From Diploptera punctata (lineage: Eukaryota; Arthropoda; Insecta; Blattodea; Blaberidae), in NCBI GenBank assembly GCA_030220185.1, contig JASPKZ010007247.1:639501-703500 (forward strand): a stretch of DNA of 64,000 nt. Reading direction: 5' to 3'. Shown in pieces: positions 1 to 64,000 of this stretch. Under the pieces are notes generated by a model, which had not been told where the DNA came from, ran no database searches, and saw only the letters and a list, made by a program, of their open reading frames with translations. The first letter of the stretch is position 1. The number at the start of each line of letters is the position of its first letter. Position numbers and translations under genes: made by a program.

Positions 1-104
1 TTTCACAACATAGGTACAATGTGCCATTTCCCTCCGTTTTCTTTAGGCCTATGTGTTTAAACAATGAAGTTGCTTATTTGTGTGTGATCACTATCATCAC
101 CAAC

Positions 105-1140
105 AATCACGGATTAAGCCCATGTGGCTTGTTCCGGTCTCATAGATTCTCATTCAAAAGTTGGATCCATCTCTTCTTCGGTCTACCAACATTCCTGCGT
201 CCTTTTGGTTTGTATTTAAGTATCATTTTGGGAATGTGATCATCTTCCATTCTTTGAAAATGTTCTTTCCAGTTTTTTTCTAGATTATTTTATTCTATCT
301 AAGAGTTTAAAGATATTTAACTCATTTCTAATATCTTCACTTCTTCTCTTATCTAGAAGTTTGCAACCAGCCACACTTCTCAGAAATCTCATTTCAGCTG
401 CTTCTACGATCTTCTCTTCTCTTTTAGTTAAAACACAAAATTCACTACCATATAATAGTAAGGGGACTGCCACTACTTTATAAAATTTTATTTTTGTTTC
501 TTTTCTTATGCTTTTAAATATCCTTTTGATTGTTCCACATATATAATTAAATTTATTAAGTTTGTTAAATAGATCTTCATTTTTAAAATAGGAGGTTTCA
601 TAACCCAGGTATTTAAAATGGTTCACTTGTTCAATGGGTTTTCCCTCCAGAATTATTTTAGCTCTTATGGTATCTGATCCCTTAAAAGCTAGGATTTTCG
701 TTTTACTTATTGATATTTTAAAATTATATTTCTGTATAATGTTATTTAACTGAAAGAGTGATTTCTGTAGACCATCCTCTGAACTAGATATTAGAACTTG
801 GTCGTCTGCAAAAAAGTAAGGTATCTAACATCTTATTTCTTATTTTGAAATGTGAGTCCAAATTTATCTGCCAATTATATATGATATCGTCAATATAAAT
901 ATTAAAAAGGGAGGATGAGAGTGGACATCCCTGTCTTACACCTCTATTTATTGTTGCTGTTATATTGTTTTTAGTTTTGCCTCCAGTTTCTATTGTTATT
1001 TTTATTTTCTACACATAGACTTTTTATTGAAGTTATTAGGTGCTGAGGTACTCCTTTCTCTTTCATTATATTCCACAATTTATTTCTGTTAACTTTGTCA
1101 AATGCCTTTTCAAGATCTATAAATGCCATAAAAGTTGGTG
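105..1140 (-). mobile_element. LINE reverse transcriptase fragment (decayed)
   Basis: Reading the minus strand, pieces of a non-LTR retrotransposon reverse transcriptase appear in order: MAFIDLEKAFDKV (about 1127-1089), QGCPLSSSLF (about 938-910), the catalytic FADD followed by QVLISS (about 819-778), then an open stretch at 626-285 with YLGY, a KETKIKFYK segment, LLYGSE and AEMRFLRSVAG, and finally a GRRNVGRPKKRW tail near 160-140. These are palm, thumb and C-terminal blocks of LINE ORF2. Frames shift several times, so it is a dead 5'-truncated copy. The C-terminal block resembles RTE/BovB- or Jockey-like insect LINEs; the clade cannot be fixed by eye. Confidence 0.85.
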
Positions 1141-1479
1141 TGTGATCACTATTAAACAGTAAAGTTGCGCAGAAGAAATTTGTGCTATAAAGAATAATAT
1201 TTGCAGATCTGTGAACAATGAATGGAACATAGCACCTTTGAAATGTTTGCAGGACTTTGCGCCTTTCATAAATTATAATTTTATACTCTTTTTTTGGTGT
1301 TAATTGTTATGCTATCATAAATCTACTGGGAAAAGTTGGCTTAAAATTGTAATTTATACTTTTGATTAAATCTCCAAAAGTAAATATCATCAATTGTTTC
1401 TTAGAGGCAATCTATTGTTAATAACTTATTGTTTATAAATTTGGCACTTTTCACCTTTCTATTGATAAGTATCCAATTG

Positions 1480-1750
1480 TATCATCATCACCATCATCAT
1501 CATGTTTGGTTTAATCACCCGGGTCGAGTCACAGGCTTTCTAAGAACTTTCCTCCAGACCTCTCAATTCCTTTCGACTGTCTGCCAATTTCGAATTTTAA
1601 GTCTTTGGACATCTTCCAAAATTCCATCCATCCATCTAGCTTTAGGACTCCCAACATTTCTTCTTCCATCTGGATGGTCCATCATTATTTGTTTTAACTG
1701 TCTCACTGTTATCCAATCTCTGGATATGACCTAGCCATCTCAATCTAGCT
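1480..1750 (-). mobile_element. LINE C-terminal tail
   Basis: On the minus strand the frame IKIARLRWLGHIQRL is followed, after a shift, by DGRRNVGSPKARW, the block that ends ORF2 in many insect LINEs (RW-GH-RM then GRR-GRP-RW). Beyond the stop the copy ends in a short ATG/CAT simple repeat at 1481-1503, a usual 3' end for this type. No catalytic domain remains. Confidence 0.75.
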
Positions 1751-1912
1751 ATTTTAATATCAATAACAATGTCTGGTGATTTATACAAGTGATACAATTA
1801 GTTATACAATTAGATACGTACTAATAATAAATATATTTACTATATTCATATAAATAAGTGAATATTTATATTAATTAATTATTCAATAATATAACTTAAG
1901 ATTTTATTTAAA

Positions 1913-2323
1913 GGGGAAGGTAACTTAAAATGTTCCTGTAATGTATGTGTAATTATTATAATATTTATAAAGGGTCCGGTTGACTATGAGATTCTACAAA
2001 AGTTTTATCTTTAAGGGGGGTAGAATTTAAGTTGGAATATATCTAACTCGCAATTATCAATAATTGTAATTTTAGGCTGTAGCTGTGGGGAAGGTAACTT
2101 AAAATGTTCCTGTAATGTATGTGTAATTATTATAATATTTATAAAGGGTCCGGTTGACTATGAGATTCTACAAAAGTTTTATCTTTAAGGGGGGTAGAAT
2201 TTAAGTTGGAATATATCTAACTCGCAATTATCAATAATTGTAATTTTAGGCTGTAGCTGTGGGGAAGGTAACTTAAAATGTTCCTGTAATGTATGTGTAA
2301 TTATTATAATATTTATAAAGGGT
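1913..2323. repeat. 174 bp tandem repeat, 2.4 units
   Basis: The unit starting GGGGAAGGTAACTTAAAATG recurs at 1913, 2087 and 2261, an exact 174 bp period; the units look identical, so the expansion is recent. The sequence GATTTATACAAGTGATA occurs just before (near 1777) and just after (near 2324) the array. This could be a target duplication or an older repeat boundary. No coding potential is seen. Confidence 0.9.
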
Positions 2324-2339
2324 TTGATTTATACAAGTG

Positions 2340-3004
2340 ATATAATTCCTCATTATATCGTATTCACCATTCTCCTCTTTCCTGAATGCGTCCATATATT
2401 CTTCTTAGAATTTTTATTTAAAAAATTCCGAGCTAAGCATGGTATTTTCAGTCAAGACCCAAGTCTCACTTACATTCGTTAGCATAAACTTTATTAATGT
2501 CTTATATAATCTGATGTTTGTGTTAAAATATACATATTTTTATTAAAAATATTTTATCATTCTATAGTAACATTTATTGGCATTTTGAATTCTCTTACTT
2601 GTTTTTTCTCTTTAGTCTCATTAGAATTGTTAATTTGGATCCCCAGAATTCATAATAGTATATATTATGTAATTTGTTCCTGCGATAAGTGGAAGAGGCA
2701 GTCTTACGGCACTTAAACAAAACTAATGCCCCCAGGTCGCATATGACCCTTTACAAATTATTTCCCGACCTTATCTCCATGGGAAAATATGATCACAATT
2801 TAATGTTTTATTTTATAGCGCGACCCAGACAATCTATTCACATAGATGTCTATAATTCTCTAAATAAGTATTATATCCTGTGAGATATTTAGTATTGTAC
2901 TAAACGGCCCGCGGCTCAAATAATTTTGACACATCTCTCTAAGACCTCACTTTCATCAGGTACAATAAGGAAAATGATATTATTATTAATACAAAATTAT
3001 CTTA
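2340..3004. other. AT-rich spacer, nothing recognised
   Basis: I find no convincing gene. A 64-codon open stretch at 2689-2883 begins with GTG, not ATG, and has no recognisable motif. Confidence 0.5.
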
Positions 3005-3095
3005 TCATCGCCGTAACCGAGGGATTTAAGGCATTGTGTATTGGCGCAGAGCTATAGGATATATGCTGGTTCGAGTTCAGTATGTCTGGTCAAAA
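3005..3095 (+). repeat. Degenerate tRNA-derived SINE head (D family)
   Basis: The stretch from CGCCGTAACCGAGGGATTTAAGG to GCTGGTTCGAGTTCAG keeps a weak A-box and a B-box-like GGTTCGAGT. It matches the heads of the SINEs at 44714-45059 and 47121-47260 (shared GGCGCAGAGCTA and GCTGGTTCGAGT). No tail or target duplication is visible. Confidence 0.5.
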
Positions 3096-3171
3096 TTTAA
3101 AAAAAAGTCATACGAGAAAAGGTGAATATTAAATATTCAATAGTATATTATATAAGATATAAGCATTTTTA

Positions 3172-3258
3172 TTGGTATGAACATGTACGGCGAATGCAAG
3201 AAGAAAGGTTACCCAAGAAAAACTTGGAATAAGTATCCACCTGGAAGAAGAAAGAAAA
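3172..3258 (+). mobile_element. LINE C-terminal fragment, 5' side of an interrupted copy
   Basis: The frame YEHVRRMQEERLPKK and PPGRRKK is the end of a LINE ORF2. The homologous tail at 4750-4930 continues from the equivalent of PPGRR directly into RPQNLWMQ, whereas here the continuation appears only at about 4541. The composite repeat at 3259-4540 therefore lies inside this LINE copy. Confidence 0.65.
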
Positions 3259-3264
3259 TAAATA

Positions 3265-3722
3265 ATAGTTTAAAAAAACTAAAACAACACGCTTTATTAG
3301 AAAACCGAACTAAAAATGAAAAATAATTTTAATTTCCAACACGCTTGGGATAAAATTAAAGTGGTCAACAAAAAAATCATCTCCAACACATCTAGAATAA
3401 AACTAGAGTTATCTACAACAAAAAATATTTTTACCATCAAAAGCTCTATATCAATTAATACATTTGATGATAAACAGATATTGGTAAAAGTAAAATATCT
3501 AAGAAGAAAACGTAAAAACCATAAAAAGCACCCCACGCTTTTGATGGTAAAATTATTTTTTGTTGTAGATAACTATTTTTATTCTAGATGTGTTGGAAAT
3601 TATTTTTTTGTTGACCACTTCAATTTTATCCCAAGCGTGTTGGAAATTAAAATTATTTTTCATTTTTTAGTTCGGTTTTATAATAAAGCGTGTTGTTTTA
3701 GTTTTTTAAACTATTATTTATT
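3265..3722. repeat. Palindromic foldback within composite copy 1
   Basis: The left half (AACACGCTTTATTAG, TTCCAACACGCTTGGG, AGTGGTCAACAAAAA, ACCATCAAAAGC) is mirrored in order by the right half (GCTTTTGATGGT, TTTTTGTTGACCACTT, CCCAAGCGTGTTGGAA, CTAATAAAGCGTGTT). The two halves pair over roughly 200 bp with small gaps. Open frames here are by-products of the symmetry. Confidence 0.85.
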
Positions 3723-3865
3723 TTTTATTTTTTAGTTTAGTTTTCTAATAAAGCGTGTTGTTTAGTTTTTTAAACTATTATTTATTATTTTAAATTTAGT
3801 TCAATTGTCATAAACCGGAATCCCATGAAAATTTAATTGCTGAATACTCTTCTAAAAAAAATCCC

Positions 3866-3955
3866 GGGCCGGATTTGAACCAGCGACCTATGGATTACTG
3901 AAATTATATACCACTACAGTCCACCGCTCTACCAACTGAGCTCTTAAAACGATTG
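3866..3955 (-). repeat. tRNA-like segment (E family), minus strand
   Basis: Read on the minus strand: AGAGCTCAGTTGGTAGAGCGG (D arm and A-box) and a B-box-like GGTTCAAATCCGG. A second copy lies at 58935-59025 in the same position of the other composite copy. The variable insert between the boxes is longer than in a real tRNA, so this is a SINE head or tRNA-derived module. Confidence 0.65.
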
Positions 3956-4092
3956 ACTAAAAGTCGATAAGTCCGCAACCTATTATACCGGTTTGTTTAA
4001 AATTTTCTCATGATTCTGGCCAGGATTAAAAAAAATAAAATTATTGTATTGTCATGGGTCCTTTACAATTATACAAAGTTTCAAGTCGATCC

Positions 4093-4396
4093 GGTGCACG
4101 CCGTAGCGTAGTGGTTAAGGCACTGAGCTACAAACCGGAGGGTCGAGGGTTCAAGTCCCGTTGGGGTCAGGATTTTTAAACTGACCCAAACCCTCTGGCG
4201 GCACTATGGCCCTGGGGTCGACTCAGCCTCTAACGAAAATGAGTACCAGATTCTTGTTCTGGGGGTAAAAGCGGCCGTCACGCAGGGCTGACAACCCGGC
4301 TGACATAAAGTGCCGATTGTCTATAAAAAGTGGGAGCTTTAACCTCCTACTACCACAAGGGCCTCCGGGCCTGTTGTGGGATCACTTTACTTTTTT
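4093..4396 (+). mobile_element. tRNA-derived SINE, A family, with target duplication
   Basis: The head GCACGCCGTAGCGTAGTGG, with B-box GGGTTCAAGTCCC, is followed by a body containing AGGATTTTTAAACTGACCC and a T-rich end. Target duplications flank it: TTCAAGTCGATCC (4080-4092) and TTCAAGTCTATCC (4397-4409), one mismatch in 13. A second copy is at 12817-13120, with the same length to within a few bases. The insertion lies within the composite repeat, so it is younger than that element. Confidence 0.9.
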
Positions 4397-4447
4397 TTCA
4401 AGTCTATCCAATGTTTTTAGTGGGTGAAAATCGTGTCCAAAGATTCC

Positions 4448-4449
4448 GT

Positions 4450-4483
<34 letters not shown>
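4448..4483. repeat. (AT)n microsatellite
   Basis: Uninterrupted AT dinucleotides. In composite copy 2 the same place holds the long ATAG array. Confidence 0.95.
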
Positions 4484-4485
<2 letters not shown>

Positions 4486-4540
4486 TCTCTTACATAGACA
4501 GATACAGGTCAAGCTAACATAAAGCGTGTAAAAAGAACTC

Positions 4541-4688
4541 GAAATTAATGGATGCAAGGAATAAGAACTGGAATGAGAACAAGAGAACTGGAGGACATTG
4601 AGTGAATGGATAGGGACGAGTGAAGAAGGAAAATAAAATTTTTAGGACAGAAAGTTGTGTAAATATTGAAAATCTATAGGCATATAAA

Positions 4689-4738
<50 letters not shown>

Positions 4739-4930
4739 AACATTGGAATTGTGTCCACCTGGGAGAAGAAGGAAATTAAGACCTCAAAACTTGTGGATGC
4801 AAAAAAATGAGAACTGGAATGAGAACAAGAGGACTGATGGACATGGAGTGGATGGATAGAGACGAGTGGAGAAGAAAAATAAAACTTTAGGCACAGAAAG
4901 ATGTGTAAACATTAAAAATCTGTTTATAAA
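4541..4930 (+). mobile_element. Two LINE 3' tails separated by a (TTA)n tract
   Basis: Two related blocks, 4541-4680 and 4741-4930, each contain TGAGAACAAGAG and GATGGATAG.GACGAGTG. Translated, they give fragments such as PPGRRRK and MDRDEWRRK, the C-terminus of a LINE ORF2. The (TTA)n run at 4688-4736 separates them. The first block continues the fragment at 3172-3258; the second is an independent copy. Confidence 0.65.
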
Positions 4931-4939
4931 TAAAAAATA

Positions 4940-5549
4940 GTATTGTTATTATCCTAAAGATAATATGTATCACCTTCATAACAACTCCTGTTCTAAAAAT
5001 GACACCCTCCAGGTTATTGTGCACGTTTGTGTCTACATGTTTTAAAAACGTGATGTTGTTGGTCGTGACCATCTCGAAGAATCCATGAAACATGCTATGT
5101 GTAATTTTAAAATACTGCTGATCTTCACTTCCAACCTGTGACAATTATTTCCTTCAAGCAATTCAAATAATCCACACTGGTCACGACGTTTACGTGATCA
5201 TATGCAAGGAATTACATGTTTTAAGTTCCAGGCAACGCAGGATTTCAGCTATAAATAATCAGGAACCACACAAGTAGGAGTTGATTATATCAAATCCAAC
5301 TAGTTATACAGACGTTTCGGAATTTGCCACTGGGCTACACAATAAAGCACCTCCTATTCAGTTCCCCGTGTGAGCCAAGAATGTATTTTTTTTACTCTTC
5401 TTAAGCCCGTTCCTTCCCTTTGCCGGGATTATATGGAACTTACTGACAAATTAATTTAGTTAAGCTCATTTACCGATAGTTGTCGCGAGTGGAGGAGGGG
5501 GGGGGCGGCCTAGCGCCTCGATGAGACATCTAATGGGTAACTAAAGTAT
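4940..5549. other. No recognised gene
   Basis: AT-rich sequence ending in a G-rich run near 5495-5510. A GACGTTTCGG motif at about 5313, like that in the palindrome at 27670-27826, may be a Penelope remnant, but no paired arm is visible. Confidence 0.4.
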
Positions 5550-5762
5550 TTTTTTTATTTAATGTCACCACATTGTCATTTCGACATTCTGGTATTCTCT
5601 CCTGGCATGACGTTATTATAACTGACTTCTGAGGTTGGAGCGCCTGGAAGGCGTAATTACTCTGCCCCGATGATATATGATAGGTGATGATGGTAATGAT
5701 GTGCCAGGAGAGGTCTTAATCATAGATGTAATGAATATGTTATTGATGATAATGATGGCCCG
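5550..5762 (-). mobile_element. SINE B2-type body, 5' truncated
   Basis: Matches the 3' half of the full SINE at 48056-48425 (CCAGGAGAGAATACCAGAATG, the paired CCAGGAGAGGTCTTAAT, GGCGC-CC-ACCTCAGA) but lacks the tRNA-like head. A third copy is at 63708-63885. Orientation is minus because the head-proximal GATGATGGCC lies at the high-coordinate end. Confidence 0.7.
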
Positions 5763-5764
5763 AT

Positions 5765-6004
5765 GATGTTACTGGGTGGAAAACGGTCGGTAAATTTTGC
5801 AGAAATGCCTTTTTATTCAAGCTTCTGGTTCTTTTGCGAGCCAGAAAACCTTCAGACCTGGGACCCACGGCTTAAAGTCCCTCCCGGAGGACTTGTTCCT
5901 TGGATTTTCCATTCTACAAAATCCATCGCACCACAGCCGGGTTTGAACCCCAGCTCTCAGAACTAGAGATAAGGAATATAACCACTGGCCCACAACTGGC
6001 GACA
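5765..6004 (-). mobile_element. tRNA-derived SINE, C family
   Basis: On the minus strand a tRNA-like head (GTGGGCCAGTGGTTATATTC, then GGGGTTCAAACCCGGCTG) is followed by a body with GGAAAATCCAAGGAAC, CTCCGGGAGGGACTTTAA and CTGAAGGTTTTCTGGCT. The same order of motifs is found at 57672-57880. The short open frames on both strands are SINE sequence. Confidence 0.75.
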
Positions 6005-6517
6005 AAATATTTTTATCGCAGATAAAATATTAAATAACAGATAACAATTAATAAAAATAGTAATATTTTTACTAAAAATTATTTTTTTTAACAGAGCACG
6101 CTGCCCATATTTGAATTCACTGATACGGTCTCATTGCCTTACTATAGTCGGCGCTGTCAATATACAGTCAATAATAAAAACAAAATGTTAACATCTATCA
6201 CAGTTTTATAATGTTTATTGTTTCAAAGGCAACTAAAACTAAAAATCCACGAAAATTACGTAAAACCGTGTTCACGTTTCTGACTTTTTTTGGAAATTTT
6301 GGTTCCGGATTTTTAGTTTTATAAAATTGTAAGACGTGGTCGCGGTTCAGACTTTATTTTTGCAATTGACAAGCGTATATAATCAGTTTTTGTACTAACT
6401 TGTTATGCAAACAAATAAAACATGATAAAACCACAATCGTTGTTCAGACTTTGTTTTTACAATTGTTTGATTGCATTGTCTTGTGTAATATTCAAACATT
6501 TTCTCACAGTTTGACAA

Positions 6518-6518
6518 A

Positions 6519-6594
<76 letters not shown>

Positions 6595-6596
6595 TT
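6518..6596. repeat. (ATT)n microsatellite
   Basis: Nearly perfect ATT trinucleotides with one interruption near 6557. Confidence 0.95.
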
Positions 6597-6639
6597 ATAG
6601 GTGATTTAACATCTGAGGTCATATCTCATCTACTTATAT

Positions 6640-6847
6640 TTATATTTTTTAACGAATCCTTGGAATGGTGAACATGATGAAATAGATCGTGTTAACACAA
6701 TTTCAACCCAGTGTTTGCCTTGACGATTTAAGAAACCCAAGAAAAAAACTTTAGTTAGATTGGTCGGCACCGGAATTGAAACCGAAGCTTCCTGAATACG
6801 AGTTTCAAACACAACCGTTTTAACCAAAACGCTCGGTATTATTATTA

Positions 6848-6902
<55 letters not shown>
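6640..6902 (-). repeat. SINE-like tRNA remnant (G family) beside an (ATT)n tract
   Basis: The minus strand from about 6838 reads CGAGCGTTTTGGTTAAAACGG and then GGTTTCAATTCCGG, a degenerate A-box and B-box pair, followed by about 130 bp of body. Related heads lie at 10683-10775 and perhaps 31195-31335 (GCTCAG-like A-box, GGTTCAAA or GATTCAAA B-box). An (ATT)n run fills 6836-6902. Confidence 0.5.
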
Positions 6903-6905
<3 letters not shown>

Positions 6906-7330
6906 ATTCTGAACTTGTTTCACTATTACTAGGTCCTACTAGCAAAATACGATAACCTCACAGTCCACGTCCAAAATAACAACTATAGACTAGATATAAT
7001 CTGAAGAACAAGGAGCATCATGAAATTCACACAAAAAGAGCTTCAATATATCAAACGAATTAATTAACTGCAATTAATCAGAATTATTCAATGCACATGT
7101 AACAGCAATGTTCAGCTATCAATAAAAGATATTAATTTGTCTCGTATTATTCCAAAGCCTATTGAATACTTATGACAGCTTAGCAACCAAATTCTATTCA
7201 TGCTATATCCACATCATTATATAAACATTTCCATTTGTGAGCTGTTTCTTATTATACATGTCGAGGTATTTTATTTTAATAGTAGAGCTTATTGTTATTT
7301 AAACACGATCCAATAGTTATTAGCATCAAC

Positions 7331-7468
7331 AACGGCGGCAACGGCAACAACAGCAGCAACAGCAGCAATAGCAACAACAGCAACAACAACATAACAACAA
7401 AACAACAACAAAACAAAATAACAACAAAACAACAACAAAACAACAACGACAACAAAAAACAACAACAA

Positions 7469-7522
<54 letters not shown>

Positions 7523-7538
7523 CATCATCATCATCATT
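7331..7538. repeat. CAA/CAG-rich, (AAT)n and (CAT)n compound microsatellite
   Basis: A CAACAG/CAACAA tract runs into (AAT)n at about 7468-7522 and then CATCATCAT. The open frame of polyN/polyQ type across it is repeat-driven: it has no conserved domain and ends with the repeat. Confidence 0.9.
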
Positions 7539-7542
7539 AATC

Positions 7543-8037
7543 GTTATCTCAGTCCAATATTTAATTAATTCAAGTCAATGTTTCAATCTCCTTGTGCGAG
7601 ATCATTTTCAAGACATTTGACATGGTTGTTTATAATACATAGTTATTATTTATTATTGTATATTGTTTATAATACATGCACACCAAGACAATTATTATTA
7701 TTTCTTTTACAAATGTAAATGAACAAATTAAAAATTCCAATGTATGATTAAAATACGAGTATTTTAATACGGAATCTTATGTTTCAAACCATTCACTCAA
7801 ATCGCCATGAAATAAACAAAAATATTTTAGAGAATAGCGTGAAAGATATTATTCCTTGTTAAAATATTTTTAATCATAAATTGGAATTTTAAATTTGTTC
7901 ATTTAAATTTGCAAAAAATGTCTTGGTAATGGTAACTATGTAATATAAACAACCATGTCAAATGTCTTGAAAATGATCTCACATAAGGAGATAGAAACAT
8001 CGGCTTCAATAAATTAATTTTTTGACTGAGATAACCA
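7543..8037. mobile_element. Long foldback/MITE-like element
   Basis: Outer arms of about 90 bp (7543-7635 and 7950-8037) are inverted copies: GTTATCTCAGTC pairs with GACTGAGATAAC, and CATTTGACATGGTTGTTTAT pairs with ATAAACAACCATGTCAAATG. Inner arms (about 7690-7765 and 7845-7930; CCAAGACA with TGTCTTGG, TTTGTTCATTTA-like blocks) also pair, so almost the whole 495 bp is palindromic around about 7790. No ORF. The superfamily is unknown. Confidence 0.8.
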
Positions 8038-8133
8038 CTAGTTCTTGTTGTTATTACGATTCAATATACCAGGTCATACAGTACCTCATCTGCGGTTCAA
8101 GCTGTAAACCCTATGCTAGAGATCCTCTTTATA

Positions 8134-9295
8134 CAGGGTGATTCAAAGTCTCTTGACATTTTCGCCAAACCAATGTTTTATGTCAAACTTTTTATTACAT
8201 ATGGAAAGTAATGACTACTGGATGATAAACTCAGTACATTTCAACGTGGTGGCCTCTAAGTCACAGACTCCATGTTTGAAGTGTACAGCAAAACGCTTTT
8301 ACCAGCATAGCTGGTGTGATTCCAGCTACCGCGGCAGGTATTCGGTTTCTCAATTGCTGTAAGGTGTTGACCTTCACTTCATACACTTTGGACTTAACGA
8401 AACACCAAACAAAGAAGTCAGATATGAAGGCCGTCCAAATTCTCGGTGAACCACGATCGATCCACCTTCCAGGGAAAGCTTCGTTGAGGTGGTCACGAAC
8501 AATGATGGCAAAAATGGGGTGGTGTCGCCATCTTACTGGAAAACCACAGTATCTTGTGCAGCATCCTACGCCAGCTGCAATTCTAGGTATCGTTCTAACA
8601 TGTCAAGATAGTTAATTCAGTTACTGTTGTTTCCGCAAACATGAACGGCCCGTAAATTTTTGTTTTTGTTATTCCCAGCCACACATTTGCCTTTGATGTG
8701 TCTCTCTGAAACTCTTGTATGGTATTTAGCTGTTCGCCTGCCCAAATCCTACAATGATGTCTATTGGCATGTCCACATGTGTGGAATGTTGCCTAATCAC
8801 TGAATAACACATGTTCCATGAGGTCTTCATTTTCAATGGCATCACACATAGCTAGTCGAGCTACATAAGTGATCTGGTTCAAGCTTGTGCATTATCTGGA
8901 TGTGATAAGGGCGTTTGTTCAGTTTGAAGCGCAACGTACGCCATACATACCCAACTCTCTATTGAGTCTTCTGGTTGATGCTCCGGGACTTCATGAGATG
9001 GTGTCCTGTATGGTTTGCACGTTTTCTCGTGTTGTAGCCGGCCTCCCTCTACGTTCCTCATTAGCGACAGATCCCGTCCGTTTCATTTTCAGTACCAGAT
9101 CTCTAATAGCTTGCCTGCTATTACCCGATTTTCTGAAATTTCGTGAATTCTTCTTGGACCTGCCCATACGTCAATCCTCGTATACAAGCGAAATCGATAA
9201 CTTATCTATTGTTAGCATAGTTTTCAATTACCTATAACAATAATACATAAATTAACGATATGAGGAAAATGTCAAGAGACTTTTGAATCACTCTG
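8134..9295 (-). mobile_element. mariner-like DNA transposon, defective
   Basis: Terminal inverted repeats of about 30 bp (left CAGGGTGATTCAAAG..CTCTTGACATTTTC; right GAAAATGTCAAGAGAC..GAATCACTCTG) are flanked by TA at 8132-8133 and 9296-9297, the TA target duplication of Tc1/mariner. The minus strand encodes a broken transposase: EHVLFSD before a TAG at 8795-8793, ATFH, a DGDT segment near 8530, and SDFFVWCFVKSKVYE with VNTLQQLRNRIPAA near 8420-8350. These correspond to the three catalytic acidic sites of a DDD/E enzyme. At 1162 bp it is near the usual mariner length, but stops and shifts make it inactive. Confidence 0.85.
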
Positions 9296-9362
9296 TATAA
9301 TAGTCAGTGTTTTAATATTCCGTTCTATGATCTCTGGGGAATTATTTTAATATATGGCCTTG

Positions 9363-9694
9363 GTCCACCGCTGTGATCTCGAGGTAGCGTGCTGCCTTGT
9401 CACGCAGCGGGCCCGAGTTCGATTCCCGGTCGGGACAGACTCCTGGGTGAGGTTTTTTTTCGGGTTTTTTCCTCACCTGTATGACAAATGTTAGGACGCT
9501 TAGGGCCCAGCGGTCCCCGAAAATCATCCGGCCATCATCATCATCCTCATCATTATCATCAACATTCACGGTGTGGAAAACAAACGGGAAGCTATCACAC
9601 CTATAATTCCCTAGTAAAGCTGAAAGCACAGCATGAAAATGTTATGATTGCAGTGAAAGACCTGCCCCCGGGTAGAATTACTGTGGATGGATGG
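9363..9694 (+). mobile_element. tRNA-derived SINE, B family, full length with TSD
   Basis: The head GTCCACCGCTGTGATCTCG with B-box GAGTTCGATTCCCGG is followed by GGTGAGGTTTTTTTTCGGG, a CATCATCATCC trinucleotide block, GGGAAGCTATCACAC and a tail ending GTGGATGG. An 11 bp target duplication, ATATGGCCTTG, lies at 9352-9362 and 9695-9705. Other B copies are at 18830-19125, 22881-23208, 45825-46177, 48056-48425 and 54515-54715. This is the commonest SINE family in the window. Confidence 0.92.
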
Positions 9695-9949
9695 ATATGG
9701 CCTTGTTCAGATCTGTTGTGACAACCAAACCTGGGCAAACTATAGTGGTCATATTATAATATTTTAACATTTCTTTTCAACAATATTTATATCTTTAAAA
9801 TATGTTTATAAAGCCCCTACATTTGGGTCATGTAGTATCTATTTATTTTACTACTTTGTTATTTTTATTTTTATTTAATGATAAAAAATTATTAAAATGA
9901 TGAAATAGTCCCGATAATGAAATCTCATTCAGTATTTCCCTTGACTATT

Positions 9950-10640
9950 TAACTCATGCCCCAAATGGGAGTCAACGACCAATCACGTTACAATGATTTT
10001 TTATTTACAACCAATCACAGTCGTGTTTCGCCTAAAATTTACCAACTAAAGTTTATCATAATAAAGAAAGCGCCTCCCTTTTAACATTCTGAATAGATCA
10101 TAGCGTTACTTTGCAGTGCCGGACTCACTAAGAAATACGGCTACCAGATTGTATATACAATACATGAATGCCAACACAACTACCGCATGCGGGAGTTAAT
10201 ATAAAAACATTTGAAGCAATTGAATATACCACCAAAAAAAGAAACCACTGTTTGCAATTTCTTAAATGTATTTTTTCCCAGAAAAATATAATTGTCATAT
10301 TTACATCAGAGGACATCAGAAATTAATTAATATACAGTTTGATGTGTTTCATTTTTTCTCCACTAGAGAGCATTCCTACAATATTGCGTTCCTTTCCAAA
10401 TAAATAATAAGATATGGTTGAAGTGACGAACAAAAGAACCAAATGAAGCGTACCGATCGTTTCTCATTTGTTATCAAACATCGCCGTTTACATTAAATAT
10501 ATAAATATTTTAAAATATCTATAGTTAAATAATGATTTGTGAGTAAACAGCTTAATTTTATTCGTTAAATAGTCCTAACAAATGCCACTCTTGATTTCCA
10601 AATTATCTAGATAAATTGGAAATCACTCGTGGCATTACTT
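9950..10640 (+). repeat. Dispersed repeat H, copy 1
   Basis: Begins with TTTAACTCATGCCCCAAATG and ends with the imperfect hairpin CCACTCTTGATTTCCAAATT ... GGAAATCACTCGTGG. Copies lie at 32660-33400 (same strand), 48905-49640 (opposite) and 43990-46490 (opposite, interrupted). Shared internal landmarks include CCAATCACGTT, CATCGCCGTTTACATTAAAT and TTCTCCACTA. No ORF of consequence; probably a non-autonomous element. Confidence 0.8.
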
Positions 10641-10682
10641 ATGATGAATAATGTACTCAGGAAAGAAAGAAAACACAGTCAA

Positions 10683-10775
10683 AATGGTTGGTACCGGGAT
10701 TTGAACCGAAACCTCAGAATACGTAAGCCAAACACTATCGCTTGAGCCAACTCGCTAAATAAAAGGTTTCTTTAA
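10683..10775 (-). repeat. SINE head remnant, G family
   Basis: The minus strand reads AGCGAGTTGGCTCAAGCGAT and then GGTTCAAATCCCGGTACC, a tRNA-like A-box/B-box pair. The body is not recognisable. Confidence 0.5.
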
Positions 10776-11046
10776 AACATCATGAATTTGGCGGGCTATA
10801 TCTGACAGTTGAATTCGGATCCCAGATTACATCATTAATGATTAAGTACACATGAGCGAAGGATAAAAAATCTATACCAAATCCGAGCTAAGTTCCAGTT
10901 GTACTGTAAACTTCGATAAGATTTTACTCCGCCGACTCTGTCTATTTTTATCCGCCAAATGACTGAAACATTGTTCTTAGGCAACATATTTTACGGGAAA
11001 TAAGACTGAATGCAAGGTAAGATGGTACCAATAATTAGGAACTTCC

Positions 11047-11052
<6 letters not shown>

Positions 11053-11098
<46 letters not shown>
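11053..11098. repeat. (AT)n microsatellite
   Basis: Pure dinucleotide run directly abutting the 5' end of repeat J copy 1. Confidence 0.95.
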
Positions 11099-11101
<3 letters not shown>

Positions 11102-11938
11102 AGCTAATACTCGGCGTGCGCTGCTACGCCTAAATAAATTAAAATTAATGTGATTATATGTTTAGTTAAATAAGTGAAAGGAAAAATAATTATGATAAAT
11201 TTATATTTTTAGATACCCCGTGCTGATTACCCGGCGTTGCACGGGAATATACCTATCCCGATCTTCTCGATAAAAAAAGAGCTGAAATACGAAAATTAAT
11301 GTGTTTTGTGCTTAGTTAAAGAAGTAAGAGGAACAATTTATATCGTAATTATTTTTAGATACCCGTGCTGTTTACTCGGCGTTGTCCGGGAATCTACTCA
11401 TCCCGATCTCATTGGCATAAATGAGCTAAAAGATAAAAATTAATGTACTTCTTATGATTAGTTGAATAAGTAAAATGAAAAATAATTATAAATGTATATC
11501 GTAATTATTTTAAGAATCCCCGTTCTGTTATCCGGTGTTGCCCGGGAATCTACTTATCTCGATCGTCTTGGCATAAATGAGCTAAAAGACAAAATTCGTT
11601 ATTGTGAGTTATCCGTAAAAAAATACCCGCCATGTGCTTGTTATGCTTGCACAGCAATCTACGTACTGATCCTGAACTTCTTGGCATCAATGAAAGATAA
11701 AAATGGTTATTGTGAGTTATCCGTAAGAGATAAACATATGCTGTCGCGGACTTTTTTGTACAGCTTTCTGAGATATTCAATTCTGTGTACATTCATTTTG
11801 TGTATTTGTAATGGTTTAGGCAGCGTAAGTCATTTAAGCGTCCAAAGAGCTTCTTTTTTCACGTTTTCCACTACAAAGGATGATTTTTAAGGGTGTAGGA
11901 GTTGAGTATTACAACACTCTTATAGCCTATGTTCATCC
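11099..11938 (+). repeat. Dispersed repeat J, copy 1, 5' part
   Basis: Starts ACTCGGCGTGCGCTGCTACG after the AT run and contains three to four diverged internal units with GATACCCCGTGCTGATTACC, CCCGGGAATCTACTTATCCC and CTTGGCATAAATGAGCT. It breaks off at TTCATCCCGG; the missing 3' end is found at 13249-13370. The intact copy at 31374-32325 shows the expected junction. No credible protein is encoded. Confidence 0.8.
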
Positions 11939-12203
11939 CGGTTGCAGCAGGCTCTAGTAGACACGAGGGTCTCTTCAGGGCGTGTTTTAGATTAAGCTTA
12001 TTTCTGGGTTGTACCGGTGTGAAGAACAAGGAATTCGATGATCAGTAACAATGAGTTGTGTAATTAATTAAAAAGGGTTTATTTTGTTAACCTCTTATGA
12101 ACAACACAATATTCACAATGAATTAATAATATCTTGTAGACTAGTTGAGCAAATCTAGACTTCCCTAGTATATTTACGTAAGATAGAGTGATTCACACTT
12201 TTA

Positions 12204-12370
12204 AGTAATAATATGGGAGCAGCTGGCTCCTCTGAATACTCTTAATATGATCAACTAGCCCACTCTGTTTTCGTAAGGGAGCTAGCGACTCGGCTCTGAG
12301 ATCGTTTGAGAGCAACTGGCTCCTCTGTGAATGTACTCGTATGGGAGCTACTGGCCACACTGTGTTAACA
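12204..12370. repeat. Degenerate short repeats with GGGAGC..CTGGC
   Basis: The motif GGGAGCAGCTGGCTCCTCTG and variants (GGGAGCTAGCGACTCGGCT, GAGAGCAACTGGCTCCTCTG, GGGAGCTACTGGCC) recur four times at spacings of about 30 to 65 bp. No coding potential. It could belong to an LTR or the subterminal repeats of a DNA element. Confidence 0.55.
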
Positions 12371-12486
12371 ATAACATGTCTCGGCCTTTTATAATTATTT
12401 CCCAAGGAAGTTTTAAAATTGGCTCAAGTATTCCTTTTAACAAATTTAATGTTTTGCAAATTTAAAATTAAAACATAAAATTATGG

Positions 12487-12661
12487 AATATTCACCTGAA
12501 AGGTCCGTCTCCTCAACTTAATTAATTATTTAACTGTAGCGCTTTCGGGACTTGTCCCATCATCTACCAGTTTTGAATCCTGCCGATGATGGGCAAGTCC
12601 CGAAAGCGCTACAGTTAAATAATTAATTAAGTTCAGGAGTCGGACCTTTCAGGTGAATATT
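12487..12661. mobile_element. Penelope-type palindrome with two hammerhead-like half motifs
   Basis: Arms of about 77 bp (12487-12564 and 12585-12661) are near-perfect inverted repeats around a 20 bp centre. Each arm carries GATGATGGG - short loop - CCCGAAAGCGC, the layout of a hammerhead core (stem II then GAAA), followed by ACAGTTAAATAATTAATTAAG. The flank AATACCTCAACGGAAC matches the ends of the Penelope-like copies at 23653-24051 and 27130-27390 (CCGTTGAGGT inverted). The U of CUGA is replaced (CCGATGA on plus), so cleavage is doubtful. No ORF remains. Confidence 0.7.
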
Positions 12662-12816
12662 GCATAATGTTATATTCTAATTTTGAATAATACCTCAACG
12701 GAACACATCATGAATCTTATAAAAGTTGATTTTGCAAATTTGACCATATTCATCCCGTCAATAAGATTTACATTTTTATAAAAATCATTAGTTTCGCTTC
12801 ACTAGGTTTAAGTACC

Positions 12817-13120
12817 GGGGCACGCCGTAGCGTAGTGGTTAAGGCAGTGCGCTACAAACCGGAAGGTCGAGGGTTCAAGTCCCGGTGGGGTCAGGATTTT
12901 TAAACTGACCCAAACCTTCTGGTGGCACCATGACCCTGGGGTCGACTCAGCCTCTAACTGAAATGAGTACCATATGCTTGTTCTGGGTGAAAAGGCGGCC
13001 GTCACGCAGGGCTGACAACCCGGCTGACATCAAGTGCCGAGTGTCTAGAAAAAGTGGGAGCCTTAACATCCTAATACCCCAAGGGCCTCCCGAGGCCTAT
13101 AGTGGGAACACTTTAAAATA
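12817..13120 (+). mobile_element. tRNA-derived SINE, A family, second copy with TSD
   Basis: The same head and body as 4093-4396 (CACGCCGTAGCGTAGTGG, GGGTTCAAGTCCCGG, CTGACCCAAACC, GTCGACTCAGCCTCTAAC). Flanks are AGGTTTAAGTACC (12804-12816) and AGGTTTAAATACC (13121-13133), a 13 bp duplication with one mismatch. Confidence 0.9.
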
Positions 13121-13248
13121 AGGTTTAAATACCTCTTCCAGTCAACCCTTTTTGAGTTATAGGTAGTTACTATCTAACTGCTTATTGTGTGGTCCGAATC
13201 ATTAACCAAATTAAATTTTGAATTCTAACAATTATCCCAGCTGCATGG

Positions 13249-13370
13249 TAATCTCCTGAACACTTTGAAAAAAGCACAATCACAATCGGATCAACGGTAT
13301 GGCCGCCCATAAAGCATAAAAAACAAACAAACAAATATTCATTTTTATGTATTAGATATATATGGAGTTA
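13249..13370 (+). repeat. Repeat J copy 1, 3' end
   Basis: AATCTCCTGAACA, CACAATCGGATCAACGGTAT and GGCCGCCCATAAAG, followed by an AAAC-rich tail and TTTTATGTATTAGAT: the terminal part of J as seen at 32219-32325. Confidence 0.8.
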
Positions 13371-13374
13371 CCTA

Positions 13375-14129
13375 ATTACGCCCTTTCTTTGAAGTCGATA
13401 GATCTTTTATTTACAATTTCATTATGAGCAGAATTTCTACTTCATGCTGAGTCACCTGTTTTGATTACATTACAACTCTAACTTAGCTCGGAATTAGTTA
13501 TAGACCAATGAAAGTGCGTCTCCGCATATGATTCCACACTTAGCATGTTCAGGCATTGTAGTCTATACCAACCAGACTGACTTCTCTATTTAATTAATTC
13601 TTAAATCTTGTTTGTATTCAACAGCCAGTGTATATCTATTGCGTTTATCATGTTGTGTATAAGTGCACTTTCTCGTGATATGAAATAATATTGTAAAATA
13701 AAAGCTCATAATTATTACCCCATGATATAGCGACGGAAGCAACTTCCTTCTTCCTGCTCTTTATGCGTGTGTCGTAAACATACAGAAAAGTTATTTTAAA
13801 ATATTTTAATATCGACACAAACAGTAAATCTTTTGCAGTAGGTGGGCGTAAGAAGACCGACATATTTTGCTCACTTATCTCTTATTTTAGGAATGAGGTT
13901 TTATTATGTTGGATAAATCTACGAAACTGGCTCATTACTTTAATTTCCTTCCTAAAGAAGTCATTTTATGAATTTATATATATATATATATATATATGAA
14001 ATATATACGGATACTGACCACGTTTGAACCCGAAAATTTAGAAAGAGATGAGTAGGATCAATGAAATACTTCTATGCTCCACATCTGAACAAAATTACGA
14101 CGTTCCCACTATGCTGACGATACTCAAAA
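13375..14129. other. No recognised gene
   Basis: AT-rich sequence with a short (AT)n run at about 13976-13997. A 71-codon open stretch (13863-13648, minus) lacks motifs. Confidence 0.45.
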
Positions 14130-14462
14130 TTATATTAACTTCAAACCTGACGAAATCAACGAAAAAATCGGGATGTGGCTGTGTCGTGGAATGGCCGTGT
14201 GTTTTACGTGAATACATGTACGTAATATTGGCATAGAAGAGATTACATCATCCACCTGCATAGGCTCGGTCGCCCCAACTGCATATATGCTGGTGCTGTT
14301 TTTGATCCGCTCGGACGCTTTCATTCTTTTACGTTCCCGGCACTGCTTCACTCTGTCATATGGAGTTTTATGGGTACCATTGGATTGCTCTTGAGAAGCC
14401 CATTCCAACAGTATACATTCTCTATATTTTGATTTGGCTATTTGACGAGTATAGACCGACAA
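14130..14462 (-). CDS. Unidentified ORF with basic RVKQCRERKRMK segment
   Basis: A 110-codon frame whose first listed codon is TTG; no ATG lies upstream before a stop, so if real it would be an internal exon or use an unseen start. It contains KTPYDRVKQCRERKRMK, a basic patch of the kind seen in some insect transposon-encoded DNA-binding proteins, then AVGATEPMQVDDV. The region is richer in CG than its surroundings. It faces away from the CpG-rich site at 14657. I do not recognise the product; it may be a fragment of a mobile-element protein or a chance frame. Confidence 0.3.
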   Translation of the reverse strand: MSVYTRQIAKSKYRECILLEWASQEQSNGTHKTPYDRVKQCRERKRMKASERIKNSTSIYAVGATEPMQVDDVISSMPILRTCIHVKHTAIPRHSHIPIFSLISSGLKLI

Positions 14463-14656
14463 TGCATTACTTATTTTAATTTTTTTACTTTAACGCCATA
14501 TATATTCACTATAGCTAATTCACACTAATGTTTTATATACGCAATCGATAGATCTTGACGAGAGCTGACGAATGAATCTCAAATTAATATCGTAACTTCT
14601 CCGAGTCAAAATTTATACTAAACGAAAATTATGTGACGCGGAGAAACGACCTCAAA

Positions 14657-14764
14657 ATGGCGGCGCTTCCCCCTCCGCCGAGCGTGATACGTTACAGTCC
14701 AAACAACGTAACGAATTCTTTTATCCTTTTTCTATCGAGTGGAGTAATTAAATTTTGGATGTAG
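14657..14764 (+). CDS. Short ORF starting at a YY1-like AAAATGGCGGC site
   Basis: A 35-codon frame begins MAALPPPPSVIRY and stops at 14762-14764. The start lies in CAAAATGGCGGCGCTTCC, which matches the YY1-type element that often overlaps start codons of housekeeping genes, in a local CpG-rich patch (14625-14710) unusual in this AT-rich window. It could be the first exon of a gene that continues by splicing, an upstream ORF or chance. No clear donor site was settled on. Confidence 0.25.
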   Translation: MAALPPPPSVIRYSPNNVTNSFILFLSSGVIKFWM

Positions 14765-14862
14765 ATGATAGATATGTAGGTGCAACACAACTGTATCCTC
14801 CCATTTTGTTATCAATTTTTTGAATTGCCTTCCACTATGGACGCAAATTTAAAGACGTATTC

Positions 14863-15060
14863 ACGTTAACATCGACAGACGTAACACTGATCTTATACAA
14901 ATATCACAGTGGTGTAAAGACCTCGGACTTAGACTCGATGTAGAGAAGACCCAATCCTTGGAAACCCAACACTAATGCGCATCATTAACAAATATCAAGT
15001 TTCCGCCCATCATATTTATAAAAATTCAGCTTTCATATGTTTATGCTTGCAAAACTCGAA
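14863..15060 (+). mobile_element. Jockey-like LINE RT fragment
   Basis: The frame DLIQISQWCKDLGLRLDVEK then TQ, followed after a stop by NIKFPPIIFI, corresponds to the RT segment after the FADD box (W-..-GL-LN-KT-..-P-I). Only this short block is recognisable. Confidence 0.55.
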
Positions 15061-15810
15061 AAATAGTCGTCTTGAAATTTTGTACATACATGTTTTAAAG
15101 TATGGCCAGTGTTTAGCCGACATCTATTAGCCTCTAAAATCATTGACTGTAGGAGTTCGCCTGAAACAAAAATTTAAAAAAAATCGCTCTATCGGTCGTA
15201 ATTTTCGATGTTTCACAACTAAACTGAGTACATGCTATTAAAATAAACCGATATAGATGCTGTCAAAAAATTAGCGAAATTAGACCATTATAAATGGACA
15301 TTTACCTGAAATCGGAAATTAAAAATTGACTAAGAACCGCCATGTTAGTTTCGTCGTAATGTATAGACCTACCTTTTTACAAGCAGGGATTCAGGTACGA
15401 CGGATTTTTAGCCGTTATCTATTATACTCTAAAACAATTAGGTGTAGAATTTGTTCTTATATAAAAATTTAAAAATGATTTGTATTTAATTGGTCGTAGA
15501 AACGCATGTCGGGTATTAGCTAGTGCTAGATAAAAAAAATCAATTCATATGTTAAAAGTTAAGATATTTATCTTGATTTCAAAGTAAGTTGGAATATCCA
15601 AATAAAACAAATGTAAAAAAAGGTATATTCAATATTGCACTCTTTAAATAGAATAAAAAAACTACTTCTGACTGATCTCAAAATAATTGTAATATAAACT
15701 CTCGTGATGCTCCATTTTGATTATTGCAACATGTTATTGATAGATGTTAACGATGGAGTAGTACATACATTGAAAAATATCCTTAACATGTGTATTACAT
15801 ATATATATTT
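15061..15810. other. No recognised gene
   Basis: AT-rich, with several near-repeats of GGTCGTA and TTTAAAA but no ORF or structured repeat I can name. It may be the decayed remainder of the neighbouring LINEs. Confidence 0.4.
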
Positions 15811-15814
15811 AATA

Positions 15815-16100
15815 TTAATAAGTATCACTGCTACATCTATACCTCTTTCTTTTAATTCTCTTTCCAGTTCGGTTTCTTTATGATGTATTCCTCTGACATT
15901 CCATGTTGCTACATTAATTTGGTCTTGAATTCCAAAACGTTTATCCTTATGCTTTGCGTTTGTCGTTATCGATTGGACAGTCCGGCTATACCTTTGGAGC
16001 TGACTACGCTACTAACGTAATTGCAGGGTTAGTCCTTTGGAGGGGCTGCCTCCTTAAAGCCTTTGGACTTGCTTCCTTGTGTTTTATAACCACAAGATAC
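15815..16100 (-). mobile_element. LINE endonuclease N-terminus fragment
   Basis: On the minus strand the frame NVATWNVRGIHHKETELERE with ERGIDVAVI is the start of an AP-type endonuclease domain (TWNV-G) of a LINE ORF2. Upstream (to about 16100) lies the probable 5' UTR. It ends abruptly near 15815, so it is a 3'-deleted or rearranged copy, in opposite orientation to the LINE tails that follow. Confidence 0.65.
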
Positions 16101-16164
16101 AATCAATAATTGTAAATATCACCATAATGTTTCATACTTCCCCATCTATGCAGGCTCCATCTCC

Positions 16165-16460
16165 ATGATCAGAAAATGTATTATCTTATTCTGCTAATCA
16201 AAATTTTACTTATCTACACACCAAGCTATTTATCCTCTCGCTTCCATCTCCTATACTCCATTCACAATTTGGATACACGATCGTACCAGAACCTCCTACA
16301 TGGCATCCCACTGTATAGAACATCCTATTATTCTAATTCCTATACCGTATCTACTAATAGATTCTGAAACTCCTTACCACAAGAAATCTGGTAGGACATT
16401 AGCTACCTTTAAAAGAAAATTAAAATATTTTTCTTTTGTAATTAATTTCTTCCCTCCATA
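16165..16460 (+). mobile_element. LINE C-terminus, CR1/L2-like
   Basis: The frame YLSSRFHLLYSIHNLDTRSY, then VSTNRFWNSL after a shift, carries the RF-..-H-..-TRS-..-R-WNSLP block that ends ORF2 in CR1/L2-type elements. The minus-strand copy at 53340-54035 has STRFHSLFSHHNVNTRS and RLRNSLPSYI. Confidence 0.6.
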
Positions 16461-16477
16461 GTATCTTTACCTTGTCG

Positions 16478-16945
16478 TGGTGGAGTGGCTTGCGTGCTTA
16501 AATAATCCCAAGAGCTATGCCGGCGGTAGCATTGCTGCCGATAGGGTTACCCAAGTTCTTAGGAAAAATTTTGGACCAAAGAGAGATGAACAGACAGGTG
16601 AATGGGGAAGACTACATAACAATGAACTACATGGTCTTTATAGGAAGTCAGGTATAATAAGAACAGTTAAGTCTTGTAGACTGCGATGGGCAGGACACGT
16701 TGCGCGTATGGGGAGTGAAAGACGTGCATGGAGGCTTCTTGTGGGAAAGCCAGAGGAAAAACGCCCAGTTGGTAGACCAAGAATGAGGTGGGAGAACAAC
16801 ATTAACTATGATTTGAGGGAAGTCGATTATACAGGGAATGATTGGAAAGCATTAGCTCAGGATAGGGATGTATGGAGAGCTTATGTACGCGCGGCCATGA
16901 ACCTACGGGTTCGATAGTACAAGTGAGTAAGTAAGTAAGTAATTA
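16478..16945 (+). mobile_element. LINE ORF2 C-terminus with (TAAG)n tail
   Basis: A clean open frame reads FGPKRDEQTGEWGRLHNNEL, LRWAGHVARMGSERRAW, KRPVGRPRMRWENN and ending MNLRVR. A short TAAG tail follows at 16920-16942, the usual simple-repeat end. Homologous tails lie at 24640-25140, 63059-63460 and, inverted, 50143-50320. This copy is the least damaged of the group. Confidence 0.85.
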
Positions 16946-16959
16946 ATTTCTTAGTGGAT

Positions 16960-17465
16960 TAATGGACTGTGATGTTGGTTACAATGTGGAAAGAGATATT
17001 GATTCCAAAATAAATAAATTTCAGACGGTGTGTGGAACAATACAGAGAACATTCAAAAATAAAATTAGAAAAGAAACCAAAATAAAAATGTATAATGTTA
17101 TGGCGGTTCCCGCAATGTTGTATGGTTGTGAAACTTGGGCTCTAGTGAAAAAACAGAAGGATAGAATACAGACGGCGGAGATGAGGTTCCTAAGACAAGT
17201 AAAATGATGTACAAGACTTGATAGAATAAGAAATGAGGATATAAGAGAAGAATTGAAAGTACAGCCTTTATTGGATAAAGTCACGAATTACAGATAGAAA
17301 TGGATTGATCACATGGATGGAATGAGTAAGGAGAGATATCCATTGTTAGCAGGAAATTATCAAGCAAGAGGAAGACGTGTTGGAAGACCTAGAAGACGTT
17401 GGGCTGATGCATTGTGAAGTCGGAACGGGCAAATGCCTAATCCCTGGAGTGATGATGATGATTAA
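16960..17465 (+). mobile_element. LINE RT C-terminal fragment with (GAT)n tail
   Basis: The frame INKFQTVCGTIQRTF, KETKIKMYNVMAVPAMLYGC and AEMRFLRQVK, then past a stop GRRVGRPRRRW, ends in TGATGATGATGATT. It is the same family as 105-1140. Two or three stops make it non-functional. Confidence 0.8.
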
Positions 17466-17595
17466 TGGATGGTTTCTGATGTTTTGCTTCTCTAATAATA
17501 TTCATTTGATTCATTTTAATTTTTGATTAATTTGTATAAATATTTACTTATAAATATTGTATTTGTTATGATACCTTATCTGTTTAAATAAATTA

Positions 17596-17601
<6 letters not shown>

Positions 17602-17627
<26 letters not shown>

Positions 17628-17916
17628 GATATGAAAAGAAAAAAGAATGCTTGAGTCGGGATTTGCTATAGCGTTACTGCTATAAAGTAAATATTCTCTT
17701 TAAAAAATTGCTTAACTGTTATGTTAGCCGCGAGATGGCAGTTGGAATAAATTTCCGCTACCTCTTGTGTGAATTGAGAATACTACATGTATAAGAAAAT
17801 TGTATGCTTGTATTGGAATTCTTGGGTAGCTCAGTTGGTTAGAGCGCTAAAGGTACAGACTTTAGAGACTCGAGTTCAAATCCCGACTCAAGCATTCTTT
17901 TTTCTTTTCATATCAT
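17602..17916. mobile_element. Foldback unit with 36 bp inverted ends and a tRNA-like gene
   Basis: Left arm 17626-17661 (ATGATATGAAAAGAAAAAAG ... GAGTCGGGA) is exactly inverted at 17881-17916. The right arm is the 3' end of the tRNA-like sequence at 17821-17894; the left arm keeps only that 3' end. The left arm abuts an (AT)n tract at 17602-17627. The interior contains CGCGAGATGGCAGTTGG, related to CTAGATGGCAGTGAAG inside the foldback at 36725-37090, so the two are likely members of one superfamily. Confidence 0.75.
17821..17894 (+). tRNA. tRNA-like sequence (not a confident functional tRNA)
   Basis: Acceptor CTTGGGT with complementary CTCAAG, D arm TAGCTCAGTTGGTTAGAGC, anticodon stem CTAAAG/CTTTAG with loop GTACAGA, and T arm with GAGTTCAAATCCC fit a cloverleaf, including A and B promoter boxes. 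The anticodon would read ACA (a Cys-type codon UGU), unlike normal Cys-GCA. The T stem has a mismatch and position 1-72 is unpaired. It sits inside a repeated foldback unit, so I regard it as an element-borne tRNA-derived promoter. Confidence 0.5.
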
Positions 17917-18120
17917 ATTTGCCTTCATTGCCAAATGTCAAAAATATATTTATAATATCTACATATAAAAGCGTTACTGCTATAAAGTAAATACTCTCTT
18001 TAAAAGTTTGCTTAACTGTTAAGTTAGCCGCGAGATGGCAGTTGGAATAAATTTCCGCTACCTCGTGTGTGAATTGAGAATACTACATGTATAAGAAAAT
18101 TGTATGCTTGTATTGGAATT

Positions 18121-18194
18121 CTTGGGTAGCTCAGTTGGTTAGAGCGCTAAAGGTACAGACTTTAGAGACTCGAGTTCAAATCCCGACTCAAGCA
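18121..18194 (+). tRNA. tRNA-like sequence, second tandem copy
   Basis: Identical over its length to the copy 300 bp upstream, with the same GTACAGA loop and the same limits for interpretation. Confidence 0.5.
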
Positions 18195-18262
18195 TTCTTT
18201 TTTCTTTTCATATCATATTTGCCTTCATTGCCAAATGTCAAAAATATATTTATAATATCTAT

Positions 18263-18820
18263 ATATATATCTTGCGAAAACAGAAATCTATGTAATATAT
18301 TTCTGTGCTTATATTTACGTCGAAGATTCATAGAATAAAATATGAATCTATAATAGAGTGATACTGAATCTCTGGAATGGATCATATCACCTACTGGATA
18401 ACGTAAGTTACCTTTCTCTCATATGATAAACCCCGACGCTAACTTGCGATGTTTGGTGGAACTAGAATGATCCAGTACTACTCTTATGAAATACTGTAGA
18501 TGCTTCTGCTGTCTAAAGTAATGTAACATGAATATATTCGATGATTTTAAGGGAATTTGTGACCCAATAGATGAAAACCTTGAAAATTAAACCCGACCGG
18601 GAATCGAACAAGAGTAGTCGAATATTCTTTCATTTTTTATTTGTAGATGTTTTAAAGATGTAAAGTTCTATTCTTTAGAATCTTTGGTTGCATATTACAA
18701 AGTGTTTGTTTGTAATTCATTTACCATGAGAATTCTACATAAATTCGCTCATTTAATTTGTTACTGATTTTTTAAATTGGGTATATAAGTATGTTTTCAA
18801 ATGTATTCTATTTATTTTTT
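18263..18820. other. No recognised gene
   Basis: Mostly AT-rich. Around 18590-18610 AACCCGACCGGGAATCGAAC looks like an inverted scrap of a SINE B head. Confidence 0.4.
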
Positions 18821-18829
18821 ATTTATAGT

Positions 18830-19125
18830 TTTCTGCCCTAGGGCAGGTCCTTCACTGCAATCATAGTTCCATGCTACGCTTTGTAGCTTTACTAGGGAAT
18901 TATACTAGTATGGTAGTTTCCCGTTGCTTTCCACATTGGAGATGATGATTATGGTCAAATGGTGTTCGGAGACCGTTTGAGCCTCAAAGCTTCCTGAAAT
19001 TTGTATTGCAGGTGAGGAAAAAGCCCAAAAAAATGCCTCACCCAGGAAGCATGTCCCGACCGGGAATCAAACCCGGGCCCGCTGCGTGACAAGGCAGCAC
19101 GCTACCTAGAAACTACAACAGCGGA
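18830..19125 (-). mobile_element. SINE B, near full length
   Basis: On the minus strand the head region GCGTGCTGCCTTGTCACGCA with B-box GGGTTTGATTCCCGG is followed by GGTGAGGC, TTTTTTTGGGC, GATGAT and the tail CAGTGAAGGACCTGCCC. TCTATTTATTT at both ends (about 18807 and 19125) is the likely target duplication. Confidence 0.85.
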
Positions 19126-19129
19126 CTCT

Positions 19130-19374
19130 ATTTATTTAACGTCCATTAATATAATGTTATTTAATATAATACGCATTTGTATAGGCTATAGGCCCAAATT
19201 AAATATGAGAAATGAGATAAAATTAATAGTAACACCAAAAAACTTACATAGATTTTTTTTTTCAATTTCGTAATTTAATATTTCTAAATATTTATTTTAT
19301 TTTTAATTTATACGGAATATAGGTAATTTAGTAACTTATTATTTTTATTTCGGAATTTCTTCACACTACAACGG
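19130..19374. other. AT-rich spacer
   Basis: No feature recognised. Confidence 0.4.
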
Positions 19375-19605
19375 TTTTCCTTTCACCTTCAAGAAATTCG
19401 TCTTCTCCATTTGTAGCAGCCCTGAACATCCTCATCTGTAAAGTTCCAGTTCACTATACTTCTTCTCACACCATCCATTCAACCTTCTATAGGTCTTCCC
19501 TTTCTTCTTTTCCCCCACTATTCTCCGCTCCAAGAGAACTTCTTAGTTATTCTACCGGATGTCATCCTTATGAGATCTCCATACCATCTTATCGTATTCC
19601 TTCAA
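19375..19605 (-). mobile_element. LINE C-terminal tail
   Basis: The minus strand encodes, with frame changes, RWYGDLIRMTSGRI, RRKGRPIEGWMDGVRR and NWNFTDEDVQ, the end of a LINE ORF2. No catalytic part remains. Confidence 0.55.
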
Positions 19606-19809
19606 TTGTTAGTAATACATTTCTTTCAACTTTTATAATTTCCATAATTTTAATGTTTCTACATTTTTATAATATGGACTTCGGTGATGATGTTTTCCAG
19701 TAATACACTACTGTTTTTTTTAAATCGTATGAATCTATTAAATAAACTTAAAAATCGTGAAATTTCTTGAAATGTTATAAAATAATTAATTAATATTAAT
19801 ATTCACGTA

Positions 19810-20210
19810 TTTATATAAATTTTAATCTTCTTCTTCTTCCTTCCAAGTATTAGGCCAAGGCCTGTTACGATCATAGAAAATTTCCCCTCCAGCGTTTCAT
19901 AGGACGGCCCAGTGATCTTCGTCCTCTTGGTATATAATTATAAACAGCTTTGGGGATCCGATTTGAACTCATTCTTTCAAGATGCTGTTTCCAATTTAGT
20001 TGGTACTGTTTAATACATTCCAAAATTGGCGTAGTCTTCAATTCTTTTAAGATATCGGTGTTCCTTTTCCGATCCCATCTGGTGTAACCCGCTGTTCTGC
20101 GCATGAATCTCATTTCACAAGCCGTTATTCTGCTTTCATGTTGTTTTTTTAGTGTCCATGCTTCACTACCATAGGTCAATTTTAATACATTTATTAATTA
20201 TTAATCCATG
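19810..20210 (-). mobile_element. LINE RT C-terminus
   Basis: An open 102-codon frame contains MTYGSEAWTLKKQHESRI, CEMRFMRRTAGYTRWDRKR, KTTPILECIKQYQLNWKQH, LERMSSNRIPK and GRRSLGRPMKRWR, all typical of the end of an insect LINE ORF2. The tail AGGCCTTGGCCTAATACTTG, followed by GAAG repeats, is the 3' end; that end recurs alone at 20940-21045. Confidence 0.85.
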
Positions 20211-20214
20211 TGTT

Positions 20215-20938
20215 TATAAGTTTTTATATTGATTTGTAAATAATTTAATTATATATAATTAACTTATTGAAATATAATATCTATTATATAACTATATGTC
20301 ATATATATTCCTGCTGTTAAAGCAACTTAAACATAAGTAAAAACTATGTTAAAATATCATGCGTATAACAAATATATTTATCAATTTCATAGTTTTTGAC
20401 AGGAAATACCTTCTCAAAGAGCCTCGAGCCTGCATGAAATCAATTATATAGTTCGATAATCTCCCTGCCCCCTACGTGCGAGTATTGCACAAATCTCTAT
20501 TTGTTGATAATGTCATGGGTTATGACCCCAATTGTTCCTTAGCGCTGACAGTTCTTTTTAAGAATATTAACAGATGTTTATGTGCTATGTGCAAGCTGCC
20601 TTATTAGGAAGTCGCTTGTCTTCACATCCACATTGTTTATGTGAATATTGTTTCATTTATCATTTATTGTGAACTCAGGACATATATCACCCACCTCTCG
20701 ATGTCATAATCAAACTCCTGATTTAACGATCTTAGTCCAAGTACGCCAGTTCCTACGCATACACAAAGGTCAGGACATTGTGGCATTATTCTGTTCCATA
20801 CTTGTATATAGATGTTTCAATATCTAAAATTAAATCTCGTTTACAATGCTTACATACTGTAGACTGTATAATACTATTATTTTGTTTATAATCTTTTTCT
20901 GTACATGATTTAATTTGTTAATATTATGGAAATTGTAA
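20215..20938. other. No recognised gene
   Basis: AT-rich sequence without a supported ORF, repeat or structure. Confidence 0.4.
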
Positions 20939-20939
20939 A

Positions 20940-21045
20940 TGGTCTTCTTCTTCTTCCTTCCAAGTATTAGGCCAAGGCCTGTTACGATCCTATAGAAAAT
21001 TTTCCCTCCAGCGTTTCATAGGACGGCCCAGTGATCCTCGTATAA
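20940..21045 (-). mobile_element. LINE 3' end, severely 5' truncated
   Basis: CTTCTTCTTCTTCCTTCCAA ... CCAGTGATCCTCG repeats 19830-19925 almost base for base, with one small insertion. It is a separate short retrocopy in the same orientation. Confidence 0.8.
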
Positions 21046-21400
21046 GATTTGAAAGCATAATAATAGTCCCTTCGATTGGTTGCCGGCCAAAGGAAGGCAA
21101 GACCAGTGATGGGGCTGCCATCTTATAGCCTCTGGTCAGGCTTTTCTGGAGAAGAAAAGAAAATAAAGGAAAGAAGAAATGGAAGAAAGGAAAGACTCCC
21201 TAGCCCTCGGATGCCCTAATAGCGTCGGGGTCGAAAAAAACAAGAGTTAACCAAGAGAGGTTAGATTGTAAAGTTAAAAGAGTGCAAAACACAAGTAAGT
21301 GGAAGAAATGTTTTGCTCAGCTTGGGCACCTTGTGGTCGCCATTCACATATCCCCTAGATGAGGACCCCTGAGGGTACAGGAAATAATTATGTTGTACAA
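21046..21400. repeat. Possible unclassified repeat with purine-rich core
   Basis: GGTTGCCGGCCAAAGGAAGG, CTCTGGTCAGGC, a GGAAAGAAGAAATGG purine tract, CTCGGATGCCCTAATAGCG and CCTTGTGGTCGCCATTCAC look like the body of a dispersed element. There is no second copy in the window to confirm it. Confidence 0.35.
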
Positions 21401-22365
21401 TGAGTTTTAATTAAAAGATGTATCATGAATATGATATTTTCATTATTTTAGCACAACTTAGGTTGCATCCAGAGCCAATCCATTCTTTGGGACATATCCT
21501 CGGTAACTTTTTATGTAATGATTTTCACACTGACATGTTGTTGTTTTCAAATGCTGGGCCTTGGCAACAAAGCAATTAGCGTTCTTGCTCTCCAATATTT
21601 CTCTATGGTGGATCCAACAGGTTTGTAGATGTTCTTCGTTCATTTCTTCACCTTTGTTGCATTCTTAGTATAAAATAACAAATAAAAGCATTATCAAGGT
21701 AAAAAATATTTTCCTTCCCAAAGTAATTGAAAAATGTAGTTGAAATCTAGATTTTCAAAACAAAAAAAAAATGAAAACTAATAAATGCAAAAATAAGTAA
21801 AATTGAATAAAATTAATTAACACATATACCGCCAACCAAAATTAAATAAATTTCGTTCCACAAAAAAAAATGTATCATTATAAAAATAATTTTCGAAGGC
21901 ATCAAAATACTGCTGTAAACGACAATAAAATCTCTTTTCCTCCTAAGAAGAGCACTTAAGTATTAGATCGTCCTCGATTTTTCTCAGCTCTTTTGTATCC
22001 CTATAGGTGTCTTTCTGTTGGATATTATGAATGCAAATAGGTAAATTAAGTCTCACAGCACCCTAAGAGGCGTGAAACCTAAAAATAGGACATCACTCTA
22101 CTTTAAAATTGATTTATTAATTGACCAATAATTAAATTTAAAGCCAACATTTTCTTAATGTCTAAGGAGAAACTGGAAAAATAGTCCGATTGATCGGGCC
22201 AGCTAATTAAGCTCGGAACCTCCAAATGAGAGTCCGAACAGAATCGTCAGAGCAAACTTGCTCAGACAGCACAACATTGTAGGCTAAATCTACTTATTTA
22301 ATTTTAGCAGCAGTTGTTAATAATATTACAAAAAAAATACATCCCAACATTATGATTTATTAAAT
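21400..22365. other. No recognised gene
   Basis: A 61-codon minus-strand frame (21643-21458) has several Cys/His residues but no spacing I can assign. The rest is AT-rich. Confidence 0.4.
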
Positions 22366-22367
22366 AT

Positions 22368-22650
22368 AATTGCAAAAAGTTGTACATAGGCAAAACAACA
22401 AGAAATTTCAACACAATATATTCTGAACATTTCAAACATTTTATTAATAACGAAGAAAAATCAAGTTTTGCCAAACACATACTAGAAACGGGTCATCAGT
22501 TCGACAAAATCGATAATACTAAGTCAGTACTCCACAGAGAGTATAACAACAACAGGATCAGCATCCTTGAATATATAGAGATTCTAAAAGAAGCAAAGAA
22601 CACAGACCCACTCAATGAGAACACACGCGCAGACATAAACCCGTTGTAAA
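22368..22650 (+). mobile_element. Penelope-like element: GIY-YIG endonuclease fragment
   Basis: The frame KKLYIGKTTRNFNTIYSEH, SSFAKHILETGHQFDKID, VLHREYNNN, ISILEYIEILKEAK and LNENTRADINPL matches the C-terminal GIY-YIG domain of Penelope-like retroelements: YIG-T, the R-..-H helix, AKH-GH, and E-IEI near the end. This is the best preserved copy here. The RT part is absent, so it is 5' truncated. Immediately downstream begins an unrelated LINE. Confidence 0.8.
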
Positions 22651-22681
22651 ACTTATACAACAATATCAGTACCAGTATCAA

Positions 22682-23390
22682 CCACCAAAGGGAATTTGAC
22701 GAAATCTTTCTTCCCGAAAGTCAGCGACAGACTACAGACAAAAATCCAGGTATCTCCCAATTCGACAACGCTGGTGACCGGGCATGGGAATATAAACACC
22801 TATTTCTATCGCTTCAAGGTAAAGGACAGTGCAATGTGTGCATGCGGTGTTGGTAAGCAGACACTGGATCATGTGATATAACCATCCATAGTAATTCTGC
22901 CCGAAGGCAGGTCTTTCACTGCAATCATAGCATTTTCATGCTATGCTTTGCAGCTTTACTAGAGAATTGTAGGTGTGGTAGCTTCCCGCTGCTTTCCAAG
23001 GATGATGATGGTGATAATGATAAGGATGATGATGATGGCCATATGATTTCGGGGACCGTTTGGGCCTTAAAGTTTTCCTGACATTTGTCTTACAGGTGAG
23101 GAAAAACCCCGATAAAAACCTCACCCAGAAAAACTGCCCCGACCGGGGATCGAACCCGGGCCCGCTGCGTGACAAGGCAGCACGCTACCTCGAGACCACA
23201 GCGGTAGACATGTGATATATCATTGTATAGAATTTTAAAAAATGAAAGACAAACTCTTATAAATTTTGTAAATAAAGATAGTGAAAGATGGCCCATAGAT
23301 AAGTGTAAATTAGCTAATAAGTATACAAAACAGTTCACGAAATTTGCAAATAGCATAGACTTAAAAAATACAATAGAACATTAATTGTAA
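22682..23390 (+). mobile_element. Non-LTR element C-terminus split by a SINE
   Basis: SFFPKVSDRLQTKIQV, GHGNINTYFYRFKVKD and CACGVGKQTLDHVI end at 22869. After the SINE and its duplicated target the frame resumes with IYHC and continues to KLANKYTKQFTKFANSIDL and a stop. The C-C-H-C pattern (CACG...DHVIYHC) is the zinc-knuckle-like C-terminus of R1/Jockey-type ORF2. The element was inserted before the SINE. Confidence 0.8.
22881..23208 (-). mobile_element. SINE B inserted in a LINE ORF, 11 bp TSD
   Basis: CATGTGATATA at 22870-22880 and 23209-23219 flanks a full minus-strand SINE B (GCTGTGGTCTCGAGGTAGCG, GGGTTCGATCCCCGG, GGTGAGG, CATCATCATCC, GAAAGACCTGCC). Removing the insert and one duplicate rejoins the LINE reading frame, a clean proof of retroposition. 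Confidence 0.93.
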
Positions 23391-23499
23391 AGTATATTTT
23401 AGGAAGTGTAAATTATAAACTGATATAACTAGTTAGTAAACCAAGGCATGTAGTACTGCAGAAAACTGTAGTGGAGCATGCTGCCATATGAAGACTTAA

Positions 23500-23640
23500 T
23501 AAAAAAAATCAGTACCTGTTAAAATTCAGAAGATGAAACATTGTTTTTGAAAGGCCTCCATATTGGAACTACTTAATGAAGTTTAATAATTTATCAATAC
23601 TAGTAAAATCATATCAAATTCCGTTGAGGTGAAGTCATAT
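23500..23640 (+). repeat. Penelope-type 3' end with hammerhead-like motif
   Basis: CAGAAGATGAAACATTG then TTTTTGAAAGGCCTCC has the order core - hairpin - GAAAGGCC found in 57424-57450 and, inverted, 27241-27268. It is followed by a tail ending TTCCGTTGAGGT at about 23620, the conserved outer end in this family. The core is CAGAAGA, not CUGANGA, so it is probably dead. Confidence 0.5.
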
Positions 23641-23652
23641 GATGAAAGTTAA

Positions 23653-24051
23653 AAATTAAATTGTACCTGTTGGTAGGTGCCGTCGTCCTCAACTTTGTTA
23701 ATATATTGTATATAAAATTAACTGGAGCGCCCTCACGATAATCCACCGAGAAAACATTCCAGCGAGGATAAACATATTTGAAGACCTTGAAATTATAAAG
23801 GAAACAATAACACCTCACTTCTCAATGAGAACGCACCCCAGTCAAACCATTATACGAGATCGTCAAAAACAAGTCAGTTGCTGCTACAAACAGTTGGAGT
23901 ATACATCACCGTACACAACAACAACAAGTAACGAAAACTCAACCTGCAGAAGATGGAAGGTAACTTCCGAAAGCGCTCCAGTTAATTTTATATACAATAT
24001 ATTAACAGAGTTGAGGACGACTGACTTACCAGGTACCAATTTTATATTTAA
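23653..24051 (+). mobile_element. Penelope-like element, short copy with inverted ends
   Basis: A 78 bp left arm (GTACCTGTTGGTAGGTGCCG ... AAAATTAACTGGAGCGC) is inverted at the right (GCGCTCCAGTTAATTTT ... CCAGGTACC, about 23973-24051). Between them, IIHRENIPARINIFEDLEII is the end of the GIY-YIG domain, matching the copy at 55678-56680. The right arm begins with GAAGATGGAAGGTAACTTCC then GAAAGC, a hammerhead-like core (23947-23972) with a perfect five-pair stem II but CAGAAGA in place of CUGANGA. Confidence 0.75.
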
Positions 24052-24054
24052 TAT

Positions 24055-24638
24055 CTTATTACATAATCTCAACAGTGCTTTAATATGAATTTTAAAATTG
24101 TTGATTATAATCTATTCACGCAGGTTAAGTTTCTAACCCTTAAATTGACAATGTATAGCCCATAAGATACATTAACTTAGGGCCTAATTCATTTAACGTG
24201 TTAAATAAAGCAATATAAAAAAATGAAATCAGTTGAAATTATTTAAATTTGTGTCAAATTGTACAACAATATACAATAGATAATAACTTACTCTTATGTA
24301 TGGTTTGTTTTCACTGAGACCCAACACGTTTAATAAATTGGCAATAAGAAATTGAGTTTCTTCAATTTAAGGTCTAACTTGCATTAAAATCTCCATATAA
24401 CATAGGTTGCGTTTCTATTCCGCATTAAAGGTTCCATGTAACATATTACATGTTTATGTGCCTTCATTATAGTTTCCTGTTAAACTAGTAAGTTTATATT
24501 CAAATGCTCATATAACATAGGTTAAGTATATATCATTAAAATTTCCGTGTAATATACTTTATGTGTGTACACCTGCATATGTTAAATGTTGCATAAGTTG
24601 CATTACAATACCTGCATTCAAATATTCACATCACTAGG
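24055..24638. other. No recognised gene
   Basis: AT-rich; TATAACATAGGTT-like phrases recur irregularly (24397, 24511) with no clear period. Confidence 0.4.
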
Positions 24639-24639
24639 T

Positions 24640-25140
24640 TATGGATCGTCCCAATATCTCTAAAAAAACGTTAAACTGAAATTATATAAAATTGTAATTC
24701 TCCCAATTATATTATACGGATGCGAAACATGGACTCTTACTTTAAGGGAGGAAAGAAGATTACGAGTATTTGAGAATAAAGTCCTTAGAAAAATGTTTGG
24801 ACCAAAGAGAGATGAACAGACAGGCGAATGGAGACTACACAACAGTGAGCTACATGATATTTATAAGAAACCAGATATAATAAGAAAAGTCTCGTAGACT
24901 GTGATGAGGAGGACATGTGGTTGAATGGGGAATAAATAGTGGACACAGAAACTTCTTGTAGGAAAACTAGAGGGAAAACGCCCAGTTCGTAGATCAAGAA
25001 TGAGGTGGGAGAATAACATTAACCACAATTTGAGGGAAATATATTATACAGGGAATGACTGAGAAACATTAGTTTAAGATAGGGATGTATGGAGAGCTTA
25101 TGTCCGCGCGGTCATGAACCAACGGGTTCGATGGTGCCAA
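24640..25140 (+). mobile_element. LINE ORF2 C-terminus, decayed
   Basis: KLYKIVILPIILYGCETWTL, LREERRLRVFENKVLRKMFG, KRDEQTGEWRLHNSELHDIY, then stops, RMRWENNINHNLREI and ending RVYVRAV-like MNQRVRW. It is the same family as 16478-16945 but with at least four disruptions. Confidence 0.8.
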
Positions 25141-25144
25141 TTAA

Positions 25145-26495
25145 TTAGTCAGTTGCATTATGGATCTCTTAATGTGAAGGTAAAGTGATTCCACTACATC
25201 CTTTAAGGTGGATACACAAATTTGAGTATTCGAAAAAGAAAAGGAGAAACAGCTCTTGTGAAGCAAACACTTCAACGAAAATAAATGCCCTTTCACATAC
25301 CGGTAGTAACTTATTGAATGAGTTGTAATAATATCTTCATGACTGGCATAATTATCTCAGAATGAATGAAGCAAGTTTTTTAAATTTCTGTCCCTAGTAA
25401 CACCTGTGATTAAAAAGAAGAATATGCTAATGAGAGAAGCTATAACGTTACATGAAAGCTTAACAGCAACATTGTGATTTCTCGCGACTGGAAGGAATTA
25501 TGAAGATATCAAATACTCAATTACACTGAGCAACAAAAAATAAACTTTTTTTTTGTCTCAGAAAGAAAAATATGAGATTTTGACAGTATGTTTTCTCCTG
25601 AATTCAAATCTGATATCGGTTTTTCTCAATCACGCAAGGTTTCCGAGAGATAGGCATTTGTAATTTCAAGCACTTTAATATTTTCTACATTCGTAACTAC
25701 ACAATATTCGAGCATTGGGACTCACCTAGAAAGTAAGAAATGACGATTGTCTGCTATATTTCGCCTGTGGAGCATCCCTCTTGTTGGTCCAACAATAATC
25801 GGCCAGCATATTAGGATTCAATTTGCCTTGATATATCTTTTCCACAGCTCGTTTAGTTTTATTTTACAATGGACAAATGGACGAAAAAAACGTTTATTAA
25901 AAATAATTATTTAAATCATTAATTGAAGTTGAAATAAAAAAACTGTGGGTGATGGAGAAATTCCGAACACATATTTGAAAACACGATAAAAAACTGCATT
26001 AAGTACAACTATTGGTACTCATGAGACAAAAATCATGTTGACCAGTGTTATAATTTCACCACAAGCACCGAGTTATATAGTTCTTGAAATTGCTATTTAC
26101 GTTACAGCTTCCAGCTATCGCAGCCTGCCGGGTCCCAATATTAGGCCCTAGTAACAATAACTAGGGGTTTTGAGGAGAGGCTCTATAAAATCAATAGAAA
26201 ATTAGACTATTCTTCATAACATGTGACGCGACTTTTTTTATTTCTTCATAAACACCTTTCAAATTTTATTCTTAGGGTTCTATTTTTCAAATTATTTACC
26301 ACCATTTACAATGATTTACATATTTTTTCTATCGTTTATTTCATTAAATGTTTCTATGATATTTAACTACATATGACTTGGCAGCCATATTGATTTTAAC
26401 GAATACTCTAAGCAAAAACAAAGTCGTGTTCCAGTGCAGTCAACATAGAGTATGTACTAATTAACTGTACACATATACTTCAGAATTTCAGTACT
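25145..26495. other. No recognised gene
   Basis: A long stretch without a supported ORF. No inverted or tandem structure was found by eye. Confidence 0.4.
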
Positions 26496-26519
26496 TATTT
26501 ATTTTTGGACATTGCATGC

Positions 26520-26620
26520 TTTCACTGGTTAGAGTGCTTAATTGCATTAGGTTAGCTTTTAGGTTGATCTTTCACAGGTTAGAGTACTTAAATTGCATTA
26601 GGTTAGCTTTTAGGTTCGTT
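26520..26620. repeat. Short direct repeat of TTAGGTTAGCTTTTAGGTT
   Basis: TTGCATTAGGTTAGCTTTTAGGTT occurs twice, about 60 bp apart, each preceded by GGTTAGAGT. A local duplication upstream of the candidate promoter. Confidence 0.75.
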
Positions 26621-26679
26621 AAATATCTTGTATATGTTGGCTGCATCCCGTTATTCCATAGTGTAAACCGCTTCGCGTT

Positions 26680-26698
26680 TGTTGGCGCATGCGCATGG
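26680..26698. promoter_or_regulatory. NRF-1/Ewg-type palindrome
   Basis: GGCGCATGCGCATGG contains the palindromic GCGCATGCGC of NRF-1 (Ewg in flies), which marks CpG-type promoters. It is rare by chance in AT-rich DNA and sits about 150 bp before an ATG frame. That it binds a factor is inference. Confidence 0.4.
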
Positions 26699-26842
26699 TG
26701 AATGATTGGAACTTCAATTTTTCGCATCACATGTTGTAAAGAATCCCCGAAAATTATAAATGCCAGCCCTCCGTATTCACTTGCGAGAGGAAAAAGTCTG
26801 GTACTAATGTAAGGATATCTACATTGATAGACCTTAAACATT

Positions 26843-27106
26843 ATGTCTTCTTACGAAGGCACAACGTTCCCTATTTGCCACGATCTCGATGTAGGTTGGC
26901 ACAAAACAAACCTGTCACATAATTTAGCTGTGAGCACTCAGACTAAACCACAGACTCATAAACAACCAAAAGTGAAATCGGTAGCCATATAAACACCTGT
27001 GCCACTTCAGTCAGAAGTGGATGCGCGGACTGAAAAGCCGGCTCAAACAAATCCACACAGTGGTGAAATATCAGTGTGGAAATTAACGTACAACCATCCT
27101 CTATAA
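26843..27106 (+). pseudogene. Candidate 5' coding exon or retrocopy with one in-frame TAA
   Basis: From ATG at 26843 the frame reads MSSYEGTTFPICHDLDVGW, continues to KVKSVAI, meets TAA (26990-26992) and stays open in the same frame as TPVPLQSEVDARTEKP, SGEISVWKLTY to a second TAA at 27104-27106: 87 codons with one stop. Codon use is more balanced than in flanking DNA. A single C-to-T change would account for the stop. I do not recognise the protein. It could be a pseudogene, an exon with a polymorphic stop, or a gene whose exon ends earlier, at a GT near 26981. Confidence 0.35.
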
Positions 27107-27129
27107 ACGAGATAAATCAATTTTTTAAA

Positions 27130-27390
27130 ATTCATACTGAACTACCGTTGAGGTTGCTTTTTTAATAAGTTAAAATAATAAAATTAGTAACTGAGATATC
27201 AGTCATCCTCAACATTAAACTTCATTAAAATTGTGAAGGCCTTTCAGAAATATTTGTTCCATCTTCAGCAGCTGGATTGGTACTGATTATTTTTAATAAG
27301 CACACTGTATAAAGATTTAAATTTATTAAGTTCGTTTTGTTTTAACAGCTTGTTATTTCTCATTTCTTTAAGCATATCGATGCTGACTCA
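27130..27390 (-). mobile_element. Penelope-like 3' end with hammerhead core
   Basis: The minus strand gives a decayed C-terminal frame (DMLKEMRNNKLLKQNELNKF) and then CAGCTGCTGAAGATGGAAC, a short hairpin and GAAAGGCCTTC, i.e. CUGAAGA - stem II - GAAA at 27268-27241, matching the invariant hammerhead positions. Downstream GTTGAGGATGAC and the end ACCTCAACGG (about 27150) are the family's conserved 3' landmarks. Confidence 0.65.
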
Positions 27391-27633
27391 GATAAATAAA
27401 GTATAATTTCCCTCTAAGAATACCCATAATACGTGTGGTGTAGGGATGTATATAGCGTAAGGAATAAATACGTACAAGATGATTCCGGCAGCTATAAACC
27501 ATCCAGCCGACGATTCCATGTCGTAAATCCGTCTGTCCGTCCAGGCCTGGATATGATTTTAGCTTTTTTGAAAAATCATTAGTAAAATTGGAAGATAAAT
27601 GTCGGAGTGGTCTCCTTGACTCCAATAAATAAA

Positions 27634-27669
<36 letters not shown>
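27634..27669. repeat. (AT)n microsatellite
   Basis: Pure AT run directly before the palindrome at 27670. A second AT run at 27857-27888 lies after it; the two may be halves of one target. Confidence 0.9.
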
Positions 27670-27675
<6 letters not shown>

Positions 27676-27826
27676 TAAGACAGTTTTCTTGGGTTTTCCG
27701 CGTCTTGGATTCAAGTTCGGCCCCTGACCACTGACTCCGACGTTTCGGCATGATCCCACATGCCATTATCAGGGGCCGAACTTGAATCCAAGACGCGGAA
27801 AACCCAAGAAAACTGTCTTATTCATA
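27670..27826 (-). mobile_element. 58 bp perfect palindrome enclosing a hammerhead-like loop
   Basis: Arms 27670-27727 and 27769-27826 are exact inverted repeats of 58 bp, starting and ending with TATGAATAAGACAG and its complement. The minus-strand loop reads CTGATAATGGCATG - TGGGAT - CATGCCGAAACG: a six-pair stem II flanked by CUGAUAA and GAAA, with the long arms in the place of helix I. The conserved G8 is A (CUGAUAA), so full activity is doubtful. Same architecture as 47474-47685. Confidence 0.75.
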
Positions 27827-27852
27827 CTTATATCCACGAAAATCTGCAATAT

Positions 27853-27889
<37 letters not shown>

Positions 27890-28040
27890 TTATTTTCAAA
27901 ATTTCAGCGGACCACGAACCTCTCAAATGAAATCTACAAGAAAACAAGTCTAACTAAATTAGTATGGTTCAAATTCTTCCCTGTAGGGGAGCGCCTAAAT
28001 CTCTGTTAAGGGAAACATGGGCTTACAAGAAGATTTTCAA
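27890..28040 (+). repeat. Dispersed repeat (F) 3' region
   Basis: TCTAACTAAATTAGTATGG, TTCAAATTCTTCCCTGTA, GCGCCTAAATCTCTGTTAAG and ATGGGCTTACAAG match the inverse of 62632-62720. In that copy an (AAT)n run follows the CTTGTAAG end, suggesting a retroelement 3' end. Confidence 0.6.
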
Positions 28041-28219
28041 AATTTCAAATTTCGCCGAGGAACAACCGAGGGAAAAATCGAAGATATCCTCAACTCTACA
28101 GCAGGTATAATACAGAGAAGCTCTCGCTCGCTTTGCGACAACATTTGGTGCTATCCACTTTGCCGTAATCTGGAACATTTTTTCGTCTCTTAACGACTAA
28201 TTTCGAGAGTGCACATCAA

Positions 28220-28440
28220 TAAGGGGTTCATCTGGACGGGCCTAGCCTACACGGTGGTTTTGAAAATTTTGCCTGTTGCAAGTGTCGCTGAAAATCAAGG
28301 TGAGAATAGCTCGCTTGAATAGAGCATCGTAATCTGTGTCGCTGAAGAGCCTGGCTCGATTCAGGACGAGCCAGAATGAGCCATTCCACTCTGCGCTGTT
28401 CTCCCAGTCCTTGATTTCTCCTTTTGAGCAATTACGGTAG
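28220..28440. other. GC-richer block, unassigned
   Basis: A 67-codon minus-strand frame (28431-28228) spans a block richer in GC than its surroundings, with RHRLRCSIQASYSH. No domain is recognised; it may be part of the LINE beyond it. Confidence 0.3.
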
Positions 28441-28739
28441 GTTTATGTTACTGAATATGCTTGAGTGAGTAGTATACCATTGTGGAAAGTGTTCTTTATT
28501 GCGTACCATCGGGCTTTCATGTCTTAACATATTTAAAAACATGGTGTTGTGCGTTTCTGTGAGATGGTATCAATATATGGCAATTTTGCGGCTTCATGAA
28601 TCTTTGGTATTCTTTGATCCAAAAGTATAATTATTAGAATTTGATTTTAATTATTTGAAATTTCTTTTTATGGCATTTTGCAAGGATACTAAGAGCTCCG
28701 CAGCCGTGTAATGGGATATTGCAGATTACGATCGAATAT

Positions 28740-29640
28740 AAATTGACCTTGATCCTTTGGGATAAAGATGGCGACTTGAAAACGGATATAATTAGCCAAA
28801 CCTTGCTGAGCGAGATTAGTTACATAGTTTGTGTGATCTGTAAAGTCAATTTTTGTCCAGAATTAGGTCGAGGTATTTTACTGAAGCCTCCACCCGGAGT
28901 AGTTGGGGACCAAGTGCGAATTGGATGGGACAAGGATAATTTGATTCTGAGAATAGTACGACATGGGTTTGGTCTATATTAAATTTGATGTTCCAGAGGC
29001 AAAAACCATTCATATATGATATTTACCGGTATTGATATCTGAAACTGATGGGATCGGTGGTAGATGGATTTAAGTTTGGATTGGGAGAACAAACAGGTAT
29101 AATCTGCAAAGGAGGAAATTTGGATTGAGGGAGCACTGCCCCTTGAGGTACTCCTGATAGTAGAGACTTCAAGATGGATTTTTCTCCACTTAATTATATG
29201 TAGAATGTTCTGTTTCTGAAGTAAGTGGAGAGAATTTCGACTAGATTTGGATGAAATTGAAATTGGATTAATTTGTATATTAGTACGTTTATCCAAGTTG
29301 TGTCAAATGCTTTCTCAGTGTCTAGAAAGACTGCTATTGTACTGCGCTTGACATTGAAACCAATGACAATCCGATCAATAGGCCTCGCAAGTTGCAGCAG
29401 TATTATGTGCGAATTTCGAAAGCCAAATTGGTGATTTTCAAGTACCGGTAGTTGTTTATTTGAAACTTCAAGTTTAAGTCTACCCAGAATAGATATTTTA
29501 GGATCTTTCATAGTACTGGTAATATATTTATTGGTCCTAGGTTTTCTGGTTAATTGGAGCTTTATCAAGCTTGGGCAGTTCAATAATCTTAGCTATTTTC
29601 TAAGCTGCAGGGAAATTTTCTGTTTAAGGCAGAATTTGAG
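28740..29640 (-). mobile_element. Jockey-clade-like LINE RT, decayed
   Basis: In order on the minus strand: NHQFGFRNSHI (RT motif 2 region), LARPIDRIVIGFNVK, VFLDTEKAFDTTW (catalytic block A), LVEILSTYFRNRTFYI, a GVPQG-equivalent SRGSAPSIQ, ADYTCLFSQS (from FADDT), and near 28890 VKYLDLILDKN. The order and spacing fit RT of Jockey-type LINEs. The DD of the active site is changed to DY and several frames shift. Confidence 0.8.
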
Positions 29641-29654
29641 GATTGTTAATAAAA

Positions 29655-29875
29655 GTAGGAGTGCTACGGAAACTCTGCTAGCAACTACAGCCTAAATATG
29701 TAAATAAAAAAAGCTCTGTTAGCAACTGCAGTTTAATGAGTAAATAAACAATTTCTGCTAGCAACTGGGGCTTAAATAAGCAAATAAAAAACTCTGCTCA
29801 CAACTGCAGCCTAAGTAAGCAAATAAACAAACTCTGCTAGCAACTGCAGTCTAAATAGGCGAATAAAAAACTCAA
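29655..29875. repeat. About 43 bp tandem repeat, five units
   Basis: TCTGCTAGCAACTACAGCC, TCTGTTAGCAACTGCAG, TCTGCTAGCAACTGGGG, TCTGCTCACAACTGCAG and TCTGCTAGCAACTGCAG recur at about 43 bp intervals, each followed by TAAATAAGYAAATAAA-type spacer. A minisatellite; no ORF. Confidence 0.88.
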
Positions 29876-29879
29876 CACA

Positions 29880-30340
29880 CAGAAGAAAAAAATCAAGATA
29901 TTGCCGAATCACTATCTCCGAGATTCGACCCACCACACAATGAACCACGGTTACGAGATCCTGGCGAAATTACAGGACGCTGGATGGGTGACCGTCCTGC
30001 ACCATGAAACATCCCAATGCATAGACACAATAAAAAATTAATTAAGAAAATCAACAAAGTTGAACCTCCGTCTCTAGAAACATATTTGCAAAATAAAAAT
30101 TAAAATAACTAAATAAAACAAAAACTGAATGTGGAGCAAAATTAAAGAGTAGTTTATTTTTATCTTTGTTTGAGTAGCCTTGACCAAGCTTATGTATACA
30201 CGTACAATTATTCTTGTGCTTTGACAAGTATGCTTGATAAAATTGCCATCAATCGTCAAGCCGCACGTGCAAGGATGATTGCACAACATTTTTCTACAAA
30301 CGTTCAATTATGCCTGCACAAGCATACTTGAACACGTGTA
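29880..30340. other. No recognised gene
   Basis: Contains GTGACCGTCCTGCACCATG near 29990, possibly SINE-related. The 77-codon minus frame at 30307-30074 has no motif. Confidence 0.35.
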
Positions 30341-30344
30341 CCCT

Positions 30345-30602
30345 CTTTTAGCAACCCCTTGGGGTAGTATGAGGTTAAGACTCCCATCTTTCAGACAATC
30401 GCCACGAGATGTCAGTCGTCTTTACCCCTAGAACATACGTTTTGTACTCATTTTAGTCGGATGCTGAGTGGATCCCAGGACCATGGTGATTGCCAAATGG
30501 ATTACGCAGTTTAAAAATCCTGGCCTCATTGGGACTCGAAACCACGACCTCCTTCCGGAGTATAAAGCATATTATTTTAACTAACTATGCTATAGCATGC
30601 CC
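30345..30602 (-). mobile_element. SINE A-like, diverged
   Basis: The minus strand begins GGGCATGCTATAGCATAGTT, has a B-box region GTGGTTTCGAGTCCCAATG and then GGCCAGGATTTTTAAACTG, the same body motif as the A family. More diverged than the other two copies. Confidence 0.65.
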
Positions 30603-30604
30603 AA

Positions 30605-31015
30605 ACCTACATTAAAACATTGTGTGTTTAAATTTACCTGCATTAATATCTTCTCTTCATGTTCTATACTTGCGTTAAAATCTCCGAAATACATAAGTTG
30701 CATTTAAGAAACTTTATTAAATTTTCTATATAATGAAGACTGGTGTTTTGTAACTGCATGAAAATATTAATTTCTATTATTAATTTGTTTCCTTTTAAGG
30801 AACATTTTGCGTTTAGTATTTCGTACGGACATTTCATGGCTACGGACAAAGAAGAAAACCGAGGAGGAGATTCGCACACCAGGCGAATCGATACTAGTCT
30901 GTTATTAATTTCTGCATGTGAAAAGTATAACAAATCCTATCTAAAAGGAAATTATAATGAATGTGCTATTTTAAATATTAGTCGATTAGTGTTGCGTCGT
31001 GGACCTTAAATTAGA
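30605..31015. other. No recognised gene
   Basis: Two overlapping short frames on opposite strands around 30743-31009 have no motif. A CCGAGGAGGAGATTCG patch is slightly GC-richer. Confidence 0.35.
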
Positions 31016-31017
31016 AA

Positions 31018-31335
31018 CGGCAGTGGCCCAGTGGCCAATAAAACATTTGCTTTACAACCATAGGAAGCCCTGATGGAAACAGTTACGGGAACTTTCTGTA
31101 TGTTTCAAGTAAAGCACAATATTGCTGGGGTTTGAGCCCAGCATCTCGGTTTTGCCTTGGCTAAAGGTTCGGCAGATAAGTTCTAATGATGAACAATGTT
31201 GGGTCGAAACTCATTCCTTCGACATATTTACGGCCGAGGTTGCCGAATTAGAAAGTTCTACTGCAGGGGTTTGAATCTGGATATGCCAAATACTCTAACG
31301 CTACCGTCTGAGCCAATTCGCAGATTTTTTTGTCT
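31018..31335. repeat. Two tRNA-like SINE remnants, head to head
   Basis: At 31018-31165 (plus) GCAGTGGCCCAGTGGCC and GGGGTTTGAGCCCAGC resemble A and B boxes. At 31335-31230 (minus) GCGAATTGGCTCAGACGGTA and CAGATTCAAACCCCTGC form a second pair. Bodies and target duplications are unclear. Confidence 0.45.
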
Positions 31336-31373
31336 GTTCATACAGAAGATGATATATTACCTTTTTATTTGTG

Positions 31374-32325
31374 ACTAGGTAATGCCCGGCGTGCGCTGCT
31401 ACGCCTAAATAAATGAAAATTAATGTTTTATGTTTAATTGAATAAGTATAAGGAAAAATAATTATAAATTTATATTTTTTTAGAAACCCCGTGCTGATTA
31501 CCCGGTGTTGCGGGAATCTACTTATCCCGATCTTCTTGACACAAATGAGCTGAAATGCGAAAATGAATATATTTTATATTTAGTTAAATAAGTAAAAAGA
31601 AAAAGAAATATATCGTAATTATTTTTAGATACCCCGTGCTGTTTACCCGGCGTTGTCCGGGAATCTACTCGTCCCGATCTTCTTGGCATAAATGAGCTGA
31701 AAAACGAAAATTAATGTACTTCTTATGATTAGTCGAATAAGTAGAATGAAAAATAATTATAAATTTATATCGTAATTATTTTAAGCTTCCTAGTGCTGAT
31801 TATCCGGTGTTGCCCGAAAATCTACTTATCTCGATCTTCTTGGCATAAATGAGCTAAAAGACAAAATTCGTTAATGTGAGTTAGGCTATCCGTAAAAGAA
31901 TACCCGTCATGTGCTGCTATGCTTGCACAGGAATCTACGTACTTGTCTCGATCTTCTTAGCATAAATGAAAGACAAAAATGGTTATTATGAGTTATCCGT
32001 AAGAGATAAATATATGCTGTCGCCGACTTTTTTGTAGAGCTTTTTGAAATATTCAATTCTGTGTACATTAAATTTGTGTATTTATTATGGTTTAGGCAGC
32101 GTAAGCCATTTAAGCGTCCAAAGAGTTACTTTTTTCACGTTTTCCACTACAAAGGGCGATTTTTAAGGGTGTAGGAGTTGTGTATCACAACTCTCTTATA
32201 GCATATGTTCATCCCGGGAATCTCCTGAACATTTTGCAAAAAGCCCCATCACAATCGGATCAACGGTATGGCCGCGCATAAAGTACAAACAAACAAACAT
32301 TCATTTTTATATATTAGATTAAGTT
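31374..32325 (+). repeat. Dispersed repeat J, copy 2, uninterrupted
   Basis: Starts GCCCGGCGTGCGCTGCTACG and contains serial diverged units (GATACCCCGTGCTG, CCCGGAATCTACT, CTTGGCATAAATGAGCT at about 150 bp spacing). Then come AGCCATTTAAGCGTCCAAAG, TCTCCTGAACATTTTGC and ATCGGATCAACGGTATGGCC, and it ends in a CAAA-rich run and TTTTATATATTAGAT. The reference copy for interpreting 11099-13370, 44455-45783 and 46752-47119. No ORF. Confidence 0.85.
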
Positions 32326-32659
32326 ATACTTTCCATGGTATTTAATGTAATTTTGAGCTTGGTGTGCAAAAGTTGAAGATTTGGGTTACAGGGGCCAGTT
32401 AATACCAGTGTTTGAACAGTAGTTACTGGCAACTATTCTCTAAGCTACCTGTTTTGCTTCTTAAAAGCATTAAGTATCGTCTAACATGGATATGAATCTT
32501 CATGATAACAGGCTAGGTTCCATCATGACGAGCGTGGTTATTGTGTTCTCTCTTAAACTTTCTAAATGTGTAAAGTTCTGACCCCGCTGACCTAAAAAAG
32601 TTATGTGTTGAAAAATTACACACGGATAAGGTATCACTGCAACAATTAGTATTTTGAAC

Positions 32660-33400
32660 AAATGTTTTAATAATATTTAACTCATGCCCCAAATGGGAAT
32701 TAATGACCAATCACGTTTCAATGAATTTTGTGTTACAACCAATGACAGTCGTGTTTCACCTCGCTCTTTATGGAATTATCTTTACCAGCTCCTGCTTTTG
32801 TGATAAAGAAAGCTCCTCCATTTTAATATTCTGATCAGGTCAGAGCATTATTTTGCAGTGGCTGACTCTCCAACAAGTACATTAAATATAGTAAATAATG
32901 AACCGATTCCTTCGAACTACACATTTGATAATTGTGTGTTCGATAATTGTATTTTTAAATAGTGATTTTACTGAGTTGTTTACTAAAAAAATTAATTAAT
33001 AACCTATAATGTTGGTTATAATATCTATTTTGATGCTTTACATTTTTTTCTCCACTACGGTTCATTCTTACAATATTGCAATCCTATTTCAAGTTTATCA
33101 TGCCAGATGACAAAAAATAATATTATGTGATCAAGCTGCACTGGATGAACAAATAAAATATAACGACAGAATTCTGATTTGTTTTCAAACATCGCCGTTT
33201 ACATTAAATATAGAAGTATTTTAAAATACCGGCAACTATATTTAAATAAAGATTTTTGAATAAACAGCTTAATTGGTAGTCGTTAAATAGTCTTAAAAAT
33301 TGCCACTCTTGATTTCCAAATCATCTAGATAAATTAACTTGTCACTGCGTGACATCGTGAATTTATCGACGATTTTAAAATCACTCGTGACATTACTTAT
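32660..33400 (+). repeat. Dispersed repeat H, copy 2
   Basis: TTTAACTCATGCCCCAAATG to AAAATCACTCGTGACATTACTT. It carries a small extra segment (about 33336-33380) breaking the terminal hairpin seen in the other copies. Confidence 0.78.
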
Positions 33401-33404
33401 GAAT

Positions 33405-34580
33405 AAGTTATAATGAACTTGAGCACTCAAATTCAGAGGTTAAAACAAATAGTTTTGTTACCGCAAGTTTGAAACTAATTTCCGAGTAATAAAATGCGAA
33501 AATACAGTCTACGAACGTAACAAAACATTAATTTGTTGTATAGTTATACTGCCATAAGAAAGGTAAATAATTTAATTTAGATTTCAGGTAAAACATTGGT
33601 TGGATTTCATCACCAAGATACGTTTCCCAATTTTTATTATTCAACATTTTATTAATATTTAAATCGGCGATTTTTACATAAATCACATGTACGTAAGTAA
33701 CAGATAGGATGAGTATCTTGGTGAATATATTGTTACCGAATCAGTGGAAAAAATAAGTTTTAATCAGACAAGTAGTACCAATCGTTATAACTGGTTATAG
33801 TAGAATATACATTTTATCAGTACATATCCGAAGATCCCAGACGCGATATGGCTTAACATATTCAAGTTTCTCAAAATTAAATATAAAATTCAAATTTACA
33901 ATAGTAACATAGTAGACTGCAATATACTTTGTTTTATTTACAATGAAGTTTTTTTCCTGCTAAAATTAAGAGTAAATCACTCAATAAATTTTTAAACTTA
34001 CCGATTAAAACTTATAAATTTTAATTGTTAAATTAATTACGATGTTTTCTACTAATTGTTCTGTATCCAAAATTAATTGCAATATATTTATTGTTTTGGC
34101 ATCAGGAAAGGAGAAGCTAAAAATGCTCATAAAATATTTATTTCTGATAAAAAGGAACAGGTACATACAGAGTAAAAAATGTTGTATTAAAAATAACAAC
34201 CATCTTAAAGGATTACTTGAAACAATCATAGGAAAAAAATATATGAGGGAAATAAATCTGAAACGTTATATCATTAATTAGAGAAAAATCGGAGGAATTC
34301 AATAAAGGTGGTAGACCAGAGATATCTAATTTATCTTTCAATGGAAAAAGCAGAGAAAATGAAGACAAACAGCGGCAAAAAATAATTGGGAAATAAAGGA
34401 AATTTTAAAAGTAAATAAATGGATGGTATTGGAAATGAACATTCGAATAGAATATAAAATATATTTTTAGCTTTCAGGAGAATATAAAACTTGAAGAAGA
34501 ATGGATAACAGATGTCCATAGAATCGCAAAAATTTAAAAATTGATTAACAGTAGTTGATATATGGCGATATGGTTGTTGA
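33405..34580. other. No recognised gene
   Basis: AT-rich. Overlapping frames on opposite strands (34042-34281 and 34229-34005) are Lys/Ile- and Phe/Leu-rich and look like composition effects. Confidence 0.4.
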
Positions 34581-34583
34581 TGA

Positions 34584-34629
34584 TGATGATAATAATAATA
34601 ATAATGATAATAATAGTATTGTTATTATG

Positions 34630-34716
<87 letters not shown>
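34584..34716. repeat. (AAT/ATT)n microsatellite
   Basis: A TGATAATAATAATA block is followed by about 85 bp of pure ATT repeats. The poly-Ile frame across it is not a gene. Confidence 0.95.
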
Positions 34717-34982
34717 GTAGGAGTAAAATAAGTTTTTTGTTGCTTGAGGTTTGAAGTCGTAAATATTCTAAACAAATTGATTAAAATAAAAATCTTAAGT
34801 TCTTATGTAAAATACGAGTAGTAAATTAGTCCATATTGAATGCTCATGCATGAAAGGCAAAAATCAGAATCAATTTATGAAGGCGTAATCAAAATAGCAT
34901 ATTGAAAATAGGGTCCTTAATTTGTATTTACTTCTTAGAAATCTCCTGATAATGAGAGATAATATCTATCTTGCAATACCTT

Positions 34983-34983
<1 letters not shown>

Positions 34984-35028
<45 letters not shown>

Positions 35029-35107
35029 TAAAGAGAGCGAAAGAAAATAAGAAAGAAAGAAAGAAAGAAAGATAGAAAGAATATATATATATATATATAT
35101 ATATATA
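34984..35107. repeat. (GA)n, (GAAA)n, (AT)n compound microsatellite
   Basis: A GA run at 34987-35025, a GAAA-rich stretch to about 35082, and AT to 35107, which forms the left target of the Tc1 element. Confidence 0.95.
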
Positions 35108-36662
35108 CTACTCAAAAAATAGAGGAACACATGTTTGAAACCAAAGCCACAAAATAAATACTATAACAATTTAATTTTTGAGTGTCAGATGTTCTGAGTT
35201 CAAGTATTGTTTAAAATCAGATTGAAGATCTTCTGTTTTTTTTATTAATTTTTCTCTGAATATGTTAGTAAAATTCCTAGAGTTGTTGAAACCAAAGTGA
35301 GTTCGTACTGATTTATTATTTTAAAAACAGGTTTGAAGAATAATCTGTGGTAGGGAATCGTTATTTTTGTGTTCTCTGAAGCTAATACAGAGCAATGAGA
35401 CATCTGAATGAAACATCAGTTGCACGAGCAGTTGCATTGATTGAAGATGGTCGTTCCATTCGCCATGTCTCTAGGATTCTTGATGTTGGCCCTTCCGTCA
35501 TCCATAGGCTGTGGAGGCGATAGAGGAGAGACACGTGGATACAAGAGGAGACCCGGGTAAGATCGTAAGAAGAAGACTACAGACGTACAGGATAGATTTC
35601 TTATCTTATCAGCTTTGCGCAGAAGAAAATCTACAGCCAGAGATCTACAAAATCATTTACGCACAGCAACTGGGACGGTAATTTCTGATCAAACTGTAAG
35701 AAATAGACTGAGAAATGCAAGGTTGAGGTCTAGAATCCCCTTCAAAGCCCCTCGTTTAACACGTCAGCACAAGGAAGCCCGGCAGCGATTTGCTCAGAAT
35801 AATGTCAACTGGCAACTCCGCCAATGGAAGGGTGCTTTTTTCACGGACGAATCAAGATTTCGTCTAACAGGTTCTGATGGTCGTACACGTGTATGGAGAT
35901 ATCCTGGTGAACGTTTTGATCCAGCCACAATTATTGAACGTGACAGATTTGGAGGTGGTTCGGTTATGGTTTGGGCTAGGATTACTATTGAGTCTCGGAC
36001 AGAGCTTGTCGTTGACCCACAGCGCATGAATGCTGATATTTACATTAATGACATTATCCTCCGACATGTTGTACCCTTTGCTTATTGTATGGACCCCTAA
36101 TTTTCTTCTAATGCAAGATAATGCTAGATGTCATACAGCACAGGCTACCAGAGATGTCCTGCAAGAATGTCAAATTCGGGTGATGGACTGGCCTGCATGG
36201 AGTCCGGACCTTAATCCGATCGAGCATATGTGGGATAAGCTGAAAAAACTTGTTCATAAGCGTCCTGCTGTACCTCAGAACCTTGAAGAACTTTCACATG
36301 CACTCACCGAGGAATGGGAGAGAATCTCACAAGTTTCTGTAACAAGGCTTCTGCAAAGCATTCCTCGTAGGTGTAATGCGGTCATTCAGGCTCACGGAAG
36401 CCACACTAAGTACTGAGTGTTGAAATAACCATGAAAACATTGATTTCAAAAATTGTAAATCTCAAATTTCCAATTTGTTTTCTGCTACAAATGATAACAT
36501 GTTCGTTTTGCTAATACTATACAAGAAAATATTTTTTGAATGTCTATTCTAATTTTACATAAATCTTCAATTTATAATTACAAAATATCAAACATTATAT
36601 TGTTTCAATATTTATTCTCGTGTTTTGGTTAAAACATGTGTTCCTCTAATTTTTTTTAGTAG
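35108..36662 (+). mobile_element. Tc1-family DNA transposon with TIRs
   Basis: The left end CTACTCAAAAAATAGAGG..ACACATGTTT is inverted at the right as AAAACATGTG..CCTCTAATTTTTTTTAGTAG; TA flanks both ends (35106-35107 and 36663-36664), in an AT microsatellite. Length 1555 bp, close to the family norm of 1.5-1.7 kb. It holds one transposase gene in the plus direction. Confidence 0.93.
35395..36416 (+). pseudogene. Tc1 transposase, DD34E, broken by a stop and two frameshifts
   Basis: ATG at 35395 opens MRHLNETSVARAVALIEDGR and a helix-turn-helix ending IHRLWRR, then TAG at 35521-35523. A second frame (35615-36100) holds the second DNA-binding half (SDQTVRNRLRNARLRSR) and catalytic FTDESRF, RVWRYPGER, GGGSVMVW. 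A third (36030-36416) holds MQDNARCHTA and AWSPDLNPIEHMWDKL, ending GSHTKY. The second D and the E are separated by 34 residues, the Tc1 signature. Frame changes fall between 35523 and 35615 and near 36090. The catalytic residues survive, so inactivation is recent. Confidence 0.92.
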
Positions 36663-36742
36663 TATATATATATATATATGTTATAATTAAATGTTTAACA
36701 TTGAGCAATGCAAGCTTAATATGGTATGATAAGAAAAATAAA

Positions 36743-36812
36743 TGCCTGGACGGGATTCGAACCCGGATCTCTGAGTCTGTACCTCAGCGTGATATCCATT
36801 ACACCACCAGGC
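36743..36812 (-). tRNA. tRNA-like sequence in left arm
   Basis: Reads GCCTGGTGGTGTAATGGATA, anticodon stem CTGAG/CTCAG with loop GTACAGA, and GGGTTCGAATCCC. The A and B boxes look good. The 3' CCAGGC pairs with GCCTGG. The anticodon would be ACA. Its presence in an inverted arm argues for an element component. Confidence 0.5.
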
Positions 36813-37002
36813 GAATCCAATTCAAACACTTATTTTTCTTATATATGTATTATATTCTCCATTATTACTAGATATTCTCTTTAATTTGCTTACTTGTTAT
36901 AGTCAGCTACTAGATGGCAGTGAAGACCGAGTTCTCGCGACATCTAGTAATAATGGAGAATATAATACATATATAAGAAAAATAAGTGTTTGAATTGGAT
37001 TC

Positions 37003-37072
37003 GCCTGATAGTGTAATGGATATCACACTGAGGTACAGACTCAGAGATCCGGGTTCGAATCCCGTCCAGGCA
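37003..37072 (+). tRNA. tRNA-like sequence in right arm
   Basis: Same as the left-arm copy with two acceptor-side changes (GCCTGATA) and CACACTGAG for CACGCTGAG. One acceptor pair is lost, which suggests less constraint on this copy. Confidence 0.5.
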
Positions 37073-37095
37073 TTTATTTTTCTTATCATATATAT

Positions 37096-37335
37096 AAGGG
37101 GTATATGGCATAGTAAGTCATTTTTGTTCATTTTGATAAAATCAATATCTTATTTCTCAGTGCACAAAGAATCAAGTTAGGTTAATACTGATAATCATGG
37201 AGATATTTATTATCTTAGATGAAAGTATTAATTGTTGTTGTACCTGAAATACAGTACGCTGTTTCTTCTTTAAAACCGTGTACTTTACTCGTTTTTGTAA
37301 AAAACTGACATACACTACTATGCCATATACCCCTT
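37096..37335. repeat. Small foldback
   Basis: GGGGTATATGGCATAGTA near 37098 is inverted as TACTATGCCATATACCCC near 37316-37333; the pairing extends inward through TGACTTAC/GTCATTTTT-like sequence for about 30 bp. No ORF. It directly abuts the tRNA-like foldback. Confidence 0.7.
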
Positions 37336-37339
37336 CATA

Positions 37340-39590
37340 TATTATGAAATCGAGGTAAGCTGACCTTTAACGCTAATGACAAGGTTGGATGGGATTTGAA
37401 ACCTATGTATACCAAGGGTTACACATTTCAAAGGAGTCTCGTCCTTACTTATTTCATTTTCGTTTACTTTTGGATAATCTGTACATAATTTTTAACCAAA
37501 GAACTTAAAATTTATTGTTTTCAGGCACAAATAAAACATCATCTTGCTTAACATAATGTGTATTTATAACAATATTACGATATACTTTGTATATAATTGT
37601 ACTTACTCATACTCGTCAAGTAACAAGGCTCAACAAATACTATATTAAATTTAACAGTCACAAGAGCAAATGTCACTATAAGTTACAATGAAAATAATAT
37701 ATTTCACCTTTACTGATAATCCGTTAAACTGTCATGAATCTATCACTAAACTTCATATTACTATCTGTAACATGTTATATTTTAAAGTGAATGTACAGAA
37801 GTAGCTGGCATAATACTTAACTAGCGTGTAAATCTGGCTAGAAGAAAATCACAAAATTCTCTTAATATTGTGCAATTCGATAAAAACTTTTAACAGATCC
37901 AGTATAAACATACGATACAAAATAATTTGTAAGTCAAAGCAAATATAATTTTGCTACAGATATCGAGAAAAGTTGTTCAAGAGACTTGAATTTAAAAATA
38001 TTTTGCAAAACATGTCTTCAATTAACTAAAAAAAAAAAGGCGAAAAGTATTTTAAAATATGAATGTTTGCATAATGATCTAATTGTAGCAGATTAAAAAA
38101 TAATTGTCAGTAATATCCTGTTTTATATTAGTTTTCTAAGGCACAACTTAATACTATTTTTTGCGCGATATTGCGTTTTGTCGTACTTACAGCAATGACG
38201 ACCATTATTGAAAGTTCAACTTCCTACATTTCGGGTTGCCAATCTAAATAACTACACTGTAAAAAATAACTATACTGCAATATTACATATTACAAACCAC
38301 GTGTGGGAAGTAAAACCAGTACCCTCTATGTATAGGCCTACTACATACAGAACATATACAAAAAAAATATCCAAAAGTAGTGTTAATATACATTATACGA
38401 AACAAATTACTGCATTTTAAATGAACTGAACTCTATCTGAAACAATATAAAACAATAAATACGTAGGCCTACTTGCGATCATGTTATCAATAATTGTTCT
38501 CAAGGCCTCCTGTTGTTTCAACTAATAAACATTGCTCACGCTGTTAACGTTAGTCAGTAGTTTATAATGAACTCAAATATTTCCAACAAAGATGTTAATG
38601 TTTTACTATTATTTATTATTTTGAAAAAGCCATCGCGCAAAAAATAATGTACAACGCACGTTTGTGAAGTGTTTTACAGAATCTCGGAAATTAAAAACCT
38701 CACTGTCGCTCGGTTATTAAACATTTTTCTCGCTTTTGTAAAAATCACTTCCCAACCACGCATCGTAATATACTATTGTATACTTCAGAGGTGACATACT
38801 TTGCATTAAAAAATAGTAAAGAAAGTGGCCAATTGAATTAATAAAAGGAGTATGTCATATATTTAAGGGAGCTTCCTAAAAATCTACAAATATTTAAAAT
38901 AGTGGGATGTTAATATTGCATACTAAAAATATTTGTCATTATTTAAGCTTCAAGTCAAGATTGGATGAACATTAAAAACATGTATGTAATGAAAAAAAAT
39001 GAACAATCATTCTAAAAAAGTTATAAGATTATCATACGAGTTCAAAATCCAAAATGTGTAAGAGAGTATTCCAGATAGTAAAACACCATTATAATATCAT
39101 TATTTGATGTTGTTCAAATAATTCGAATCTATAGACAAATCTGGAAGGAATAAATGGTTTGATCGAACCGTTTTTCTGTCAAAATAATCATAGGTGTTCT
39201 TCACAATTTGTCTCTGTTAAATGACTTAGGTTATATACTTGAAACTCAAGTTGATTTCAGTTCTAGAAAACATCTCGCAGGCACGAAGACTTACCATCAT
39301 CTATGGAATTATTTATAATGATGAAGATAAATTATGAAAAAGAAGATATTGATAATTAAATTAAATTCTGTCAGTACTGTTAATTTATCTCCAATTCTTT
39401 AGAAATCGACATTCAGCATATTTGTAAAATGTGGCAAGGATTCCATATATAGCGTTCTATTTCAAATGTGGTTTATTTTATAAAACATTGTATGGCATAA
39501 AGTATTTGACCACATTCTGATAACTAGCATTTTCTGTACACTTATCACTGTTTTCTGCTTACTCTGATAGTTCACTCGACACGATTTAAT
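37340..39590. other. AT-rich spacer downstream of the Gln-rich gene
   Basis: No supported ORF or repeat. TTTATT (AATAAA on minus) occurs at about 39594 and 39474, and either could serve as polyadenylation signal of the minus-strand gene. Confidence 0.45.
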
Positions 39591-39610
39591 GAGTTTATTT
39601 GAAGTAGAGT

Positions 39611-40451
39611 TCACGGGAATGGCGGTGTTATTACCCTTGATGGCTCATTCACTCCTACAGTTAACTCCAATGTCTCTCTTCCCGGCCTAATTCTACCTTC
39701 ATGATTGAGAGATAGGACTTTTGATACAATATTCAGATCTTCCTGAGGCGAAGCAAATCCGGCAAAGTCTCCAGCAACTCCAGATTGGTAAAGAAGGTTC
39801 TGCAGTTGACTGTTTACATTGGAAGGACTAGAGTTCTGAAACGAAGTCTGTTGGGATAATGGGATGAATGGTCTGTCCTGTTGTTGAAATAAATTGTTGG
39901 TTTGTGCAGATGGCTGAAAGAAGCTGCTGCTGATGGATGGTTGCACACTAAAACTATTTGATGGTTGTTGAAAACTGTTTGAAGACTGTTGTTGGAAACC
40001 ACTTGAAGGTTGTTGAAAACTGTTTGAAGACTGTTGTTGGAAACCACTTGAAGGTTGTTGAAAACTGTTTGATGGTTGTTGTTGGAAAGTATTTGTTGAT
40101 TGTGTTTGGAAATTATTTGAAGATGGTTGTTGAAAATTGTTAGATGGTTGTTGTTGGAAAGCATTTGTTGATTGTGTTTGGAAACTATTAGGTGATTGGA
40201 AAGTGTTTGTTGGTTGTTGGAAAGTGTTTGCTGTTTGTTGGAAAGTATTTGATGGTTGTTGAAAATTGTTTTGTGACTGAAATTGAAAATCCGAGTTCTG
40301 TTGGAAACCTGCAACAGCAGTTCCAGTCTCTTGTCTTAGAGGTCTTTGATGCTGCAGTGGAAGAGAGAGTGGCGGCGGCGGTGGTGGTTGTTCAACTTGA
40401 AGGAACTGATCTTGTTGCACTTGTTGTTGTTGCTGCTGTTGTTGTTGAAAC
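39611..40451 (-). CDS. Gln/Ser-rich secreted protein, last coding exon
   Basis: The minus-strand exon starts at 40451 after GCGTCACAG (acceptor AG 40453-40452). A single G completes the AGG codon of the preceding exon, then FQQQQQQQQQ. It encodes a polyQ run, a Pro block (QPPPPPPLSLP), many copies of a SNSFQQPSSGFQQQ-like repeat, and a less repetitive end with LQNLLYQSGVAGDFAGF, EDLNIVSKVLSLNHEGR and TPPFP before TGA at 39613-39611. About 280 residues. The final 70 residues are the best candidate for a conserved domain. Frames on the other strand are shadows of the CAA repeats. Confidence 0.8.
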
Positions 40452-41658
40452 CTGTGACGCAAATAATTTTTCTGTGTTCAATTATTCTACAGTAGTCGAC
40501 ATTTCATAAATTATATTTTCTGGATATTTCAAAACAAATAATCGAAATACATACTTATAGAGACGAACACTTTTTAAGTTCAAGTCCAAAACTTTCGGGG
40601 CAAAAATATGTAAGAATATGTAGTAATGAAATTACAATAATAAAGAAATATGATCAGACCAACTGGAATGAAATTTAGAAAAAATAATTCAAGGACTACT
40701 TTATTTGAATTACTAAATAATTCACTGAAATATAGGTGCACATATTTACCAGAATTTATGACTAGTTAATTGGATTTGAAGAATAATTGAAACCAGAATT
40801 TTAGGAAGAATTTTATTTAATAAAGTTTACATAAGTTAAAAAGTACAAAGATGAGGAAGAACGATGAAAAGAACTATCTGATTCGCAAACGAATCCAATG
40901 ACAATATTATTAGAAATAATAGAAGAATGTTTTCAGCCAGTTATCTAAATGTTAATTAAATGGGTATTTTTTAAATTATTAGTTAGGCCATATAATTCTA
41001 TATCATTTTATAACAAAGAAAAGCGTTAGATTTCAGAAGACATAACATATTAAATTAGTCAAATAGAGCAATAATTCAGAAGAAATTTGGGGTGATGAAA
41101 TGTATTGCATACTATATAGTTCAATAAAAGTTTACTATAAATAATCATTGTTTCATTGTAAAATTAAATTATGAAAATAATTCAATAAGATGTCAATAAT
41201 CAGTTACAGGATAGTAAAACAATCAAATAAGCAAAACAAATTAAAATAATATAAAATAAGAGAAAGCAATCCATATATAAAGATATAAAATAGTTTTTTA
41301 TAAATAAAGATGTAAAGTGTTTTACTTATAAATAAATATGTAAAATGTTTACCCATCAATTAAATTGTAAAAAAATCTTATGCGTATGCTGAATTTTAAA
41401 ATCATAACAACAGATAACTTAAAAACTAGAGAACAGAAAATATTCTATACAGATCTGGGATGAATAATTTTAAAAGTTGTCAGGTTAGTGAAATCGGAAA
41501 ATTGAGATGCCAAACGTGGATGTTAATCTAGACAAGAACAATTAGTTGAGAAGAAAACCTTAAGAACATAATACTATTATCAAAAGTGTGAAGCCAGAAA
41601 GCTACCAATTCAGAACTCCCGGATCATCAAAATAACAACTAAAATAAAAATTACAGAC
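40452..41658 (-). other. Intron of the Gln-rich gene
   Basis: Donor AAG|GTCTGT at 41658 and acceptor TCACAG at 40452 (minus strand) give a 1207 bp GT-AG intron in phase 2. A second GT three bases further (TCT|GTAATT) would break the frame into the next exon, which supports the first. The intron is AT-rich with no obvious element inside. Confidence 0.75.
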
Positions 41659-42986
41659 CTTAATCTCTGTTGCTCTTCTTCAAACAACTTTTGCTGCCTC
41701 AATCTAATTTGTTCTTGCTGAAGAGTCTGCTGTTGTTGTTTTAAGAGTTCCTGTTGTTGAAATTGTTGTTGCCGTTGTTGCTGCTGCTGCAATTGTAGTA
41801 ATTGTTCCTGAAGAAGTCTTGTCTTTCGTTCCAATTCCTGTTCTCGTGTTAATTGAGGTTGTATAGGCTGGAAGCGATGTTGTTGGGCAGGTACTTGAAA
41901 AGATGTAAATTGTGCTTGTTGTTGATTGAATCCCAGAGATGAATGTTGTTGCTGTAATCTCTGCTGCTGTTGATTTATAACTGGATGTGGACGTCGTATC
42001 AAAGGAACTACGCTTTTGGGATTTCCTTTTTCGTCCTGTTCTAATGTAAAAGCAGCTACTAAAGGAGCTTGAAATATTGATACATCATGATCATCTAAAT
42101 CCAATTTTACAGATCCTGATGTTGATGTTGCCGAAGATTTATTATCAAAAGTAGGAATATTATTATTATTATTCACGTCAGTTGTTTTCTTATCTGACGA
42201 AGATAATGTACTAGTAGTTAGTTGTTTTGAATCCACTTCATCCCCCTTCTTGAAAGATTTCTCATTTACATCTTGAGAATTTGAATGTATGATATTTGAT
42301 TGAATATCTATAGACTGTGATTCTGGTTGATTCTGGCTTATGTCTTCCAATTTTATTTCTGGTACATTTTCATTTCGATAGAATATCGCAGCTTCTTCAG
42401 GTTTCTCAACAAAAGTGGACGATTCATCTGGTTGTTGTGATTCTGTTTCACTGTTGCTCTTTCCGTCGACGGGGAGTTCATAATCAAACACACTAACGTC
42501 AGCCTGTTCTTGAACAGGGCCATCCATAACAATCATATCTATACTTTCATTGCTAGTCTCATGGTGTTGTTCTTGATGATTTTCTTCAGGTGTTTCAGGT
42601 TGTTCAGGCAAATCATCTTGGATTTTAGTATATTCAAAATTTTGTTTAAAAGAGTTTTCGTAGTTGCCTAGAAGATCTTCAAGGTCTCTCTTGATATTTG
42701 ATTCTTGAACTTCATCAACTGACTGGTTATCAGTGGGAGTTTGTTCCGGTGGTGGAACAGTTTCTCCTACTGCCTTCCTTTGAGCTTCCAGTTCTAGCTG
42801 TGTGAGAGCTCGTAGCAAAGCTCTTCTCAATACAGGATCCAGTTTCAGCGGCGGTGGAGTTGAACTATGAGAGTTAGCATTATTCCATATAAGTGAAGGC
42901 GATGTTGCTACGTTGTCTGAACTTGCTGACGATTGCCTCGCTACACAGAAGTTGGCCAGAAGGCAGAATACAAGCGCTGTGTAGAT
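41659..42986 (-). CDS. Gln/Ser-rich secreted protein, large upstream exon
   Basis: Begins after ATTTCTCAG at 42987 with IYTALVFCLLANFCVARQ, the hydrophobic core and cleavage region of a signal peptide; the start codon probably lies in a short upstream exon, as is common for insect secreted proteins. The ATG at 43040 in the same frame is a weaker alternative. Then follow LDPVLRRALLRALTQLELEA, acidic Ser/Glu/Asp-rich sequence (about residues 80-300), ESVVPLIRRPHPV-like basic SVVPLIRRPHPVI, and a Gln-rich coiled stretch ending EEEQQRLR. About 442 residues. Low complexity suggests an extracellular, cuticle, silk-like or matrix protein; function not assigned. Confidence 0.78.
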
Positions 42987-43040
42987 CTGAGAAATAATAA
43001 TTATTGTTTTAGAACATTTAAAGATTAATATTGTAAGCAT

Positions 43041-43252
43041 TTCAAAAAAAACTATTATGATAATAAATTACATATACATACCAAATAACTGATTTATTTA
43101 CAAACATATCTCTTTGTCTATTTTATATATTTATTCTGCATTTCATTTAAAAATGGAGTCTATTTATTTAGTGTACATTTATTTATTTAATGACGGTCCT
43201 AGCCATAATATAATTAAGAGCACTTAAGATGCCAGAAAAATGTAAACGCTCA

Positions 43253-43303
<51 letters not shown>

Positions 43304-43895
43304 GACGAATGTATAATAACCTAAGATCGGTGGCAGATGTTAATCACTTAGATGTTTACACCCTACGAAAATCTGGCCTGAACGTCGCAATAATTATCTC
43401 AAAAAAGTTAGAAACTAACGTAATCTGAATTTACATTGTAGTCTTTTGCATGATAATCAATGGCTTTTGCACTCGAATTAACTTTTTTTTCTAAATACTA
43501 TACCATTGAGAAATTGTAGAGAAACTGAATGAATATAACCTTGAATATATTAACTGAAAAAATGTTTAAAATTTAGTCAATTCTTGACCATAATAAGCAA
43601 CAACATATAAACAGAGTAACAGAAATCGTGTAAGTAAAAGTTAAGTGAGGTTTGTTAACCTCCAAGTTGAATGAGGTTGGAACAACTTGACAATAAATTA
43701 AAACAGGTGAAATTACCGTGCATGTGGAATTTCAAGACGCCTCCGGTAATGTACAGGCTACTCAAAGTAGAGACTAGAGGAATCGGAAGGGAGAAGAGGT
43801 GAAAATGACAGATGAGTAACGATTAAGAAGAGAAATATGCAACGTGTCTTTGCTCAAAATATAATTTATTTAATTTCTGCTTTGCCATTTGCGTA
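43041..43895. other. Spacer with (AT)n run
   Basis: An (AT)n microsatellite fills about 43255-43299. The missing first exon of the Gln-rich gene may be here or further right; I could not pick it. Confidence 0.4.
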
Positions 43896-43899
43896 GTTT

Positions 43900-43990
43900 C
43901 ATCAGCCATCGGGGTCATGTCTTGCAAATACAGGAAATGTTAGCTTCGCACTTGCATCATCCTACCATGCCCACTTAAGAAAAAATTAAC
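43900..43990 (-). repeat. Repeat K fragment
   Basis: GTTAGCTTCGCACTTGCATC, ATCCTACCATGCCCACTT: the same unit as 47815-48900. It directly adjoins repeat H copy 3. Confidence 0.7.
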
Positions 43991-44454
43991 TTAATTTTTA
44001 ATACATTATCATAAGTAGTGTCATGAGTGATTTCCAAATTATCTAGAGAATTTGGAAACCAAGAGTGACATTTATTAGGACTATTTAGCGAATAAAATTA
44101 AGCTGTTGACTCACAAATCATTATTTAAATATAGTTATTTTAAAATATTTACATATTTAATGTAAACGGCGATGTTTTGAAAATAAATGATAAACGTTTG
44201 TTATGTTTCATTTGTTCGTCACTGCAACCAGATCATATTATTTATTGCCAAATCGGATCGCAATATTGTAAGAATGCACCCTAGTGGAGAAAAAATTAAA
44301 CACATCAAACTGTTTATAACCAACACTATAGGTATTAATTAATTTCTGATGTCCTATGATGTAAATATGTTAATTATATTTTTATGGAACGTAAATACGT
44401 GGGAAATAATGCGTTTAAGAAAGTGCAAACGGTGGTTTCGTTTTAGTGTGGTAC

Positions 44455-45783
44455 TAGCTAACACCCGGCGTGCACTGCTACACCTAAATAAATGATAATG
44501 TGTTTTTGCATTTAGCTGAATAAGTGAAAGGAAAATAAATATAAATGTAGGCCCTATATCGTTATTATTTTTAGATACCACGTGCTGATTACCCGCCGGG
44601 AATCTACGCATCCCGATGTACTTGGCATAAATGAACTGAAAGACAAAATTCATTATTTTTGAGTATCCATAAAAGAATACCCGCCGTGCGCTGCTATGCT
44701 TGCCCGGGAATCTCCGATTGAGGGTCTTTCTACTTTTCAGCGGTTGCCCTTTTACCAGCCGGCTGCTGGCCCTTCACATCCACATGTGTCAATCACAGAG
44801 GTAGATGATCAACAGCCAGTGTAGGGGTGACATGTGGTTAGCATGTCGACTCCCCCAGCCGTTATAGCTGGTTCCTCAACCTGGAGCCGCTACTTATTGT
44901 AGCTACCCAATTGCTTCACGATGCTGGGTGGGCACCGGTCCCATACTGGCCGAAATACCATGAGAAAATTTCTTCCCCCATGGAGACTCGAACCAGCGCA
45001 AGTCCCGTAGCTCTGCGCCAAGGCTTCCTACCTTAACCACTCTGCTACGGCGCGGGACTTTGCCCGGGAATCTACTTTTCCTGATCTACTTGGCATCAAT
45101 AAAAGACAAAAATGGATATTGTGAGTTATCCTTAAAAGATAAACAATGCTGTCGCGGACTTTTCTTTAGAGTTTTTTTTATATATTCAATTATGTAAAAT
45201 AATGTTGTGTGTTTGTTATGGTTTAGGCAGCGTAAGCCATTTAAGCATAAATAACTGACAATTTTTTCACGTTTTTTTTCACTACAGACGGTGATTTTTA
45301 AGGGTGAAGGGCTTGAGCATTGAAACTCTCTTATAACCTATAACTTTCCCGGGGACATCCTGAACATTTAGCAAAAAGTCCTATGACATTCGAATGAATG
45401 GCAAGGCAGAACATGCTTGCCCGGGAATCTACTTATCCCGATCTCCTTGGCATCAATTGTGTGTTATCCGTAAAAGATAAACATATTATGCTGTCACGGA
45501 CTTTTTTCTAGAGTTTTTTGAGATATTCAATTCTGTGTAAATTAATTTTGTGTATTTGTTATAGTTTAGGTAGCGTAAGCCATTTAAGGGTAAAAAAGGG
45601 ACTTTTCACGTTTTTCACTACAAAAGGCTGTTTTTTTTAAGTGTAGGAGTTGAATATATTAGCTCTCTTACAGCCTATGTTCTTCCCGGGAATCTCCTGA
45701 ACATTTTGCAAAAAAAAATCACAATCGGATTAACGGTATGGCCGCGCATAAAGTACGAACAAACAAACATTTTTATATATTGG
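44455..45783 (+). repeat. Dispersed repeat J, copy 3, inside H
   Basis: ACACCCGGCGTGCACTGCTA to TTTTTATATATTGGAT. The internal units are reiterated more than in copy 2. Its own sequence is split by a minus-strand SINE at 44714-45059. Confidence 0.82.
44714..45059 (-). mobile_element. tRNA-derived SINE, D family, 14 bp TSD
   Basis: TTGCCCGGGAATCT at 44700-44713 and 45060-45073 flanks it exactly. Minus-strand head GTCCCGCGCCGTAGCAGAGT with GCTGGTTCGAGTCTCC, then TTTCTCATGGTATTTCGGCC, a CCACCCAGCATCGTG block and an end CAGCAGCCGGCTGG. 346 bp. The flank motif is itself repeated in J, so the duplication is strong but not unique evidence. Confidence 0.85.
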
Positions 45784-45824
45784 ATAATCAATTGCTATAA
45801 ATTTGTTTCTATTACATCTCGCAA

Positions 45825-46177
45825 AGTCCACCGCTGTGGTCTCGAAGTAGCGTGCTGCCTTGTCACGCAGCGAGCCCGGGTTCGATCCCCGGTCGGGGCA
45901 GTTTTTTTGGGTGGGGATTTTATCGGGGTTTTTCCTCATCTGTAAGGCAAATGTCAAGAAAACGTTAAGACCCAAACTGTCCCCGAAATCATATGGCCAT
46001 CATTATCATCATCATCCTTATCATTGTCATCATCATCATCGTCATCCTTCACCGGTGTGGAAAGCAACGGGAAGCTACCACACTTACACAATTCCCCAGT
46101 AAAGCTGCAAGCATAGCATGCAAATGCTATAATTGCAGTGAAGGACCTGCCTTCGGGCAGAATTACTATGGATGTAT
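45825..46177 (+). mobile_element. SINE B with TSD, inside repeat H
   Basis: ATCTCGCAA at 45816-45824 and again from 46178 flanks a full copy (TCCACCGCTGTGGTCTCGAA, GGGTTCGATCCCCGG, TCATCATCATCC, GAAGGACCTGCC). The H copy at 48905-49640 shows the empty site. Confidence 0.92.
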
Positions 46178-46540
46178 ATCTCGCAAGCGGTATCTGATTA
46201 TATTCGTGCACTATATATACAATCTGGGAGCCACATGCATTCTAGGATATTTACACCTTAATATAAAATTGCTATATTCAAAGTATTTCTTAGGGAGCCA
46301 GTCACTGCAAAATAATGCTATGACCTCTTTAGAATATTAAAAATAAAAAGCTTCCTTCAATATGATAAAGTTAAGTTGATAAATATCGGGGTGAGACTCG
46401 ATTGTGATTGGTTGTAAAACTAATTTCATTGAAACGTGATTGGTCATTGACTCCCATTTGGGACATGAGTTAAATAGTCGTTATAATGTTCTAGTTTTCA
46501 ATATTCCAGAATATATGATGCCAGAATAAAACATGCTTAG

Positions 46541-46710
46541 ATTATTAAGTTACAAAACACTCCATTCACCAAAACAGTTAAAAACAACAAGTCAACGCGT
46601 TTCGGCTAATACGTAGCCATTTTCGAGGCCGAGCCCAGTGGAAGACTGAATATTAAATACAGACTTGTTTTTAATTGTTTTGGTGAATGGAGTGTTTTTT
46701 TAACTTAATA
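46541..46710 (-). mobile_element. Palindromic insertion with degenerate hammerhead-like loop
   Basis: Arms of about 50 bp (46541-46593 and 46662-46710; ACTCCATTCACCAAAACAG against TTGTTTTGGTGAATGGAGT) enclose, on the minus strand, CTCGAAAATGGCTACGTATT then AGCCGAAACGCG: stem II GGCU/AGCC followed by GAAA, preceded by a corrupted CUGA box. Same plan as 27670-27826 and 47474-47685. Confidence 0.65.
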
Positions 46711-46751
46711 ATGTTTATCACCAAGAGTATCCATTATTTTTAATGATAGGA

Positions 46752-47119
46752 TTATCTTATATATAAAAATTGTTTGTTTGTTTGTATATTTGTTTGTTCG
46801 TACTTTATGCGCGGCCATACCGTTGATCCGATTGTGATGGGGTTTTTTGCAAAATGTTCAGGAGATTCCCGGGATGAACATGAGTTTCGATACTCAACTC
46901 GTACATCCTTAAAAATCGCCCTTTGTAGTGGAAAACGTGAAAAAAGTAGCTCTTTGGACGCTTAAATGGCTTACGCTGCCTAAACCATAAGAAATACACA
47001 AAATTAATGTACACAGAATTGAATATCTCAAAAAGCTCTACAAAAAAGTCCGCGACAGCATATGTTTATTTCTTACGGATAACTCACAAAAACCATTTTT
47101 GTCTTTCATTGATACCAAG
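46752..47119 (-). repeat. Dispersed repeat J, copy 4, 3' part
   Basis: The inverse of J's end: TTGTTTGTTTGTTTG, GCGCGGCCATACCGTTGATC, TGTTCAGGAGATTCCCGGG, TTTGGACGCTTAAATGGCTT, ending at TTGATACCAAGA where the next SINE begins. Confidence 0.8.
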
Positions 47120-47120
47120 A

Positions 47121-47260
47121 GTCTCGCGCCATAGTCGAGTGGTTAAGGCAAGAAGTCTTGGCGCAGAACTACGGGACTTACGCTGGTTCGAGTCTCTGCG
47201 GGGGAAGAATTTTTCTCATGGAATGTCGGCCAGTATGGGTCAGAAATGAAATCTAGCTGG
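47121..47260 (+). mobile_element. SINE D, 3' truncated
   Basis: TCTCGCGCCATAGTCGAGTG, GGCGCAGAACTACGGGACTT and GCTGGTTCGAGTCTC match the D head; it stops at CCAGTATGGG. A G-run follows at 47262-47270. Confidence 0.7.
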
Positions 47261-47473
47261 GGGGGGGGGAGGAAACTGTTTTGACTCACTCTCATCAATT
47301 TATCTTTTTTTTCACTCTAATATAATTGTTATATGACAGTTCTTAACTTATCTGCAAAGGAGAGTAAAATTCTAATGTTCATGACTATGTGACGTCATCA
47401 TTCATACTTCTTGAGCCACAACAGAAGGCTGTAAGAGGCTTTCTTGCGAATTTATTTAATAATATCTAATTAT

Positions 47474-47685
47474 AGTGGAATGCAGGCTTTCACGGCCGGT
47501 AATCATGGTAGTAAAAGATTCCGGGCTATGTGGCCGTGCGAATGCATTCGCAGTCGAGTCTACGACAGGGAAACAACAGCTTCTAGCGCTCGCCACTGAA
47601 GATGCCCTCCGCAGTTGAGGGAGAAACGTCTGGAAGAAACGCCAGTTATAGACCACGGCCACATAGCCCGGAATCTTTTACTACC
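47474..47685 (+). mobile_element. 212 bp hammerhead-bearing insertion with 13 bp TSD
   Basis: AATATCTAATTAT occurs at 47461-47473 and 47686-47698, flanking the insert. Inside, arms 47507-47538 and 47654-47685 (GGTAGTAAAAGATTCCGG and its inverse) are 32 bp perfect inverted repeats. Between them the plus strand has CTGAAGATG, CCCTC-loop-GAGGG, A, GAAAC (47596-47626), then CTGG-AAGAAACG-CCAG and TTATA. This gives hammerhead core CUGANGA and GAAA, a five-pair stem II, a four-pair stem III and helix I from the long arms. No ORF. It resembles Penelope-derived or retrozyme-like non-autonomous retroelements. Confidence 0.75.
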
Positions 47686-47814
47686 AATATCTAATTATGT
47701 CATAATTTCTGAATTTTATGGTAAAAAAGTAACATTTTTATCGTCCGCCCATGACATGAGAATTGAACGTTCGGGCAGGACAACGTCTGCCGGGTACGCT
47801 ATTATATTATAAGA

Positions 47815-48904
47815 TAAAAATGTTAGCTTCGCATATCATCATCCTACCATGCCTACTTGAAAAAATCAACCTATTTTTTAATACATTACCATAATAATAT
47901 TATAGTTTCTGATATTTCCGAATATAAGATGTCTAAATAGAACACGACTGGATTATAATTACTGTATATTATAACATAAAAAACGTTAGCTTTCGCACTT
48001 GCATCATCCAACCATGCATACTTGAGAAAATATATCAAACTAATTGTTAATACATGTCTACCGCTGTGGTCTCGAGGTGGTCTCTGCTTTATCACGCAGC
48101 GAGTCCGGATTCGATCCCCGGTCGGGGCAAGTTTCCTGGGTGATATTTTTTTCGGGGTTTTCCTCACCTGTAAAACAAATGTCAGGGAACTTTAAGGCCC
48201 AAACGGTCCCCGAACATCATCTGGCCGTCATTAACATATTCATTAAATTTAGGATTAAAACCTTTCCTGGCGCATCATTACCATAACCATCTATTACATA
48301 TCATCGGGTCAGCGTAATTCCGTCTTCCAGGCGCCCCAACCTCAGATGTTGACTACAATAACGTCATGCCAGGAGAGAATACCAGAATGTCGAAATGACA
48401 ACTATGTGGCATTGAATAAAAATAATTAATACATTATCATAACAATATATATTCTAGTGTCTGATATTCCCGAATAGAATAAATCATGACTGGATTATAT
48501 ATTATAAGATAAAATGTTAGCTTCGCACTTGCATCATCCTACCATGCCTACTTGAGAAAAGAAAACAAATGTTTAATAATCAATTGATTTGGTATTTACT
48601 TGATGAAAATCCATGATGTTTATTTATTAAATAAAACTATAAAAGTTGTATATAATTTTCATAAATATTTATTTTAATCAACATTCGTAACAGCTATTTC
48701 GATACACTGTAACATCTTCGTCTTAAGATATTTTTATTGAATAATTTTTAACACATTAACATAATATTCTGGTTTCTCATATTATAGAATATAAGAAGTC
48801 AGAATAAAACATGGATAGATTATATATTATAAGATAAAATGTTAGCTTCGCACTTGCATCATCCTACCATGCCTACTTGAGAAAAAATCAACTTAATTTT
48901 TAAC
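47815..48904 (-). repeat. Repeat K array, about 160 bp units, with a SINE inside
   Basis: GTTAGCTTCGCAC or GTTAGCTTTCGCAC recurs at about 47822, 47988, 48516 and 48841; after removing the 379 bp SINE plus duplication, spacings are near 150-166 bp or twice that. Each unit has CATCATCCTACCATGCCTAC, ATACATTATCATAA and AATAAAACATG-type blocks. Orientation relative to H is uncertain. Confidence 0.75.
48056..48425 (+). mobile_element. SINE B2 (alternative tail) with 9 bp TSD
   Basis: TTAATACAT at 48047-48055 and 48426-48434 flanks the insert. The head (TCTACCGCTGTGGTCTCGAG, GGATTCGATCCCCGG, GGGGTTTTCCTCACC) is that of SINE B. After CATCATCTGGCCGTCATTAA the tail changes to the CAGGCGCCCCAACCTCAGAT ... 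CCAGGAGAGAATACCAGAAT sequence, which is also found without a head at 5550-5762 and 63708-63885. Confidence 0.9.
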
Positions 48905-49640
48905 ACATTATCATAAGTAATGCCACGAGTGATTCCCAATTTATCTAGACAATTTGGAAATCAAGAGTGGCATTTGTTAGGACTATTTAACGAATAAAAT
49001 TAAGCTGTTTACTCACAAATCATTATTTAAATATAGTTATTTTAAAATATTTATATATTTAATGTAAACGTCGATGTTTCAAAACAAATGGGAAACGTTT
49101 ATTATGCTTCATTTGTTCATCACTGCAACCAGATCATATTATTTATTGCCAAATCGGATCGCAATATTGTAAGAATGAACCCAAGTGAAGAAAAATGAAA
49201 CACATCAAACTGTTTATAACCAACATTACAGGTTATTAATTAATTTATGATGTCTTATGATGTAAATTACCGGTATATTCTTCTGGAACGTAAATTCCTG
49301 GGAAATAATATGTTTAGGAAAGTGCAAACAGTGTTTTCTTTTTATTGTGGTATAATCAATTACTACGAATGTTTTTCTATTATATCACCGCAAGCAGTAT
49401 CTGTTTACATTCGTGCACTATATATATAATCTGGTAGCCGTATTTCTTAGAGAATGAGTCACTGCAAAATAATGTTCTGGCCTATTCAGAATGTTAAAAA
49501 GGATGAGCTTTCTTTAATATGATAAACTTATTTGATAAATTCCAGGTGAAACACGACTGTGATTGTTTCTAAATCAAAATTTCATTGAAACGTGATTGGT
49601 CATTGACTCCCATTTGGGGCATGAGTTAAATAGTCACGAT
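48905..49640 (-). repeat. Dispersed repeat H, copy 4, uninterrupted
   Basis: Runs from AGTAATGCCACGAGTGATTC to TTTGGGGCATGAGTTAAATA on plus (inverse of copies 1 and 2). It serves as the empty-site reference for copy 3. K units flank it on both sides (48841 and about 49640-49715). Confidence 0.85.
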
Positions 49641-49719
49641 AATATTCTAGTTTCTTTTAGTCCCGAATGTATGATGTCTAAATAAAACATTGCTAGATTA
49701 TATATTATAAGTTACAAAA

Positions 49720-50140
49720 TGTGTTCCTTGTGTGCATTTTTATAAATAAGCGTAGATGTGGCAACAAAGAGGAACAATTTCAAAATGAAATAAACTGTCT
49801 AATAATTTTAATACGTTTTGTATAGATTTTGTCGGTCCTGATAACTAATTGTTACAATGCTTTACTGTGTTTTCCAGATTCGCAGTTTAAAACCCAGTCA
49901 GGATGGATAGATTTTTATGGACGTAAAATTCTTAATTCATGACTTTCTTAGAATGGTAAGTGGGCACCATAAATGTACGGCATGTAAATTAACCTCATTT
50001 CTGAAAAAAAAATGCACCTAAGTAATTTTTTCGCCCTTTCATGCCCAGATTTGAAGTGCTACACCAAAGACGTAAGTTGTTAAAATAACACTAAATAAAA
50101 TAATAATAACGTTGTAAAAAATATACTTATAACTAAGTCA
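49720..50140. other. No recognised gene
   Basis: AT-rich sequence with no supported ORF. Confidence 0.4.
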
Positions 50141-50142
50141 GT

Positions 50143-50320
50143 GGCAGTATCGAACCCGTAGGTTCATGGCCGCGCGGACATAAGCTCTCCACACATCCCT
50201 ATTCTGAACTAATGTTTTCCAATCATTCCTGTATAATCTACTTCCCTCAAATCATGGTTAATGTTATTCTCCCACCTCATTGTTGGTCTATCTACTGGGC
50301 GCTTTCCCTCTATACGTATT
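50143..50320 (-). mobile_element. LINE 3' end, short retrocopy
   Basis: The inverse of the end of 16478-16945: CGAACCCGTAGGTTCATGGC, GGACATAAGCTCTCCA, AATCATTCCTGTATAATC, TTCTCCCACCTCATTGTTGG, GGGCGCTTTCCCTC. Confidence 0.8.
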
Positions 50321-50597
50321 TCAATTAACATAACTTATTATACTATAATAAGTTATAAAGAATAACACTGATTTTTTTCACGCAGGCTCATACTAATTTC
50401 TTATACAGGACGTCTTAGGATATTTGCGTCACACTGCATCCCGTCCAGTTCTTTCGGGGATTCAACAATAAAATAACCATTAAAAATATTAAAATAAAGA
50501 ATTATAAACTTTAATTTTTAGTTAAATTAATGTCTCAACTACTGAAAATAACTTATTTTTATATAAATTAACAATAATTTATTAAATAGCCTAATAC

Positions 50598-50970
50598 GAA
50601 TGGATGTTTTAAGAAGATCAGCTGGAAACTATAGAATGGATAGAATACGAAATAAAGAAATAAGGGAAATTATGGGTGTACAAGAGGAACCGGACATCAT
50701 AGATATTATAGAAAAGAAAAGATTACAGTAGTATGGCCATGCCAAAAGAATGGCAGAGCAAAGATTGCCTAAAATTGTTATGGAATGGACCTCAATGTAA
50801 AGGAGGAAGAGAGGAAGACCGAAGAAAACCTGGAAAGAAGGGGTACAAGCGGCTATGAATATCCGAGGATAGGAGGAAGATCAATGAATGGACAGAGAGG
50901 AATGGCGTTTGGTTTCCGGAAGATGGCGGCAGCTGCCATGATATCGGATGCTGGTGATGATATAATTCAA
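50598..50970 (+). mobile_element. LINE C-terminal fragment
   Basis: RMDVLRRSAGNYRMDRIRNK, EIREIMGVQEEPDIIDIIEK, YGHAKRMAEQRLPKIV, KRGRPKKTWKEGVQAAM, with stops and shifts, is the end of a LINE ORF2. A YY1-like AAGATGGCGGC at 50919 lies within this tail and is probably fortuitous. Confidence 0.75.
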
Positions 50971-50999
50971 ATGCGATTTTTCATTATATTACTTTTAGT

Positions 51000-53335
51000 G
51001 CAACCCTAATGTCTGGTCGGCCCATCTAGCCCAGCCTTCTTACATTTAATAATTTTCTAACATTTCAAGTTTCTCTCATTACGGGAAACCATTGAATTAT
51101 AAATATGTCAATCAATGTTAGCTTATTGAAGTTAGGAAGGTAATGCTATAACATTTTTTTTTCTAAAAAACAAAACACATCTGATGAAAATGTTTAAATA
51201 TTTAAATTTATTTTGGTTCAATGAAAAAACAAACAGTTATTTATTATCATATACTCTTATAGGTTTATAATGTATTAAAGTATACGAGTGGAAGTAATAT
51301 CTGTGCTCAAATTTTAAGCACCAATTGTTTGTGGTAAAACTAATTAAACTCTTATAAACTTTAGGTCACATATGTACAGTTTTCTTGGAAAAGTGTTTTG
51401 AATATGTGTTTATTCTGGATTACTTCGTAGTAATGATTAGTATTATTACGATTATCAGACAACTCAAAGGAGACGTGAAATTTAACTTTTACCTCTGAAT
51501 TTTTAACAAATCATGTTGGGCCTAACCATAAAATAGCATTTCCGTTGAAATTTTACTAATAAATGATAGGCTTATATGTAATTGTTTATTAACATAGGTT
51601 AATTTAATTTGTGATAAATTGAGCACGGATTTATAGTCCCTTTTTATCCACAATTCGATACGATACGCAGTTGGTAATTCAAAATATAAATAAACATCTC
51701 AGCATTTATGAACTTGACTGCAAGTTGCATAATAGAAGTAAAAGTGAATGCATCAGGTCATTCTGACAGTGCAATGTCACGGCCACTAGATACTTCGTGA
51801 CCGAATCTTTTTTTTAAATATAAACGTGTGAAACATAATATTTATCATATTTTAGATGGTACATTAGGCATAAAATATGACTTAAGCTACGATTTATCTA
51901 GAACGATCATCGCTGATTAACACTGTCATTTAATAAATCGTCCACTACTAACAATAATACTAGATAAAGTCACAATGAAAATTTAGTAGCCAAATAACTC
52001 CATTTTCTAAAATAAAAATGCCAATGTCAAATAAACTTTCCAAAAATTAACTGATTTTACACAAAATTGGTAAATAAAATTAAGTCTAATTGTTTACTAA
52101 GATATTTGTAATTTATTTATAATTTACAGGATGTTTCAAAAGTCCGCTTACAATGTCTCTGGTAGAATAGGCAAGATGAATAGTTTGACGAGCATAAAAG
52201 TATGTAAATTCAACATTCTATAGATGGAGAGAAGTCATAAAAACGTAGTTTTATTTATTAAATAACATCTAAGTTTATTTAACCCTTAAATTGGCAAAAC
52301 ACTAATTTCTCGTATCACCTATTTAAATGTAAAATCATAAGATTATGAAATATTTACCTAAAAGGTCAGTCTCCTTAACATAAAGGTAAATATTTCATAA
52401 TTTTATATTTTAATTTTGAATAATACCTCATCGGAACTTTATCGTGAATTATTTAAATGTGTCTGTCTGCAGTGAAAACGAAATCATGCATAACTGTAAA
52501 TTATTAGGTATATTGTGTAATTCGACACATTAAGTAACTTCTACTCGTTCGTTTTCTTCTGTTCCATTAAAAATATTAATTTAGTACACTAATTCATGTA
52601 CCATATCCCATTGGATACATAGTCAATTTAAGGGTTATTGACAGTTCTTTAATAGCTCAGATCAACAGCGTCGCAATTCATATATGGGCGTGATATGGTC
52701 GACATATTTTCTTCAGATGCCTCGTTTTCAGGCTTGAGCTTCTTTTATTTGAAGTAAATCTATGACACGTGACTACTGGCTCAATTTTATTCCGAAAGAA
52801 TCTATGCTCAGAATTTTTACGCCCTGAAGAATCCATCGAACCCAGGCAGGTTTATCTTTACATATTACATATTACTCCACCATATTTAAATAAAAATTTA
52901 AAGTAAGTCTGCACGTGTACAACTTATAAGAGAATTTTATTTTAATAATTTTAAAATTACTGAAAGGGAGAAACTTGAATAATTGAGAGAAAAACATTTA
53001 GTATCTCGCATTAATCACTCTCACATCTTCATAACAAGCAAAACAAACTTAAAATAATATAATTAAAGTAAGATAAGTACGTCTTCTATTTACAACATTG
53101 CATCGTCACTCAATTTGTGAGAGAAAGTTTTCACATACACTGTCTAATCAACTCGTAAACACGATTAAGGAATTATAAACATTTCAAACATAAAAAAAGT
53201 TACTGTATTGAGATGGAACTTTTTCAGTATTTTTATGTTTTATTAATTACTAATTATTTACTTTACTTATTTCATTATTTTACTCTAAAACATGGAGCTC
53301 AACTACGTTAGTTTCATAATTAGAATAATGCTTAT
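51000..53335. other. Long AT-rich interval with two repeat scraps
   Basis: No gene recognised. ACAGGATGTTTCAAAAGTCC at about 52127 looks like a lone DNA-transposon end. At 52335-52440 ATTATGAAATATTTACCT and its inverse flank GGTCAGTCTCCTTAAC, with AATACCTCATCGGAAC beyond, a shrunken relative of the palindrome at 12487-12661. Confidence 0.5.
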
Positions 53336-53339
53336 TTAT

Positions 53340-54035
53340 TTAATCTGTATAATTAACTTATTTATTTATTTATTTTACCTGATGGAATTAAGACCGTAAG
53401 ATCTTCTCTTCCACTTCACTAGGCTAAAATTATACATATACCGGTAATAACAATTGTGAATTTTCTATATGTTGATTAATGATACATAATTGATAAGGGC
53501 TACACAATATAAAGTTGACAAGGGAAAGAAAGAAAAACAGCAATAAAATAATAATAATAATAATAATAATTATTATTATTATTATTATTATATATTTATT
53601 ATTATTATTATTATTATAGTAATAGTAATAATAATAATAACCTATAATTAGTTTAAGTAATTAGCTTGGTAAGAAAAGTTTAAAATATGTAGGAATAATA
53701 AAATAATACATGGGACACGGTAATATATTGTCTATAGAAATATGAAGCGAGTTTTGTTTTGAACTGTTTTTGAGTCCGGCAGTCCTTGTTATATATGAGG
53801 GGAGGGAATTCCGGAGTCGGGTGGCTGAAACAAGGAAGGATGAAGAATAGTGAGATGTTAGATGTAGAGGAACAGCTAGATTTAAATTTTCTCTCGATCG
53901 CGTGTTTACGTTATGGTGGGAGAATAGCGAATGGAAGCGAGTAGAAATATAGAGGGGATGATGAGGTGGACAAAGTGTTGTATAAGAAGCACAGACAATG
54001 TATTTTCGCCTATCTTCAAATCGGAGCCAAGACAA
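53340..54035 (-). mobile_element. CR1/L2-like LINE 3' region with microsatellite
   Basis: The minus-strand frame (54035-53661) reads PPHHPLYISTRFHSLFSHHN, VNTRSRENLNLAVPLHLTSH, FLVSATRLRNSLPSY, a C-terminal block shared with 16165-16460. The 3' UTR includes AATAATAAT/ATTATT tracts (about 53546-53640) and ends with GGTCTTAATTCCATCAGGTA, also present inverted in sense at 62900-62960. 5' truncated. Confidence 0.7.
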
Positions 54036-54460
54036 GATTTCAAATACTAGAGTTATGTGGTCTGATTTACACTACTAATGGAATGAAGATACATTCAAAG
54101 GAAGAAAGAAGTTTGGTTATGGAAAGTAAACAAAATAAAGATAAACTCGTAATTTCAAAATGTGACTGTTGAAAAAGTATACAGTTTCAAATTAGTCTAC
54201 CTGAGGTCTACTATAAGCAGCAATATAATAAGTGGCTGTTATCCTAAAATCCGAAATTTAAATTTTACTCTGACAACTGCCATGTTTAGTTAGTCGGAAT
54301 GTAGGCCTATAGTGAACAATTTAATTAACCCGTAATTTTCTTTAAATTTATTCAAACATAAATGAAAATATATTTAATTTATTTAGACGTAACAGCGCAC
54401 GCCGGGTATTCGCTGGTATTATATAAATATAACTTTCGGATTAAACATTGAATTTGTACA
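54036..54460. other. No recognised gene
   Basis: GTAACAGCGCACGCCGGGTATTC near 54390 is a scrap of repeat J; the remainder is AT-rich. Confidence 0.4.
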
Positions 54461-54461
54461 A

Positions 54462-54466
54462 ATTTA

Positions 54467-54498
<32 letters not shown>

Positions 54499-54715
54499 CG
54501 TCATCATCATCATTTGTCCACCATTGTGGTTTCGGGGTAGTGTCGGCTTCCTCATAAGCAGTGAACCCGGGTTCGATCCCAGGTCGGGATAAGTTTCCTG
54601 GGTGACGGGTTTTTCGGGGCTTTCCTCATCTCTAAGACAAATGTCAGGAAAATTTAAGGCCCAAACGGTCCCCCAATATCATCTGGCCATCATAATTATC
54701 ATCATCATCATATTC
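54462..54715 (+). mobile_element. SINE B copy after an (ATT)n run
   Basis: (ATT)n then CATCATCATC at about 54467-54511. From 54515 comes TTGTCCACCATTGTGGTTTC, GGGTTCGATCCCAGG, GGTTTTTCGGGGCTTTCCTC, CATCTGGCCATCATAAT; it lacks the later B body. Diverged. Confidence 0.78.
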
Positions 54716-54719
54716 TTCA

Positions 54720-55675
54720 TGTTTATTATGAACATCAATTATAAAAAAATTGTACCTTATATAACACATACGTCCTCAACTATAATAATTTCTGTTATAA
54801 TTTTCGTTACGGTTATATTATTAAAATTCAAAGTTTTCGAAGACATGTTTCATTTTCAGGAACTTTCTCGATACTGAAATTATTTATATATTTTATACTC
54901 TCGGAGGAGGCCCTGACATTTAGCTGATCACTCATTCGGGGAGGCCCTCTATGCCCTTGTGTGATCAAAAAAGTATGTGTGTGATCCATAATTTAAAATT
55001 CCTCTCCCAACAGGTCGAATCACTGTAAGGCCTGGGTGATGTGTGACACGTTAATAGTACCTATAAGGTGAGAGCTCGAAGTAATAATGGAATGGAATTA
55101 ATACTAAGATGTACTGAGTATGCACTTTACTTAATAGCCAGGACATCCTGAGGCAGATGGTGTGTATGACGTATTATGTAAAGAAAAAACAAAGACATTC
55201 TAGTATTTAATGGAAGATCTCGCAGTGAAATCGTTGAGTAATGCCGATAAAGCATCGCTTTCTTCGTCCTTAAACTGTACATCCGCGAGATACATGGAGG
55301 GGATCATAATATACAATTTCTTAAACTTGTCTTCCTCCTTTGTGTATAACGCTAACCTCCAGCTATATTCATTCGGCTTACTTTATCCTCCAATAAAATT
55401 AGTCCTTATTTGTGCAGTCGCTTTGTCTGATATGACAAACAAACAATCTTGTTTAACTAAATTTTCTACGTTGAGTGTAATACAGTAATAGTATATAGCA
55501 TTTATTTAACTACGCTCTTTAATATCTCAGGTTATTAGGGTCATAGCTCAAAGGTGAAATACTTGATAAATATTGTTCAGAGACTTATTTCGGACATGAA
55601 GTCATTTTACGTATCGTAAAACTGCAAAAAGGGCATCAAGACTTTCCTTTTAATTTTTAGGAAAGCCATATTAAT
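54720..55675. other. No recognised gene
   Basis: A 92-codon plus frame (55210-55488) overlaps a minus-strand reading with one stop; neither has a motif I can name. GGAGGCCCT occurs twice near 54905 and 54940. Confidence 0.35.
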
Positions 55676-55677
55676 AA

Positions 55678-56680
55678 GATAAAAATTAAAATTTAAAATG
55701 TACCTGTTGGCAGGTGCCGTCGTCCTCAACTTTGTTATGTAAAAATTATTAATTGGAGGCCTTTCGGAAGTTAACTTCCATCATCAGCAGGGTGAGTATG
55801 CGCTACTATTGTCTGTACAGCTTAAGAAAGACACTTTAGGGAAAAATGGGCGGGTAATCCACGAAGCACATGACTGCTGCAGTTACTGCGATTCGTTCAT
55901 TACCAAAGCACAGTTCAGCGGAAGCGAAAAAAATATATCATGTACTCGATTAATATAATTACGTATTTAAAGCTAAATATGTTAACTATAGTTAATCAGA
56001 ATGCAGGATATGCCTACATACTTCTTCGAAGGTCGGGGACTAACTACAAATTCGCATTTTGTTTGAAACTGAACGATTCTTGAAAAGAAGTTGAATGTCA
56101 GTTACAAATATGGGGGCTGGCGGGTAGTTTATGTTAACTTATTTTAATTTAAATGTTTGATTTGAATTAATTTGTTTAATATCAACAATTATAATTTAGT
56201 TTTCGACATACCATTGTAAATGTTAATACAACCTGCAACATTAAAAATTAAAACGATTGTTGTGCATTCATTTATCGGTTTGTAACAAACAGCTGACAAA
56301 GTTCGTCTGCACTCATACACGTGCTACGCGGAGTAATACTTTCGAAAGTTAAAAGTCAAAGTGTGTTTCTTACGTTGTTTTTTAAGACGCTGTAAATGCT
56401 GATGGTGTTTATGCGTCTCCAGTAGGAACTGACTGGTATTTAACTATGTTACATAAGGGATTGTATGTTTGGGGTATGTTCCCATTTAGTAGCAAGTTGT
56501 TGATTTGCTTCACGATTTCAAGGTCTTCTAGTAGATTAATTTTAGCTGGAATTATTTCTCTGTGAACTATCGATAAAGTGTGTTCTATTGTGTTCATTCG
56601 GTGACCAGCGTTAATTACGTGTTTTGCATAATTGTCGACGGCACCTGCCAACAGGTACACTTTTAATTTTAATTTTTATC
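55678..56680 (-). mobile_element. Penelope-like element, 5' truncated, with inverted ends and hammerhead
   Basis: Ends 55678-55722 and 56636-56680 are a 45 bp inverted repeat (GTACCTGTTGGCAGGTGCCG and its complement). From the 5' arm the minus frame runs directly into the GIY-YIG domain end: DNYAKHVINAGHRMNTIEHT, LSIVHREIIPAKINLLEDLE, stopping at 56409. About 620 bp of 3' UTR follows, then CTGATGATGGAAGTTAACTT with CCGAAAG at 55787-55762. This is an exact CUGAUGA core, a GGAAG/CUUCC stem II and GAAA, with a stem III (CCUC...GAGG) into GTTGAGGACGAC. It is the best preserved ribozyme-like module in the window. Confidence 0.8.
55762..55787 (-). ncRNA. Hammerhead ribozyme core (consensus match)
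   Basis: CUGAUGA, hairpin GGAAG-UUAA-CUUCC and GAAA are all present in order on the minus strand. Downstream GGCCUCCAAUU can pair with AAGUUGAGG for stem III. Helix I would form from CACCCUG and the CAGGU of the terminal arm, only weakly. Hammerheads are known in the terminal regions of Penelope-like elements, where they process element RNA. Confidence 0.6.
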
Positions 56681-56907
56681 TTTTTACCGTCAACTCAACT
56701 GAATTTGATATGAATTTTATTAGTATTGAAGCCATATTTAGTTCTCAGTTCTTTATTCGAGCTGGGAGAGCAGACTTCCCCAACCACCGCAACCTGAAAG
56801 ATCTATTGCACTATCCCAGTTTAGATCTATTATGGATGAATGGATTGAAAGTCTATGTACTTTTAAAATTCATGATAGAACACCGTTGAAGTTAAAATTG
56901 TGATAAC

Positions 56908-57541
56908 ATTGAAAAATTCGTACCTGATAAAACAGTTGTCCTCAATTACCGGTACCCGTATATTAATTTCTGTTGTAAAACGTCGACACACTATTAAACT
57001 ATAGGCCTTTCAAAGAGCATGCTTCATCTTCAGGATTTCTCACGGTACTGATTTATTTGTATATTTCATATAGAGGATTTTGGTCGTTAGGCTTATTTAG
57101 TTCGGCATTTTCGTATGTTTTGCCTCATTGATAATTTCAATTTTTTCGTGGATATTGATTTTGTGTCTGTTGTTCTCTTTTGCCATTGTATTATCGATGT
57201 TGTTTTCTGAACACACTTCAGAAGCCAGCCATAGATTTAACAGCATCGATAATACAATGCCAACAATAATCCACAAAGAGAACAACAGACACAAAATCAA
57301 TATCCTCGAAGAAATTGAAATTATCAACGAGGCAAAAAATACGAACCTGCTGAACGAGGACACAACCAACGACCAAAACCCTCTGTATGAAATATACAAA
57401 TAATTTCAGTGCAATGAGGAATCCTGAAGATGAAGCATGCTCTTTGAAAGGCCTAGATTTTTAACAGTGTGACGACATTTTACAACTCAAGTTAATACAG
57501 TAGAGGAAGACTGTTCTACTAGGTATGAATTTTAAAATTTT
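56908..57541. mobile_element. Two Penelope 3' ends joined head to head
   Basis: On plus, about 57228-57403 reads SHRFNSIDNTMPTIIHKENN, ILEEIEIINEAKNTNLLNED and a stop; on minus, about 57210-57097 gives NNIDNTMAKENNRHKIN and EIINEAKHTK. Both are the end of the GIY-YIG domain. Each is followed outward by CCTGAAGATGAAGCATGCTC then GAAAGGCCTA (57424-57450 plus; 57033-57004 minus). Outer ends GTACCTGATAAAACAGTTGTCC and its inverse near 57515-57535 complete the palindrome. Confidence 0.78.
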
Positions 57542-57671
57542 AATGGAATGAAAGTGTCACTCTAAGGTTTTTTTTTGTAGGAAGATCCCGTGGCGTCTGA
57601 AAAATACTGACCATAGTTAGTTATTTTTACATACCTATCTCAAAATATTCCATTTATATTATCCTACTATC

Positions 57672-57880
57672 TGTACTGTCTTCTGCGGTGGTCTTGTGGT
57701 TATGTTCTTTGTCACTAGTCCTTAGGGTGACGGGTTCAAACCCGGCCGGGATAGAGTTATTTTTAATGTGGAAAAATCCAAATAAAGTTATCCGGGAGGA
57801 ACTTAAAGCTGTGAGTCCCGAGTCGGAAGATTTTCGGGCTTATGACATAATTAGACACTATTATGCTAATTAATTTCGAG
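57672..57880 (+). mobile_element. tRNA-derived SINE, C family
   Basis: TCTGCGGTGGTCTTGTGGTT with GGGTTCAAACCCGGCCGG, then GGAAAAATCCAAATAAAG, CGGGAGGAACTTAAAGCTG and GGAAGATTTTCGGGCTTATG. Motif order as in 5765-6004 (minus). Confidence 0.78.
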
Positions 57881-57884
57881 TTAA

Positions 57885-58338
57885 TCCCTTAGTATTAACT
57901 TAAACTAATTATAATTTAGCCAGAACAGAGGTATAGGTCTATTACTGTTAATAATAAATTTAATTTATATTCGAGCTAATGAAAAGAACCTCAAGCCTTA
58001 ATTAGTGTCTCTGAGCAAAATTTAACCAACCTTCCCCATGAAAGTAATAATTTAATAGAGTTTAATAATTTTATTGGTGTATTATGTTAGGTTATATATT
58101 TCAATTTCTAAAATTATTCCGTTGAATTGCCTCTAGATGACTCATTGATACGATGTGCTGGCAATATGTCAACTCACTAACATGTGTACGTAAATGAGCA
58201 AAAATAAATAATCTTACAAGGAAAGTACTTGCGCTCGAACAAACATCTGTACGAAAGTTTGTTACAGGACCATTACGTACCTCTCAATGTGCTGATGGGT
58301 GTCGTTTTCCTGCAAAACTCTGCAATCATGCTCTAGAT
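57885..58338. other. No recognised gene
   Basis: AT-rich spacer between the SINE and the composite repeat. Confidence 0.4.
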
Positions 58339-59090
58339 ATCATAAATAATAGTTTTAAAAACTAAAACAGCACGCTTTATTAGAAAACCGAACTTAAAAA
58401 ATGAAAAATAATTTTAATTTCCAACACGCTTGCGATAAATTTAAAGTGGTCAACAAAAAAATCTTCTCCAACACATATAGAATAAAACTAGAATTATCAA
58501 CAAAAAGAAAATAATTTTACCATCAAAAGCGTGGGGTGCTCTATATCAATTAATATATTTGATAATAAACAGATATTGGTAAAAGTAAAGTCTCTAAGAA
58601 GAACATGTAAAAATCATAAAAGGCACCCCACGCTTTTGATGGTAAAATTATTTTCTTTTTGTTGATAATTCTAGTTTTATTCTACTGTATATGTGTTGGA
58701 GAAGATTATTTTGTTGACCACTTTAAATTTATCCCAAGCGTGTTGGAAATTAAAATTATTTTTCATTTTTTAAGTTCGGTTTTCTAATAAAGCGTGCTGT
58801 TTTAGTTTTTTAAAACTATTATTTATTTTTTATTTTTTAGTTTTAATATTTTACAGAATAAAATAAGAATGTAAATATATTTAAATTCCATATTATTGTA
58901 GTATGAGCTAAAATTATTACTCTTCTAAAAAAAATCCTCCCCAGCCGGATTCGAACCAGAGACCTATGGATTACTTAAATTATATACCACTAGTTCACCG
59001 CTCTACCAACTGAGCTCTGACAACGATTGACTAAAATGTCGACAACTTCGTAACCTATTATACCAGTTTTAATGTTTTTGATTTTCTGAT

Positions 59091-59715
59091 GATTCTGGCC
59101 AGGAATTTAGAAATAAAATATGAAATTATTGTAGTGTCACGGCTCCTTTAGAAGTATACAAAGTTGCAAGTCGATCCAATGCTTCTAAGTGGGTGAAAAT
59201 CGTGTTCAAAGATTCCGTTACATAAATACAAAAACACTTTTTTTGATTTTATGATGATTCTGGCCAGGATTTTAGAAAATAAATATGAAATTATTGTATT
59301 GTCTCGGGTTCTTTACAAGTATACAAAGTTTCAAGTCGGTCCAATGTCTCTAAGTGGGTGAAAATCGGGTTCAAAAATTCCGTTACATAAATACAAAAAC
59401 ACTTTTTTTGATTTTCTGATGATTCTGGCCAGGATTTTAGAAAATGAATATGAAATTATTGTATTGTCACGGGTCCTTTACAAGTATACAAAGTTTCAAG
59501 TCTAGCCTATGTTTCTAAGTGGGTGAAAATCGGGTTCAAAAATTCCGTTACATAGATACAAAAACACTTTTTTTGATTTTCTGATGATTCTGGTCAGAAT
59601 TTTAGAAAATAAATATGAAATTATTGTATTGTCACGGGTCCTTTACAAGTATACAAAATTTCAAGTCGATCCAATTATTTTAAGTGGATGAAAAACGCGA
59701 TGAAAGATTCAGTTA

Positions 59716-59716
<1 letters not shown>
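59091..59716. repeat. 165 bp tandem array, four units
   Basis: GATTCTGGCCAGGA or its close variant starts at 59091, 59256, 59421 and 59586, exactly 165 bp apart. Units share TTGTATTGTCACGGGTCCTT, ACAAAGTTTCAAGTC, TCTAAGTGGGTGAAAATCG and TTCCGTTACATA. Copy 1 at 4012 has a single unit, so the array grew after the copies diverged. Confidence 0.93.
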
Positions 59717-59847
<131 letters not shown>

Positions 59848-59976
59848 CAGGTCAAGCTAATATAAAGCGTGTAAAAAGACCCAAAATGTCATCATCTTCT
59901 ACTGTTGGAGGGAGATGGAAGGTCAATTAAGGCATTATTGGTAATTTTAAGTAATGGATGATTGACTCGTAATGGT

Positions 59977-61542
59977 TTATTCATATGTTATGTGTGTAGA
60001 TGTCATTGTAGAAGCTATACGCAATGCAGACATCTTAACTATAAATGTAAATAGGGGACTTTCAATGAAATTCTCACAGCAATATGAATGACTGCAAAAC
60101 GCACAGTGAAGAAAATCAAATTGATCGTTTGTCATATTTGCGTATTCTATAATATCAGTGTTGAACGCCACGTCTATTACACTTTTGAAGTTGTCCACTG
60201 ATTCACCAATATCGTAGCCAGCGTTCTGCCACGCGTAACGAAGCATTGGTCTATATACTCCCGCAGATAACTGATTATAAATGACAGAATGCAAATTCAC
60301 GATAAAGAATCTGTCATGCAATTTTGGCTGCATATTACTGGAACGTAGTTTAATAAAGTCTGTTATTCTTATGGCATATATTTTACATTGCCTGAAGAAA
60401 TACACATCCAGAGGTTGTGCATATTTTGTAGTTTTAGGTGGACTGATTTTTAAATGTACATCTTTCCGCCAGATGCTTCCAGTAGTATTTGTTCATCCTT
60501 ATGTCCAGACCAGAAGTCACAAAGTACTAATGACTTTCTCGACAAATTTGGATTCGTAACTGACCGAAGAAACGTCTTCAGATGTTGTTTCGTCATCTTC
60601 CCATTCACACTTGCATCGACGAAGACATTTAGAGGGCACCGAGTTTCTATTTCCCTTGACCCACGGGGTTCAAACTTTCCACTATGTTCTTGGAAGAAAA
60701 TATAGAGTTTGTCTCCCAATCGTCCTTCCATTGATATAGCAACATCGATCGTGTAACTATGTGTTGCACTGTTAACTGATTGCAACATTGAGACTGTTTC
60801 TCTCCCCTTTCGTGGATAGCGTTGTCAGAAGAAAGCTCATAGTTGAACTGATTCTGATCACAGTTCCATAATTTCGATTTTTTCTGTCGTGATATGCCAT
60901 TAACATCAGCAACAAACGTTTGAGCTCTTTGAATCAGCTCTTCTTCGTCATCCTTATCTTTTCGTGCTTGGAGCATAGTGATACGGCGTGATGTTATCCT
61001 AACCTCCTTTTTCAAATTAGTAATAATTCCTAGTGAAGCTGTAAAGTTTGTACACCCGAGATTTCTGGCTACGTCCAATGCCCAATATTGTAAATGCTAA
61101 TAATGAACGGCGGAACCGCATTCTCGCGCTTCATCGAATTTCGCTATTACACGCTCCTTGATGATCTTGAACTGCAGTGTGCGATTTTCTTTGAAAACTA
61201 TATTTCCTTCTCGTTTCTTTGCCACGTAGTCCAGTATGGTTTTAATATTACTTTTAGCCTTCAGTTTAGGGTATCTTTTCAGAAGCTTGTCATATGTGTT
61301 GAAACCTTTTACGTCATAATCATCGTATATCTTCTCTAGTGTGTTGTCATGATACTTGTGACTTTAACCTTCTTATCAGGAGAGGGTTGGAATTCACTTT
61401 CACTACTTCCATCGCCTTTTCCCGCACTTGCCGTATCACTACCGCTTGCAATGAGTTGTTCGTCATTATCATCACTAGCATCATAATTATGTGTTAGTGT
61501 TACAACAGTATCTGTTTCTAACTTATGCTCATATTTCTGCAC
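59977..61542 (-). pseudogene. pogo/Tigger-like transposase remnant
   Basis: Minus-strand pieces in order: an acidic start (61542-61339) and KRYPKLKAKSN-type DNA-binding sequence (about 61300-61230); ARNLGCTNFTASLGIITNLK and VRITSRRIT (second helix-turn-helix) and LWNCDQNQFNYE with the first catalytic D (61078-60647); then MLQSVNSATHSYTIDVAIS and SLVLCDFWSGHKDEQ with the second D (60788-60450); and AQPLDVYFFRQ with the third D near 60410. At least three frameshifts separate the blocks, near 61090, 60790 and 60450. CENP-B/Tc5-type binding followed by a DDD domain fits the pogo/Tigger group. Terminal inverted repeats were not found. Confidence 0.78.
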
Positions 61543-61544
61543 TG

Positions 61545-62215
61545 TAATAGATACCAGGAAACAAGCAATGATTCATATTTTATACTGATGCTATCTTCAC
61601 GAAGAAGAGTTCTTCGTAACTTCATCTCAACCAATCGCAATATATTAGCAGGATATTGATCCATCTGACGCTTCACTACACAAATAACTACACAAAACGC
61701 AACTTCAGAGGCACACTGCACCGTCCCTACTGGTCTCGACTGGTGTACCGGTAGGTCAATGTGCAATGAGGCATGGCACACGCAGAGGCCTCTAACGGAC
61801 GACTGCAGAGTTTTGCAGATGAGCGAGTATCTATGACTCGAACTATCCGGAGAGGGATTTTAAAGTTTGGATTACACACAGTTTTTTCTACTATACAAGG
61901 CTATGGACGGCCCTCCCGAATGAGTGATCAGTTCAGTCCAAACCAACACAACTTATAAGAAGAAACATACCATTTACCCACACATTCATTCTAAAAATGG
62001 CGATTGTGATAATAGTGATTGTGATGGCCACATGATATTCGGGGATCGTTTGAACTCCTAGAGCATCCACCTTAAATAATTTAAAATGACATCATCCTTA
62101 ATTGTGGACTCGATATTTCAACGTTGAACCATAAAATCAATGCAACATTATAGTCGTGATAATGTTAAATGAATAACCCTTTCTAATCTTTGCTCAATGT
62201 GTATTATTAGGCGAT
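61545..62215. other. Flank of the pogo-like remnant, with a SINE B scrap
   Basis: The 87-codon minus frame at 61781-61518 may be the 5' end of the transposon or unrelated. GATGGCCACATGATATTCGG and GGATCGTTTGAACTCC near 62025-62060 are an inverted internal piece of SINE B. The rest is unassigned. Confidence 0.4.
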
Positions 62216-62216
62216 A

Positions 62217-62580
62217 GTGAGCGTAGAGAACCGAGATAGTGAGAAGATACAAACAGCCAACACGTTCATTCTGGTGAGCAACACTAGGAAATTGTACCTG
62301 CAAGTAAACTTCAATAAAACTAAATATGTAGTCTCACATACAAATGCACCGTATAGTGGAAATGAACGGTTGATGACAAATGAGGGAAATTTTAAAGAAG
62401 TAGCTGAATTTAAATGTCATGGAATAATTACAAACAAGAATGAGGTGTAGAAAGAAATTAGAATGTGCTCAATTCAATCTTTTACGTATTACAGGGCACT
62501 TGTCATCCCAACATCTCTCAAAAAAGTTTAAACGTATATAAAACTGTTATTCCAGATATATAAATGCCAAATATGGTCTC

Positions 62581-62582
<2 letters not shown>
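62217..62582 (+). mobile_element. LINE RT fragment, 5' side of an interrupted copy
   Basis: LYLQVNFNKTKYVVSHTN, EGNFKEVAEFKCHGIITNKN and a decayed continuation to YKCQIWSL: the RT region after the active site (N-KT-..-FK-LG-). It is cut at 62582; the next expected block, LREE..LRILENKVLRRMFG, begins at about 63075. Confidence 0.75.
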
Positions 62583-62630
<48 letters not shown>

Positions 62631-62852
62631 CTTGTAAGCCCATTTTTCCCTTAACAGAGATTTAGGCGCTCTCCCCATACAGGGAAGAATTTGAACCATA
62701 TTAATTTAGTTACACTCGTTTTCATATAGATGTCATTAGAGTGGTCCGTGGTCAGCGTTCCGCCTCATACTGACATCTAGGAAACGAAGGTCATACTAGG
62801 ACGGGAAAATTCGGTAAATTTTGCTCAGAGGCCTTTTCATTCAGGCTTAAGG

Positions 62853-62901
<49 letters not shown>

Positions 62902-63058
62902 TATTTTATTTATTCTGGCAGAGTTAAGGTCATAAGGCCTTCTCTTCCACTCAACCAGCACAATTGCAAAAAAAAAATTTGACAATATAGATATACACTA
63001 TACTAATTATAAAGAGTTAAAGATATATTAAATGTAGTAATGTAAATTTCATATGCAA
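62583..63058 (-). mobile_element. Insertion in the LINE: two retroelement 3' ends with (AAT)n tails
   Basis: (AAT)n at about 62583-62628, then the inverse of the 27890-28040 repeat (CTTGTAAGCCCATTTTTCCC, GCGCTCTCCCCATACAGGG). A SINE C-like end follows (GGTAAATTTTGCTCAGAGGC), another (AAT)n at about 62848-62898, and the 3' UTR shared with the LINE at 53340 (AAGGCCTTCTCTTCCACT). Each piece ends in a trinucleotide tract. Confidence 0.65.
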
Positions 63059-63460
63059 ACAACATTTTCTTTAAGGGAGGAGAAAATGTTACGAATATTA
63101 GAGAATAAAGTTCTTAGGAGAATGTTTGGACCAAATAGAGACGAACAGACAGGTGAATGGAGAAGACTACATATCAGTGAGCTACATGATTTTTATAGGA
63201 AACCAGATATAACAAGTACAGTTAAATCTCGTAGACAGTAATGGGCACGAACGGAGAGTGAAATATATGCATGAAAACTCCCTGCAGGTAAACCTGACGG
63301 AAAATGCCAAGAATGTAGGCCAAGAATGAGGTGGGAGAAAACATTAAGCATGATAGAGAGAGGTAAATATCGGAGATGATTGGAAAATATTAGTTCAGGA
63401 TAGGGACGTATGGAGAGCTTATGTCCGCACGGCCATGAATCAACGGGTTCCGTAATGCCA
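63059..63460 (+). mobile_element. LINE ORF2 C-terminus, 3' side of the interrupted copy
   Basis: LREEKMLRILENKVLRRMFG, NRDEQTGEWRRLHISELHDF, then stops, RPRMRWEK and, near the end, GTATGGAGAGCTTATGTCCG with CATGAATCAACGGGTTCC. Family of 16478-16945. Confidence 0.8.
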
Positions 63461-63479
63461 GTGAGTTAGTTCTATTCTT

Positions 63480-63705
63480 CTCCGAAGTAAAGACAAGTCA
63501 AGGGATGGAATGAGATGAAGCCCCTACTAATGAGGTCCGTGATTTACAGTGATCAGCATAGAAGGCGCTACTAATCATTCCATTATACCGTCACCGGGCT
63601 GGGATTGACCATTTACCAAGACACGTTGAAGGGTAATGGAGACGCGAACTCGAGCCCCACAGTGGAGCGTCTAACTACTTTTTCCACGAAGCTAAACCCT
63701 AATAA
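63480..63705 (-). repeat. Probable tRNA-like SINE head remnant
   Basis: Minus strand: TTAGACGCTCCACTGTGGGG and CTCGAGTTCGCGTCTCC could be a degenerate head with B-box GAGTTCGCGTC. It precedes the B2 tail but is not in the usual order. Confidence 0.35.
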
Positions 63706-63707
63706 TG

Positions 63708-63885
63708 TTTTTTTTTCATTCAATACATTCTGGTATTCTCTCCTGGCATTGTCGTTATTGTAACCTACTTCTGTGGTTGGGGCGCCTATAAGGCGGGGTT
63801 ACGCTGCCCCGATGATATTTGATTGATGATCGATATTGGCAATGATGAGCCAGGAGAGGTCTTAATCCTAAACTTAATCTAATGA
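63708..63885 (-). mobile_element. SINE B2 body, headless
   Basis: CATTCTGGTATTCTCTCCTG, GGTTGGGGCGCCTATAAGGC, GCTGCCCCGATGATATTTGA and GAGCCAGGAGAGGTCTTAAT match 5550-5762 and the tail of 48056-48425. Confidence 0.75.
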
Positions 63886-64000
63886 GATAAGAATAAGAAT
63901 ACATTTTATTATACAAATAAATGTTTTACACAGTATTGACACCCGAATGAGCAAGTGCTCGTGCTCGGGTGCAGTTCAGTTACATGAATAATACAAATAG

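Follow-up and report, generated by a model that had tools for sequence, protein, structure and literature searches.

The locus examined here raises the question of what kind of mobile sequence a 212-bp insert with a hammerhead-like motif, enclosed by two identical copies of AATATCTAATTAT, may be, and how it came to be inserted. The insert lies at positions 47474-47685 of a 64-kb stretch of Diploptera punctata DNA, hereafter 'the window' (letters read over 47101-48060). An earlier, sequence-only reading had reported a 212-bp insertion with a 13-bp target duplication, 32-bp perfect inner arms, and the motifs CUGAAGA, CCCUC/GAGGG and GAAAC. All of these are present, with matching coordinates and letters (Table 1). 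We conclude that the insert is very probably a leader-only, minimal insertion of a Penelope-like element (PLE) of the Penelope/Poseidon type.

The anatomy of the insert can be read from its two strands. On the plus strand, the start codon lies within the hammerhead core (CUGAAG-AUG), and the frame stays open to the end of the insert; only the ORF start of the PLE polyprotein is carried by this copy. On the minus strand, the left arm translates as RPHSPESFTTMITGRESLHST, where the last codons of the same ORF start are found again (RPHSPESFTT), followed by 33 bp more, the 'tail' (MITGRESLHST), a term that we use as parts of PMC3846280 and PMC11167929 define it. Since the left arm repeats codons of the ORF start and continues for a further 33 bp, the insert joins, head to head, two pieces of a single sequence: the inverted end, which is long and adjoins the left target duplication, and the direct end, which is shorter. 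The inverted arms (47506-47538 and 47654-47686) are 33 nt long and 100% complementary; only 32 bp of them belong to the insert, because the last A is that of the right target copy. Positions shared between copies are given below as q coordinates of a 182-nt reference (q is the window position minus 47536), in which the ATG is at q66 and the predicted ribozyme cut falls after q94.

A Blast comparison of the insert with the window gave no second copy within the 64 kb. Other features were observed in the window. Directly upstream of the insert is a repeat (46783-47210), in which a stretch near 47128-47200 resembles, by eye, the A and B boxes of a tRNA; Blast matched parts of the repeat to 11679-11909, 31955-32303 and 45457-45770, and it is perhaps a SINE family. 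Two overlapping open frames at 35561-36416 resemble, by eye, a Tc1/mariner transposase broken by a frame change. On the minus strand, two open frames rich in glutamine (288 and 485 aa) lie within 39611-43067; the 485-aa frame has a possible signal peptide near its start (by eye), and the two are a candidate host gene. Finally, 17670-18267 is a tandem pair of 298-bp units, 98% identical, each with an ARAGORN tRNA-Cys call.

Table 1. Coordinates of the features of the insert in the window
Feature	Position	Strand	Basis or remark
Left target-site duplication, AATATCTAATTAT	47461-47473		13 bp; sequence
Inverted arm, 65 bp	47474-47538	minus	corresponds to q118-182 of the reference; in other copies, follows the ORF start without a break
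PLE tail, 33 bp, between the two putative reverse-transcription start sites	47474-47506	minus	copy comparison
16-bp palindrome at the head-to-head junction, TGCGAATGCATTCGCA	47537-47552		sequence
Direct arm: leader of the PLE; begins at the predicted transcription start (A, q10), ends at the short end (q149/150)	47546-47685	plus	
PLE-type minimal hammerhead-like block	47593-47633	plus	sequence, motif scan, conservation; activity putative
Stem I, CCA/UGG	47593-47595/47631-47633	plus	PLE-form assignment
CUGAAGA	47596-47602	plus	sequence
PLE ORF start, 28 codons, MPSAVEGETSGRNASYRPRPHSPESFTT	47602-47685	plus	frame runs on into the L123 and L124 polyproteins; aligned with P0012
Stem II, CCCUC/GAGGG	47605-47609/47617-47621	plus	sequence
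GAAAC	47623-47627	plus	sequence
Predicted cut	after C 47630	plus	predicted; after nt 29 of the ORF
Right target-site duplication, AATATCTAATTAT	47686-47698		13 bp; 100% identical to the left copy

Copies in the host genome and their two ends

A search of the host assembly (3.12 Gb, 10,165 contigs), which the sequence-only reading had proposed, yielded further copies with shared ends and target duplications. With the insert as query, 129 matches were obtained (90 candidates, the best 40 of which were scored), and with the 182-nt reference 79 (54 candidates, best 40 scored); as only these best-scoring candidates were taken (40/90 and 40/54), the copy counts are lower bounds, biased to close copies. 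Once five haplotig duplicates had been set aside, the 48 loci examined, window included, corresponded to 43 distinct insertions. Insert length ranged from 156 to 656 bp, with a median of 282 (L054 is entered 45 bp too long). In 36 of the 43 insertions (37 with L054), the target duplication measured 9 bp or more; these duplications had a mode of 13 to 14 bp and an AT content of 82%.

One long and one short end were assigned automatically to 38/43 insertions. At L054, the automatic call was mis-set by a weak extra match; read separately, this copy is also long/short, with a 14-bp duplication, which brings the count to 39. In the four others (L053, L055, L082, L112), the two ends were not assignable automatically. 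The long end corresponds to q180-182 (ORF +115 to +117), and the short end to q142-156, mostly q150/151 (ORF about +85). No long/long or short/short pair was found among the 39 insertions with both ends assigned; if ends were chosen independently and equally, the probability of 39 mixed pairs would be 2e-12.

This pattern bears on two other explanations. Inverted arms and target duplications might be those of a MITE-like DNA transposon, with the arms as its terminal inverted repeats and a target duplication of 13 bp. The ends, however, are not mirror images: the 32-33-bp tail was present on one end only in the 39 insertions with both ends assigned, inner truncations differ between copies, and the arms encode the N-terminus of a PLE protein. 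The MITE reading is refuted by this asymmetric and variable anatomy, and we leave it practically no probability. It is also extremely unlikely that the insert is what remains, as a decayed solo pseudo-LTR (pLTR), of a full-length PLE whose pLTRs recombined with each other. Solo pLTRs of Adineta vaga are ascribed to recombination or deletion in parts of PMC3846280; here, however, the 13-bp duplication is perfect and encloses two ends that fall where other insertions also end, with or without ORF, and the point at which the inverted arm is truncated is not the same from one copy to the next.

Among the leader-only PLE insertions, which is how we read these copies, some were composite, with pieces running from q8 to q77 (L068, L070, L087, L118) or from the 5' end to q154 (L065), or with a piece of the ORF (L077). 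L087 and L118 are apparent haplotigs of one insertion, with the same 13-bp duplication reversed; their difference in length (656 versus 932 bp) comes from unequal numbers of pLTRs and of 70-bp q8-77 units, and the short array perhaps grew allelically after insertion. A conserved 18-base word was also searched for, and was found at 2 loci in viral contigs and 38 in genome contigs. Two of these loci were read, Blast of the insert against all 40 gave nothing longer than 25 nt, and the loci were thus taken as chance.

Full-length relatives and the encoded protein

The link to a coding element came through L077, in which a 64-aa ORF fragment is captured within the insertion. Pfam gave only sub-threshold matches of this fragment to unrelated families, and PDB no match; it was identified through its match to the locus L123. 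The genome search with the fragment gave 7648 first-look candidates; 150 of them were scored, none with an E above 3.3e-29.

L123 has one short and one long end, flanked by a 12-bp target duplication. It holds an 847-aa stop-to-stop frame, which joins the PLE ORF immediately past its start codon: the head-to-head joint has taken the place of the first codon, and the frame continues ...MITGRESLHSTIKRLYGEENYLRI... The frame of the ATG at 47602, completed by the inverted arm, is the N-terminus of this 847-aa frame. The protein matches RVT_1 at 2e-14 (Pfam). A GIY-YIG-type endonuclease motif, GVYR...SYIG (GVYRLPCSCGRSYIG), was seen by eye and from aligned relatives; Pfam GIY-YIG (PF01541) gave no match in the L123 protein, and is annotated in a few of the listed homologues (P0072, P0073, P0090, P0109).

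A protein search with residues 340-825 returned 2076 homologues at E up to 0.001, the best 120 of which were listed. One of them, P0012 from Anolis carolinensis, aligns from residue 2 (465/825 identical, 56%), and the alignment covers GETSG, the residues encoded by the GAAACGTC core. ETS was found ahead of the YGE motif in 5 of the 9 homologues kept by a pattern that missed P0012, so GETS-type starts appear to be common, not general. The Anolis PLE proteins P0012, P0016 and P0108 stand beside insect ones among the listed relatives, with 60-66% identity in the matched part; this could reflect horizontal transfer or uneven sampling. In viral contigs, a PLE alignment pattern gave 55 pattern matches and no relative.

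A second, sister family (family 2) is represented by L124, a tandem array with units about 2.58 kb apart. In this array (C31:131100-134000), the stop codon of the upstream ORF overlaps the ORF start of the next unit inside the hammerhead block; the tandem units thus have overlapping ORFs.

Judged by its sequence, the window family can be placed among the PLEs of the Penelope/Poseidon clade: a single ORF with a reverse transcriptase and the by-eye GIY-YIG motif is found in the same family, together with the other traits expected of the clade, namely a pLTR, often with an inverted partner, a 30-40-bp tail at one end (32-33 bp here), and short target-site duplications at AT-rich sites. The expected PLE ribozyme core is also in the expected place (CUGANGA, stem II, GAAA, a predicted cut shortly inside the ORF, and a very short stem III). 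The sequence-only reading had proposed a 'retrozyme-like or minimal Penelope-derived' element; the second half of this proposal holds, given the copies with shared ends and target duplications and the full-length relatives, while the first does not, as argued below.

The hammerhead-like block and the 5' end of the RNA

Both strands of the 64 kb were scanned for CTGANGA, a stem II of at least 5 bp, GAAA, NUH and a stem I of at least 3 bp. A single site was found; in 40 simulated sequences of the same length (first-order Markov), the mean was 0.1 site per sequence. The sequence-only reading had paired CUGG with CCAG (starting at 47630 and 47642) as stem III. This pairing was rejected: it takes up the base next to the predicted cut (C 47630), and in L124, of the second family, its last pair has disappeared with no compensating change; in the PLE form, stem III is the palindromic ACGU alone. 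The comparison with Rfam hammerhead models, which that reading had also proposed, gave no hammerhead match for the insert (E up to 1 and up to 10) or for one sister-family copy (E up to 10); judged by the model threshold which that reading had set, the hammerhead fails. Energy folding of monomer and dimer did not return the hammerhead, and the minimum-free-energy fold of the isolated segment differs from it (-18.2 versus -9.6 kcal/mol).

Conservation was then considered. Between the window family and the sister-family copy L124, the core block (q49-97) is identical at 47/49 positions, compared to 25/40 and 38/53 for its flanks (q9-48 and q98-150) and 31/32 for the tail. In the older copies L150, L152 and L082, the block is identical at 45/49, 45/49 and 48/49 positions and the q98-150 flank at 33/53, 45/53 and 43/53, so that the contrast is smaller for L152 and L082. 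The block lies partly upstream of the ATG and, in L123, past the ORF stop, and coding alone cannot therefore explain conservation there. The stems are nearly invariant among the copies and families compared, in which no compensatory change was demonstrable. At q86, an A is found in 73/75 arms of distinct insertions, and a T in 2. This A breaks the pair with q68, which family 2 (C86) can form; the base pair concerned is G-A in the window family in place of the usual closing pair of stem II, G10.1-C11.1 in hammerhead numbering. From its sequence, the motif is of a kind already known from PLEs, and self-cleavage is possible. For PLE hammerheads, PMC11167929 and PMC7229834 cite Cervera and De la Pena 2014.

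The RNA start was examined in the parental elements. Among 16 parental loci fetched by position, 14 had a pLTR, which makes 15/17 when L123 is added. A TATA-like motif was found 31 or 32 bp upstream of the A of TTCA(+1)TTC in 14 of these 15 pLTRs; it is a weak variant, CATGAA, in L126 and L139, and L123 has TATGAA, which was not counted. The 43 distinct insertions contain 96 arms that are 16 nt or longer, 57 of which begin at q1-11 (67/110 with the haplotig duplicates). Many arms thus run back to a predicted transcription start below the TATA box. Against this explanation, 39/96 arms stop inside the leader, short of the 5' end. The base at q8, before CATTC, is a T in 15/15 parental pLTRs, and a G in 41/41 mini-insert arms of distinct insertions that reach q8. 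This extra G is suggestive of a cap-copied or otherwise non-templated base; it could also come from an unsampled parent. The arms often carry TGC or longer fold-back pieces (the latter in L053, L054 and the window copy).

These arm starts weigh on the retrozyme explanation, by which a non-autonomous element would be transcribed in tandem, cut by its hammerhead into circles and then reverse-transcribed. The size, type I-like hammerhead core and target duplication of the insert do resemble those of metazoan retrozymes (150-450 bp according to parts of PMC7229834), and head-to-tail pLTR or 70-bp units are seen in L065, L068, L087 and L118. The joints of these tandems, however, lie at q150-154/q9 or q77/q8, away from the cut, and the sequence comes from an ORF-bearing PLE, of which it comprises the leader and 39 initial codons. 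Moreover, none of the 96 arms starts at q92-101, around the predicted cut, the nearest being at q91 and q102. This agrees with the report that the ribozyme of the Anolis element PAc requires the protein, and that ribozyme mutants leave insertion in vitro unaffected (PMC11167929), and indicates that cut RNA was not the template of the copies examined. A retrozyme is, on this evidence, very unlikely.

Insertion mechanism and comparison with known systems

If the insert is a PLE leader, its two ends would mark where reverse transcription started. The flank of the long end was compared with the RNA past q182 (ATTAA), and matched it at A in 36/41, T in 27/41, T in 20/41, A in 27/41 and A in 19/41 cases. 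Relative to a background of 0.41, positions 1, 2 and 4 stand out, and positions 3 and 5 are not significant. For the short end, none of 40 rows matched the RNA at its second base (G); about five of these rows were misregistered by the automatic end call. The likeness of the flank at the long end and the unmatched second base at the short end suggest that the two ends were primed differently. The start sites near +85 and +117 agree with those of the Anolis PLE, for which PMC11167929 reports that reverse transcription begins 111-118 nt inside the ORF and that the tail separates two start sites; in that work, each strand of the target is cut and extended, with a preference for AT-rich sites. Counting against the present explanation, the start site in vitro did not differ between strands in the same study.

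A scheme can be proposed from these observations. The PLE mRNA would start at the pLTR promoter, and the PLE protein would make staggered cuts, 13 bp apart, in the two strands of an AT-rich site. Each cut end would then serve as primer on a leader RNA, with reverse transcription beginning within the ORF start, so that the target is twin-primed, one end at about +117 (long, tailed) and the other at about +85 (short). For the window copy, the short-end cDNA would have run to the 5' end of the RNA and folded back slightly, and the long-end cDNA would have stopped after 65 nt. The two cDNAs would be joined head to head, and gap filling would produce the target duplication. A monomeric mRNA would give a leader-only insert, and a read-through transcript with a second pLTR a full-length copy; template jumps would account for the composite copies (L065, L068, L070, L077, L087, L118).

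More generally, we suggest, giving the idea not quite an even chance, that each PLE insertion is a two-RNA, two-site event. One strand would be primed at +117 through a few complementary target bases (AUUA); priming of the other, at +85, would not involve such bases, and each cDNA could run off at the cap. Leader-only insertion would be the default of monomeric mRNA, full-length insertion would need read-through with a second start site, and the template would be made without any involvement of the hammerhead.

Elements of this class were already known. The copies bear on the insertion mode of PLEs, on the reason for their optional tail and on the role of the hammerhead, and the leader-only family records both start sites, the predicted 5' end of the RNA and the target cut in one short insert. 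The strict one-long-one-short pattern and leader-only families were not met in the open-licence literature searched, and no priority is claimed.

Metazoan non-LTR retrozymes, as described in parts of PMC7229834, share with the present element a size of a few hundred base pairs, a type I core and, when present, target duplications of more than 4 bp. They differ from it in that the insert is a piece of a coding PLE, with no circle-derived copies among those examined. The Penelope elements of Adineta vaga are closer: the sections of PMC3846280 concerned describe pLTRs, head-to-head inverted pLTRs, short target duplications, solo pLTRs, a 31-bp tail that is optional on one inverted pLTR, and palindromes at inverted junctions. 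In contrast to the present family, those of A. vaga are, in the same sections, mostly ORF-bearing, and several of their solo pLTRs are without target duplications and ascribed to recombination or deletion.

The likeness is most detailed with the Anolis element PAc (PMC11167929). In both, the hammerhead lies across the ORF start, with the cut 26 nt past the start codon in PAc and predicted after nt 29 here. Reverse transcription starts 111-118 nt into the ORF in PAc, compared to +117 for the long end here; the tail lies between two start sites, and targets are AT-rich. The 56% identity to the L123 protein, over 825 residues, of P0012, an Anolis protein and not necessarily that of PAc itself, is a further likeness. 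Unlike in PAc, leader-only insertions are catalogued here, and each of the 39 assigned end pairs has one long and one short end. The copies thus provide a genome counterpart of the in vitro results of PMC11167929, namely internal initiation, two start sites and priming on both strands; they add the one-long-one-short pattern, and argue against ribozyme-cut RNA as the usual template.
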